Part shown: piece after piece, positions 1 through 64,000 of the stretch
Position numbering within the stretch: position 1 is the first letter of the stretch
How the letters are laid out: each line of letters opens with the position of its first letter
Assembly: GCA_950295325.1 (NCBI GenBank)
Contig: OX485807.1
Coordinates: 26,259,666 to 26,323,665 of the forward strand
Origin: Polytrichum commune
Taxonomy: Eukaryota; Streptophyta; Polytrichopsida; Polytrichales; Polytrichaceae
Direction: 5' to 3'
Length of the DNA stretch: 64,000 bases
Translations under genes and position numbers: made by a program
Notes under the pieces: model-generated
The model's database searches: none
Told to the model about the DNA's origin: nothing
What the model saw: only the letters and a program-made list of their open reading frames with translations

Positions 1-284
1 ATTCAATCTTGTATTCAATAATGATCCCATGACTTTAGGGTTTGACTTAGGGTTTTGCATCAAACCTTAATAATAGGTTCGATTGTATGGGTTTCGTAGT
101 TTGTGCTCGACGATATATGTGCAAATATAAAGTCGAAATCATAATTGGCATTCAGATCATGCCTAGAATATGTTGTCCTTTGAATGAACAAGGCTCTCTC
201 ATCTTGCTGCCTCCAATGCTTTGTAATTACTAGCTATAGTTTTGAATGACTTGCAAATGGTTGCACAATACTAAGCACTTAAGA
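1..284. other. AT-rich intergenic sequence
   Basis: I see no gene, repeat structure or motif that I can support here. It leads into the inverted-repeat element at 285. Confidence 0.4.
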
Positions 285-615
285 CTACACAAAGTATGAT
301 ACTTAGTGTTTGATACACTAAATACGAAGTACGAATGCATACACTAATATCAATAACCCTATGAAAGTAAGTAACATTAAATGCAAACTCAAACACTAAA
401 TATCAACTATGGTCCTATGTGGAAGTTACATGTTTGAATTTAGTGTTAGTAAGAATATGAAATATGTGACATAATAAGGGAGGTGGCAATAAGGAAGGTA
501 GCGGCATATTTATGTCTTACACTAATTGTCAAAGAATTGAAAATTACCGTTGAGCATGGTAGGGTGGTAACACACATTAAATACAGTCGAACACTAAATA
601 TCATACTTTGTGTAG
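285..615. mobile_element. MITE-like element with ~26-bp terminal inverted repeats
   Basis: The left end (from 285) begins CTACACAAAGTATGATA, and the right end (to 615) is its reverse complement apart from one or two mismatches across about 26 bp. The 331-bp interior is AT-rich and has no credible ORF. It contains further CACTAAATA-type words shared with other MITEs in the window. A clean target-site duplication is not visible; a TA within the ends is possible. This is inferred to be a non-autonomous DNA transposon. Confidence 0.7.
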
Positions 616-783
616 CGCTCCGCTCATGTGTCCCAGCTCATCCTCGGCGAAACACAATGCATACATGAACCCTCTTCAAAACACACAACTTATTAAATTG
701 GGGTCGAAGTTGAATCAAAACCCACAAAAAATCCTCCTTGCAACCAGCGACGATCTTTGCACAAAACTTGTTTTCAATCGAAT

Positions 784-1493
784 ATGGCTGGTTCACATGG
801 GATCCCAAGTCCTATGTCACTTGAGGTCAATTTGTGCAATCTCAGCCATTGAGAGCATGCAAGTTGGGACTCACCACTTCACACGGGATCCCAAGTCCTA
901 AGTCCCAAACACGACGTGAATATCTACATGGCAACACTTTTTGGGAGGTTGGCCTTGCAACTTGTGTTCGGTCGAGCAAAAGACTATACCCAACACTCAA
1001 GAAAACCTTAAAATACCTAAAAGAGAAATCAAAACACTTATGAAACAAATACACCAAATTGTCATTAAATACCTCACATTCTTGATATTAAATAAAAGAA
1101 AACTAGACAACAAACAACCCCCCGTTGACCCCCCCTAGAGGCTAGGGACTAAATCAATGTGTAAACTAAAGGAGCCCACCTCCTGAGAGGGAGGAAATAC
1201 CCCTTACAGTGACACTTGGTCAAACATGATCACGGTAAAGAGGAACGGGCTCCCATTCATGTCAGGGTAAAAGAAACCCACACATTGTTTTTATTTATTT
1301 CTATTTGATTTGTTATAAAAAACACTCAAGACAAGTCCCGCGAATATTATTGCATAACATAATCATGATATGAATTTAATGAATATTAACCATATTTTAA
1401 TGGTTTCTTGAGGGTTCAAAAGTTGCGACTTCACCTCCATGTTGGGATTTGGTAACATGAGTTGGGAGTTGGGACCCCATGTGAATCGGCCCT
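784..1493. mobile_element. MITE copy A (GATTCACATGGG family), carrying a nested insertion
   Basis: The left end near 790 (GGTTCACATGGGATCCCAAG) and the right end near 1466-1487 (ending CCCCATGTGAATC) form an inverted pair. The copy aligns along its length with the shorter element at 35149-35440, for example in the blocks starting CACTTGAGGTC and GGTCGAGCAAAA. It is longer because a 319-bp segment (1002-1320) interrupts it. The element has no coding capacity and is a non-autonomous transposon by structure. Confidence 0.65.
1002..1320. mobile_element. 319-bp insertion flanked by a 10-bp direct repeat
   Basis: The word AACACTCAAG occurs at 992-1001 and again at 1321-1330. Removing 1002-1330 gives a sequence that aligns without a break to the related MITE at 35149-35440 (through GGTCGAGCAAAA and then CAAGTCCCG.AAATATT). 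That paralogue therefore acts as an empty site. The insert has no obvious terminal inverted repeats or poly-A tail, so its class (SINE-like or MULE-like MITE) is unclear. Confidence 0.65.
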
Positions 1494-1739
1494 AAGACTC
1501 ACAACATGAATCCCTTGTTGAAGTTGCAATGGGCTCTTGACGTCCAAGAAAATAGACACCGAATAGACATAATGAGCCGCTTCATAGTGTGTACATGATG
1601 TCTAATGCCGCCTTCCTAAACAATGTTCATGTCCAAGGGACACCTTGGCTCCTTATGATGGGCAACAACCCCCCTTACCCTAATGAACAAACCGTCAAAG
1701 TGTTGCTTTATAAAAAAACCATGACTTGGCAAGTTGAGC

Positions 1740-2115
1740 CAATGCACATCAAGACACACTACAATATATATTGTATTTGATGTCACTGTGGGTAACTTTT
1801 TTTTAATGACATTTCTTATTCATAAGTTTACAAGTACCATCATCCCGACTTACCTTTTAGTTCATCCACTTCTAGTTTGGTATAGTTTGCATCCTCATAA
1901 CTTTCTAATGAAATATTGTCTTGGTTAATCAAATTTTGGATTAGAAATCACTTCACAAGTGACAGTAATTGTAACATTATTAATATATAATGCCCAAATT
2001 TCTTTACAAGGAATGAAAATATAATTTTGGGTTTACATTTAGGGTTGATGCCACTACACATGTGGTTTACCATTAGTAATGAGCAAGACGCATTACACTA
2101 AATACAATATTTAGT
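1740..2115. mobile_element. MITE copy of the TACACTAAATA family
   Basis: This region shares an ordered set of words with 10030-10400, 33100-33490 and, inverted, 39715-40020. They include GATGTCACT, TTATTCATAAGTTTACA, GAAATATTGTC, AAGTGACAGTAATTG, a gene-free centre, GGTTGATGCCACTACAC, and GAGCAAGACG followed by an end reading ATTTAGTGTACTTA. It is a diverged copy of a repeat family whose ends carry ACACTAAATA-type inverted repeats. Confidence 0.55.
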
Positions 2116-2749
2116 GTACTTACTTGGTGCCCAAGTTGAACCTCGAAAACCGCCCAACATTGGCTGGTGAGACCCGTTAGAATCCTACGTGGACGTTACA
2201 AATTCGACGTGGACGTTCCAAAAAATGAACCAGCCGCAGGACGGTAGTTGAGCATGGGAAGCTGCCTTGTATGTGGAAGGCCCCCGATATCCAAGATGAC
2301 GTGGCAACAATGAGGCAACGTAGCGTTACGAGCGAAGTGAACGAAAAGGGGCGGCGCGGACCTGAGGTGGGAGGGCGTCGTGTAACTTAGTCGTCCGTCC
2401 GTCCGTCCGTCCGTCCGTAACTACCCTTCCTATCCTGTGTTGGCTTGCTGTGCTGGATTGATTCAGGATTTAGGGTTTGGAGCTTCGCAGGCAGCAGGAC
2501 CACCGCCATCGCCACTGCGCACGACTCTCACGGGGGAGGAAGGCACAGGGCCGGGCGAGTACATGATCGCCGATCACAGGCAGCAGGAGGCTGGCCGCGC
2601 TACTGGGGAGCGTCGCCGCACGGAAGGAGGAGGATTATCGCGGGTGCGGCTGGTGGTGGTGCTTGCGGGCAACAAGCAACGACGGAGCGGTTGGGGTTTG
2701 GAGAGGCGAGCCACGTTGAGAGGAGGCGAGGGTTGCAGGAGTAGCTAGA
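2116..2749 (+). promoter_or_regulatory. Upstream region / 5' UTR of gene copy A with (GTCC)n microsatellite
   Basis: A tetranucleotide run CGTC/GTCC of about 27 nt lies at 2392-2418. Conserved sequence starts at about 2445 and continues into the coding start. The other gene copy has the matching leader (from about 12629) but lacks the tetranucleotide run. Short ORFs in the leader are not conserved as a frame and look non-coding. No TATA element is convincing. Confidence 0.45.
2392..2418. repeat. (GTCC)n microsatellite
   Basis: About seven copies of a GTCC tetranucleotide lie immediately upstream of the conserved 5' leader of gene copy A. Confidence 0.9.
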
Positions 2750-5033
2750 ATGGTCGGAGGGGGAAACAACAGGAAGGACGATGGAGTGCCGGCAATAAGC
2801 AGCACCAACATCTTCGCCGCGCTTGAGAGGAAGAGGTCGAAGTCATCCTCCAGGAAGAAATTGGAGCGGGAGAAGTCGAAGGGCAAGCCGAGCGAGGGAG
2901 ACGACGCGAAGGCAGCCGAGGAGCCGGCGCAGTTCTGGTCGGCCACGCAGGTGTCCGTGAAGTCGTGGGCAGACTGCGACGATGAGGACGACTACTACGC
3001 GACAACGGCGCCCCCTGCGGATCACGGCGTGGAAGCCGCTGCCGCCACGGAGGAACAGAAGGAGGTCGTGAGCCAAGGAGAGGTAAGGGTTTTGGGGGAG
3101 CCATTTTTGAGTGGGAACAGGTTGAGAATGAAAAGGGGCTCTTGTTTGCACGACAATAGAGGTACATGTGGGAACATAGGACGCGGAGATAACAGTGCGG
3201 TGGTAGCATTTACGTGAGCACGAATTCGTGGAGGATCGATAAATGATCATGGGGTTCTGGATTGAGTCGAATGCGCATGTGGTGTAGCGAGCATTCTTAG
3301 GCGGGTTGGGACGTGTTTTTAGAACGGATCATGCAGGTGAGGAGGAATGAGATCCAGTGAGTGGGAGTGTGAAAAGCCGTAGTGATGAAGCATGTTATGA
3401 AAGGGTGATGCATGGGTGCAAGGGAATTGAACACATGCAGTTGTAGGTTTGATTAATATACGTGGTCGGAGGAGTTTTTTTGTACATTTATCGAGAGAGG
3501 TGAAATTCGTGTGGCTTTGCTTCAATATATACATTAGCTAACAATCTCGTCCTTCTGTGTCGGATTCTATAGAGGTTAAACAGTAGCTTTTAGGTGATCA
3601 GGGCTTGCTTTATTAGGGTTCATCAGGATATGTCTGAACCCAGCAATGTAGGCGGTGGGTTGCATGTCTTGCAAAAGTAGATGGATCTGGAATCAACAAT
3701 TGCGATGGTCCGTGCAATTTTTTTTAACTCCTGCAAGTAATTACGGCCAGCTGATTATTGCACTGAACGGTTGCGTCTAGAAGAAACCATAAAAAATGAT
3801 TTTGTCCAAATAACAAACTTTGCCATATTAATTTTCGTATCGATATGAAAGCGGCAGATGGTATAGAATTCGAGGTTGCTCTAGCCAACGACATGAGCCT
3901 GCTGGTCGATTCTTAGGACCAGTAGAAGGTTTGTGGGTTAAGTGTTGAGATCGTGTCGACAATGTCCGACCTAATTAGGGTTTGATTGCTAATTATGGCT
4001 TCTTTTTAAGATAATTCCTCATATGATGTCTTCATTTAATTGAGTAGATGGATGACATATTCAGCCATTCAAATTTCTAATAAGAGGGCAGATTTCATTT
4101 AAGTGTAGATTGCTGTTCTTCTTTGCTTGTTCAGTTGGCATTATGTTCACAATGCTTTGGTGTATCCCGGAATATCTTGTAAGCCTCGATTTCACTTGCA
4201 GGAAAGTGATGTTGATGAAGAGGGAGAAGAAGAGGTCGATGATGAAGTTGAGGATGAAGGAGAGAACGAGAGCAAGGCAGATGCTGGTGCTGATGATGTT
4301 CCAACTAAGATGGACTTTGTGCCCACAGTAGCGAGGGAGCCAGAGAGGCAGCTGTCAAAGAAGGAGCTGAAGAAGAAGGAGCTGGCTGACTTGGAGGCAG
4401 TTCTTGCAGAGTTAGGACTGGACAAGAAGGAAGAGAAAGAAGAAAATGGTGATTTCTTTCTTCATGATGTGATCAGAATCACGATTTAGTTGCTGAGTAT
4501 GTCTTTGTAGATATTTGGATGCTTGTCAAATTTTGGCTTAACATACCCTTCATGATGTGAACTTTTTAGTTGATTGCAAAAGTAATTAAGGTTGCTACTT
4601 AACTGGAAAACTGGCTTGCTGTCCCTTGTTGTTCCCAGGCTCTGATCCACACTCTGAGGATAAAAAAGCTGAGGAGGCTGGAGATGGCGATGATGATTGT
4701 AGAACTGGGGAAAATCCTTCATTGACAAATAGCAAAAGCTCAAAGAGGAGGAAGGCAAAGAAGGAGAAGTCGTTCAAGGAGAGGGATGGTGAGGTGGTGC
4801 CCACCCCGGACAGTGAACAAAAAGAGGAGGATCCTGTTGAAGAGATCGGGGAGCCGTTGGACCCCAAGGAAGTTTTGAAACGGATGCAGTCATTAAAGAA
4901 AAAAAAGTCATCAAGTGCCGGTGAAACGACCGCAGCAAAGGCTGCAGCTGCTGAGGCTGCGGCAAGGGCTGCGAAGCTTGCTGCTGCCAAGAAGAAGGAG
5001 AAAAGCCACTACAACCAGCAGCCAGTGAGGTGA
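2750..5033 (+). CDS. Charged Lys/Glu-rich plant protein, copy A (3 exons, 324 aa)
   Basis: Exons are 2750-3082, 4202-4448 and 4639-5033, with GT-AG introns in phase 0 and phase 1. The spliced length of 975 nt encodes 324 aa. The protein opens with STNIFAALERKRSKSSSRKK, then has a conserved block around residues 65-90 (FWSATQ, KSWADCDDEDDYYATTAPP) that I associate with an uncharacterised family conserved in plants. An acidic stretch (ESDVDEEGEEEVDDEVEDE) opens exon 2 and is followed by REPERQLSKKELKKKELADL. The C-terminus is basic (SSKRRKAKKEK) with an alanine-rich helix rich in AAAEAAARAAKLAAAKKK. There is no signal peptide or membrane segment. The charge pattern suggests a nuclear or nucleolar, partly coiled-coil protein; that is inference. 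The start is supported by identity with the second copy from the ATG onward. I do not recognise a characterised function. Confidence 0.85.
3083..4201 (+). other. Intron 1 of copy A
   Basis: This is a phase-0 GT-AG intron of 1119 nt with donor AG|GTAAGG and acceptor TTGCAG|GAAAGT. Its first ~640 nt are nearly identical to the same intron in copy B, while its last ~480 nt are strongly diverged. It contains no ORF of note. Confidence 0.8.
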
Positions 5034-6510
5034 ATGGAGAGTATACTGGTGTGAAGTGCATGTGCTAAAAAGCATATGCTACGACCATATATTTGCCATG
5101 CGATAAAAACAGGCATGGGCATTTTTTCTTTAAAGTATGTACTGGTTCCACCATTTGCTAGAGCCAGATTGTGAAGGTTAGTTTCTGTATTGAATCATGG
5201 GGGTTTGGTGAAGTGGGCGACTACATACTTCCAAGGGGAATCCTGTAGTAGCTTGTTAGTCTATATTCACGTCTTTCTCCTGTAGTTTTATTTCTAATAT
5301 GTAGCAACTCTTGAGGTAATGCTGAAAATATATATGGAGGTCTAGGAGGCTGGTAGATTATCAGCAAGATTCGGACTGGCCATGCCCAGCACAGCAAACA
5401 TGTCTCATCAGAAGGTTGGATGGGCAGTACGGGAGTGAGTGTTCATGTCTATAAGGATCCTCTCCTTCTGGAACTTCAATCATCCAGATAGAAATGCTCC
5501 TAAGGCATTCTTTGAAGAGGCGGAAGTTTTTCGCAGAGATGAACTTCCCTTGTTACGGTGGTTGTTAGATAGAAGGGTTTAGATTATACTTCATGCGGGG
5601 TCTAGTACCATTCTTAGGAAACCTTGGAGTAAAGAGCAGCTACTTTTGCCATTATGGAATGATGAGTGGTCTGTAAATGAAACGGAAAGTTATTGGTGAG
5701 GTTGATCTGATTGTGAGAGAATGTTATGAAATAGTGAAGTGATGAGAAACCTTTTGTTGATATTTGATGATGAGGTTATGCTGTGGATGTGGTGGCTTTG
5801 CGGTGTTTGGCCGGTATTCTTCTGTTGTTTTGTGACTTGGTTGACATGAAGACTTGTAAGTATTGTAATGTTTGAGGAGTTCCATGTATAGAGGTGATTA
5901 AAACGTGTGGAGGTAAGCCAAGAAATGTATTTGAGTTGTTGAGGATTAGTTCTGACAAAGATGTAAAAGTTTGTTTTGAAAATTACCTTGCTTTAGAACT
6001 CTCTTCATGAAATGCTCTGCCCATTTCATTCTGTATGAGATATTGTGTACCATGTTTGAATTATCTTGCATTGTTAGTTTGTGAGGAGTGTGCAATCATC
6101 TCCAAGTATAATTGCATATAAGGTATATTGGTGAAATCTGGATCAGAGATTTCAAAGGGGAGAGTGAATCTCAAAGGATGTTGGTTTGTGGAATATCTAC
6201 ATTTATTGTAATGAGGTGTAAGATGTGCAATTGGATATTCACGAGTAACACCAACCATTCACTAAATATAAAGGAAAACGCTTTGTGGTAGTTTAGCATG
6301 CCCCTAATCTTCAAATGCCTGCAAATCTATGGATTCAATAGTGAGCAGATTTCATGGAGCTATTTTTCCCAGTTCCAAACTATTGCTATCCGCTAAATAT
6401 TGTATGTTATGTAGCCTCTTTTCATTGTGTGGTTTCTGGATTGTGGACCCTGGTCACACAACCCTGGTATTTTGATCACAACTTAACAATCTGATATTAT
6501 TGGCAACTGT
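5034..6510 (+). other. 3' UTR/flank of copy A, duplicated
   Basis: From the stop codon to about 6096 the sequence is almost identical to 15280-16350 downstream of copy B. It includes non-coding text with no open frame. From about 6340 to 6510 similarity persists only at a lower level (shared TTTTCATTGTGTGG and GATTGTG words). The strong block ends abruptly after CATCTCCAAGT. Confidence 0.7.
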
Positions 6511-6745
6511 AAAGACACCATTGTCGATGGTGACTGGGTATCAGTAGACCCAGCTTCGTCATCATAGGATGTTATCTTGGAGCTATAGTAATGCTAGCTT
6601 GGAACTATAGTTACCAACGAGGCATGTTACTTTGGAAGTATCAGACCTTCTATATATGCTTGAGTAGAAGGTTAACAAAGAAAGAAGTGATCTCGTGCTC
6701 TCTTCCTCGTAGAGTTTCACCCATTCTGATACTTCCAAAAGTAAC

Positions 6746-6985
6746 ATGCCTCGTTTGGAGTATCAGACCAGGCAATTAATTGCACTCTTAATAAAAGATT
6801 TTGACAAACCACTTATCTCATGGACATGCATCTCATTGGAGAGAGATTTGAGGATAGAAAAAAGGATATTTCCTACATTTTCCACATATAATCAGCTTGC
6901 AGACATTATTACCAAGGCATTATCACGCGACAGGTTCATGTGTCTCTGCAACCACATCATCGTCACTTCACTCAAAAAAGACATA
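6746..6985 (+). pseudogene. Ty1/copia polyprotein C-terminal relic
   Basis: The translated fragment contains NQLADIITKALSRDRF (about 6889-6936), which matches the conserved end of Ty1/copia polyproteins after the RNase H domain (family pattern xxQLADxFTKxLxxxxF). Only some 70 codons are readable and the rest of the retrotransposon is missing or unrecognisable, so this is a truncated relic. No LTR could be identified beside it. Confidence 0.7.
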
Positions 6986-7433
6986 CAAAACTCTACTTGA
7001 TACCAATACAATCACAAACATCACCCAAGAGAATGTTATGAAAAGTTAGCTTCATGAGCCACAAAATAAATTGACGCATCCTAGTGATTCCTCCATATAT
7101 TGTTGTTGTATTAGATCATGATCCTCACAGTCATCACACCTTTCTTCCTTCCACCTTACAACAACTAAGTAAAAGACCACTTCAACAAAAATCCACCAAA
7201 CTAACAAAAACATTTGTTAGAGCTTCATGTTGATAATGTTTTTCAAAAATAATGGTAAAAGATGTTTGGTAGGACAATTGAATCCATGTAGTGATTTGAA
7301 CTCCAATGTTTCATCTACTCTAAGCATGTTTCCAAATTCTTGTATCCAAGAATGCAAAAGAGAGGTTAAATGCATTCTATATTTGATTTAATTAGCAAAT
7401 AGACTACCTTATTCATTCAATGAGGCAACAAAT
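6986..7433. other. AT-rich intergenic sequence
   Basis: No gene or repeat could be supported here. The part nearest the copia fragment may be its 3' non-coding remnant. Confidence 0.35.
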
Positions 7434-7509
7434 GTGACTAAGTCACATATTCCTATCACCAATGGTCATGCTCATTTAGAGATACATGTTGTTCAAACCA
7501 CACCCATGA

Positions 7510-8100
7510 AAATAAGTCATAGTGAAGATCATCAATCCGGCAAACGATGTATCCAAGTAGAGGTATATGTTGCATGTAAGAGTGTGCTTGAGCACGATGA
7601 TTTTGAAAGAGAAGCACTGGTTGATTCATTAGAGATTGCAATCAACTTTGTGAAAACATGAAAGATTTTCAACCCCACAAATGGTATACCCAGGTAGAGT
7701 TACATGTGGCACGCGAGGGTGTGCTTCCAAGCATTGAGTAGGATGATTTTGAAAGAGAAGCACCGGTTGATTCAATAGAGATTGTAATCAATTTTGTGAA
7801 GACGTGAAAGATCTTCAACTTGCAAACGACGGACCCAAGTGGAGCTATGTGCCGCATGTGACGTGTCCTTCCAAGTATTAAGCACAACGTCTTTAAAAGA
7901 GAAGCATTGGTTGATTTACTGAGAGACTACAATCAACCTTTTGTAGACATGAAAGATTTTCAACCCTACAAATGACGTACCCATGCAGAGGTACGTGCGG
8001 CACATTAGGATGTGTTTCCAAGCATTCAGTTGGATGACTTTGAAAGAAAAACATCACTTGATTCAACGTAGATTGCAAGAACTTTGTGAAGACATGAGAG
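7510..8100 (+). repeat. Four-unit tandem repeat, ~145 bp per unit
   Basis: Each unit repeats the order GTACCCA.GTAGAGGTAC, GTGTGCTTCCAAGCA, GATGA.TTTGAAAGAGAAGCA, GGTTGATTCA, ATTGCAATCAA.TTTGTG, AAGACATGAAAGATTTTCAACC. The first unit is open as a frame (within 7434-7661, including DDFEREALVDSLEIAINFVKT). Later units keep recognisable codons (DDFEREAPVDSIEI) but acquire stops. It is a decayed tandem array, possibly once coding for repeated ~48-residue units. I do not recognise the protein. Confidence 0.7.
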
Positions 8101-9379
8101 CTATAGGACTGTACACAGGTAAATCTAGATGATACCTTTTGTTTGCATGTATCATAACTTTTAGACGATGATTGTGATTTGACTACTATAGCTGAGGTTC
8201 GCAGTCAAAGTGATTGGCTCACATGGGAAAAAACCATGAGATCTAAATAATGATGCAACTGTCAATGAACCCATTGAAGAAGTTGACCATGTACAATTTA
8301 GTGATGTGGTGATAGATAGAGTAGGATTCAAGGATGCTGAAAGTGCATTAGTGACCTTGAGACAAATATTGGAACACAAATATGATGATGTTACGCCTTT
8401 CATCTAGAGCATTCGAACACTTCAACAAGAATTAGGATATTGGCGTACACAAGAATCTCATTAAACCACTATAGGTCCGTTCTTCCATTACGCTTAGATG
8501 TGTGACAACATTTATATCTTATATACATTCATCCTTGGTTTACATGAGTGTTGTTTTTTAGAATTCTAGAGTCACAAAAGTGTTATTCATGTAAGTGTTA
8601 CAAATTGTCAATGCTAACCATGTTTAGTGTTAAAGTGTTAACAACACATAAGTGTTATAAGTTTCCTTGCTCCAAATTGTTAACAGATATCAAGGGTGGA
8701 CTGTATTGTGATACTTTGGAGATGCTTTTAAGTCCGTATTTTTTGTTTGCCAGACAGCTAATGTAAGACTTCCATGTGGTATATTTTAAAGAACAATCGA
8801 TCATAAAAAGCCAAGGCAGAAAGCACTATACGGATTACTACATATTCTTGTGTGCAGAAAAGTTTCGGATTGTGTCTGGGAATAATGAAAAAGGTCCACC
8901 TAGTATCCGGGAGATTTTGGGGCATAATCAGTCAAATTCCCGGTGTTTCCAAGTCCAACTGGTACATGTGTGATCTATAGGTTTTTCTTTATTAAAGTGA
9001 GTCACATTCCAATACATATACGGTCAGGCCTCTATAAATGTTACAGGTCAGGAGTACCAAAAAATAAACATATATAGAATTATAACAAGTAACACTTATA
9101 GAATTCATACCGATGATTAATAACATTTATAGAAATAACACTTAATTTTTTTGAAAATGAAGAACATAATGTTTTATGAAAATAAAAAATGAAAGTACAA
9201 ATGATAATACTTAATTCAACTGAACTAATCGAAAGAAATAATCTATATAGTAGTAACTTGACGAGATTCTTCCAACTAAACTAACTGAAAGAAAGAGTCT
9301 ATAGTAGTTTGACGAGAAGCTTTCAAATGATGAGATGAAACTTCTTTTTAGAGTCCTTGAATGCTCTTGATGTGTGATA
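8101..9379. other. Intergenic sequence without supportable gene
   Basis: This stretch is AT-rich. It contains short recurring words (GTGTTA/AACACTTA, GAAAGAAA.AATCTATA) at 8540-8660 and 9050-9310. I cannot define element ends, so no annotation beyond probable transposon debris is offered. Confidence 0.35.
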
Positions 9380-9745
9380 GGGCATCATTTGGTCTTTGTT
9401 TAAAGTATTGTATCAAAAAATGGTAGAGAAATGTTGTTATAATAAATTTGTAGTGATTTTCTCTAAGAAGTGAAGAGAAGTGCATACAAGAGAATGATGA
9501 AACTTAAATTTCTTTATTTCTTTATTTCTTTCAAAATTGCCTTTTGGACAATCAACACATTCACTGTTTGGTGCATGGTCATTCCTCTTCGTCCACATTT
9601 AGTTTACAACCAGTGAGGGGCCCAAAGACTTTGTGAATTGATTTTTTTAAGAAATTGGACCATAAAATTGTACCATCAAGTTGGACCATGAAAAAAATGC
9701 CATCTTTTGTGGTCCAACTTCATGGTCCATGGTGTAAACCGGCCC
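9380..9745. mobile_element. Partial copy of the 45363-45925 repeat family
   Basis: It shares the ordered words GAGAATG, ACATTCA.T.TTGG, TGGTCA.TCCTCTT.GTCCACAT, CAGTGAGGGGCCCAAAGA and the terminal part TTCATGGTCCA.GGTGTAAACC.GGCCCT with 45640-45925. The left terminal repeat is not recognisable, so it is a truncated or diverged copy. Confidence 0.5.
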
Positions 9746-10029
9746 TCAGTCCATGAGATCATCGTCGGTGACTTGACATCAACCTCTTCCACGTATTCTT
9801 CTCACTTGACTTCAACAAAGGCTATCATCTCTTGCATACCCAATTGGGTCCTATGTTGCTCCTTTGCGTTTGTGATATCTTGGCTTAGGTAGGTGCAATG
9901 CAAACATAGGTTGTTTACCTATGACTAACTTACTCCAAATGCCTTTGGTGGGGGGCTATGTTGTGGTGGAGGCAATAGAAGAAGACTTGCACATGACCCA
10001 CAACGAAAAGAGTGCAAAGGGCATCGACC

Positions 10030-10405
10030 CAAATTAGTTGCACTAAATATGATATTTTAGTGTCATATGGTATTTGATGTCACTATAGTAACGTTTCGGA
10101 TGACACTTTTTTATGAATAAGTTTACATATATTGTCATGGATGATGGATGAGTTCATCCATTGGCCAAAACCCTACCTTCTCTTGTCAGCAACTTGTGAT
10201 GAGATATTGTCATGGATGATTGAAATGTGGATGAAAAACCACTTGGTAAGTGACAGTAAATGCCACATTGTAAGTCTATACCCCCCCCCCCCGCGCGAAA
10301 TTACAAAGAATGACAAATGATGTTGGGTTAACATTTAGTGTTGGTGACACTACACCGCGATTTACAATTAGAATTGAGCAAGACAAATTGATTTTGGTGA
10401 CACTT
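10030..10405. mobile_element. MITE copy of the TACACTAAATA family with poly-C tract
   Basis: The left end is TGCACTAAATATGATATTTTAGTGTCATATGG and the right end is GGTGACACTTATTTAGTGTAC; the outer ends are mutually inverted. The interior aligns closely with 33100-33490: GAGATATTGTCATGGATGATTG, a C12 run at 10281-10292, GAATGACAAATGATGTTGGG and ACATTTAGTGTTGGTGACACTA. It has no coding capacity. Confidence 0.7.
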
Positions 10406-12628
10406 ATTTAGTGTACTTAGTTAACCCCGTGTATGTGCCCATGGTTGATTACGTATTTTGTAGTGTTTATGTTAGTTATCCATACACTTTAATTTAATTG
10501 TTGAGTGTGTGTTGGGGAACTTACATGGTAGGTGTTTGATGTTGACATGTTGGACTATGGAACGCCACCGAGACTTCAATTCAAAGAAGGGCTTCATCAT
10601 TGTCTTTGAAAATGATTAGCTTGTGAGATGCATGCATTTTGGGGATCGTGTCACTTTGTTATTTGAAAGCTATGTCTTGTCGAGCTGATGGTTGGCTTTG
10701 TGGGGGCGTTGAATTAGTGGCTAACATCGCCACCGAGATCCACCACATTTTGGGAGCCACTCTTATTAGTTCATGGCATGGGCAACAATGAACCCTAACT
10801 TCCCACACAACCGATTTAGGGTTGATGGATGATTTCTTTTTTACATCAACCCCACTTAATTCATTCATTCACAATCAAAATAATCATAAACATCAAACCA
10901 ACATGGGCATCTACGCAAAGTCACATGAGCTGTGCAATTTATAGATGATTAGAATGTGAAAAATAAAATAAGAATGTCAAAGTGGGCAGTGGTCATGTTT
11001 TTGTGGTGTTGGGGAGTTCATGTGAGGATGTTGATTTCAATTAATAATTGCTACTTCAATGCAAGCTTTACATGAACATCAAAGATGTTTATTTTGGTAA
11101 AAGTGGGTTCTTTTTGAAGAAATTTTTGTTCATATAGAAATGGCCTTTATGCTCACATCAATTGTTTGATTCAACATTTGGACACTCTCAAAATTCGAAG
11201 GATTTTTTTTGCATATATGTGATTGAAAATATGGGATAGTTTACATACTCCAAAAGAAAGGTGGCGAGCCTATTGTGATTTGCACATATTGACATGAGAA
11301 TTTGTGGAGATGCTCGACTATTAAGTTGTTCCCATCTAGTGGATCACACAAGCTTGCCGCTCATTTTCCAGGTGAATTTGATGAGTCAAAGGTCATTTTC
11401 GAGGGATAAAACATGGCATGTTCTCGTGCATCACTTCCTTTAGTGGTATAATCTTAAACTCTCAAGAGTTATTCGTGCCCATTTTTTCCCCTCATCTCGC
11501 GTGCTTCAAGATCCTATGGACAAATCCCATTTTTACCTCAACACTTGCCCATGAAAACTCCACAACCGACATTGAGTGAAATGCAACTTGAAAGAATCCT
11601 TTCATGGCCTTGAGAGGTCAGTGTTAACTAAGGCTCGTGCTAGCCTATCCTTCGCCACTAACAACCCACATATTATTTTGCTACAAAATCAAAGCAAAAA
11701 ATTATGACATGACCAAGTGATGTCCCTGGCCACTACAACACCCAACTAAGCTTATTATTAAAATGCATGCCAAAATTATTATGAAAATTATTGAGTCAAA
11801 TTGCTAGAAATATGAAAATTGAGTAAATACCTACATTATAGATCTTGGTGTCATATTTCTCGGCTTTCATGCACGCCCAACATTTAGTTGGAAATCTTAT
11901 GTGTTTTCATGCAAGTATAAGAGTAACTTGGCAACACTGGTGGACAAGATAGCAATGATCCATCTGGATATCTGGGACGGAGTACTCGTAGTATCCACTT
12001 CGACGAAGTCTCATAGGTCAATAATTATGCTGAAACATATTTCATTGACCATGAGTTCTTCCTTTTTTTAATTTTAAAATTACCTCCCCATCAACAAAGA
12101 AATACAAATAGAAAAACCAAACCCAAACAAACACTTCTCATCCACCTTGACCCCGCAAAAAGCTATGCTTTATGGCATGAAGTCCACATGGGATGATCAT
12201 ACGGTGAGGATGAGGTTTGCTTTGGCTATGGTTATGATTGAAGAAACTTCACGAGTTGCATGTTTGAAACCTAAGCCAGTTTGATTCAAACCCTTTTGAC
12301 ATCACGTTTGGCACTTTTTATATTGTTAAAGCTGAAATTTCATACATATCTTAAATTTTGCCGCATCATATTTTAAATAAAATTTAATAATTATTTGATA
12401 AGGAGGCACTGAACTTGCTCTTAAAATACAACATTGTGCCAATGTAATACTACAACGTTAATTTATACCATTACATTGAAATGCGAATTCAATTACATTG
12501 ATTAGTGGGAGCGAGCTTCATGATGGCCATGCCATCTTGTGTTATGATGCTAACAAGGTTGGCACCCCAGCGGAAGCGGAGGGCGACCTCCCTTGTTTGT
12601 GGCCCGTGAGGTAACGGCTTTAGTAGTG
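10406..12628. other. Intergenic sequence without recognisable gene
   Basis: About 2.2 kb of AT-rich sequence contains only short ORFs with no family signature. It ends where the duplicated leader of gene copy B begins. Confidence 0.4.
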
Positions 12629-12938
12629 TTGGATTGATTCCGGATTAGGGTTTGGAGCTTCGCAGGCAGCAGGCCCACCGCCATTGCCATTGCGCACGAC
12701 TCTCACGGGAGCCTAGGAGCCTGGGAGGGAGGCACAGGGCCGGGCGAGTACATGATCGCCGATCATAGGCAGCAGGAGGCTGGCCGCGCTACTGGGGAGC
12801 GTCGCCGCACGGGAGGAGGAGGATTATCGTGGGTGCGGCTGGTGGTGGTGCTTGCGGGCAACAAGCAACGACGGAGCGGTTGGGGTTTGGAGAGGCGAGC
12901 CACGTTGAGAGGAGGCGAGGGTTGCAGGAGTAGCTAGA

Positions 12939-15279
12939 ATGGTCGGAGGGGGAAACAACAGGAAGGACGATGGAGTGCCGGCAATAAGCAGCACCAACAT
13001 CTTCGCCGCGCTTGAGAGGAAGAGGTCGAAGTCATCCTCCAGGAAGAAATTGGAGCGGGAGAAGTCGAAGGGCAAGCCGAGCGAGGGAGACGACGCGAAG
13101 GCAGCCGAGGAGCCGGCGCAGTTCTGGTCGGCCACGCAGGTGTCCGTGAAGTCGTGGGCAGACTGCGACGATGAGGACGACTACTACGCGACAACGGCGC
13201 CCCCTGCGGATCACGGCGTGGAAGCCGCTGCCGCCACGGAGGAACAGAAGGAGGTCGTGAGCCAAGGAGAGGTAAGGGTTTTGGGGGAGCCATTTTTGAG
13301 TGGGAACAGGTTGAGAATGAAAGGGGCTCTTGTTTGCACGACAATAGAGGTACATGTGGGAACATAGGACGCGGAGATAACAGTGCGGTGGTAGCATTTA
13401 CGTGAGCATGAATTCGTGGATGATCGATAAATGATCATGGGGTTCTGGATTGAGTCGAATGCGGATGTGGTGTAGCGAGCATTCTTAGGCGGGTTTGGAC
13501 GTGTTTTTAGAACGGATCATGCAGGTGAGGAGGAATGAGATCCAGTGAGTCGGAGTGTGAAAAGCCGTGGCGATGAAGCATGTTATGAAAGGGTGATGCA
13601 TGGGTGCAAGGGAATTGAAACATGCAGTTGTAGGTTTGATTAATATACGTGGTCGGAGGAGTTTTTTTGTACATTTATCGAGAGAGGTGAAATTCGTGTG
13701 ACTTTGCTTCAATATATACATTAGCTAACAATCTCGTCCTTCTGTGTCGGATTCTATAGAGGTTAAACATTGGCTTTTAGGTGATCAGGGTTTGAACAGC
13801 TTACGTTATTAGGGTTCCCCAAGATATGTCTGAACCCAGCAATGTAGGCGGTGGGTTGCATGTCTTGCAAAAGGAGGAGATAGATTTAGAATCAACAATT
13901 GCGATGGTCCGTGCAATTTTTCTTCTTTTGGGAATAATCACGGCCAGCTGATTATGTCACTGAACGGTTGCATGTGGAAGAATCAAAATACTGATAATTT
14001 CTTCGGTGTTGAAGGACAATATTTTGCAATATTAGTTTTCTTATCGATAGGAAAGTTGTGCTTTAAATAGTTCTGTGGAGTACGAGGTTGCTTTAGCCAA
14101 TGACATGAGCTTGCTGGCTGATTCCTAGGATTAGGAAAATATGTAATGGTTAGGTCTTGAGCTCGTGTCGACAATGTCCGACCTAATTAGGGTTTACTGG
14201 GAGTTTTGGCTGTTTTAAACATGATCCTCAAAAGATCTCTTCAGTCATTTAGTAGGTAGGTGCCATCTTGAGCCATTCTAATATCCCATAAACCCGGAGA
14301 AACATGGCTGCCAATAAATCCTGCTTGCTGTTCGTTCTTCTTTGCATTTCCAGCTGGCAACATGTTCACCATGCTTTGGTATGTGATTGAAAGACCTTTT
14401 AAGCTTTGACTTTACTTCCAGGAAAGTGATGGCGATGAAGAGGGGGAAGGAGAAGAAGAGATCGATGATGAAGTTGAGGAGGAAGGAGAGAACGAGAGTA
14501 AGACAGCTGCTGGTGCTGATGATGTTCCGACCAAGCTGGACTCTTTTCCCACAGTAACGAGGGAGCCAGAGAGGCAGCTGTCAAAGAAGGAGCTGAAGAA
14601 GAAGGAGCTGGCTGACTTGGAGGCAGTTCTTGCAGAGTTAGGACTGGACAAGAAGGAAGAGAAAGAAGAAAATGGTGAATGTTTTCTTCATGATTTGAAC
14701 AGGCTTACGTTTTGATCTCAAAGTGTAGCTTCCCACACATCTCGATGGATGTTGATTCTGTTTTATTGCATCCTTCACATTCAGATGAATCTGTATAGGT
14801 AATTCCAAAAGTAATTATAAAATCAGTAATTGTAACAGCTACTTTTAGGTGGGATATTGACTTCCTGTGCCTTGTTGTTCCCAGGCTCTGACCCAAACTG
14901 TGAGGATAAGAAAGAAGAGGAGACTGCAGATGGCAATGATGATTGTAGAACTGGGGAAAATCCTTCATTGACAAATAGCAAAAGCTCAAAGAGGAGGAAG
15001 GCAAAGAAGGAGAAGTCGTTCAAGGAGAGGGATGGGGAGGTGGTGCCCACCCAGGACAGTGAACAAAAAGAGGAGGATCCTGTTGAAGAGATCGGGGAGC
15101 CATTGGACCCCAAGGAAGTTTTGAAACGGATGCAGTCATTAAAGAAGAAAAAGTCATCAGGTGCCGGTGAAACGACCGCAGCAAAGGCTGCAGCTGCTGA
15201 GGCTGCGGCAAGGGCTGCGAAGCTCGCTGCTGCCAAGAAGAAGGAGAAAAGCCACTACAACCAGCAGCCAGTGAGGTGA
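12939..15279 (+). CDS. Charged Lys/Glu-rich plant protein, copy B (3 exons, 326 aa)
   Basis: Exons are 12939-13271, 14422-14674 and 14885-15279, with the same intron phases and splice junctions as copy A. The spliced length is 981 nt, or 326 aa. Exon 1 encodes the same 111 residues as copy A. Exon 2 carries two extra residues and several substitutions in its acidic first half (starting ESDGDEEGEGEEEIDDEVEE), then is identical from REPERQLSKKELKKKELADL. Exon 3 differs at its beginning (SDPNCEDKKEEETADGNDD) and is otherwise nearly identical. Both copies have intact frames and splice sites, so both may be expressed. The function is not recognised; see copy A for the shared features. Confidence 0.85.
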
Positions 15280-16545
15280 ATGGAGAGTATACTAGTGTGA
15301 AGTGCATGTGCTAAAAAGCATATGCTTCGAACATGTGTTTGCCATGTGATTAAAACAGGCATGGGCATTTTTTCTTTAAAGTATGTACTGGTTCCACCAT
15401 TTGCTAGAGCCAGATTGTGAACGGTTAGTTTCTGTATTGAATCATGGGGGTTTGGTAAAGTGGGGGGCTACATACTTCCAAGGGGAATCCTGTAGTAGCT
15501 TGTTAGTCTATATTCACGTCTTTCTCCTGTAGTTTTATTTCTAATATGTAGCAACTCTTGAGGTAATGCTGAAAATATATATGGAGGTCTAGAGGCTGGT
15601 AGATTATCAGCAAAATTCGGACTGGCCATGCCCAGCACAGCAAACATGTCTCATCAGAAGGTTGGATGGGCAGTACGGGAGTGAGTGTTCATGTCTATGA
15701 AGGATCCTCTCCTTCTGGAACTTCAATCATCCAGATAGAAATGCTCCTAAGGCATTCTTTGAAGAGGCGGAAGTTTTTCGCAGAGATGAACTTCCCTTGT
15801 TACGGTGGTTGTTAGATAGAAGGGTTTAGATTATACTTCATGCGGGGTCTAGTACCATTCTTAGGAAACCTTGGAGTAAAGAGCAGCTACTTTTGCCATT
15901 ATGGAATGATGAGTGGTCTGTAAATGAAACGGAAAGTTATTGGTGAGGTTGATCTGATTGTGAGAGAATGTTATGAAATAGTGAAGTGATGAGAAACCTT
16001 TTGTTGATATTTGATGATGAGGTTATGCTGTGGATGTGGTGGCTTTGCGGTGTTTGGCGGGTATGCTTCTGTTGTTTTGTGACTTGGTTGACATGAAGAC
16101 TTGTAAGTATTGTAATGTTTGAGGAGTTCCATGTATAGAGATGATTAAAACGTGTGGAGGTAAGCCAAGAAATGTATTTGAGTTGTTGAGGATTAGTTCT
16201 GACAAAGATGTAAAAGCTTGTTTTGAAAATTACCTTGCTTTAGAACTCTCTTCATGAAATGCTTTGCCCATTTCATTCTGTATGAGATATTGTGTACCAT
16301 GTTTGAATTATCTTGCATTAGTTTGTGAGGAGTGTGCAATCATCTCCAAGTGTGCAAATCTTTACTCGTTGCCAAGTAGTTCGATGAAGAGTGGCATTCC
16401 ATGATTAGTGACCAGAATTCGTTGAGCTATTTTCTACACACTAGTGGCTAAATATGGCATGCATATTTAGCTTCTTTTCATTGTGTGGTTATCTGGATTG
16501 TGATCTGTGTATTTTGAGCACACCTAACAACCTAACGATACTTTT
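15280..16545 (+). other. 3' flank of copy B, duplicated
   Basis: This is near-identical to 5034-6096 until about 16350, then only loosely similar to 6340-6510. The abrupt drop in similarity inside a longer homologous region is the reason for suspecting gene conversion. Confidence 0.65.
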
Positions 16546-19226
16546 ATCAATTCGTCACTCAGGTGCAGTGTTCAAGTTTGAAGTGTGCATATGCATTTTA
16601 ATGTGAAGGGCTTCAAAATAATTACACTTCACTCAAACTTTCAAACTTTTTCCAACACTTCACAAAAAAAACTTGATATTGGCCGTTTTGTATTGAATAT
16701 GAAAATAATATGACTTCTTACTATGTTGAAGAAGTACATGGAATAAAATGATGCACTAACATTATTTACATTTCCTACATGATGCACTTAATCATCATCC
16801 AACTCCAAAGGCAAAGCCCTCTGGTTTTTGGTCGATTTCCAAGTGTCGAAAATTCTAGCCCAATCCATAATTTCCATCACACAACGACACTCGTATCAAT
16901 GCATCCAATGTTTCAAGTTTTAATCAACCTTTGCGATCACTCTTCACCCAATTATGTTGGGAAAATCCACGTTCACATATAGTTGTGCTTGCTAAGCCAA
17001 AGTTATAGTCAGTGCCGAGTCGCAATTGCAAGAGTTGTTGGAATTTGGAAGTGTCTACTAGAGTGCCAAGATTGGAGTCCAGCTATGTTTCTATTTGCAA
17101 GTTGTAGCCATTGCATTTTGTGACAAGCAATTCACTGTGAAGGCTGGAAACTTTGCAAAACACATTTTTGTGAAGTGCCCGAAAGAAAAAGACAAAGAAC
17201 TTTTTTGACGGCCAAAGTGGCATTTGACAGGTGTTGAAGACATCAATATTGAACAATGCTCGGGTGGCCTCACCTCCTCAGACAAGTTCAATGACAGACA
17301 TGCCAAGGACTACTTGGGTTTTGAATATTAGTTTTTCTTGTAGATACATCTTATCTGCTTCCCGTGTCAAAGCCATGGTTACTAAGAATGACACTTTCTC
17401 TATGGAAAACGCCATCTAAGAACGTTAGTCCACACCCAATATCCCCCCCCCCCTTTACTGGCTTACACGGGACCCAATACTAGATTAAAATGTTTAGATG
17501 CCCTTGCGTAACTAGCGACCCGATACTAGATTAAAGCGGATTATTACATTCACTTGTCAAAAATGCATGATATATGGGAGAGACATGTGAAAAGGAGGGA
17601 GATTTAAACTAAGCACATCCGTTCCCTAGGGTTTGAGGATGTTTGAGATGGAGTGACATCACAGAAGGTGATATTACGGAGGGTAGGGTGTATATGGATG
17701 TGATCCCTTGATGGTGCCTTATAACTTCTCTTATGTGATAAATCTCAAGAACGCCATAACGGAAATGGGAATGTAATCTTATAAAACGTCTTTGCACATC
17801 CCAAAAGGGGGATCTTTATTACAGCTGTGCTAATAAAACTCTTTGTTAAAATACTCATTCCCTAAATGTAGGCATTTTAAAAATTGTATGTGCTTTATTT
17901 CACATCAAATTACGGAAGGGAAGAAAAAGGAAAAACAAACAAAACCAAAAACCTTCAAATCCATTTTTCATGGTATTTGTTCTATTTTGCAATATTTGCA
18001 ATTTTTCTTAACATTTATTCACAATGGTGTGGGCCACCTAGCATGGGACATGGGTTTCCTCTATGTAGCTTACGATCCTTACAATGACCAATAAAATGTC
18101 ACAAAACGGGTGAAATTCATTTGCATATTGTGTCAATTATATGATCACGTGGCATTGACTATTGGGATCATTGCATGATCCTTGTAGTGAATGCTTATTG
18201 TACTCAGACCTTAACATGAGGCTTCAATGTCAGTTTTAGGTTAGTCATTAATGAAACTTTGAACCCTTATAACTTTTGCATATGGAATTCAAGTAAAGGC
18301 TAAAATTTAAGTATATTTGGATTTATGTATGAATTTTGGATAATTCTAACTACCAATACGACATACACTAGATCACAAAACTACACAAATATGATGGTTG
18401 GCAAAATGTGGAAGACAAACATTCAAAGTTGTAGTTGTTGTGTTGTTATTTTTTATTGTTGTTGTTTGATGTTCTTGTCCCCACAAGTGCATATCCCCCT
18501 ATTATCTTTGGACAAGTGGTTTGTCCAAATATACTTAAATGTCAGCCAGATGTACTTTTGGTGCTTTGGAACCCTTTTCAAATTCCAATAGTTAAAACCA
18601 ACCCATCAAAAACTTTATCAATATGATGATGCTACATATACCGTAGAGGCCTCTTTATTTCATCTTTATTTGTGCCAAAATGTAGTTTCCATGTGGGATA
18701 CAAGTGGATCTTAGCGAATATGAGCATGACATTTGGCAAAATCTAAGGGGGGGGGGGTAATTATTTGTCATTGGAATAGAGAGCCCTCTATGTTACTCAT
18801 GACTTAAAGTGACGATTTTAGCACCATCTACCAAATATTACAAAATATCATGAGTAGATTTGCAGATGAACGTACTATTCATATGAATACTATCCCATAG
18901 TTCAAGGTAGGAGATTAGGGCCATTTAACGGGCTTAAAGCACGATATGAGGATAGTAATGAAGGGGTTGCACCAATTTTGTACTTTTCTAAGCACATTGA
19001 CTGATGCCCATTGCCATGTCTTGTGTATTCATACTGAGCTTGCACCATAACAATACATTTGTATGTGCCGGCCAAGTCCACAAACATCATTAATTGACCA
19101 AAACCCTAATCCTTCATCCACATGAAATGGAGTTTTTTTTTTTTTTTTTTTTTCTTGTACTTGGAAATCAAGATATGTTAGTTGGATTCCACAATATTTG
19201 TAAAGAGGGGAGGGGGCGTTGAAGAC
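16546..19226. other. Intergenic sequence without recognisable gene
   Basis: This region holds poly-C (17443-17453) and poly-G (18747-18757) runs and a 20-odd-nt poly-T (about 19134-19153). A short inverted pair (AATTTAAGTATATTTGG near 18306 and its complement near 18524) may mark another decayed MITE. No protein-coding signal is convincing. Confidence 0.4.
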
Positions 19227-19397
19227 TCATAACATTATTCAGTATCATAACAATGTTTTGTGGGACTGACAATATTCGACATAATATTCCCGGATATTCC
19301 CCACATTTAGTCTGAATATGAGGAATATCCGGGAAAACTATGTAGAATATTGTTAGTCCCACTGAACATTGTTATGAATATGAGTAATGTTATGCTA
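19227..19397. mobile_element. ~170-bp near-perfect palindrome (hairpin MITE)
   Basis: The left arm runs TCATAACATTATTCAGTA, TCATAACAATGTT, GTGGGACTGACAATATTC, CCCGGATATTCC. The right arm is its reverse complement with scattered mismatches, around a loop of roughly ten bases near 19310. The core arms are about 62 bp each (19245-19377) and pairing extends outward to about 19227 and 19397. It has the form of a foldback or hairpin MITE, a structural type that can give rise to small RNAs. Confidence 0.75.
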
Positions 19398-22300
19398 AAG
19401 GGGAGTTGGGTACCTCTCTAATTTGAAGTCTGGAATTGACTTTTGATTGAGCAGAATCCAATTGGGTTGTGCAAACATATTTGTGAGTTTGAAGTTCTTT
19501 TTCAAATCTTAAACCAAAAATTGTATTACTATCATATTTTAATTGTTCAAACTTTCTTGAAAGCTTTTGTATGTTTCGGTGTAGAATTTTGACATATAAA
19601 AGTTCAATAAATCCATTCATGCAACATTCAAAAGTACATAAATGATGTGGCGGGTGCATCCTCATTTGTGTGTTTGACAACAAGACAAATCTACTCTCTC
19701 ATGTGTTCACCCTCGAATCAAATCATATTTCAAACATCCGAACCTACAACAAACGTTTTCCAAGATCAACATGTTTCTCTAAGGACACTAAAAATGCAAT
19801 CAATACTCGATGATTAGCAAATCAAGTCATGGCCATACCCAGTTCCCACATTATTTCCAAAGTCATAAATGGCCAACACATACTCCAATATCTAGTGGTT
19901 TTTTTTTTTTTTTTTAAAAAAAAATGCCTTTGTCTTAAATCCATACATAACACTCATATGTGACTCAAATATGGGGTCTCCAATTGAATACAAAAATGGA
20001 CAAATTTAGTCTCGCTAATTCACATTAGGTGTCTAACTCAACATGACTTTTGGTCAAGAGTTGGTGTTTTGCATACTACACCTTCCAAGTTTGGTGAGTT
20101 TCTTTAGAAGTACATGTTGAGGTAGTGTTTGAATTTGAACGATGAACATTCTATATTGGGTTTATCGAGAAACGCACCCCTTTTGGCATCCCAAGAGGTG
20201 CTAAAAGGAGCTTAGCCCCTAATGAACCAAAATAGGTTGTTGTTCATACAAATTCAAATAGTAGTTCTAAGCACGCACCACAAAGGTTTAAAACAATTAA
20301 ATACAAATTGAATTGATATTATATGCAAAACAACCAACGGAAAAACATAGCACGGGGATCAACACCCGATGAAAAATACCATTGATTTGAAGAACACCTC
20401 CATTGGCAAGAATGGGGCAAAGTTGATGAATGTAGCATCAATTTTTGTCAACTTATACCGGACCCTTTTGGTCTAATGATAACTACACTAAAGATTGTAA
20501 TTAGAGTCACTTATTAATTGGAATTGCATGATGCTATATCTTTGTACTATTATTTTATTTCTATTTTTACCAAGCGAAAGTGTTAGTGTTCTATGATGTC
20601 TAAACAATCAATTTGACCTTTATTGATAACAAAAAAGTGAGATATATAGTAAATACTTATAGCATTGTGTAATTTCAAATAGGACGTGATACTGAGTACA
20701 ATATTAAGTGTAGTCAGGTGAGCTATGAAGTGGACAATTCTAAGACATTATCAGTGAGTGTATTGGTAAAGACATTTTCTAGAAGATGAATTACATGATT
20801 TAGCCATGCAACTACAGGAAGCTTGTTGAAAATTCTCAATTAAAATAATACAAAGCTCATATATATATATATAGTAATTTATCACAAAAGGGACAATTTA
20901 ATTCATTCTTGACCTCAAAAAAAATGATCTTTTGATATTGAAATGGGATCAACGCCATTGCCAAGAAAATTCCATGAGGAACACAATGATACCTATTATG
21001 ACCTTCTTAGCACCTTCTTTTTGGGATAAATTTGTCTTCAAGAGTCATTCATAAGCCAAAAAAAATGGCCTCTCATGAAGTTACGGGGTACCATACAAAG
21101 GGCTTGTTTCTACTAGAGCCTCTTCATCCATAATAGATGAGGTTACCAAGACCGCTACCCGTCCAACGAGAGGGAATTTTTGGATCAAAGCGGGCGAGAG
21201 GTAAATCGATTAGACTAATCTAGGATCTTTGAAGTTAATCTAGTCTCAAATGATCCCAACAATACAAATATTATTTCATGTCGTTTTTTGCCGATATTTG
21301 AGAAGTACACTTATATGTGAGAATTCTATCTTGTCATAATAACATCCCTTTCATAAATCCATATAAAATTTTAAAAAAAATATCACCCTCTATAAACTTG
21401 TGGTCAATTCATATAATAGTGTCTCTAGACTAATGCAGATTCTTTGAAACTTATCCGAAATGCAAAGTTATCTTGAAAAAGTAACATCCTGTGTTACATG
21501 TTATTACAGAGCAATGAATGGAGAGAACTGGCAACTAGTTACAGATGAACCAGTTGAGTTTGAAAAATAACTAGTCGAGGTTCAAGACTTCGGGATAATC
21601 ACTGATCATTTTAGAGGAATTTATAGAATATACCTCCATTTTACCAAGAATAACTGAAAGATGTCAACATGTAACCAGACGGACTTGGAAATACTAGGAT
21701 CTTGACTGATTGTGTCCAAAAATGTGCCCGGAATCTGTTTCAGAGCATGTTTCATTAAATGGATGCAAGGTACGTTTGCATATATGCAATAATTCTCTCT
21801 TGCCTCGAAGCCCCAGTATCATTGAACAGTGGGAATCTGACTTCATGTGGGTAAATGAGTTCAGTGCTGACAGCCTAAAATAAACAAAATAATATTTAGA
21901 AATTTAGAGGAGTGTTATATGCATATCCCCAGGTCAATGACCCAGGAGCATGTTCTACAGCCGTTGCACTATTTGTACCTGCTTCTTTTAATTTGCTTTT
22001 CTTCTCCCTTTCTTTGGCCTGACAAGCCTGCCACTTTGGTAGTGATGGGTGTAACTTGAACCATTATTTCACACGCAGCAATTTAAGAGTGTCCGTCCGC
22101 CTCCAAAAATAGGACAATAGAAACCCAAGAATGATTGCCGACTGTACTAATACCTCCTTGGTAGTATATATGTACCTCTTGAAGAATTCAAAGTGTTGAC
22201 TATGTTCATAATTTTGACTGTTTTCTGATTTCAAGACAAACTCTCATCTTGAAAAAGTTACGGTCATCTTGTCACGGAGTTGATAAAGTTAAGCAAGTGG

Positions 22301-23171
22301 CCAAATTGGGGATTGCCACCCACAAATTGAGCTCAAGCGCAAACTTGTAACAGAAATTGAGCTCTTAAGTAGCAGGCACGCCCCACAAGCGGAAAGAAAT
22401 TAGTAATATTGGATACAAAACGATTAATAACAAATCATACCTTAAACCCCGAAAGAGAAGTCCCATTGAGTTGAAGGATAACTCTAATGTTAACCGTCAC
22501 CACAACCCAAGTGCAGAAAGGATAGCCCCACAACAACTGGAAATACAGTAAGAAAAGTTGCAAAGAGAAAGAAAATCACTGGTTACTGGTCACACCGCAA
22601 GTCAAGAAGTGATGTTTATTGTGCAGAAGGCACAGGACGCCAGACTTCGTCATCGTACAAAGACAAATCGATGGTGGCCCAAAAAATCAGTAAATTTTTC
22701 TCCTACAATTGAGAGATTGTTTCTACAAGTGAGAGATTTGTGGTTGAATCCACTGCACAATGAATCCTCGTCTATGGAACTCTCTTGTACCTGGGCGGAC
22801 CAAAAATGTGGCACAATAATCGTCTCTGTCTGCAGCAATCGAGGGAATAGAGAGACTCGAGAGTCTAGGTAAAAATTTCTAAAAAAACTCCAGTCATCTA
22901 TCTATCTGTCACTAAGAAAGATGACAGTGGCCACAATCAATCTCTGAGCCTTCCCTTCGAGCTATGTGTCTAAAACCCTGACCCCTGAACCCTGGACCTG
23001 GTGAACTGGATCTGACCAAACCTGGACCATTGAAACAAAACTGGCCTGAATAGCAAGATCACACATGAGAAGAAGCACAAAAAGCCGCGGGGAGGATTTG
23101 ACCACTTCTTCGACATGGACAAATTGTACACACAATCTTGGGAGGAATGCAGGAAGTTCCTTTCCCCAAGT
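19398..23171. other. Intergenic sequence downstream of the receptor kinase
   Basis: It contains a T-run/A-run junction at about 19900-19924, a short (TA)n at about 20858-20872, and no ORF with a recognisable family signature. The 104-codon ORF at 22558-22872 has no conserved features and is not annotated as a gene. The last few hundred bases may be 3' UTR of the kinase gene on the minus strand. Confidence 0.4.
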
Positions 23172-23172
23172 C

Positions 23173-23226
23173 TGGGTTAACATCATACTGAAGAAATGAT
23201 GCATGCTTCAGTATGATGCTAATCCA
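23173..23226 (-). other. Stem-loop downstream of the LRR-RLK stop codon
   Basis: A 21-bp arm (TGGGTTAACATCATACTGAA, continuing one base) at 23173-23193 pairs with 23206-23226, with two mismatches, around a 12-nt loop. It lies about 270 nt past the kinase stop codon on the transcribed side, so it could be in the 3' UTR. A role in mRNA stability or processing is only a possibility; a tiny MITE is the alternative. Confidence 0.6.
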
Positions 23227-23493
23227 CACTGCAAAATCCCTACAGAAATTGCCAATGTGTGACGACTTCCTTAATTACCTGCAATGCCCTGCCAAAACAT
23301 TTGCAGGATGAGATTTGTGACAACATCTCAAAGAATGCACAAATGTCACCACTCACTCTTTCCAGGTTCCGGAGCTTCATCATCAACATGACCTCAAAAA
23401 AGGCGGCCGATGATGATGATGATGTTGATGACGATGTCATTTGCTGATGATGTTTTTGGAGAGAAAATTTTGAGAGGAGCATCATCATAAGCT

Positions 23494-26400
23494 TCAGACA
23501 GGTGAAGCTTGGTTGGTAGGTTCGGATGAAGAAGTTGGTATTTCCGGGCCCACTCGGCAGCCTTCCAACATGAAGACAACCTCGGTCATGGAAGGTCGGT
23601 CCATGGGGTCCGGGGCGGTGCAGAGAAGGGCGACTTTGACAGCGAGAAGAAACTCTTCCCACTCGGAAGACTCCGGATCTAAATCCAATAAACTCGGATC
23701 AAAAAGCTCCGAAACTTGGCCGACTTGAAGCTGCCGTTTCACCCATTTCACTATATCCTCTTCCTGAGATGTGAACATGACCGGTCTCCGACCTGTGAGA
23801 AGCTCAAGCAACACGATTCCGAAGCTGTACACATCGGCCGCGCTTGATAGCTGGCCGGACACGTTAGCCTCCGGGGAAACGTAACCCAACGATCCGACGG
23901 GGGTTGAAGAGGAAGAAGGGTCGGTCGGCGTGATGGACAATTTCTCTAACCCGAAGTCGGACAAATGAGCTTCGAAGTCGGCGTCGAATTGCACGTTGTT
24001 TGGTTTGACGTCGCCGTGGACGATCGGCGGGTCGCATTGTGTGTGTAGGAAGGATAGGCCTCTGGAGACACCGAGGGCAATGAGATGACGCATTGGCCAG
24101 TTGAGTACGTGGCCGTCTTGTTGTGAGGCTTCCTGGAGTAATGAGGCCAGGTTGCCGTTTGGCATATAGTCGTATACTAGAAGGCGCACATCGCCGTGGA
24201 CGTAGTAGCCCCGTAGGACGGTTAAGTTGCGGTGCTTCACTTTGCCTAGCATCTCCGCTTCTGCTTTGAACAGGCTCTCTTCCACTGCTCCGTCTGGTAA
24301 TCTTCGTACCGAAAGCACAGTTCCGTCCTACAGAAAAGTCCACAACGCAGAAGATTGAGCTCGAGCTCACGAAATATTGGAGACTTGGAAAACCCACAAT
24401 GACTTAAAAACTAACTTCCTCGCGAATTGTTGTTACACTAATCTTATAGCTCTGAAAATTCATCTCCAGCACACCAAAAATTAGATGGCTTGCAAAACGC
24501 ATGATGAGGTGAAACCTTCTCCCCCGAGTTGTTGTTACATAAAACCCGTAACTCAGAAAAATAATCTTGAGCACGCGAACTTAGGAGGCTTACAAAACCT
24601 GCAATGAGCTAAAACTTCTCCCGCGAATTGTTTGTGAACAAAACCCACAATTCGGAAAATTCAGCTCGAGCAAACTGAACGTTAGAAGGCTCACAAAAAC
24701 CCACAATAACATAAATCTCCCCCGCAAATTGTTCTGGATATCCGACTCTTGTCATCGCTTGCAATTCAAAATGAAAAGTGAACAAGACGAGAAGAAAAGA
24801 GTACCTGCAGAATGGCCTTGAACACAATGCCATGGCGGGTTCGACTAAGCACATGATCCTCATCAAACTGCCCAGTAGCCTCCTGGATGTTAGCCAGAGT
24901 GATGGGAGAGCGGAACATGATAACCTTGTCTTGAGGCGATGGCGGAGCCCTTGTTAGCCGTGGACCCTTCTTCTTGGCCGCACACCAGACACAAACACAA
25001 CAAAGAACCAAAACAGCCAACGCCAGAAACCCACCTCCACAAGCCACACCAGTTATTACTCTCCAGTTCCAGAATTTCTTCCCCCCAGCTTTTTCCGGCG
25101 ATCCAGTGCCATTACAGTACCCATTCGATGCTACAAGTGGTGGACCACAAAGGTTAGCGTTACCAACAAACGAAGAGGCGTTAAACTTCGTAGCGAGCGA
25201 TGTAGGAATTGCACCTTCCAATTCGTTGTGGGACAAGTCAAGCAGAACCAAACTGTTCAATTTCCCAAGCGACCCCGGAATTTCTCCTGTGAGATTATTC
25301 CAAGAAAGGTTTAAGTCTTGCAATACTGTCAGATTGCCCAATTCCGCAGGAATCTGTCCTGTGAAAGAATTATTCTGCAAGTCGAGCTCTATTAACCCTC
25401 GCAGCTGCTGTAACCCCGGTGGGATCACCCCTGTCAATCTGTTGCTATGCAAATCAAGCAACTGTAGAAGATTGCAATTCAACAGCGACAGAGGTATGCT
25501 CCCATGAAGTTCGTTCACACCCAAGTCCAAAACCTGAAGACTAGTTGCATTTCCAACATCAGGTGGGATTTCTCCGGTGAGTTCATTTTCGGCGAGGTTA
25601 AGAGTGGACAACTTCGGGAGGTGAAGGAGCTCCGGGGGAATAGAACCATTCAAGGAGTTTCTGCTCAATGACAAGATAGTGAGTCCAGAAGCATTTGCAA
25701 AAGAGACAGGAATGCTTCCACTCAAACCGTTACCCTCGAGAGAAAGCTCCTGAAGGTTGGTTAGGTTAGTGTAAGATGGCGGAATGCTACCTGTGAAGCT
25801 CTGTGCACTGAGGTTTAGGGTTTGCAAGTTTGTGCAGCTGCCAAGTTCAGGGGGTAAGGCACCGCTCAGATTGTTCCCACCGAGCTCCAGAATTTGCAAG
25901 TGCTGGAGCGATCCAAGGGACGGAGGGAGAGGGCCAGAGAATTTGTTCTCCCGCAAGTCAAGAATTTGCAGCTGTGTACATTGCGAAAGGTTGCCAGGAA
26001 CACTTCCGCTGAGGTTATTGAAAGCCACCGAGAGGCTGGTCAGGCTTTGAAGCAAGCTGAAATCTCCAGGGATGTCTCCAACAAGTGCATTGCCATCCAG
26101 AAGCAAAGATTGCAGGTTCAAGAGGCTGCCTAACCCTAGAGGTATTGCACCGGAGAGGTGGTTCGCGGAGAGGGAGAGACTCCGCAAGCTCACAAGCTGA
26201 GTGACACTGCTTGGGATTGCACCGCTGAAGTTGTTGTAACTTAGGTCAAGAGATTGGAGGTTGCGCAACTGACTCACCTCCGTGGCGATGTCGCCACTGA
26301 AAGAATTATGCGACAGGTTCAGTTTCTGGAGTTGAGCAAGGTTATGTAGTGTGTTGGGTAAGGCTCCCGAGAGCGAGTTCACAGCAACATCAACCTCTTG

Positions 26401-27976
26401 CAACAAAACAGTATTTCCTAAGTCAACAGGAAGCTCCCCGGTGAGATTGTTCTGTCCCAAATACAAAACCTGGAGAGATGGAAAGCTGCTGAGAAACGAA
26501 GGCACTCCACCAGTGAGGTTATTGCTCTGAAGCTCCAGCCTCAGCAATTTCGTCAAGTTTCCAAACTCCACAGGAACTGATCCCCCGATGTAGTTCAGGC
26601 TTACGTCCAAACGCTCCAAGTTGACTAAACCCCCGAGCTCGTGAGGCAGGTCTCCAGTTAAGAGGTTGTTTCCCAGGGCGAGAGTGGTGAGATTAATGCA
26701 GTTAGCAATCTGCACAGGTATGGTCCCGGAGATCATGTTGTTGGTGAGGTCCAGGACATGGAGGGAACGCAAGTTTCCAATCTCGGAGGGAATGTTTCCT
26801 TGTAACTTGTTGGAGGAAATACTGAGAGTCTGTAAACCCTGGGGCTTAACCAGAAGCTCCACAGGTATGGCGCCAGAGAACGAGTTCTCAAATAGGTAAA
26901 CAGCATGGAGGAGTGTGCAGTTTCCCAGGGAAGCTGGTAGGTTGCCGTTGAAGCTGTTTGTGTGGAGGTTGAGACGCCGGAGCTCCCCCAAGTTTCCCAC
27001 CTCCGCTGAACTCACAAAAAAATTTGTTCAGCCATGACTGACTGAAGAAAAGGACTGTCTCTCGGCTCTTGGCGCAACAACAACTTCGGAACATTACATC
27101 TACAACCAAAGAGATAGAAAGGATAGCACACATTGGCATTCCCTAAATTAAACGATGCAAGAGGACTAAGACGACTACAACTGCTCGCAAAGATTCTGTT
27201 CGGCCATGACTGACTGAGGAAAGGCATTGTCTCGGCTCCCGTTTTCAAGATAATTAGCGCAACAACTTCGGAGCAGAAGTCACATAGCCAACAAGCTCTA
27301 CAACAAAACACACATTGGCATTCCCTAAACTCGATGGTGCAAGAGGACGACGGCGACGACAACAACTGCCCTCTTCCTTGCACAACCTCGTGGAAATCAA
27401 CCACATTTCTCCAGAGGTAGAGTACTTTGCTATCAACTGAATTTTTTATAGGACTTATTTTGCAGCCAAGAGATTGTCTCGCCTACCTTGGGGAAACAGA
27501 AACTCGGAGAAGAGAAGACTAAGCACAGCCGACGGGCTACAAAAGATAGTACGCATTGACATCCACTAAACTAGAAAAACAAAAACAACTACCATCTTCC
27601 TTGCATAAGATCCAGATTTCTTCCGAAGAATAAGTAGAGAAAGAGAGAAGGAGCACTTTGGGAATTGGGAGGGTGACCTACCTGCCAAAGGACCCTGCAA
27701 GCCAGCGGCTTGAAGCCTCAACTCGGAGACTCGGCCGTTGGTGCACCAGACTCCTCTCCAGTCGCACGGCGCATTGGGTGTGGAGGTAGTCCAGTTGGTG
27801 AGGGAGCTCTGGGGATCCACCAACACAGCTTTGATGGCCAGAAGCGCCGTAATATCACCCTGGACATCTTGTGCTCCAACAACGACAACGCGAGCACTAA
27901 CACTTAGTAACAGGAGTGTTAGAACCAGCTGCAGGCGACGTTGTAGGGCCAGCGCCCTGCTGGCCCCCATAACCAA
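23494..27976 (-). CDS. LRR receptor-like kinase, MUSTACHES-type (1109 aa)
   Basis: Exons on the minus strand are 27976-27682, 27005-24805 and 24327-23494, with GT-AG introns in phases 1 and 0. The spliced protein is 1109 aa. Residues 1-35 form a signal peptide. An N-terminal LRR cap (about 36-88, with CDWRGVWC) precedes some 24 leucine-rich repeats (to about 690). A Cys cap (NLCGPP...YC), a membrane span (about 748-773) and a kinase-like domain (about 803-1095) follow. The wording around KVKHRN.TVLRGYY, YDYMPNGNL and NWPMRHLIALG is that of Arabidopsis MUSTACHES and its paralogue (At1g75640/At4g36180 group), plasma-membrane receptors linked to stomatal guard-cell symmetry and lateral-root emergence. 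The ATP-anchoring lysine is replaced by Arg (SVRRL, R840). The catalytic loop reads HGDVKPNN (936-943) instead of HRD; DFG is intact (956-958). It is probably an atypical or weak kinase, as in its homologues. Orthology is inferred. Confidence 0.92.
24328..24804 (-). repeat. Intron 2 of the LRR-RLK, made of four ~100-bp degenerate tandem repeats
   Basis: Units at about 24351-24460, 24461-24563, 24564-24660 and 24661-24745 repeat the order CTCGAGCACAC, TTAGGAGGCTTACAAAACCC, CAATGA..TAAAACTTCTCC, CGCGAATTGTTGTTACA, AAACCC..A.CTCGGAAAAT. Almost the whole 477-nt intron is this array. The splice sites lie just outside it. Confidence 0.75.
27006..27681 (-). repeat. Intron 1 of the LRR-RLK with ~3 degenerate repeats
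   Basis: Blocks near 27026-27170, 27196-27340 and 27470-27570 share GTTCGGCCATGACTGACTGA.GAAA, TGTCTC.GGCTC, ACACATTGGCATTCCCTAAA, and CAAGAGGACGACGACGACAAC-type words. The intron is phase 1 with donor GGCAG|GTAGGT and acceptor GTTCAG|CGGAGG on the minus strand. The repeat family is different from that in intron 2. Confidence 0.6.
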
Positions 27977-29770
27977 AGGGTGCCCCTGCCGATCACCTCT
28001 CTCTCGTCGTCTCCCTCACCATCATACTTGCAACACCTTGTCCCCACCGTTTGATTACCAATGCAAAGCTCAACCTCTCAAACTGTCCTACTTCAATTTG
28101 CACGCCTCATCAGCTGTCCCTGGCAAAAGCTTCAACCTGGACTGGAACCACTTTCAAATATACCAAAACTTGATCTGCGACACCCGGCTAGTCCCCGGTG
28201 TATAAGTGGGATTGAGTTCCTGTTTCCTGCCCCCCTTTCGCAATGAATCAAAATGCTCCTGTTGAAGAATGGAATTCATAACCTCCCCATCATCTTCGGT
28301 TTCCAACACTAGAACCCTACAATTTCATTCTGCTCTGCTTGAGCACTCATCGAGAAACTTAACACTGCATAGAGCTTGCTACTACACGCAATCACCTTAT
28401 TGAGTCCTCTTGTTTCTATAGAGGAAAAGCGCATTGTTACATAAAATCACACAAGTTGCCGCACCAAGAATATTCCTGAACAACATCGGAAACATAAAAG
28501 ACTTTCCATCGCCCTGACAAGTCTTGTTCCAAGCCTTCTTCTTCTCTTCTTCTTCACAGCATGAAGTCGGCCCCAAGCAGGACAACTAGCAAACAAAGAA
28601 GAGGGCGCCACCTTGTGCTTCCCCCCTGCACTACCTGCACAAACTCTCCACCCGCCGGCCTGACATTGCCGCAGCATCTACGATCAGTGCTACTACTGGC
28701 CCTTCTGCAACATCAACGGAAACCTCCCAACCTTCACATGGAAGATGACAAATCCCGCTTCCTGCACTGATCATTGCCTCCCGACCGACCGAGCCACCCA
28801 CCCTCCACAACGCCAAACCTCCTCAGTCCTGACCGTGTTGAACTAAGTGTAAATCGGTCCTTAACCCGAAAACCAACCCAACCCATTTACCATCACACAA
28901 ACTCCAACCGTAACCTCGGTAATCTCGTCATCGATCGTAACTTAAGTTAGTTAACTTAAGTGTTCCTCACACCATCGAGTGTTGTAGTGACCCAAATCAT
29001 CATCACCAATCCAGATGATCCTATGCGACGAAGTACCCTTCTTCCCTAAGTGTAGCATGGACTCGCAGGAGTCAAAACCGCCTGCAGGCCTGCCTAAGTT
29101 AGTTGTGTGCAGGTCAAATCTAAGTTAACTTGTAACCGAGCTTGCAACGGAACTTATTAGTAAAGCAAGGTTCTAGCCTAGCCAGTGCTGTCTGTCTGCA
29201 CCAAATCCATGCATATGAGGCCGACAGAGTGGTGCTACTTGCTGACCGAGGTTCTGAGCTTGTGATGCATGCCTGTCGCCGCTGCTGCGCAAGCTGGGGA
29301 GATGAAGTTGCTGTTGCTGTCGCTAAAATGCGAAGTTGTCAGATTGGCAACGGCAAGATCTGGCAGTCCACCCCTGGCCCATCGATGCAAGTCGACCAGA
29401 TGGAATCCGAGTGCGTTGCAGAGTCGTCGACGACGCTGGAGGATGGGAGGACGACGCAGGCGCCATGTCCTTACCCCCCCCACCAGTGTCCGGCCTCTCG
29501 AGTCGTCGTCTCTCTCTCTCTCTACCTGGTGCCCTCCTTCAACGGTAGAACGAAGGTAGGAATGATGGTGGTAATATTAATAATATCAAGCCTTACACAA
29601 AGCCTAGGCTCATGAGTTTGTCATCTTCTTTTGGAAGCCCTTGTTATTCGAGTGAATCGAGTCTTTTGTTTTTGGCTTTATTGGTAGGTAGGTGCTCTCC
29701 GTCGTTGCATGCTACACTCGAATGTGTTTCACGTAGACTAGTGCTGAAATAAATGCCAAAAAACGGTCTC
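27977..29770. other. 5' flank of the LRR-RLK and intergenic sequence
   Basis: This is the probable promoter side of the kinase gene, with CT-rich sequence next to the start codon that suits a plant 5' UTR. No TATA box is compelling. Several ORFs of 60-157 codons run through here on both strands but show no family signature or splicing logic, so none is called. Possible repeats of CTTAAGTTAGTTAACTTAAG type occur near 28940. Confidence 0.35.
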
Positions 29771-29777
29771 TCAAATA

Positions 29778-30125
29778 CATAACATTGCTCATCATGAGGG
29801 TGCTACACCTCCAGTGCCAAGGATTTTGGAAGAATTGTTCTCCCCTTCTCACATAACTTAGCATGAAGACTGTTTGTTTTACAAGAGGGGGACCGGGAAC
29901 ATAGACCAATGCATAAGTGTGCCTAAAAAGATGTCGAAAATGTGGTTTTTGTAAGACATAACATTGCTCATCACTTAGGTATTGCATCCCTAGTGCCAAG
30001 GAATTTGGAATAAATTTTCTCTCCTCATGTTGGGCCACCCTTGTAAAATGAACAACACTTAGTCTAAAGATTGTGCATTTTACAAGATGTAAGCGGCAGT
30101 TGGGGTCGACGCATATGGTATTCAA
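29778..30125. repeat. Tandem duplication, two ~180-bp units
   Basis: Both units contain ACATAACATTGCTCATCA, then GGTGCTACACCTCCAGTGCCAAGGATTTTGG or its variant, AATTTTCTCTCC, a GTTGGGCC/CACATAAC segment, CTTAG, and TTTTACAAG. The second begins near 29958. This is non-coding sequence. Confidence 0.6.
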
Positions 30126-31258
30126 TTCAAAGAGTAATTTAAAAATTAATTATAATAATAATAATAATAACATTGAAGTCCAATTGATGTGTTGGTTGGG
30201 GCCCTGTGTGTGTATGGCCAATGGTTGTGTAGGTTGTGGTGACCCACTATGTCGTGGTTTGAGGCCAACATGTCATACATGATCAAGGTTCATCCCTTTT
30301 GGAATAAAGGTGAACAACCTAGCCATTGTGTAATGTTGCAAATATACCTCTCAAGGAAAAATACTTATGTTTGTATATAAGTTTTTTTATTTCTTGATTG
30401 CACTTGTATAGTGAGAAAGAATTATTGCATATGATTCTATCCCTCGTTCATCCAACATAAACCTTCAAATAGTATGCAATGTGAAATGTTATTTTTTCCC
30501 AGTTTATTTGACACCGTCATTATTATATTTGTAATACCTGAAGTAGTCTACTCCAAGTCCTTTGAAATGAAAAGCCCATAAACTATAGGACGTTGAGTTT
30601 TTTTGTGTTGGATGGATGAAATGTGCGCTCATATATGATAATATCTTGACACCCACTTGTATTTTAGTTTTCTTGTGTGTCAACTCTAATTAAGGATTAA
30701 GGTCTCCAACTTAGACCGACCCCCCCCCCCCCCCCACAAAAAAAAAGTATACTAGAGGGGAATGACTTTCAAAGACCCACTTGACACATAAGTGGTCACT
30801 CACTATTTTTTCAATAGCTTTGAACTCCTAGTTGAAATGGGAAAAAGAAGGCAATCAAATAAATATATAGAATGCATTTACGTTATGACTCGGAACTCAT
30901 ACAGGTTGGTGTTCTAGATGGTTGGGTTTGGGGAATGTAAAACTGGGGGGTAAGATTTAACTCCTTGTTAGAGGAATGAAAAGATAGAACTTGTGAATTT
31001 GACTCGTGGTTGGAAGAATGGAAACTTTGGTCACAAACTCTCTGCAAGCAGATCACTAACGTGTTGTTCGACTCTTCCTAATTAAGTTCCCTATTTTGGT
31101 GTTGCTGAGCTCCAAGTGAACTCGGGCTTCAAAAAGGAGAAAGAGACTCGTGACTATGATCAAAACGTATGAAATTTCTATATTGTGGACTCGAACGGTT
31201 TGGAATGTCCCCAAATGTAAGTCATGTCCAAATCTATACGGGAGAGATTGAATCATCG
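30126..31258. other. Intergenic sequence
   Basis: It contains an (ATA/AAT)n patch near 30150-30168 and a C16 run followed by an A-run at 30720-30746. No supportable gene is present. Confidence 0.35.
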
Positions 31259-31266
31259 TATATGAG

Positions 31267-31676
31267 CACGGGGAGGTCACTTCATTGTCAAGTTAACACC
31301 ACGTGCGGACAAAGTTTGCTACCCCTATATTACATGCCATATATAATTTTAAAATTTATGATATTTTTTCTACCTATACATAACCATTGATGGTATCTTT
31401 TGTATACTTTTTTGAAATTTTTAGTCATCTTTATTTTTTTTAGTAATTGTTTTAGTTCAATTTTGTGTCATTCTAGTTAGAAATGGTATGTTTTATGAAA
31501 AAAACAAATCATCAAATTTTGTCACCACTTTTGACTATGTCATAGGTACTGTGTATATCTACTCATGAAAAAAATTTGATAAAATTTTGACCCATTTTGG
31601 TGGTGCAACTTACCAAAAGAAGATTTTTTTTGGTCGCACGTGGTGTTCAACTTGACAACGGAGTGATCTACCCGTG
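31267..31676. mobile_element. 410-bp MITE with 8-bp target duplication (hAT-like)
   Basis: The termini read CACGGGGAGGTCACTTCATT on the left and, on the complementary strand of the right end, CACGGGTAGATCACTCCGTT. The inverted similarity continues for about 45 bp through GTCAAGTT.AACACCACGTGCG. The element is bracketed by the direct repeat TATATGAG at 31259-31266 and 31677-31684. An 8-bp duplication is the hAT superfamily habit. There is no transposase inside. Confidence 0.85.
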
Positions 31677-32044
31677 TATATGAGTGTATCTCTCTATCAT
31701 CCAACGTAAAAGCCATGAAAAAGCATGCAGTCCAGAGGTAATTTCTTTAGGTTGATTGGACACTGCGATTAGTTTTAAAGACCCTGAATTAGTGTGCTTG
31801 TTGAGGTTATTTGAGATGAATCGGTAACAAACCTGCAAGGGGGGTCAAATTTTTGTGTTGGATGGACGAGGATATGCTCATATACAGAAATTCCCTCTCT
31901 CTCCACTTATCTAAGATTATATAGATGGAAAACATGGTAACTGAAGTAGTGCCGGCCAACAAAATCAAACTCTTCGATCACTTGTTCAAGTCTACCTTCC
32001 CTTTAAAAGCTCGTGCTCCGATCAAGACGTTATGGGAATCATGG

Positions 32045-32355
32045 CTCCTCAACACCACACTAAATAGTTCATTGTTGTGGGCCACAATACTTTTCTAAAG
32101 TATACGCTAATTCTCATTATGAGAATTAATGTGAGCCACATAAATACTCGACCCATGCTAAATTTTTAGTAAAGAATTAATGCGGGTGATTATTTTAATT
32201 TGTGTTGCCTTTGTCCTATGAGTAATATTCATCATGTTGGTGGATCTGGGGTCTTGCACCACGTTAATTCCACATTGACTAGGAAATTAGCGTGGCTCAT
32301 GCTAATTATTTCCATGCTAATTTTCCACTAACACTAGTAGGATTGTTTAGTGTAG
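32045..32355. mobile_element. MITE-like element, ACACTAAA ends, family with copies near 41.8 and 46.5 kb
   Basis: The left end is near ACACTAAATAGTTCATTG and the right end near AGGATTGTTTAGTGTAG, its inverted counterpart. The interior carries words such as AATTAATGTGAGCC, GCATGCTAATT and GGTCTTGCACC, shared with 41785-42435 and 46465-46850. Confidence 0.55.
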
Positions 32356-33099
32356 TTTCTCTTTCACTGGATGGTTTCATTTTATGATTTGCTTTTATAG
32401 AAGATTTCCAACGATATTCATAGATTTCAAACCCGTCTAGTAGAAGAGAAGTATGGGTAGGAAATTACCATTCCCGTAGTAAGTGTTTGTCTACGGGTTG
32501 TAGTTTGCAATAAATTCGTAGAATTGAATCAATCTAAAATGAGGTACACGTGCCTAAAAGTGACACTCCGACAACTTTATCTCTTTTAATGACATTCCGA
32601 AACTTGGAATTTTTTTCATAAAATCCCAACAACACTGCAAAAGTGCGAGGAGTGCACATAAAGAAACAAATGTCATATAAATAATTCATACGTCGACTAC
32701 AAAAGTTGTCGCAATGTCATTTTGGGTCTTCCATAGTTGAGTGTGGGGGTCCATCCCCACATACATTTGTACTATAAACTTACTTCTATAACCATTGTGA
32801 ACCTACCTTTATAATTGTTAGATGTAACCAACATAGATTACATGGGATCCATTCACAATGGTAGTGTGCATAGTTCTACACTCAAAACCACATGGTAGTT
32901 AAAGGTTGGCACACTTTTAGGCACATGTACGTCATGGTATATATTTGATCAATAAACACAACACATGGTACTCGTAGTACCCTTTTTTTTATCATAAATT
33001 TAGGCACTTTTGTTGCCGAAGTTGAGTTCAATTTCATGCCACATTGAGTTTTTCACACGTGACACCCTCGCTCAAGGAAATCACTATCGTGTGCCAAAA

Positions 33100-33490
33100 C
33101 TACATTAAAATATCATATTTAGTGTTGTATGGTATTTTCATGTCGATATGGCACCTTTTTGGATGACATGTCTTATGGACGAGGGAACAAATATTGTCAA
33201 TGGACGATAGACGAGTTTGTCCCATTGGGCAAAACCCTGGCTTCTCTCCTTGTCAGCAGCTTGTGATGAAATATTGTCATGGATGATTGAAAATTGGATG
33301 AAAGATCACTTGGTAAATGATACTAATTGCAACACTGTAAATCTATCATCCCCCCCCCCCAACAAATTTACAAGGAATGACAAATGATGTTGGGCTAACA
33401 TTTAGTGTTGGTGACACTATACCGTGGTTTACAATTGGTGTTGAGCAAGACAATTAGAATTGGTGACACTAAGATATGATATTTAGTATA
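33100..33490. mobile_element. MITE copy of the TACACTAAATA family with poly-C tract
   Basis: This is the closest relative of 10030-10405. It shares GATATTGTCATGGATGATTGAAA, ACTTGGTAAATGATACTAATTG, a C11 run (33350-33360), GAATGACAAATGATGTTGGG and GACACTATACCG, and ends with ATATTTAGTATAG. The poly-C run sits at the equivalent place in both copies. Confidence 0.65.
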
Positions 33491-35148
33491 GTAAGGTATT
33501 ATGTTTATACATAGAAAACCCCACGTGTGACTTTGAACTACGTACAATGCTTCTAAATACTATGTTTATAGTTACCATAGTGATTTTTTGCTGAACCAAT
33601 GGGAAGCGTTGAATTTGATGTATTTTAAGATGTTGATTTCTTTCATGTACATAATACATAACTACAAAGAAGTACACACTTTTTCTTTTTTTCTTTTTTT
33701 TGGGGGGGGGGGGAGGTGCAAGTGTATCTTTAATGTCTTCGGTGCACTTTTCCAAATCTGGTGTCTGATATAGATGTGACTGGGTTCCGAGTTCCTATAG
33801 CCCATGCATATTTGTATATACATAACTCTTTGTTGTATTATAGTTGACAATTTTATAGAGCGGAGATGGTAAGACATGTTGTTGTTGTTGTTGATGATTT
33901 CACACGGTTCAAGCATTTGTAAATGATAAGCAAGGCTTTGGTTGGCTTAAATACCACGGAATGATGTTAGAGTATGGATTGGATAAAGGAGGTTAAAGGT
34001 CTCATAATTGAAGTACTTTGGTGGATGATTAATATCATGTAGCGCAACCTACGCATTCACTTGGCAAACGTGTTATTGCCAATTGTGGTCGCAATTTCTA
34101 ACACATCCTTGGATGGATGAAGAAGGTGGCGGTGGTCGTTTATGACAATAAGAAATTGAAAATTTTCATTCGAGAATTTGGATTGAAAATGGATAGTTTT
34201 TCATCCATTGACCACCATAAAATGCATTGTATACCTTTGCCTCAATATTTTTTTTCTCTACCTACTATTCCCAACCCTATTCTAGATTGAAAGAATTAGA
34301 TAAATTGATGCATTATATGATACCCTTATTTTTTTATACACACAACTTTGTAATTGAAGAGGTGCTTCATTATATTGAAGAATTGTATAAATTTTCTCAC
34401 AAATGAATAAAAAATACCCTACATTCTTTCTCACATGGTTTAATAAAATTTCGCGAGTGCCCTACCCGGGTTTCTACTACGTTGGGTATGAACACAAATC
34501 ACTTAATACTCTTGACATATGAATCAAGAAAGAGAGCAAGGAATCATAGAATACATTTTGAATTTCTACTAAATTTCAAACATACCACATACTTACGGTT
34601 CCGCATGCAACCTGAACCAGCGATGGCTGAGATGCCAGTGTGTACGGTAGACTTGAGATATGTATTGCACTATTTAGGCAAATTTAGAGTGCAATTTAAA
34701 GGGCCCCCATATATACCGGTGCACTATATATCAAGCCCTTTATTTGTAGAAACCCAACTCAAGCATCTCACTATAGCAGCTACATGAAAGCCATAAAGGT
34801 TCAAATGTCCGCCCTAAAGGTGTGGCACCAGCTTACCAAGAATTAATGCCAACAAAAATGACTAACTAACACCACTTGAACTCCATACTTAATTATAACC
34901 TAATCACCAAAAATGGGGTGCCCATAAGTGCACCCTTGAGTGCCGAGCCTACTAATAAGGTTTGTCATCCAATGGGGTGATGTCCCCATGGCTGGCTGCT
35001 TATCTGGCACTTGCCAATTTCAGTCTCAAGCTTTAAAGGCCACATCAGCTAATATAGAGGCCAATGTTAGATGGGCCTTGAATGGCCCCCCTCTCTCTCT
35101 CTCCTCTCTCTCTCTCTCTAGCCCACTTTGTCATCGGATATGAGGGTC
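33491..35148. other. Intergenic sequence
   Basis: A T-run followed by G12 lies at 33681-33713 and a (CT)n tract at about 35089-35119. No gene is supportable; the 101-codon ORF at 34482 has no recognisable features. Confidence 0.35.
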
Positions 35149-35440
35149 GATTCACATGGGTCCCAAGTCACTTGAGGTCGATCCATGCAATCTCAGCCGT
35201 TGGGAGCATGGAAGTTGGGACTTGCCACTTCACACGGGTCCCGAGTATGAAGTATGACATGGATGCCTACGTGGCATCAGCACTTTTAGGAGGTGATCGA
35301 GGCTTGGGACTTCGTGTTGAGAGTTGGGTCGAGCAAAAAGCTAGACCCAACTCTCAATGCAAGTCCCGTAAATATTCTTGGGACTTTGCCTCCATGTCGG
35401 GACTTGCTAATATCTGTGGGACTTGGGACCCATGTGAATC
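35149..35440. mobile_element. MITE copy B (GATTCACATGGG family), 21-bp perfect TIRs
   Basis: The first 21 bases (starting GATTCACATGGGTCCCAAGT) at 35149-35169 are exactly the reverse complement of 35420-35440. The 292-bp element contains only short, non-conserved ORFs. It is the uninterrupted relative of 784-1493. A target-site duplication is not evident. Confidence 0.8.
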
Positions 35441-37379
35441 ACTCTTGGATAAATACGCAGCGAGTACAAGATGATGGATAGCAAATCCGAGTTGAGGTCG
35501 TAGCTGCTGTCCTCGTGATTTTCATAGCTCATCTGAATATCTCATTCATTAGGATTATCCGCAAAGTCTTTCAAAGAGGGTTGAAATCGCGGGTTTCGTC
35601 CTTCTTTGAGAAAAAAACACTTTATGTTAACAGCTTGTTCGCTCGTTGTGTATCGGAGCCTATTTTGAAAGTTGAGTGAAACTTTCGGGACCTCCTCTTT
35701 CCAACTCTCAAACTTTGAAAGAATTTTAAGATCTAAAATAAGGTATATGGATGGGACTCGTTGTTTTGAATTGTGGATCAACCTATGGAAGGCTAGCTTG
35801 GTGTGGCCATCCTAGTAGGAATAACTAGAAAACCGGGTTCTAATAGCATGACACCACTCTATGTGTTTGGTGATGAAAACTTGGGTGACTTTGTGTTAAT
35901 TCTCATTAACTCGTGGTTTGAGCCTAATCCCCATGGTTTCATATGCGTTACTTTACAAATAACTATATTGCCAAAGCGAACATTCTTGTGCTCATTAAAT
36001 GGCCATATAGCCCCCGCCCCCCCCCCCCCAATCACATCGACTACAACGTCTAGGATGATCAACATATTTTGAGCACCTAGCACAATCTCTTTCAAACACA
36101 TGTCTTTTTAGTATTTGTTATTAGAGCCACACCAAACCAAATACACTCAAATATAGGTGTCCGACTAAGATAAGTAATCAAATTAAGCACATCTACCTTA
36201 AGTATTGAAATCCACATTCAAATTATTATTATTTTTACTGTAGGTATGCATGGAGTCGGTGCAATCTCTTAAGGTAGATGAAGCCACTTTGGTTAGCTTC
36301 CTTAAATTTTGACACCTATTTTCGGCTCCTAATCGGCAATACAATCACTATAATTTGGTGGGTGAGTAATACTTGGCAATTTAGCTGCCGTCTTGATGAG
36401 ATTTAGGTATGTCACCTTCACAAAAATCCAAACAAAGGTACACATATATGGAAAACGGTGAAATAAGCTGATTCGGCCAAAAAGAGTGGCTTAAATTTTG
36501 TGCAGTGTCATTTTAGAGATGGAGTAGAGGAAACGATGAGCAATGCGAGTTGTTTCGTAACTTTGTTCCGATGAATACCAAATTTGATGTCAATTTGCTA
36601 GTGATGTCGTCCACTTACACAACATCGAAAGACGAAATAGTTGCCCCATATTACACCATATTGGGAACACAAAAGAATCTTTGATTGCAGAGCCTAGATC
36701 AACACCTTCCTCAACCCCAATTTCAACGATTTCAGACTCTTCGATCTCGCTTCGCAATTGCTAACCTGCTCAAGCTTCTAATGCTCAAATCCATCGGATG
36801 GATGACTCCACATAGTTGGAGGTGTCCACATTAGCCTCGTCTACGTCACATAACTTATTATAGTTGGCTCTCGTGATCATGGCTTTGGGATCATAGCGAC
36901 CTATGTAACTTCTTATCCTCTATATTTAAGGCTAAAGTAGTTCTAGAGTGGATGGCTGAAAATAGGAAGGAACTTGGAGCTGTGGGCTAGGGGGCTCACT
37001 ATGAGTTGGCAGCTTGGATACAGAAATCTGAGGGAGAAAATTGATTGGGGCCAGGGCTTTGAGCTGGGCCTTTAACCAACATTATCCGAGGTGAAAACGC
37101 AGTCAATTACTCCTTTGGTAAGATGAATTCAAATAAATGTAAACCCAATTTCATGATTTTAAAAATCAATCAAGAAAAACATGTTAAATTTTGAATTGAA
37201 ATCTGTGGACCAAGTTCACTGTAAAGATATCCAATTTAGCTTGAACTTTCAACCGATTTCACTATATATTGCAAACAATTTCATGATGGGGTGCCCATAT
37301 TTTCAACCTCGCAAAATCAATTCCATAAACTATGTAACTTTGTTTCACAAAGAACGGTACATCCTGTATAGGGTTCTCT
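35441..37379. other. Intergenic sequence
   Basis: A C5-G-C13 run at 36011-36029 is followed by words (ACATAGGTGTCC, AATCACATCGACTA) that recur near 43660-43760 and 44630-44780. This suggests a further dispersed repeat family whose ends I cannot define. Confidence 0.35.
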
Positions 37380-37980
37380 TTAATCGCTCTCCACAACTAG
37401 CCCTACCAAAATTTTGAATGACCTCTCTTATCCAACCTTGGATCGTGTCTGCACGGATTGCTCGAATGTCATCGTTAATGTGATCTAATAATGTTTGATG
37501 ATTTTGAAGATTCATTTTGTCAGACACGACTATTGATGTGTTGAAATACTCATTCCGCGACATTGAGAAATGGACTATATCGTGCAAATGGTAGTAGATG
37601 TGCCCACAAGGATAAACCTTTGTCTTTCGAGGCCAGGAATGGGCTTGGTTTGAATGAACTCTAAAGACTTGTCTATGTTGTAGGCACCAAATGTGATATT
37701 GTGTGCAACGATTCTTTCACTACCAACTGCAACCACCAAAGATAAATTTCAACCCCTTTGAGTTGGACAAATTTGTTGGTGTTTGTGTCCTTGACGAGCC
37801 TTTCCAAATAAATGTGAAAAATGTAAATTGAAACCAACCTCATCCACGTATACAACATTGGTTATACTACCACCGAGCTCTAAAAAGTTTTGACACCACT
37901 CTATATGCTCTCTAAGACGTTCTTTATTATCATAATCCTTTGGTTCATAGCGCATCAACTTAAGGGTAATTCCAACTTGA
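37380..37980 (-). pseudogene. Tc1/mariner-type (IS630-like DDE) transposase relic
   Basis: Reading the minus strand, 37958-37749 gives a fragment with NVVYVDEVGFNLHFSHLFGK and then CPTQRG. That is the first catalytic Asp region of Tc1/mariner transposases (xDExGFNLxxxxxxGxA and a PTQRG-like follow-up). A shifted frame continues as NLSLVVAVGS...HNITFGAYN. Near 37580-37551 another frame gives YSPFLNVAE, matching the YSPxLNPIE motif before the last acidic residue. The second catalytic Asp region is not readable, and frameshifts and a stop separate the pieces. Only part of the transposase is present, so it is inactive. Terminal repeats were not found. Confidence 0.75.
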
Positions 37981-37999
37981 CTTCAAATGGCTTTTGAAA

Positions 38000-39714
38000 C
38001 ACAACTGATAGATATAGGACCCCAAATTCAACTCACTATACTATCTTTGGGTCTTTAACAATGTTTTAGGTGTTTTATTATGAGTATAATATCCACCGGG
38101 AATTCTTGCATTAATCACCTTGCCCTTCCCCCGGTTCATCCTCTCCCTCCGTAGACGTTGTGAGCATTCACCCAACAACATGTTTTGTAGTAGCTTTGTA
38201 GTATCACATATATCACTTAATTTTCCTAATTTTGTGTGATAACTTATTAGGAGTTAATGTGAGTTGACAGTTACTTTAGAGTCTACGACTAAATAAACTC
38301 CCAAAACTAAGCAATTCTAGTGGTCAAGAGCAAAAAAATGGACTCAAGAAGTTTAGACTGAGGTCGAATTCAAAGATTGGAAAAGTGAAGTGGCTCTAAT
38401 GTGCACCACTTTCTTGTCAAATCTTGTTGGTCTTGATCCAAAGAATAGTACTCCACCCAATTTGAGAAACCAAATTCCAAGCTCTTTAAATGTAGTTGGG
38501 TTTTCAAATGTTTTATGCAGAAGCTTTGACTAATCTAAAGCTTTACAATGAAGTGAAATTTTACCCTCACCAAAACATTTCCATAAGAGCAAATTTGTTC
38601 CAAATTTTAAAAAAAGAACGAAAGAATCCCAAAAATCTTCTCATAATAAGCAAGAATGACACTTCTAGTGAAACTGAGGCTTCCTCTATCCAATGAGGTA
38701 TAATTATGTAGCTTGTTGCCCTCCCCCCCCCCCCCCCACAACAACAAAACAAAACAAAACAAACCAAAATAACAATAAGAAGAAGAAGAAGAAGATATTA
38801 GTGTTGAGCATTGTTTTTTTGACCATGTGAACCAAATTCCGAGTTGTCATCTTGGTTCTTACAATAACATTGTACAATTTCCATTTACACTTAGCAATTG
38901 CCAAAGTCAAAGGTGTTTGTTTCATGTTTCATGACGGCCATCATTTTTGACACTTCATGCCTCGATCATAGAGAGATTGGGGTTGACTTGACGTGTGCGA
39001 AATTGCAAAATTGTGTAGTTGTGCCCAAATCCAAAACCCCAATCATTGGAATTGAGATGTTTAGAGCATTTACTTTCACACACACATGTCTTTGTATAAT
39101 AACATATCGTTATAGGGAACGACATGAGGAGGATATATACGTGGGTGAAGGTCGTCTCGTTTAGAGAACACGTCACTCATGACACGAGTCCATGAATTTC
39201 CCCATGACTTCAATTATAGGCAAATGAAGAACAAACACGACGGAAGTGACAAATCATCATTGCACACACCTTTTGGCAAAGATTTGGATCAATCCAGGCT
39301 CATTAAGAGCTACTTAGGTGACTCCAAATGATTTGTGCACATAACTTACTTGCCCCCGGGCACATTTTGGGGTTAAGTGAGATGCTATTCAATAAGGTAG
39401 CTAGTCTCTCGAAGCATTACCTAAGTGTGTACTTTTTTTTCAAGTGAATGCAAAGTACTCACCTTGTCATTGCACGGATACATTTTCATGGACCTTAAAT
39501 AGTCTAGAGTCTAGACTAGAAGTGGCAGCCTTAAGGTATACTTAGTAGACTTCAATGGACACATACAAAACATATAAGACCGTATAAGGAGCGAGCGATG
39601 AATCTATGGAAGTTTACTACATAACTCAAACAACCAACGCCTTGAGCTTCCCATCGATATGTGAACTCATTGACGATGGAGCTCAATGAAGAAACCAAGT
39701 TCATTGTAGATGTA
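38000..39714. other. Intergenic repeats and simple sequence
   Basis: Words at 38270-38460 (AGAGTC..CGA, AAGTGGC.CTAATGTG, TTGTTGGTCTTGA) recur at 40740-40920 and 46850-46930, so a dispersed repeat is present. A C15 run followed by CAACAACAAAACAAAAC and (AAG)n lies at 38723-38795. No gene is supportable. Confidence 0.4.
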
Positions 39715-40020
39715 TGGTCAATCGTTTAAAACCTCGGTTTCACTACACTAAATATTATGTCTAGTGTCACCGATTCTATTCATCTTGTGAAAAAAAAAAT
39801 TCTACATTCCATAGATTCACAACATTGTAATCTCTGTCACTTACTAAGTGATTTTTCATCCAAGCTTCAATCATCATAGAATTGTTAGGATGCATAATGA
39901 ACTAGGAGTGGATGAACTAAAAGTAAATTGGGATGAGTGTTTGTAAACTTATTCATAAGAAGTGCCGTTATAAAAGTTATCACCGTGACATACAATACCA
40001 TATGACACTAAATACGAGTA
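39715..40020. mobile_element. Inverted MITE copy of the TACACTAAATA family
   Basis: It begins at CACTACACTAAATATTATG and ends at ATACAATACCATATGACACTAAATACG. In reverse complement it follows the 1740-2115 copy, with ACTTATTCATAAG, TGTCACTTACTAAGTGATTTTTCATCC and CAACATTGTAA in matching order. The left poly-purine tract may replace the poly-C of the other copies. Confidence 0.6.
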
Positions 40021-40739
40021 GTCGGTATCATCTTTGGCCAAATTGACTTTTAGTCAATTTAAGTTTACAAAATAGTTAGTTGCATTTTCACATTTCAAAT
40101 AGGGCGTTTTTGCACAGTTCCATGACACCCACCATGGGGGGAGGGCCAAAGTGCAAATAAACATTCTATAGTCTAATGTGTCTAAATCGTCTCCCAAATC
40201 ACGTTCAAAGACCCACAAAAAAAAAAACTAACATTGGGAAATCCAATGTGAATTTGAGTCCGTTGGCCCTACCCTGCTCAAGAATTCCCTTCAAGTTGGT
40301 GCAAGGTGGGGTTTATTGCCTATCTTGTTGTGGGTCTCAAAGACCCATGCGCAGCTAGTAGAACGAACATGAAATGATGTACGATTAATTACGAGGGGCA
40401 AGTTTTTAATGTGTCCCATGGTAGGTGTCTTGAATCGAAATCACTCGTGGGAAAAGCTCTACAACATGTGTACTTATTGTGGGCACTTCCAATTCCACGC
40501 ATCAATTTGGTTGTTGGATCAACAATCTACATAATGCATATTGCTCGCAATTTTGAACAAGGGAGAAAACATGTGAAATTTTTATGCCATTTTCGGAATT
40601 GGTCACAAAGTTCATATGCCATTTTATTCAATTCTCGACATCAAGTACCACAACTGAAAGTGGACATCTGCTACGAGGTTGTACAATTATGCCTAGAGTG
40701 GCATGATCACCTGTGATATACACGAGATTTATAGGATGA

Positions 40740-40925
40740 TCAATTTAGGGTGGATTTAGACTCGGGTCCGAGACCCAATAAACTCCAAACTTGAGCAAAC
40801 CTATTGGTCTAGAGCAAAAATTTGGGCCCAAGTTTATAGCATGGTCTAGATTGAAAGCGTCGAAGTGGCGCTAATGTGACATCACTTTCATGTCATATCT
40901 TGCTAACCCCACTCAACAAGATACT
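40740..40925. repeat. Copy of a GGGTCCAAGACC-type dispersed repeat
   Basis: GGGTGGATTTAGACTCGGGTCCGAGACC at the left end, followed by TTGGTCTAGAGCAAAAATTTGGGCCCAAG and AAGTGGCGCTAATGTGACATCACTTTCATGTCA, recurs in parts at 38270, 41560-41705, 46850 and 47050-47400 in either orientation. Confidence 0.5.
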
Positions 40926-40978
40926 AGTGTTGGAGTAGTACGACCTTTTTGACTATACCATTCGAGTATGTGTAATGA

Positions 40979-40980
<2 letters not shown>

Positions 40981-41017
<37 letters not shown>
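40981..41017. repeat. (AT)n microsatellite, ~37 nt
   Basis: This is an uninterrupted AT dinucleotide run. Confidence 0.95.
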
Positions 41018-41019
<2 letters not shown>

Positions 41020-41784
41020 TAGGGTGCATGTATTTGAGTATAATTTTGTTGTTGGTAGCATTCATTATCCACGAACCATGTTATTAATGTGGCCTTATGA
41101 TGATACCGACCCATATATGACTTCGGTGTACAAAGGTGTTCTCAACTTGTGATAAGCATCATTAATCAATGATAAATGGCATCAATATTTTGGTAACGAT
41201 CGGGTAGGTTCTTTAATTCTATAATAATTATCCTAGATCGATAACATGCATCCACCTACAGACCAATCCAACGTTGGAGAATACTCCTCTCCCATCTCCT
41301 CCACCAAGGTAAACACTAGGTGTTATGGACCCTAATGTAAACACGACCTTATGTGTCCAATCAAAACTCCAAACTAGCTAACCACGTAACACAAGTAACC
41401 ACATAAAACACACATAGCTTAGAGTGGATTTTCATTGGGATTTGGCTCCAAGAAACTTGAAGTTCAAAACACTTTAAGTTAATTGCTTACAAAATGAAGA
41501 TTGGTTTCTCAAATTATAAGGAGTTATTCTCAAGAGTAGGGATTGTGGAGATTTAGAGGGAATATGATACCACTTTAGCACCACTTCATTCGACCTGGAC
41601 CTTAGTGTAAACTCCTCGGGTCCAAAATTTTGCTCTTGACTAGTAGGATGGCGAGTCCATTTTGGTGTTTCTTTGGTCTTGGACCCTATTGTAAAGCCAC
41701 CCTTAGTTAGGGAAGGGCTAGTCCAAACATACGACCATGATTGCATATGAGTCCACACCAAGGCAACTTCCTACCCTTTATAAG

Positions 41785-42435
41785 TACACTAAATAGTCCT
41801 ATCAATGTGCATTGAAAACTAGCATGGAAATAATTAGCATAGGAAATGAAGGTGGGAAGTAATGCGGGTACAAGACCCCATGTCTTCATAAAGACTTATG
41901 ACCAACACGTTGAAACTCATATTTAAGTAAATATGGACATATTCTCAAAATTTGGACTTTTTGGTTGCTTTAATTCTTTTGGCAAATATGATGATATACT
42001 TCTATCCATACCTAGATGCAAGGGAGATGTGTAAATTCTTGGTGACCACTTCAATGTTACGATTTTACAATATGCCGGAGGAAATCAAATGTGTATTATT
42101 TGATGTTGAGTAAACATATTTAAATGCTAAGAAACGATTATTTAAATATATATAATAATCAAATATGCATATTCTATTGGAGAATTGTACAATCCTATTG
42201 GAGGATCCTAAGATAGAATTCAACATGTTATAATTTTGGACTTGGTCTTAGTTTAATTTTATTTACATATCAATTATTGATAATTAGTTATAGAACAAAA
42301 AAATTGTAAACTAAAAGAAATAATCACCCGCATTAGTTTTCTATAAATGCAACTAATGTGGCCCATGCTAGTTTTTCTAGTAAAAACGTAACTTGGGCTC
42401 TAGAAAATTAGTATAGCCCACAATAATAGGTTTGT
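41785..42435. mobile_element. Long copy of the ACACTAAATAG element family
   Basis: The left end TACACTAAATAGTCCTATC and the right end around AATAATAGGTTTGTTTAGGG are inverted counterparts. Interior words ATAATTAGCAT, AATGCGGGTACAAGACCCCATG, AATCACCCGCATTAG, GTGGCCCATGCTA and CTCTAGAAAATTAG match 46465-46850. It is about twice as long as the 32045 copy. Confidence 0.5.
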
Positions 42436-42439
42436 TTAG

Positions 42440-43150
42440 GGTTAGTTTCCATGTAGGCCGCTCACCCATGGCAATTTTAGTGGCAATAAAGACAAACTTG
42501 TCCAAATGTAGCTACTCTCATCTTCTCAAATCCAAGCCCACCTACTAACCTCCTATAGGTTAAATCTCCTCATCCTCTTCCTAAAACTAGTCTTCAATAC
42601 TTCGGTGACCAACACATGTAAGTTAAAAAGTGCTTTAGTGGATGCATGGAAGTCTAGCAGCCGGTATCCACAACCCTCCACATTCTAGTAGGCCACCATA
42701 ATGTGGTTGGTCAAGGGCTTGTGCGCATCTACATGCAAACACCTCCAACCCATCATTATCTAGAATCGAGTGGGCGAGCGGCCTACATGAAAACTCACCT
42801 GATTCTAGTGTGAAAAAAGAACAAACATGTCCAAATGTAGAGGAAATCTAGTGGGGTAGGGTTCGTATGTGCCAACTAGCTACTCCCATCTTCCCAAATC
42901 GTGGCCCACTTATTAACCTCCTCCTCTTAAAACCGGCCTTTAAAACCTTTAGCGACTGGCACATGTAGGTCAAAAAATGCTTTAGTGGACGCACAGAAGT
43001 CTAGCAGCATGTATCCACAACCCTTCGCATCCTAGGACACCACCATAACGTGGTTGGTCAGAAGCTTCTGCTTATCTACATGCAAACACCTTCTACCCAC
43101 TATTATCTAGAATCTAGTGGGCGAGCGGCGTATATGGAAACCCACCCTTT
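42440..43150. repeat. Tandem duplication, two ~350-bp units
   Basis: Both units contain CCAAATGTAG, TAGCTACTC.CATCTTC.CAAATC, CCCAC.TA.TAACCTCCT, GTGC.TTTAGTGGA.GCA, GAAGTCTAGCAGC, TATCCACAACCCT, CCACCATAA.GTGGTTGGTCA, CTACATGCAAACACCT and TCTAGAATC.AGTGGGCGAGCGGC. The second starts near 42790. No coding frame is shared between them. Confidence 0.75.
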
Positions 43151-43632
43151 AGTGTACTGTCCTGGTCAGCTATATATGAATGCTGAATGAGAATCCATTA
43201 AAGACACAGAGCTGCCAACTCCGATTCGGTCAGAATGTGGAATTTCTTCAACGGGCAGCGTCAAAATAGTTTTTACTCTTGTACCCATGCTTGGAGTTAC
43301 ACTATAAAGGAAACTGTCCTAGTTAAGTACATCCCAAATTGCCTTTCACATTCTTACTTTTATAGACATCTGACAAAGAGGTGGATAAACTACTCCATGC
43401 ACTTAACCAAAAACCATTTGAAACATGCCCATTGCGGCTCCTTATTAACTTAGGTAACTTATCAAGCAAGGAACTCTACCTCTGCAACAAGGGGACTCTT
43501 GAACATGATAGGGTCAATGGGCTCACATTCATATCAGTTTTCAATCTTTATTTTTCTTTTCTTGGAGTTGGAGAGCCTTGCAAGTTTTGTTTTGGATTAA
43601 TGAAGCTAGAATATGAGTGTGTGGTGTATTTC

Positions 43633-43663
<31 letters not shown>

Positions 43664-45362
43664 CAAAACTACACGACGTCTTTTTAGGAGTCCATTCTTA
43701 ACTACATGCCTTGTCACATGCCACTCAAACATAGGTGTCCAATTTAGAAGACTAACCACATAAGATCCATGTACATTGTGCTAAAACAAGGTTTAGAATT
43801 CACACCATTCATGTGAGGGATCTAGTAAAAACCTACCCCCTGTAGGTTAATGGTTGGTTCATCTCAACTCAATCTCACTATACTAGTTTGGAGTCTTCAA
43901 TGCTAATCATGGGGTCAAATATGCTTTAACTAAAGAAGAAAAATTCCGAGCTATAAGTTGTTATCAAAATTTTCATCTTGACCTTACATATAGGGCACAC
44001 GAATCCTTGTGAGGGTCATATGGACCATGAAATTGTGAGGGTCCATCCAAAGGTTGTACCATGAAAAATTTGATATTGAGCATTCTGTGCTCATGGACAT
44101 TCAAATGTAGTGTAAAGATACACATGATTGGGACTCTTTATTGAATGCTATTTCATTAACACCCTGTTCATATGGGCCCATTCCACATAATACGGTATAA
44201 TAAATAAGGGGTTTGTGAGGGATTTCAAGTGTCGTGGTCATGCAAACTCTAGTAGATCACGAGTTGTTATCACATGGGACTCCAACGGGGTTTTTTCATC
44301 CATTCAAACTTCCTTGGTTGTTACATCCTCACACTACAACGCAAAGTGAATGGATGATCTTGGGCCTCGCCCACTAGAGAGAGAGATTATGGATTTCAAT
44401 AGTCTCATGCCCTCAAACTCTAGTGTAAAGTAGCCCTTGAGGTTAGTGAGTATTAAAGAAACATTTTTCTCTTCACACACACCTCTTGTAGGATATGCAA
44501 GAAGCAATTAGTGTGAGGTGATTAGCAAATCCAAATCGTGTCTATAACCACTTTTCCTCAAAATTGTGGAACTCATCCTATTCACTATCATAGTGAAGAT
44601 TCTATGTATTGTAAAATGTTCGTATGGGTGCCCTCCCCCAATTATGTTGACTATAGCCTCTAGAACGGTTAATAAACTCCGCGCATGTAGTCTAATTTGT
44701 TTCAACAAATGTCATTTTGGTGTATATTCATAGATCCACATCCAACCATTCACTGCTTAAACATAGGTGTATGTTTAGGACCAGGCATTTGAATTACACG
44801 CATTTGAAATATATGTTGTCATGCTGCCTGACAATGTGCCTCTTTGTTGAGCTCTAAGAAACAATGTACGAAATTGGGGTTTCTTATCTTAACCCCTAAA
44901 CACTTTTAGCATGTTCATACCAACTATATATTCTCTCTTTGCCTTGGATGACATGAAATCTTCATCAAACTCTATTAAGCTTAATATATGTGAGTGTCAA
45001 GAAGAATAACCTTGCAAGACAATAAACTATCACTATCTACCAAAAAATCACATCAAAATCTTGATTCACGTTGTACAATTTGAAAACACCGTATGTATGA
45101 GAAGCCCAAATTAGGCTTGGGGTTTGTGGCAGATATGTAAACTCATCCATTATGGATGAAAAGGCTCTAGTAAAAACAAGTCCCCCTTATAAGGTTGAGG
45201 GTCGATTCATTCCAAGTGAAGTGCACCAAACTAATTTGGGGTCTCCGAAGCCATTTCAAGAGTCAATTGATATAAAAATAGTTATTTCAAACTACAAAAG
45301 AATTCAATGCGTTAACCACCTTGCTACTGGACGAGTTTACGTAGACACCGTGAATCCCCCTC
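43151..45362. other. Intergenic sequence
   Basis: A T-run joined to G21 lies at 43631-43663. Words at 43700-43760 and 44640-44780 recur around 36030-36180. No gene is supportable. Confidence 0.35.
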
Positions 45363-45925
45363 AAGGGTTGTTTGCACCATGGACCATGAAGTCATCCCAA
45401 GGCCATGTAAAATTTGTGATTGGATGTTGAACTCGTTCCCGGACCACTTCGGTTTGCACCAAGAAAAGTGACCATGGAGTTCGAGGTCCCCCAAAACCAT
45501 ATTTTAAGGCCTACATTATCCATTGACATGGTACAAAGGGTTTTGCATCGGGAGAGGCAAAATAGGTGATGTAGTAGAAAATTAAAGGCAAGGGCCCATG
45601 GCAAAGAAATGATGTTAAAATAACTTTTCAATGAAATGTTTTTTTGAAGAAGAGAAGACGGCAACAAGAGAAGACAAGAGAATGGTCAAACTTGAATATT
45701 TTTTCCAAAACTATCCTTTTTGAGCATACATTAGAAAAAAATCAGCACATTCATTTTTGGGTGGATGGTCAATCCTCTTGGTCCACATATGGTTTACACC
45801 TAGTGAGGGGCCCAAAGAATTTGTAAATTGGTGGATTTAAGAAATCAGACCATGGAAGTTGGACCATGGAAAAAAACTCCTCTTTCATGGTCCGACCTCA
45901 TGGTCCACGGTGTGAACCCGGCCCT
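45363..45925. mobile_element. ~560-bp element with imperfect ~30-bp inverted ends
   Basis: The left end AAGGGTTGTTTGCACCATGG, then ACCATGAAGTC, is the imperfect inverse of the right end (GACCTCATGGTCCACGGTGT, then GAACCCGGCCCT). The partial copy at 9380-9745 shares its right half. No transposase is visible. Confidence 0.6.
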
Positions 45926-46464
45926 ATATAAGCCCCCAAATTGGGCTCCTAATTAAGCTCCTCAAAAGGATTTTAAAAAACAAGAGGGAATTCCGTATTC
46001 CGGGTCCCATACGGACTTGAGCTGACGGTATAAGATTGATTGCAAAGATTGGCACGGGTACGGGGCCTTTTAAATAACATGAGATACTTGAGATTTGACT
46101 TAGGCAAGTGATTAATTAACTTCCTTCAAAGAACCCGCCCACTGCACCGGAGTTGCAGCTTTAATTTCATTCTCTTGAATGTATAACTAAGTTATATAAA
46201 GAGTAGATGCCGTGAACAAGAACACGTAATAAATGTCGGCTCACGCGAAAACCCCGCCAAATTTCATATCACTTTAGATGGACATCGGTTGCGATTCCAC
46301 TCTTAAGTTAAAGTTAATGAGCACCAACCTTTTGGCGCTCTAACTAGCCTCCTCTCTAACTTAATACCCTAGAATAGTTAATTGCTAGCGATAAATGTGG
46401 CCACTAATTGGGCGGAGCTAGCTATGTCCTCCACATAACTTACTTAATGGTATGAAGCAATTTA

Positions 46465-47400
46465 AGCTACACTAAAATAGGTCTTATTGCTATGGGTGGA
46501 GTATAAAGTGTGGGGAATAATTAGCATGGGTTGGTCTAGTTCTCTAGTTAGGGTGGAATTGAAGTGGGTCCAAGATCCCAAGTGTTTCTTTTAGTCTTTC
46601 TCGAGACTTTCAGCTAACATCTTACATGAAATAAAAATTACTTCAAAAGTAGCACAAAATAAAGTAAAATCACCCACATTGATTTTTTAGAAGAAAAAAA
46701 ATCAATGTGGCCCATGCTAATTTGAACTAGAAAATTAGCATGGGTTTGATGCAACCCACGTTAATTATTGTTATTAGAATTAATGTGGGCTCTAGAAAAT
46801 TGCCGTGGCCCAAAGTAATAAGACTATTCGAAGTATGAAAAAACTTGAAGTGGCGCTAATGTGACGTCACTATCATGTCAACTTTTGTTGGTCTTGACTC
46901 AAGGAAATATTGCTCTTGGAAAGAGTGTACATTAGGGTCCAAGAGACTCTTATACTATGCCTCACTTTTGGACTCAAGATTGGGACCAAAGATTGTAAAT
47001 TGGATTCTCAAACCATCATGAGTATTTTCTTGAATTGAGACCACTGAAATTTTGGCAGGAAAGTGGTGGCATTTTCACGCCACCTCGTTTTCTCATGCCG
47101 TGGACTTGGACCCAACTAGTGTAAACTCCTTGGGTCCAGATTTTTGCTCTCAGCCAATAGGGTCACTCAAGTTTGGGGTAAATTTCTTTGGTCTTGGATC
47201 CTAGTGTAAACCAACCCATAGTTACAGGAACCAATCTCCCAAGCATAATTGTTGGAAAGTGGTATTGCATTATTGCGACTTCGTTTTTCATACATGAACT
47301 TAAACCCTAGTGTAGACTTTTTGGGTTCACGAATTTTCATTTGACCAATAGGATCGTGCAATGTTGGAGTTTATGTGGTCTTGGACCCTAGTATAAACCC
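46465..47400. repeat. MITE copy (ACACTAAAATAG family) followed by two GGGTCCAAGACC-type repeats
   Basis: 46465-46850 resembles 41785-42435 (CTACACTAAAATAGG left end, AATGTGGCCCATGCTAATTT, GTGGGCTCTAGAAAATT). From 46850 on, two partial units each carry AGTGTAAACTCCTTGGGTCCA, TTTTTGCTC..CCAATAGG and TTTGGTCTTGGA.CCTAGT.TAAACC (47108-47215 and 47290-47400). This is non-coding sequence. Confidence 0.5.
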
Positions 47401-49085
47401 ACCCCAAGGGCATGCCAGACCACCTCCGCCATAATTTCCTCCAAATCCTATCCCACAACAACAATGGAAGAGTTTGTGGAGTATTGTGAGGAGGGGCCTT
47501 CGAACAATAAAATATGTGGGCCTAATGTGGTCAATCTCCTACTTATATTTGAGTGGTGCAAGGCTAGGCTTGTAGCTAAGAATGGACACCGACAAGACAT
47601 TTGTTAACAATATGCTTGGACTATGTGCACTACGAACACCATTCATGGTACGATACTTAGCACAACTTGAGAGGGCCTATGTGATTGACTAAAGAGAAAT
47701 AACCTAAGCAATGCGATCTCTTATAAGTTTTGCATCTCAACCTTAATTTGAGGAACTTGACATGACAATCTTTGTGATTCGCAAGTGCTAATCAAATGAC
47801 TTAAATCATGATCCGATCAAAAGGCCAAAATTCTTTGTGGAGCTGGCAGTCCCCACAAATAGGATGCATGCCTTAGTGGCAAAGTTACCACCATTGCAAT
47901 GTCCACTAGTACTTTATCAATAATATTACATCTCCATATTGTGTATGAAAAGAATGTGTTTGTGGTCATATCCATACATATAGATATAAATGCAACGTCC
48001 TATGGTTGCAAGCATAAATGAAGAGCATATTGATGTCAGTAAAGTAACCATGTAGATGTAAAATGTAAAGCATCAAGTGTTATGAAGCAAGTACTCTCTA
48101 GCATTGAAAGAGCCTTGAGCATGACATACGACCCTCTTTATTGCTATGTCAAAATGGATTGCCATCTTTATTTTGGTCCCTCTGAATATTGTGTTGACTA
48201 CTGTAGATGGAGATGCAATAATGATCGTTATCCCTCTGCTCCCTCTAAAGTAGTGTTGTGGCAACAACAAAGATGCCGCAATGCAATGGCCACTTATCGA
48301 GTTCATTTTACTTCCCTTGTGACTTTGTCAACCATCTCGATTGTTTGCATGTGCCTATTATACTTAATCTTCGTTTTCCAACAGTGGATCAAATTAATGA
48401 TATTCCATAATATGTAGGGAAAGAAGAAGCCCCATTCGAAATGGAGCTGCTGAGAGTTCCGTAAATCCTGGTGAGGTGAGCGACGAGAGAGGTAGCCACT
48501 GGAGATTTATGAGTGTGCTGCTAAGGAGCTGGCCTTGCAGTGACCCCGCGCTCATTAGGAACCAGACGGCCAATATTGTTTGGGGAGGTGTTTGGATAAG
48601 TGTTGAGGGGTACCGTGTAAGTGCAGTTTTAGATCTGGTGATTTAGGGTTGTGGAAATGCAAGTTCTTAAAAGGGGAGCATTCTGAAGAGCTGGGGCTCT
48701 ATATGGTTGTGATTAGAAGAAGTGCATTTCCCTATTGATATTGCTTAGATCTGAAACTGTATGTATCACATTGGGAAGGGGAAACGAGCACCAAGGATTC
48801 AAACATACTGTCCCTCCGAATCGCCACACTGAGCCAGGAATACACTCTTCAGAATAGACAGAGAATCGCATAGGAGAAGCCGAAGGCTCCTTCTTTCCTT
48901 CATACACATTGTCATTACATTGTCTTTGCTTCTTTCACATAGCATAGATGCATGTCAACTAGGTCTAGAACCATATTTACAGTACATAGGAGATTTGCAG
49001 GTGGAGGGTTCAGCCACATGCGGAGGAGAACCATACAACACCAACATTCGGAGCAGTGTAGGGGTCGCAGCAGAAGATCGAGGAG
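47401..49085. other. Intergenic sequence 5' of the LINE coding region
   Basis: No recognisable gene. The 111-codon ORF at 48082-48417 has a hydrophobic C-terminal stretch but no family signature. The true 5' end of the LINE may lie somewhere in 48900-49085, and I cannot place it. Confidence 0.35.
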
Positions 49086-49967
49086 GTGGTGAAAAAGGAG
49101 GGGATCCAGCAAAACAACAATGCCCATATCTACATCAAAGATCTACACCTAAGAGCGCAGATCCACCCAGACCGCCAAACTCCCAGCAGCGACCTAACCC
49201 TCTCTGCATCGCCGAACTCCCAGCAGCGACCCAGCAAGAGGAGCCGGCGTGAGGCAGACCGCGAAGAAGACCTTCACCAAAAAAGTAAACAGATTGAAGA
49301 AACCAGCAAAGATCTACATCAGATCTACCAAAAAAACCTTCATAGCAAACACCACCGAACTCTCAGCAGCGACCAAACTCTCCCTACATCGCTGAACTCC
49401 CAGCAACGACCCAGCAAGAGGAGCCAGACTAAAGCAAACTTCGAAAAACTACACCAAAGAAGCAGTGAAGATCTACAGCAGATTTGTCAAACCTCTAACC
49501 TCGCAGGTCCACAGAACAAACACCGCCGAACCTCCAGCAGCGACCGAACTCTCTTTGCAGCGTCGAACTCCCGGCATCGACCCTGGAAGTGTAGCCGGAT
49601 TAAAGCAAATCGCGAAGAACACCTACACCAAAGAGACAGGAAGCAGATTGTAGAAGTCAGCGAAGCTCTGCATCAGATCTACCAAACCTCTAACCTAGCA
49701 GATCTACACAGGGAAAAACGCCAAACTCTCAGCAGCGACAAAACCCTCAACACCGAACTCTCAGCACCGCCGAACTCTTGGCACCACCGAACTCACAACA
49801 GCGACAGAACTCTCTCTACGCTGCCGAACTCCCAGCAGCGACCCAGCAAGAGGAGCAGGACTGAAGCAAAGTGCGAAGAAGGCTGTGCAGTGCTACACCA
49901 GATCCCCCTCGCAACCAACCTCGGAGGTCCAAGGAACAGACGTACTACAACCCTGCACCGAAGGTGA
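49086..49967 (+). repeat. In-frame tandem-repeat leader of LINE ORF1
   Basis: Degenerate units of about 55-65 codons repeat SDxTLxxxPNSQQRPSKRSR, then EE.LHQ...QI.E.S, then LHQIYQTSNLA and a basic end. Four to five units are recognisable, at DNA level marked by CTCCCAGCAGCGACC. The frame is open for 293 codons and ends at TGA 49965-49967, but the same frame then stays open into ORF1. The repeat GP..RTTTLHRR occurs on both sides of that stop. The region is either part of a longer ORF1 protein interrupted by one nonsense change or a repeat-built 5' UTR that happens to be open. Confidence 0.65.
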
Positions 49968-50123
49968 AGAGTAACCAACATAGCAGGCCCAAAGAGCATA
50001 CGAACTACAACCCTGCACCGTAGACAAGGAGATAGAGGAGTCGAGAGAAGGAGAACCCGAGAGGCAAAGTACACACAGAAGGAGCGGGCTCGGGACCTAG
50101 TGAGCTCGGGCTCCGGGAGCAGA

Positions 50124-51901
50124 ATGACCCAGCCAAAGACCTCTCACCGAAAGGGCTCGGGAGTCGAGGGGGGAGGACTAGCCCCAATCACCCTATCAAA
50201 ATTTTTTGGAGAGGACGAGGATATCATGGAGGTAGACTCTCCAGCTCAAAGTCTAAAGAGACTTTTAGAGGAAAAAGCAAAAAATCAAAGCAAAAGCGTA
50301 GCTCATGGTAAACGGACTAGAGAATTCACCAAGGGAACACCTAGTCAAAAGGTCACAGCTGAGGAGTCCGCCCTCGTACACCTAACCAAATTCAAATTTT
50401 GGTTAGGCTTTGAGACCATGGAGAAAATTGCTAAGGAGCAAGGCATTGAGGAGCTCTTCACAAACGAGTCCATTGCCGATCGAATTACGAGAGGCATCCC
50501 CCGCAAAGAGGCCGAAGAATTAGAGAGTGTAAGTATCTCTTATCCAAGAGTCCCTCAAACCCTTTACCCAAGTGAGAGGAGCGATGGCATAATGGGACAA
50601 CACCTTAATCTAACCCAACTCCCACAAGAGATAGAAATTGACCCCATTTCTAAACTCTCCATGGATTTTCACATTGCAATCCACTTTCAACTCCCCAACA
50701 ACCCTCTCTTGCACAACCACGTCAAAGAGCTAGTCAAAGAGAGGCTAAATGAGATGAAAATCCCATTAGGCACTAGCCTCATAGAGCCTATCTCAATTCT
50801 ATGCATGAGTGTGAAAAGGGGAGGAATGAAGGGAGTATGGGCCGGAATTATTAAACTCCACCTCCTCAACCCCCATATTGACGGAATTGCCTTGCTTACC
50901 GGACTTAGAGCCTTCATCCTTCACCTTGAGCCTCACTCAAGTGTTGGATGCCTAGGGAAAGTGTGTAAATCCTACCATACTATCGCTAGGATCAACAACC
51001 TATCAATCAAAATTACGAATGAAGCACTAGTGGGTATAACCGCCCACGACCTCTTTCTAGATGTCCTAGAAAATAGTTTTAGGAGAGGGCACAATTTCGA
51101 AATTGTGGAAGTCCAAAAGGGTGCCGCTAATAACCATGCCTACCTTGTCGCCCCCACCCCCTCCCAAGCAAAAAAGATACAAACCCTTCAAGTCTCTACC
51201 AACCATCTAATACTAGAGGGTCAAACTAAAAAGGGCCCCTCTCTTACCTTAGAACAAAAGGCTAAGAAAGAGGCCCTTCTTCTTACCTTCTACAACCTAC
51301 CTATCCGCATGAATATTGTGGATACCACCCTAGAGATCCGTAGAATCCTAGGGGCAAAAAACGTAGTGTCAATATGGTTTCATAAGGAGGATGGCCTAAG
51401 GCACAATGGAAGTGCTAATGTGGAGTGTCTCAACCCCTTTGTCTATAGAAAATTCCTAGGTAAAGAAAGATAGGGGCCTACCACGTAGAAATTACCCCGC
51501 ACCGGCGAAGTCTAGAGGGTAGCGAAAAACCCTCTAAGGAGTTACTAGCCAAATTTGGGTTTGAAGACACAAATACGTGTTTGGTAAACACGATCGAGGC
51601 TATTCAAAACCAAACAAATGGAGAAGCAAGCGCTACTAAGGAGGATGTTTTTACCGTGATGAAAGAGGCTATCGAGGAAGGTAATAAAAAACTTAAACTC
51701 GAACTTCATAAGGATATGAAGGAGCTCAAAAATGACATTGTAAAAGAAGCGCATATTTATGCGGATGAAATTAATGAAAAGCTCAAAATACAAATGTTGG
51801 ATATTCAAAGTACCCTAACCTTGGCGCTTAGGGGCATGCAACAAATTATGGGAGTGAGTAAATCAAACCTCTTGCTCAAAGATCAACCAAATGTGGAGTG
51901 A
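50124..51901 (+). pseudogene. LINE ORF1 protein, broken by one frameshift
   Basis: The first ATG of the open frame is at 50124. The frame runs to TAG at 51471-51473, but the adjacent frame takes over smoothly from about 51470 (IGAYHVEITPHRRSLEGS...) and continues to TGA 51899-51901. Together they give about 590 residues broken by a single indel around 51461-51470. The central part (HIAIHFQLPNNPLLHNHVKE) and the part near 51290-51460 (TFYNLPIRMNIVDTTLEIRR) look like compact alpha/beta, possibly RRM-like nucleic-acid-binding modules. The tail (51600-51850) is a Lys/Glu coiled coil (EEGNKKLKLELHKDMKELKN). I do not recognise the usual plant-L1 ORF1 zinc knuckle. ORF1 of LINEs binds RNA and forms the RNP; that role is inferred from position. 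Confidence 0.7.
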
Positions 51902-54387
51902 CCACAAATCGCCTAGAACCCAAAAAGTATTTACCAAAATACTATACTATACAAATCTACGTATATATACGTATACAATACATACATACTACAATAAACA
52001 CAAAAGGTATTATACAATACCAAATAAACCGTATGACGTACAAAAACAAAATACGGCCCCTATACCCAAACAAATACAATACAAAACAAAAAACCATTTA
52101 CCATATACTCATACCAAAATACAATACTCCAAATAACCGTATGATACACAAATACGAAATACGTCCCCCGTACCCAACAAAATGCAATATACAACAAAAA
52201 ACTACTACTCAACCAATACCCAAGCAAAAATACAAAATCCACACACAAAACAAAAAACATAGAAAACACCGCCATACATTACACAACAAAGACTCAAATC
52301 ACCCCTCTAACCCAAAATACCTCCAACTACATTCAAGAACCAACCGTCAAACAAAACACCGAAAAAACCTAAAACAAATACTTCATCCAACTAACAAAAT
52401 ACACCCAAAAGACACATTTTTTCCAAAACGGAACTCACATCCAAAACAAGAAATACATCCTAACTCAAAAACATACCCACAAAATGTATTACACCCTAAA
52501 CACCACCCCCATCCAACCCCCAAACAATGCCCCCCCACAAAACCCAACTCAATAACAAAAAGATATAAATCACAACCCATACCTAATAAACTACCGTTCT
52601 CAACACCAAACTACCACTCAAATTACAAATACCCAAAAAAAAAAATGGCCTCGGCCTACCGGCCTCGCCATAAAACTAAATACAAAAATAACTTTACACA
52701 ATATTGGGGAACTAACCTAACTACAAGCAAACATACAAAATTACAATCCATACCTAAACAACTAAAAAACATTATACCCACCCCACCCATCACCCCCCCT
52801 ATAACAAAATCCACACCAAACAAATACCACAAATCAAACAAGAACAAACCAAAGATACCTTCATCATGCATCCAAATCAAAGATACCTTCACCATACCAA
52901 CAAACAAACTTCATCTTACATCCAAACCACATCTAAAATATAAGTTGCATCCTAAACAAAGGACGTACTCAAAACTAAATCCCTCCCTCACACCTAAACA
53001 ATCAAATAACATAATACACAACCCGAACTCCGTTAAATACTCAAAATTCATACCACATCCAAGGCACCTCCTTCATCCAAGACGCGGATCCCATCCAAAA
53101 TACATAAACTACCCAAAATACATATCTCATCCAAAACATAACCCACATTATGAACTAGGAACCTACCCTAACCTAATCAATTACCCTCCGCCCAATCAAC
53201 TAAGAAATATAACATCCCCCCCACAACAACATACCCACCCAAAACAAAAACCACCACGGCCCCACCCAATATACTACCCTCACATAAGATATAGTCCCCA
53301 CTTAAAGCACAATCTCCATCCAAGAAACAAGCTACATCCAAATTATAAAGTCCACCTAAAACATAAACTTCATCCAAAAACCAAACTATCCCCAAACCAC
53401 AAACACCCCCAACTTCGCTCACAATACATACCTCATCCAAAACATAGACTCCATCTAAGACACATCTCTCATCCAAATAATAAACTTCATCCGAAATATA
53501 GAATACACTCAAAAGTTAAACTCTACCTAAAAAACAAAGTGCATCCACAACAATGCCCAAAACATAATACCCACCCAAAGCAAGAAAACCAACCTAACCT
53601 AGAGCCCCATCCACTATCTAAAATACATCCCAACCTAAGCTCAAAAAGCACACCATACCCTAGCTCCAAACCCAACCTCCACTCGAAAAACAAATTATGT
53701 CAAAACTACGAAATGACCGTGACCTACCATCTTCATCACAAACCAAACCCTATCACAACCAAATGGAAACCAAGCACAACTACAAAACACGTACTCCAAG
53801 ACAACTCCCATACACACCTAACAACTAAATACAACACCCACCAAAACCACAAACCATTCCCCAAAAACCACCCCTACCCAAAACTAAATATACATATTAA
53901 ACAAAAATTCAACCCGAAAAACAAAGCAACCTCAACATACCAACCTCACCTCTCAACAAATGCCAAAGCACACCTACAAAACAAATGCTCCAAAAATAAA
54001 CCCTACCCTAGCTTCGAACACCATAACAAAATCAAACACCTATTAAGCCCTCATATAAAATACCAACCCCACCCAAAAAACACAATGGCCTCGGCCTACC
54101 GGCCTCGCCACACAAATAATAACAAATACCACTTCATAAATAATTGGAAACCTAACTCAATAACAAGCCAAAAATCTACAAATAATACGAAACCACACTT
54201 CTCACCCATACAAATAGAAAAAACCATACCCGCTATACCTAACCTATTTTCCACAACCAAATGTACAATCACAATATATCTAAAAACAAACATGAAAAAC
54301 CCCAAAATAATTCACTTCCACGGATACTACTTCATTAACAAACTAGAATTACTAAAATGCGGAGACATAGAATCCAACCCCGGACCA
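51898..54387 (+). CDS. LINE ORF2 N-terminal part: His-Pro-Lys hexapeptide-repeat protein ending in 2A
   Basis: An 830-codon stretch is open up to the 2A site although the DNA is A/C-rich. The frame overlaps the ORF1 stop (GTGA at 51898-51901), and its first in-frame ATG is 52033. Residues around 52033 and 52141 are a 36-codon direct repeat (RM.YK/HKxxIRPxYP). From 52381 to about 53680 the protein is built of hexapeptides of the type [hydrophobic]-H-P-K-x-x. Two copies of MASAYRPRH (52645 and 54085) plus a diverged third (53713) punctuate it. The product would be strongly basic, low-complexity and probably disordered, suited to nucleic-acid binding; that is inference. No known domain is recognised. 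The copy is open here but lies in a dead element. Confidence 0.65.
52033..52240 (+). repeat. 36-codon tandem direct repeat in ORF2
   Basis: ATG 52033 and ATG 52141 each begin a block with the pattern RMxxKxxIRPxYPxKxNxxQKT. The spacing is 108 nt, a whole number of codons. Confidence 0.75.
52381..53680 (+). repeat. 18-nt/hexapeptide HPK repeat array
   Basis: Runs such as LHPTNK-IHPKDT, KLHPNY-KVHLKH-KLHPKT and LHPKYR-IHSKVK-LYLKNK show a six-residue period with His-Pro-Lys at fixed positions, reflecting a degenerate CATCCAAAA-type 18-nt DNA repeat. The array is interrupted by the MASAYRPRH block and unrelated sequence at about 52550-52900. Confidence 0.8.
52645..52670 (+). repeat. 26-bp GC-rich exact repeat, copy 1 (encodes MASAYRPR)
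   Basis: It starts ATGGCCTCGGCCTACCGGCC and is repeated exactly at 54085-54110, 1440 nt (480 codons) downstream in the same frame. It stands out as GC-rich in a G-poor region. Flanking residues of the two copies are also related (K..F...W..N..TS). Confidence 0.9.
54085..54110 (+). repeat. 26-bp GC-rich exact repeat, copy 2
   Basis: This is identical to 52645-52670. It opens the roughly 90-codon segment that leads directly into the 2A-like motif. Confidence 0.9.
54349..54387 (+). other. 2A-like ribosome-skipping motif (LLKCGDIESNPGP)
   Basis: The residues are in the ORF2 frame and fit the 2A consensus D-(V/I)-E-x-N-P-G-P with the preferred Gly before Asp and the upstream LLxxG. By known 2A biochemistry, the ribosome would skip the bond between Gly (54382-54384) and Pro (54385-54387). 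That would release the His-Pro-Lys protein with a C-terminal 2A tail and start the EN-RT-RNH protein with Pro. 2A motifs are known in trypanosome L1Tc and in several animal APE-type LINEs. I know of none described in land plants, although I cannot search. Confidence 0.9.
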
Positions 54388-55783
54388 ATGCCTAACATCC
54401 TACATACGCATCCTGCTACACACAAAAAGAGAGCCAAGATATACTTCATTCCAAACACTATCAAACTACAACCTGAATACCAACACATAGCAAATACATT
54501 TGCTCCCATACTAAGAAATACACACCCTCTACACCATCAAGCAATAATTACCCACCCACATCTACACCAATACATCCAAACACAAAGGCAATCACCACCA
54601 ACCCATATGCTATATGCTATATGCTATAGTCATCACCATCCACCCCTCAATAGACACATGCAATAGCATACTAGCCCAACCCCAAAACTACCACTTTAAC
54701 GACATATGAACCAACACACTAATTATTAGACTAGCTAACCTCACCAACCCCCCCGAAAGACACATACAGACACCGCACCCCTACACAATATTCATAGAAA
54801 ACAATCAACATATAATACTCTCCCAAAACTCAATACACACCAAAATATACGATTTCATCCACAACCAAGCCACCACACCCACACCAATCACCCTCAAGAA
54901 AGAATTCCCCTTCCTTCCAAACCAGTTAATAACCGAAACACTTAGATGTTTAGAAAATATAAGCGAATACTCACACCCACGCCCACTCCCGGCCGCTCCC
55001 ACACCAATCACAAGAATAAACTCTAACACCGAGCACGAAACAAGCATAATAACTTGGAATGCGTCATCGCTCAACACATCACTACCAAACTTACAAGATT
55101 TAATCAACAACTCTCTAAATAACACAGCAATCATTCATATCCAAGAAACCAAACTCACTGCAAACAAATCTACTAAATATATACAAAACTTATTTCCGGA
55201 ATTCAAACTCACTTTCAACAACACACACGCACTCACGAGGTGCATCCAACAAAGAATGCCCTATACCCCGGAAGAGGTGGCCTACTCACACTTATCCATC
55301 ACAAATATGCATTCCCAGGAAATGTCACCAAAATTCCCACACCAGCAAACATCTCCCCGTACCTACAAGTAATAAAAATAAACAACCATCCACTAACACC
55401 TTGGCTAATTATACATATGTATATGCCTACGCACCTAGAAGACACATGTCTTATCCCACACCTTAAGAATGAAATCACTAAACAAATCACTACACACCCC
55501 AATCACATATACACACTGTGCGGTGACTTTAACAGAGATATTGCACTTAAGGACAGACAAAATAACAACACTACTACCCCCCCCACAAGAAGAGGACTTC
55601 CAATGGAAAAATTTTACAACATCTCTCGACTTAGAATATATCACTACCAACACTAGTATCTCCAGACAAGGTGGCTACAACTACACATCAACAAGCCTAA
55701 TAAATGGTTTCTACATTCACTCCCCTGACAACAGCAAATTTACCTCCACTACAAATACAAACATGAATCTAAATTCAGATCAC
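54388..55783 (+). pseudogene. LINE ORF2 APE endonuclease region
   Basis: About 210 residues of linker follow the 2A. The AP-endonuclease-like fold is marked by TWNASSL (55052 on), IQETKL with catalytic Glu at 55145, GRGGLL, MYMPTH, GDFNRDI (55522 on) and NSDHYPV (Asp 55778, His 55781). All hallmark residues of the LINE target-nicking endonuclease are readable. The frame is broken by an ATATGCT heptamer repeat (54605-54628), a TGA at 54704, a shift near 55215-55250, and a C8 run at 55576-55583. After these the frame used is constant for most of the element. Confidence 0.85.
54605..54628 (+). repeat. Three tandem ATATGCT heptamers at a frame break
   Basis: Three copies of ATATGCT are followed by ATAG. 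The frame open upstream (that of the 2A) closes soon after, and the frame used downstream is displaced by exactly one nucleotide. Gain of one 7-nt unit would explain this. Confidence 0.75.
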
Positions 55784-57670
55784 TACCCAGTCACATTACA
55801 CATCCCACACAACACACTTATAGCTAGACCTCCGCCCTCTACAAACACCACACCAACTAGGATACTGAACCCGATATCACCGGAAAACCTAGAAAAATTT
55901 AACATAACATTCTTCGAAGAAAACTCCACCCAACTTAAAGAACTTACCACACTATTAGAAGACAACCAACACTTAACACCTGATCAATGGCAAAATGCCT
56001 GCACATCATTGGACTACATTATAAACAAAATCTCAGAAACAATTGGAAAAACCTGCAAAGCAGACCCTCTACCCAACCTCACAAACAAAACATCACAACA
56101 AGGTGGTTTTTTACCACGCAAACTAGCTAGAGAATGGAAAAGACACCTCAACACATATCACCTCATCAGGAAAACCATTTACATTGTACAAAATGACCCA
56201 AGCTGGCAAGTACACCCCATCCTAAACGATATCCGAAACCACCAACACGTCAACATCCCGCACCCACTTACTACAACAACATCTCCTATCGAATGGATTG
56301 ATACCATAGCAACTATCGCAAAAACGGCAAATAAAGAAGCCAGGAAAATTACCACAAAATACACCAGAGACTACATCCTAAAAGCCGTATCAAAATACCG
56401 TCAAATGTATGAAAAAAACCCCAAGAAAATAAATCGGAAAGTCTTCAAGAACACTGAAACCTCACCTCTTGACTCCATCATTGATAGACAAAACAACATA
56501 TTAACCAACCCTGAAGACATTGCTTCAGAGATTTACGCACAACAATCCATCAGTAACCGCCCAACAGTCCCCACATGCCACTATCAAAATACACATCCAA
56601 TTCACTGTTCATGTGGAGTAAGGCAATACCCTTGGCACGACTTAGATGGATACATAATCGACAGACGAGGAGAACCCCAAATCCCCTTGCACACATACTT
56701 TGATCAAGAAACATACGACTTTTGTCTTAAAAACCTAAGCAATAATAAAGTCCCAGGTCCAGACAAAATCCCCAACTCAATTCTAAAAAATTGCCTCCAC
56801 GCTTTCACAAAATATTGTTTCTATTCTTTAAACACTGCTATAAACAAAAACAAATCCCAGCATCATGGAAAACTAGACTAACAGTTTTACTATATAAAAA
56901 AGGTAACCCATCACAACAAACAAATCACAGACCTATTGCACTAGCTAACACTATATATAAATTATACACAAGCACATTAACCTCTATCCTATCAGCATAC
57001 GGAGAAAGATACCAAATACTAAACGATAGCCAAGAAGGGTTCAGAGCAGAAATAAGCATCTCCAGACAAATCCAAATACTAATTGCAGCGCTTGAAGACG
57101 CCAGACTCACAAATCAAGATATATATATACATTCTTTACATTGACTTCAAAAACGCCTTTGGTTCCATTGACCACGCCAGACTATTAGACATAATGAAAG
57201 ACCTGGGTTATCCCAATGACTCCATAAACCTCATAGGAAACATATACTCACAATCATCAACCATATTTACCAACGAACACTTCGGAAAAATTCTACTAAT
57301 CCACATCCAAAGAGGTACAATACAAGGCGATACCCTTAGCCCATATCTATTAATCATATTCTTGGAACCCCTACTTAGATGGCTGCAACAAGGAAATAAT
57401 GGATATACCTTCGGTACGTCGAGAGTGAAAATCTCATCAGCAGCATATGTAGACGATCTTGCAGCAATCGCCAACAAACTAGAAGCATTACAAACACAAT
57501 TAAACAAACTAGATAAATTCTGTGAATGGACAGGAATGGACCTAGGTATATCAAAATGTGCAGTGACTGGATGCCCAAACAAATCTAAACTTAACCCCAC
57601 AACCTTCAAGGCCCTAATCCAATCCACTAACATAAATTATAGAAACCAACCTATACCAGTCCTAAACTAA
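55784..57670 (+). pseudogene. LINE ORF2 reverse transcriptase
   Basis: RT motifs in order: NNKVPGPDKIPNSILK (about 56735-56790); RLTVLLYKKGNPSQQTNHRP then IALANTIYKLY (56878-56965, in a shifted frame); YIDFKNAFGSIDH with catalytic Asp 57143; QRGTIQGDTLSPY (57308-57350); AAYVDDLAAIA with the catalytic Asp pair 57452-57457; and GISKCAVTG. The catalytic box is YVDD rather than the FADD of plant L1 elements. Frame breaks are an A-rich run near 56840-56855 and an (AT)n run at about 57118-57130; the section between is displaced by one. A TAA closes the frame at 57668. The enzyme would perform target-primed reverse transcription. Confidence 0.9.
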
Positions 57671-58813
57671 CATGAACCCTATACATACCTAGGAATAAAT
57701 CTTGCACCATCATTCAAATAGAAAACACAAATAAATACCATCACAGCTAAAGTAATCAAACAATGTCAAGCCCTCGTAGCTTGCCCAGCTACTATGAAAC
57801 AAAAAATCAACATGGCAGACACAGTCATACGTGTTGGAATAGCATATAGTTTTTATGCAGTACTATACTCCATACCAGCCATAAAAAAACTAGACAAAAA
57901 AATCATCGCACTCCATAAAACAATATGCGGAATACCTAAATGCACATCTAATATTGCCACGCAACTCCCCCACAACCTATTTGGAATTGAAGCATTTTCA
58001 TTACAAAATGCCTATCTAAGGTGCATTGGAGAACAATTACAAAATGCCCTCAATGACAAAGGGAGAATTGGGAGAATATATACCAGTCTAGTACAATTCA
58101 TACTCGCCACACATGGGGGCTCTCAAGAAATCACTCGCATTAAATACCACCACTGTGTTAGGTCACCCATCACTAGAACATTGTTCCTGCTAAAACATAA
58201 AGCCGGAGTCCATCTAAAAAGCATAATAAATAACTTTCTACTAACCCCATCCTCACTTGAAACTGCTTGGATGCAAGAAGCACAAATGCTACATGGCCTA
58301 AACTCCAACATCTCACTTAAACTACTACACAAATTACTTATACATAATATAACCACACTAGACCAAATTACCTTGCCTAATGGTACCACTCTGATGAACA
58401 AGGACGAATTCAAAATCTACCACTTCACTCCTTCTAAACTTATCCAAAGCGCACTTAACATAGCTAATGAACTATTTTGCCACCCCCCCTGCAATCAATG
58501 CCCCCTACCCTGCCAACAACACCACCCACCAAGATCCCTCAAAAACAAATATATAATAAGAAATCACAACATTCTACCTCACACACCGACCGCCCCCGTA
58601 CACCCTCTTAACCCCCCCATCCCCCATCTACCTCCTCCCCCCAACAACATGCTTAAAGACCCCCGACAATTTCCCATACACAAAATACTCGATCACAAAC
58701 AAAAACAATCTAACGACCACAATGGAATAAAAAGAACAGTTACGTCATATATGTGTCAATGGACCACAACAAATAACAACACATATAATAAATGGCGAAC
58801 CCAAAGGGACCTA
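57671..58813 (+). pseudogene. LINE ORF2 post-RT region with Cys cluster
   Basis: The RT frame continues past TAA (57668) and a TAG (about 57719), through HEPYTYLGINL (the typical YLG motif after the RT fingers and palm) and on for about 340 codons. A Cys cluster, CHPPCNQCPLPC (58478-58513), is spaced C-x3-C-x2-C-x3-C and is followed by His residues, a probable zinc-binding element. The frame runs directly into the transposon insertion at 58814 and resumes on its far side. Confidence 0.75.
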
Positions 58814-59756
58814 CCGTAGGTTCATAGCTGGTTCGACACATGTTAGCCGAATAATTAATTAAATTTAAAAAAGTCCGTTCGGCACCTAAAAATAGAATAT
58901 TCATATTTTTGGCAATTTTCTCTTTCAATTTTAAAATTTCGGCTTAAATTCATTTTCTATCTTCTATTTAAGCTTATATCTTGTACATATCTCTTGCATT
59001 GAATGACAAGTAAGATGTGAGTGAAGAGTTGAGAATGCTCTGTGCTTTATGCAAGTAGAGTGGAGTTGTGTTCAACAATGCATATGGGATATGTAAACTT
59101 TGAGGTGAAGCACCGAGTTAGACTTCATTTTTATATCACGCATAACTTTTGCATAGAGTCTTCAAATGACATAAAATTTGTTGGAGGTGGAAGATTACTT
59201 GATTTCTAAACTTTTCTTAGACCAACAAAATTCCAAAAAAGTTGATCTTCTATGCACAAATGAGCTCCGAAAAACTGTTATGAACGCATTTTAATTTTTT
59301 GATCTTTACACGGCTGCAATGTTTTGTCCATATCTTTTGCATAAAGACTTATTTTGACACAAAACTTGTTGGAGGTGGAAGAAGGATTGATTTCTCAACT
59401 TTTGTTAGTTGGACAAAATTCTATAAAACTTCATCTTCTATGCTCAATTGGACTCCAAAAATTTGTGTACAACACATTTGAAAAGCCTCACCTAGAGTCT
59501 TGCTACTTCTTAACCCATATTCTTTGTGGACTAATGTAAGTGAGCTTGATTACAAAAGGAGCACCTTCTCTCTTTCAAAATTCACATATGCTTCCACTGT
59601 AAGTAAAAACTCTAGTGAGAAGTAAAAATTTCTTACTTTTCAGAAATTTTGAAAAATAATTAATTTCATATTCGGCAAAAAATGCCAATAATATTCCAAA
59701 TTTTTCGGCATCTATTTTTAGAATTATTTTCTGTCGAACCAGCTATGAACCTACGG
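58814..59756. mobile_element. 943-bp TIR element in the LINE, TA target duplication
   Basis: The ends are 25-bp perfect inverted repeats (58814-58838 and 59732-59756), beginning CCGTAGGTTCATAGCTGGTT. TA lies on both sides (58812-58813 and 59757-59758). The weaker inverted similarity continues inward (TTCGGC...TAAAAATAGA). The interior is AT-rich, contains an internal repeated segment (CATAACTTTTGCATA, TTGTTGGAGGTGGAAGA at 59140-59200 and 59330-59400), and has no transposase. TA duplication and TIRs fit a Tc1/mariner-superfamily non-autonomous element (Stowaway-like, but long). Confidence 0.92.
59140..59480. repeat. Internal ~190-bp duplication within the TIR element
   Basis: Two segments share CATATCTTTTGCATA/CATAACTTTTGCATAG, TTTGTTGGAGGTGGAAGA, TTGATTTCT.AACTTTTGTTAG, CAAAATTC, TTCATCTTCTATGC and TCCAAAAA. 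This is non-coding. Confidence 0.65.
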
Positions 59757-60900
59757 TATACCCCTACTGTGAAGCCAACATATGCAATCACAACACAAAC
59801 CTGCTTATCCAATATTACACAGAAAGACAACACAATCATTTTTCAAACATCATTAACGCTTACTTCACCACGGAACAACACCGAGACACAAGATACATCA
59901 CACCATCCACAATAATTCCGCTAGCACATATCTCTATTAGTGAATGCAACCCATAAAACGACATTGAAACAAATTCTGATAATATCCAAACACAATTCGA
60001 TGTCGCCCACATATACGAAGACAATGGAAGGCATCTCATCACCATCCCGAAAGCTAGACTAACATGGCTATGGAAACAATACCAATTGGCAAAAAATACC
60101 ACACATGGTCTAGAACCATCTACCCAATCATTCGAAACTGAAATTGTCTGGCTATACCAAAGATACAAATACCGTATCCCAAAGAACGATCCACTCAAAA
60201 GAGCCCAATATACAATACCAACTCAAATACTGGATCTACTAATTAGAACATTCAATATTACCTACTCATACTTTTCATCCCCAGTTACATGTCCTACACA
60301 ATTCATCCAATTCTACTCACCCTTTTCACGAGACATAATATTTGGATCCTTAGGAAAAATGTTTGACTATAAATGGCAAGGAATTGGATATGCACATCCT
60401 CACACCTCAACATACCTACAACAAGCCATTCACTGGGCACGCATGGCGGCCCAAAATGACCCTTACACAATCACTATAATTATATCCCCAGACATTGACT
60501 GGTACCAAAACTCGAACCCACACACAGGCCCATTCCCAGACACACATGTCATTGCCCATTTTGCTGCTGACACAATCACATACGAAGAACCAACAATACC
60601 CCCCGAACTCAATACTACAAGGAAAGAACCATCTACCATGCAAATATTCTGTATCCATCACCAAAATAATAACATAGGTACCTACGAACAAATAAAGCTA
60701 ATACACGACACAGCAAATAACCTCCAAATATTACAAAGCCACACTCAAATTGCACCACCCACCCCTCCGAACATCACCGTTAACCCTAGTAAAAAATGGG
60801 CTAAATCAAACTACCCAAACACACCCCTATACAATAATAACCCCACCCCACAACTCCCAAACTACTAAACCAACTTACCACTAAAATTCCACCCCCAATT
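59757..60900 (+). pseudogene. LINE ORF2 spacer between Cys cluster and RNase H
   Basis: With the 945 nt of insertion plus TA removed, the upstream frame carries on through YPYCEANICNHN to a TAA at 59954-59956 and then for about 300 more codons, including KARLTWLWKQYQLAKNTTHG and AIHWARMAAQNDPY. A second TAA occurs at about 60866. I recognise no domain, but some LINEs carry an uncharacterised segment here. Both stops can be derived from CAA by one C-to-T change. Confidence 0.65.
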
Positions 60901-61275
60901 TAGCTACTACACAGATGGATCCTTTATAAAACCCAAAGAAATTGCCCCTGGAGTATGGAGAAGAGAAAGAGCTGGATACGGTATCTATAGCCCCAAAGGC
61001 TTAAATATCGCTAAAAGACTCCATGGACATCAAAACATACTATGTGCAGAAATGATGGCTATACACAAAACACTAAGAATCATCAATACACAATTCCCTA
61101 ATGAACCCGCATTTATATTCACAGACAGTCTAAATGTACTATATCTACTCAACACACAAATTAAACACCCCACTCTCCATAATAGTCACCCAGACCAAAC
61201 CACATTCAACTCCATGGTAAAAATCCTCCAAGACCGTACTGTGGAGGGCACCTTCAACCTTCCAGCCTCAGACGG
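60901..61275 (+). pseudogene. LINE RNase H domain, N-terminal part
   Basis: The first three acidic active-site residues are visible: Asp in YYTDGSF (60914-60916), Glu in CAEMMAIHKTL (61049-61051) and Asp in FTDSLNVLYLL (61124-61126). The domain stops at NLPASDG, where the solo-LTR-like insertion begins. RNase H would remove RNA from RNA:DNA hybrids in retrotransposition. Confidence 0.85.
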
Positions 61276-62844
61276 TGTAACCCGCTGCTGAACCGGTTTA
61301 CATGGAAGTTACTCCCACCAAAATTAGATCTTCTCTTCTCTAAGTCTCGTGAAGGTGTTTGCATTCTTCTGTATCTCAATTCCGTAACATGCAGTTCCAA
61401 TATCCTTATAAACTCTCTAAGAGTAGTTGGTCTAAGACTTATGTTTCCCTGAATCTAATGTCAAGGTTTGGTGTTCCTAAACCTTTAAATAGGTTTAGTA
61501 ACACAATGCTTTTCTTAATCAAGAATATTGTGTTCAAGACCCTTTTATAAATCCCTAGGGATAAAGTGTCCAAGTTGTCAAGTTTATGTTCCCCGAAAGT
61601 GCCCTTAACGAGAACACTTCTACAATATCTCTCAGTATGTAGTTCCTTTTAAATAATCTCTTAAATGGATAGGTACCTTAGACCTTAAGCTAATGTTTCT
61701 CAAACGTGTAATGTCAAGGTTAAGTGTTTCCCCGAGAGAAACATCCTCATACCATATCTTTCATGATTGAATTCATCTAAAACATATTTCCAAGTTTATA
61801 ACTCTCGTAATTTGAAACCATCTAAATTCTTCTACCCACAATATCTTTCATGTTTTGAATTTAGACCCTATCGATTTATAATCTTATATAGGATACTTAT
61901 TCATTCCTTTAGATTCCAATGCAATAATCTCTATTCCGTTCAAGTCTTCACACACATTGCCTAAATACCTTCATAAGGTAGCATACTCCCTCGCTAAGTC
62001 AAGACAACCTAGCGCGTGGAAGATACTTAGGCATAATTAAAATCCCTTTTACATTCCGTAATTTATAAGTGTATGCTCTCGAGCCAAATCTCTAAGGCTT
62101 AGCACATAATTGCTACTCCTTAGAAGATTCCAAATATTTGACTAAGGCCGGCTAAATCCCCAGAATATTCTCTTAGGCCGCCAAAATCCCTAAGTGCTAA
62201 GGTAGGGGATTTTGATGACGAGGTCACATCTCGGCCACCTTTGGTTCCAATCCTTTGCTTGCTTTATGATTTGATTAGTCTTATCAAGTCCTCTCAAGCA
62301 AACTAATCTCGGTGCCTCAAATCCAATGGCGTGAAAGGTAATGATGTGAACTTATGCTAAGGTGTCAAGCTTCGGCTTGAGGCATCATCACCTTTTCCAT
62401 CAATGAGCACTACCTAGGTGATTTGGTTTTCTTAGCTTAGATCCTCTTGCCTCAACCTCTTGCCAAGTACGAATAAGGTTTTAGGTGTGTAGTATCCCTT
62501 TTTAAGCTCAAGTGTTGCTACATTCATTCTCAATCATTTCCAATCATATTTCATATAAGATAATTTTCTTAATTGTTTTCTTAGGTGAATATGGTGTTCA
62601 CTTTCCTAAGGTCTTTTGAAAATCCCGCATACTCCAAATTCCTCCGTTATGCGGCCTCCTCCGAAATTTTGATTTACTAAGTCTTCAACTCCTTGTACGG
62701 ATTCTCAATCTCGCACGTTGCGTGATAACACTTTGTGAGCTCGCTCTGCTAACCGTGGTGAATGTCTTGCTCTCGCGAATGCGCCGCGGTACGCTAAAAA
62801 TCTCCCAACGTACCAAGTTCGCTCTGCCAATCCAATTGGAATTA

Positions 62845-62985
62845 CTAAGGCACCGCGGGTGCCTATATGTAATTCCAATGCACCGTGGGTGCCTATGGAA
62901 TTCCTAATGCGCCTCGGGCGCCTATGAATTTCCTAATGCACCTCGGGTGCCTAAGATTTCCTAACGCGCCTCGGGCGCCTAATGC
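62845..62985. repeat. Five tandem ~30-bp units, each with a GC palindrome
   Basis: Units carry GCACCGCGGGTGCC, GCACCGTGGGTGCC, GCGCCTCGGGCGCC, GCACCTCGGGTGCC and GCGCCTCGGGCGCC, separated by TATG.AATT.CCTAAT-type linkers. Each core can form a short stem. They lie in the presumed U3 of the solo LTR and may be protein-binding repeats. Confidence 0.85.
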
Positions 62986-63435
62986 GAACTCAAGACTCAA
63001 GATACGGGAGCTCGGACACTCATGTGAAATTTGCGGAATAGAATGAAGTGTATTAGGGCCCTCAAGTGGCCTCCTTATATAGTCTCACAAATCTACGTTT
63101 TCCTAGGATTTTTGTAAATGTTAGCTCGGCTAAATTTAGCAATTTATCTAATAATAGCCTGATTAAAAGTCTTTAACTCATAGAGATTAAATTTAAATAG
63201 TTTGAAATGTACTTCCTACCTACATGTGCTATGGTTGGATTCTCATCCATCCACCCCTAATTAAACATGTGCTCCTACACGGAATTATGTTCATGCCTTT
63301 TCATTTCTCAAATTGGGCCCTTTTTACATTCATTTCCAGTTACTATTTCGACCTTGTGGACTGGGCCCTATTCCCGGCCATAACTAGTTCGTTTGGTCCT
63401 ACTAGTAACCTAGCCTAGCTCGGACTAGTTCGTCC

Positions 63436-63442
63436 TTATAAA
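63436..63442 (+). promoter_or_regulatory. TATA-like box of the presumed LTR
   Basis: TTATAAA lies in the context CGTCCTTATAAAGGACC, with GC-rich sequence downstream and about 290 nt to the element end. Position and context fit an LTR core promoter. Confidence 0.5.
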
Positions 63443-63494
63443 GGACCCGGCAGTCTGCATTCGTTTGATAACCGGCTCTCGCCTCCCGATACTC

Positions 63495-63615
63495 GGCCAG
63501 CTCGTCTTCCTCTGTTGGCCGGTCTTGCCAGCTCGTCTTCTTTCGCCGGCCGGTCCGCCAGCTCATCCTCCTTCGTCCGCCAGCTCGTCCTCCTCACCCT
63601 GGCCAGCTCGGCCTC
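63495..63615 (+). repeat. GCCAGCTCGTC-type short repeats downstream of the TATA box
   Basis: GCCAGCTCGTC or close variants recur about five times, interleaved with GGCCGGTC. The reading frames passing through here (119 and 150 codons) are low-complexity and not convincing as genes. Confidence 0.6.
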
Positions 63616-63733
63616 GCTACCATTTCGCTCCTTGCAGCTTCCTAACGGCCCCGTTCTCACTTCGCTCTTCGCAGCTCCCAAACTCTCTTTTCCTGTCTCT
63701 GCCTTCTCACCTTCCCTGTTGCTGTGACGATCA

Positions 63734-64000
63734 CTTGGTGACACTACACGTACACAACCTATCACACTATACAAAGTCAGAGCACACGTCAACATTGACG
63801 GTAATGAAAAAGCGGATAAACTAGCAAAAGACGGGTTAGAATTAGAACACAGAATCGCCATACACCAATACGAACATGCCCACGCCACCCCATACTATTA
63901 TCAAAAGGACGTATGGGCCTCAATGGAAGAAGTCCCAGACAAAGGTCCAGTAAGATTCTTAGAAAAACAAATTAAAAAATATGACAGGGAAACCAATATA
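63734..64000 (+). pseudogene. LINE RNase H domain, C-terminal part, continuing past the window
   Basis: After the insertion the frame resumes with QPITLYKVRAHVNIDGNEKA and then DKLAKDGLE. This is the last RNase H motif, with catalytic Asp at 63815-63817 (GNEKAD). It is in the same frame as the first half, so the net insertion length (2463 nt) is a multiple of three. The frame stays open to the window end. The A/C-rich, G-poor composition returns here. Confidence 0.85.

Follow-up and report, generated by a model that had tools for sequence, protein, structure and literature searches.

A predicted StopGo/2A peptide in a Dualen/RandI-like retrotransposon of the moss Polytrichum commune

The window analyzed here, a stretch of 64,000 nucleotides from the 408-Mb genome of Polytrichum commune, carries one copy of a non-LTR retrotransposon, with all of its features on the forward strand. 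ORF1 occupies positions 49968–51901, with one frameshift near 51464, and ends at a TGA at 51899–51901. A second stop-to-stop frame in the ORF listing (51862–54666) opens before the end of ORF1 and thus overlaps it. This frame holds an A/C-rich leader (51902–54321) followed by a 22-residue 2A peptide (54322–54387), the core of which, LLKCGDIESNPGP, is the translation of 54349–54387. Downstream lie the N-terminal domain of the putative released enzyme (54388–54919), an APE-type endonuclease (55013–55828; motifs QETK, GDFN and SDHYPV), a reverse transcriptase (RT; 56540–57529; RVT_1, 1.4e-18), a PCIF1-like region (58463–60727; PF12237, 3.8e-13), RNase H (60728–63871; PF00075, 1.1e-5) and the start of a C-terminal region with a CCHC motif and a restriction-like endonuclease (63872–64000). 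The last continues beyond the window, its full stretch being C5:26323537-26324541. In the window the element is a defective pseudo-copy: it has frameshifts in ORF1, APE and RT, and two insertions, 58823–59757 and 61240–63749, split the PCIF1-like region and RNase H, respectively. The first insertion has terminal inverted repeats (CCGTAGGTTCATAGCTGGTTCGACA) and apparently a TA target, and looks like a MITE-like element within the LINE; the second is a 2.5-kb interruption with tandem repeats near 62837–62981. The genome has seven large contigs, which would fit n = 7. It contains four matches to the LFY SAM domain, and the PsaB encoded on its plastid contig has as best PDB matches 7ksq, 6l35 and 8htu, all from the moss Physcomitrium patens, in keeping with a moss host.

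Intact copies reveal the order of the element: ORF1, an overlapping second frame, leader, 2A, N-domain, APE, RT, PCIF1-like domain, RNase H and an R2-type restriction-like endonuclease. The copy at C1:17953298, for example, combines ORF1 with an ORF2 frame of 2625 aa that ends beside a poly(A) tract. The preliminary description of this locus had placed the 2A in the long ORF2 frame. This holds for intact copies, in which leader, 2A and APE/RT/RNase H form a single continuous frame, but not for the window, where the frame closes at 54666 and the APE, RT and RNase H lie in other frames. Three 2625-aa ORFs share 98–100% identity and therefore point to recent activity of the element. It appears to be abundant and mostly 5'-truncated, and a first look with the C-terminal domain as query gave 5839 candidates in the genome. 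An ordinary-looking LINE RT fragment adjoins one of the copies (L040).

We examined the domain content of the ORF2 protein. The N-domain had no Pfam match. The APE domain matched Exo_endo_phos_2 at 1.5e-4, which is under the curated cut-off, and its motifs QETK, GDFNRD, IDG and NSDH were invariant in three diverged copies. The RT of the intact copy matched RVT_1 at 1.5e-26. The C-terminal region combines a CCHC motif with a restriction-like endonuclease that has a PDIL-EFTYC core. Its structural model, of middling quality (mean pLDDT 52, with most of the core at 76–86), ranked six R2 retrotransposon structures first in Foldseek (5.6e-4 to 1.1e-2), and the same six led a second structure search (Z 10.2–10.8, with the next group at 8.7). 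This suggests an R2-type endonuclease in the same protein as the APE.

Between the RT and RNase H, every copy examined carries a region matching PCIF1_WW (3.6e-11 in the intact copy; L038:99-1418), the family of the cap m6Am methyltransferase. The catalytic motif of PCIF1, NPPF, is replaced by AHPHN or AFPTD. Searched against the PDB, an alignment of the region retrieved PCIF1 entries only, at E values of 0.32 and 0.91; an AlphaFold model of it was discarded (mean pLDDT 43). No report of PCIF1 in retroelements was found in the literature searched, the scanned pieces of ORF1 and ORF2 had no Pfam match to a cysteine protease, and no relatives were found in viral contigs with the RT as query. The initial classification as a LINE with APE, RT and RNase H is supported. 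However, the restriction-like endonuclease and the PCIF1-like domain set the element apart from an ordinary plant L1, and because of them it resembles, by its predicted domain set, Dualen/RandI elements instead.

The 2A motif itself was confirmed. Its core follows the D(V/I)ExNPGP pattern of 2A peptides, with a predicted skip between the G and the final P, and the hexapeptides preceding it in the element family (ELLKCG, LLLLCG and LILLSG) fit the L-rich class of viral StopGo sequences ending in (A/S/C)G (PMC12846837). Translated sequence flanks it in frame on both sides, as seen in the 2625-aa ORF and in the stop counts of the leader given below. Native 2A segments of the family include, besides that of the window, LLKCGDIEPNPGP, LLLLCGDIETNPGP and LLKGGDIKPNPGP. 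In one copy (L062) the leader contains a duplicated 2A, GDVEPNPGP and then GDIELNPGA, and the leaders of L002 and L041 contain decayed extra 2A copies upstream. The genome was searched for DNA encoding the GD[I/M]ExNPGP core by means of a degenerate pattern, with the reversed pattern as a control. There were 256 exact matches, versus 0 for the control, and 440 versus 3 when the pattern was relaxed and one mismatch was allowed. The biased composition of the leader (46% A, 32% C) could have raised the suspicion of a chance match in a low-complexity open frame. This explanation is refuted by the copy number, by the codon-position bias described below and by conservation across deeply diverged subfamilies. 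The original proposal, that a land-plant LINE contains a canonical 2A ahead of APE, RT and RNase H, is thus borne out by the translation, the genome-wide count and the related copies.

Related copies in the same genome lacking the motif would have spoken against that proposal. We therefore assembled a sample independent of the 2A, using the 189 residues downstream of it as query (676 candidates, 150 scored) and retaining the 60 matches on C1 and C2 in which the start was present. The exact core was found in 45 of the 60. Inspection of the other 15 did not refute the proposal: 13 carry a recognizable 2A decayed at one or two residues (GNIEPNPGP, RDIESNPGP, GDIKPNPGP in four copies, GDIELNRGP, GDIEPNPRP, RDIEPNP*P, GDIEPHPGP, GAIETNPGP, EDIETNPGP and GDIELKPGP), and in L046 and L055 the side upstream of the 2A has been lost or replaced. 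Across 57 copies of this sample, differences from the majority in the core amounted to 0.022, 0.007 and 0.193 per site at codon positions 1, 2 and 3, respectively. Substitutions are thus 9–28 times more common at third positions than at first or second ones, an excess that argues for selection on the 2A peptide.

The boundary of this constraint was located in eight S/P/L-type copies from the ratio of differences at positions 1+2 to those at position 3. The ratio was 0.86 and 0.71 in the leader (codons −110 to −14), 0.28 at codons −13 to −5, 0.29 in the 2A and 0.30–0.35 over the 110 codons that follow. Amino-acid constraint therefore sets in about 13 residues before GDIE (54322 in the window; 0.71–0.86 before, 0.28–0.30 onward). 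This places the boundary some 22 residues ahead of the skip site, a distance equal to the typical 2A length. In 19 more diverged copies the ratio was 0.16 in the core versus 0.83–0.90 upstream, the core value being biased since this set was picked by the motif. One copy (L043) has kept the 2A core while identity drops to 59% in the RT, 47% in the APE and 34% in the adjacent N-domain. Our combined comparisons of sequence divergence indicate purifying selection on the 2A peptide, which has been maintained even between subfamilies that diverged deeply.

Constraint does, however, run smoothly past the 2A, so the 2A and the N-domain could be one unit, and the peptide a conserved N-terminal motif of ORF2 that serves folding, targeting or protein contact without any skipping. 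The persistence of an intact family with an altered core, DIKPNPGP, would also suit such a role. Nonetheless, we consider it unlikely, since conservation falls on the StopGo-defining residues, the sequence just upstream matches a known class of StopGo contexts, and the residue after NPGP changes in distant lineages (M, S, L or I).

The family with the altered core comprises five near-identical copies (C1:51776018, C3:41258469, C4:34919625, C5:46487772 and C6:27637436) with GDIKPNPGP, a change of p14 from E to K, instead of GDIExNPGP. It is a young family with long open frames, two of which are complete, at 2663 and 2924 aa. PMC12846837 does not list p14 E>K among the active StopGo variants. 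Either the change is tolerated or the family does without skipping, and the family shows that a p14 residue not known to support activity is compatible with persistence of the element. Among our observations, this one speaks most strongly against the 2A being essential in every lineage, and the family is a natural test case for StopGo activity.

StopGo activity would release whatever lies upstream, which here is the leader. Its length ranges from 270 to 830 codons, about 800 to 2600 nt, across the copies compared, and it is nearly free of amino-acid constraint, with sequence and length varying freely, partly through repeats. Yet in the 2A frame it contains no stop codon in the window copy, L038, L039, L058 or L035, where 11–44 per frame would be expected. 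In the interval from the ORF1 stop to the 2A, the other two frames have 39 and 46 stops in the window copy, 38 and 45 in L039, and 19 and 19 in L038; the examined stretch before the 2A has 38 and 30 in L058, and 13 and 14 in L035. The frame is, by these counts, evidently kept open, which suggests that the leader is translated now or was until recently. A non-coding leader, favored early in the analysis because a GC-rich motif within it is read in different frames, is ruled out by the same counts. Both the open frame and the free variation are what one would see if the leader were disposable but had to remain open, and because its sequence is almost unconstrained, the leader is probably disposable and not a second functional protein. 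The preliminary description was correct to place the 2A ahead of the EN-RT-RNH enzyme, but what it took for a low-complexity basic protein on the upstream side is this leader, whose length varies and whose frame overlaps the end of ORF1 and continues beyond it.

The GC-rich motif, the 23-nt GGCCTCGGCCTACCGGCCTCGCC, occurs twice in the window leader by nucleotide motif search, at 52647–52669 and at 54087–54109, 274 nt upstream of the 2A core. It has 504 copies in the genome at ≤3 mismatches, versus 0 in the control. The A-lineage subfamilies examined retain it but read it in all three frames, and it is therefore conserved as nucleic acid; it was not found in L043, L027 or L062. Translation of ORF2 could conceivably begin at the AUG found at this motif, or at one directly after the NPGP, with the 2A region a translated leftover. 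Most A-lineage copies do have an AUG after NPGP, and the window has an ACAAUGG context at MASAYRPRH. We nevertheless judge such a start to be very improbable: the distant lineage lacks NPGP-M (NPGPSPP, NPGPLST, NPGPISQ), the GC-rich motif is in other frames in other subfamilies, and neither AUG accounts for a stop-free leader throughout or for selection on the 2A residues.

Entry into the leader frame appears to differ between lineages. In L038, L036, L037, the window copy and L039, the frame leaving ORF1 is −1, opens 22–121 nt before the ORF1 stop and has no AUG at its opening in the overlap. By contrast, in L043 and L058 the outgoing frame is +1 and an AUG overlaps the ORF1 stop (AUGAAUAG and AUGACUAG). 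These junctions suggest frameshifting or reinitiation at a non-AUG codon in the −1 group and AUG-stop coupling in the +1 group, and hence two putative routes into ORF2. No canonical −1 slippery heptamer was seen at the overlap by eye in five A-lineage junctions. ORF1 gave no meaningful match to the PDB. L058 seems to be chimeric, with the 5' part of one lineage and the 3' part of the other.

We consider it highly probable that the motif functions as a StopGo/2A and frees the enzyme from a disposable leader, in a moss non-LTR retrotransposon that has many copies and was active recently; the skipping and the fate of the leader are what we infer from the sequence. Where ORF1 ends, ribosomes would pass into the ORF2 frame, read the 270–830-codon leader and skip one peptide bond at NPG|P. 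The leader would be released, either alone or as a fusion to ORF1, and the enzyme, from N-domain through APE, RT, PCIF1-like domain and RNase H to the restriction-like endonuclease, would be a separate chain with Pro first. The 2A had been expected to provide a fixed ratio of two proteins, but if the ratio to ORF1 is fixed, the ORF1/ORF2 junction and not the 2A would determine it. More tentatively, and with slightly more doubt than belief, we propose a native land-plant recoding relay with two stages, in which ORF1 leads into an overlapping frame (by a −1 shift in one lineage and AUG-stop coupling in the other), through an open, variable leader, to a 2A that frees a dual-endonuclease enzyme, with the p14 E>K change of one young family representing either a previously unrecognized active form of StopGo or a case in which skipping was lost naturally.

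Natural StopGo has been described from RNA viruses and only seldom from cellular genomes. A selected 2A in hundreds of moss copies would add land plants to its natural range, and the host element has kept both types of LINE endonuclease. The moss element also provides 2A sequences native to plants for use in moss and plant expression, as well as natural variants for comparison of activity (DIK; S/P/T/L/I/Q at p15; duplicated 2A). Moreover, one may ask why a retrotransposon retains a long, unconstrained yet open leader merely to cut it off.

2A peptides in LINEs are known from trypanosomes (L1Tc/Ingi) and several animals (Odon et al. 2013, as cited in PMC4981915 and PMC12846837). As those sources describe them, these elements share with the moss element the D(V/I)ExNPGP core, the L-rich lead and a position in frame with an APE-RT protein. 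The moss element differs from them in its host, in also having RNase H, a restriction-like endonuclease and a PCIF1-like domain, and in the very long disposable leader, overlapping ORF1, before the 2A. Viral StopGo sequences of the L-rich hexapeptide class likewise have an LLLLSG-like hexapeptide before D(V/I)ExNPGP and S, P, T or L at p15 (PMC12846837), whereas the host of the moss 2A is a cellular retroelement. A 2026 survey noted that StopGo works in plants, with no natural use found in plant viruses and cellular use rare (PMC12846837). Our search of the open-access literature, outside of which two key papers lie, turned up no 2A in a plant LINE or in Dualen/RandI. Within the literature searched, a land-plant, dual-endonuclease host of a 2A thus looks new, and this would be the first natural 2A, of predicted activity, described in a land plant. 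Plant L1-clade LINEs share APE and RT with the moss element and can carry RNase H, but they have a different domain set and lack its C-terminal restriction-like endonuclease. In 2005, Kojima and Fujiwara reportedly described a cysteine protease in Dualen. In its domain set the moss element resembles Dualen/RandI of Chlamydomonas and other green algae, in which APE, RT, RNase H and a restriction-like endonuclease likewise occur in one element (PMC4640811, PMC8226300); the moss element is set apart by its PCIF1-like domain and by a poly(A) tail, in contrast to the (ATT)n or (CTATTT)n of algal RandI (PMC3747384).
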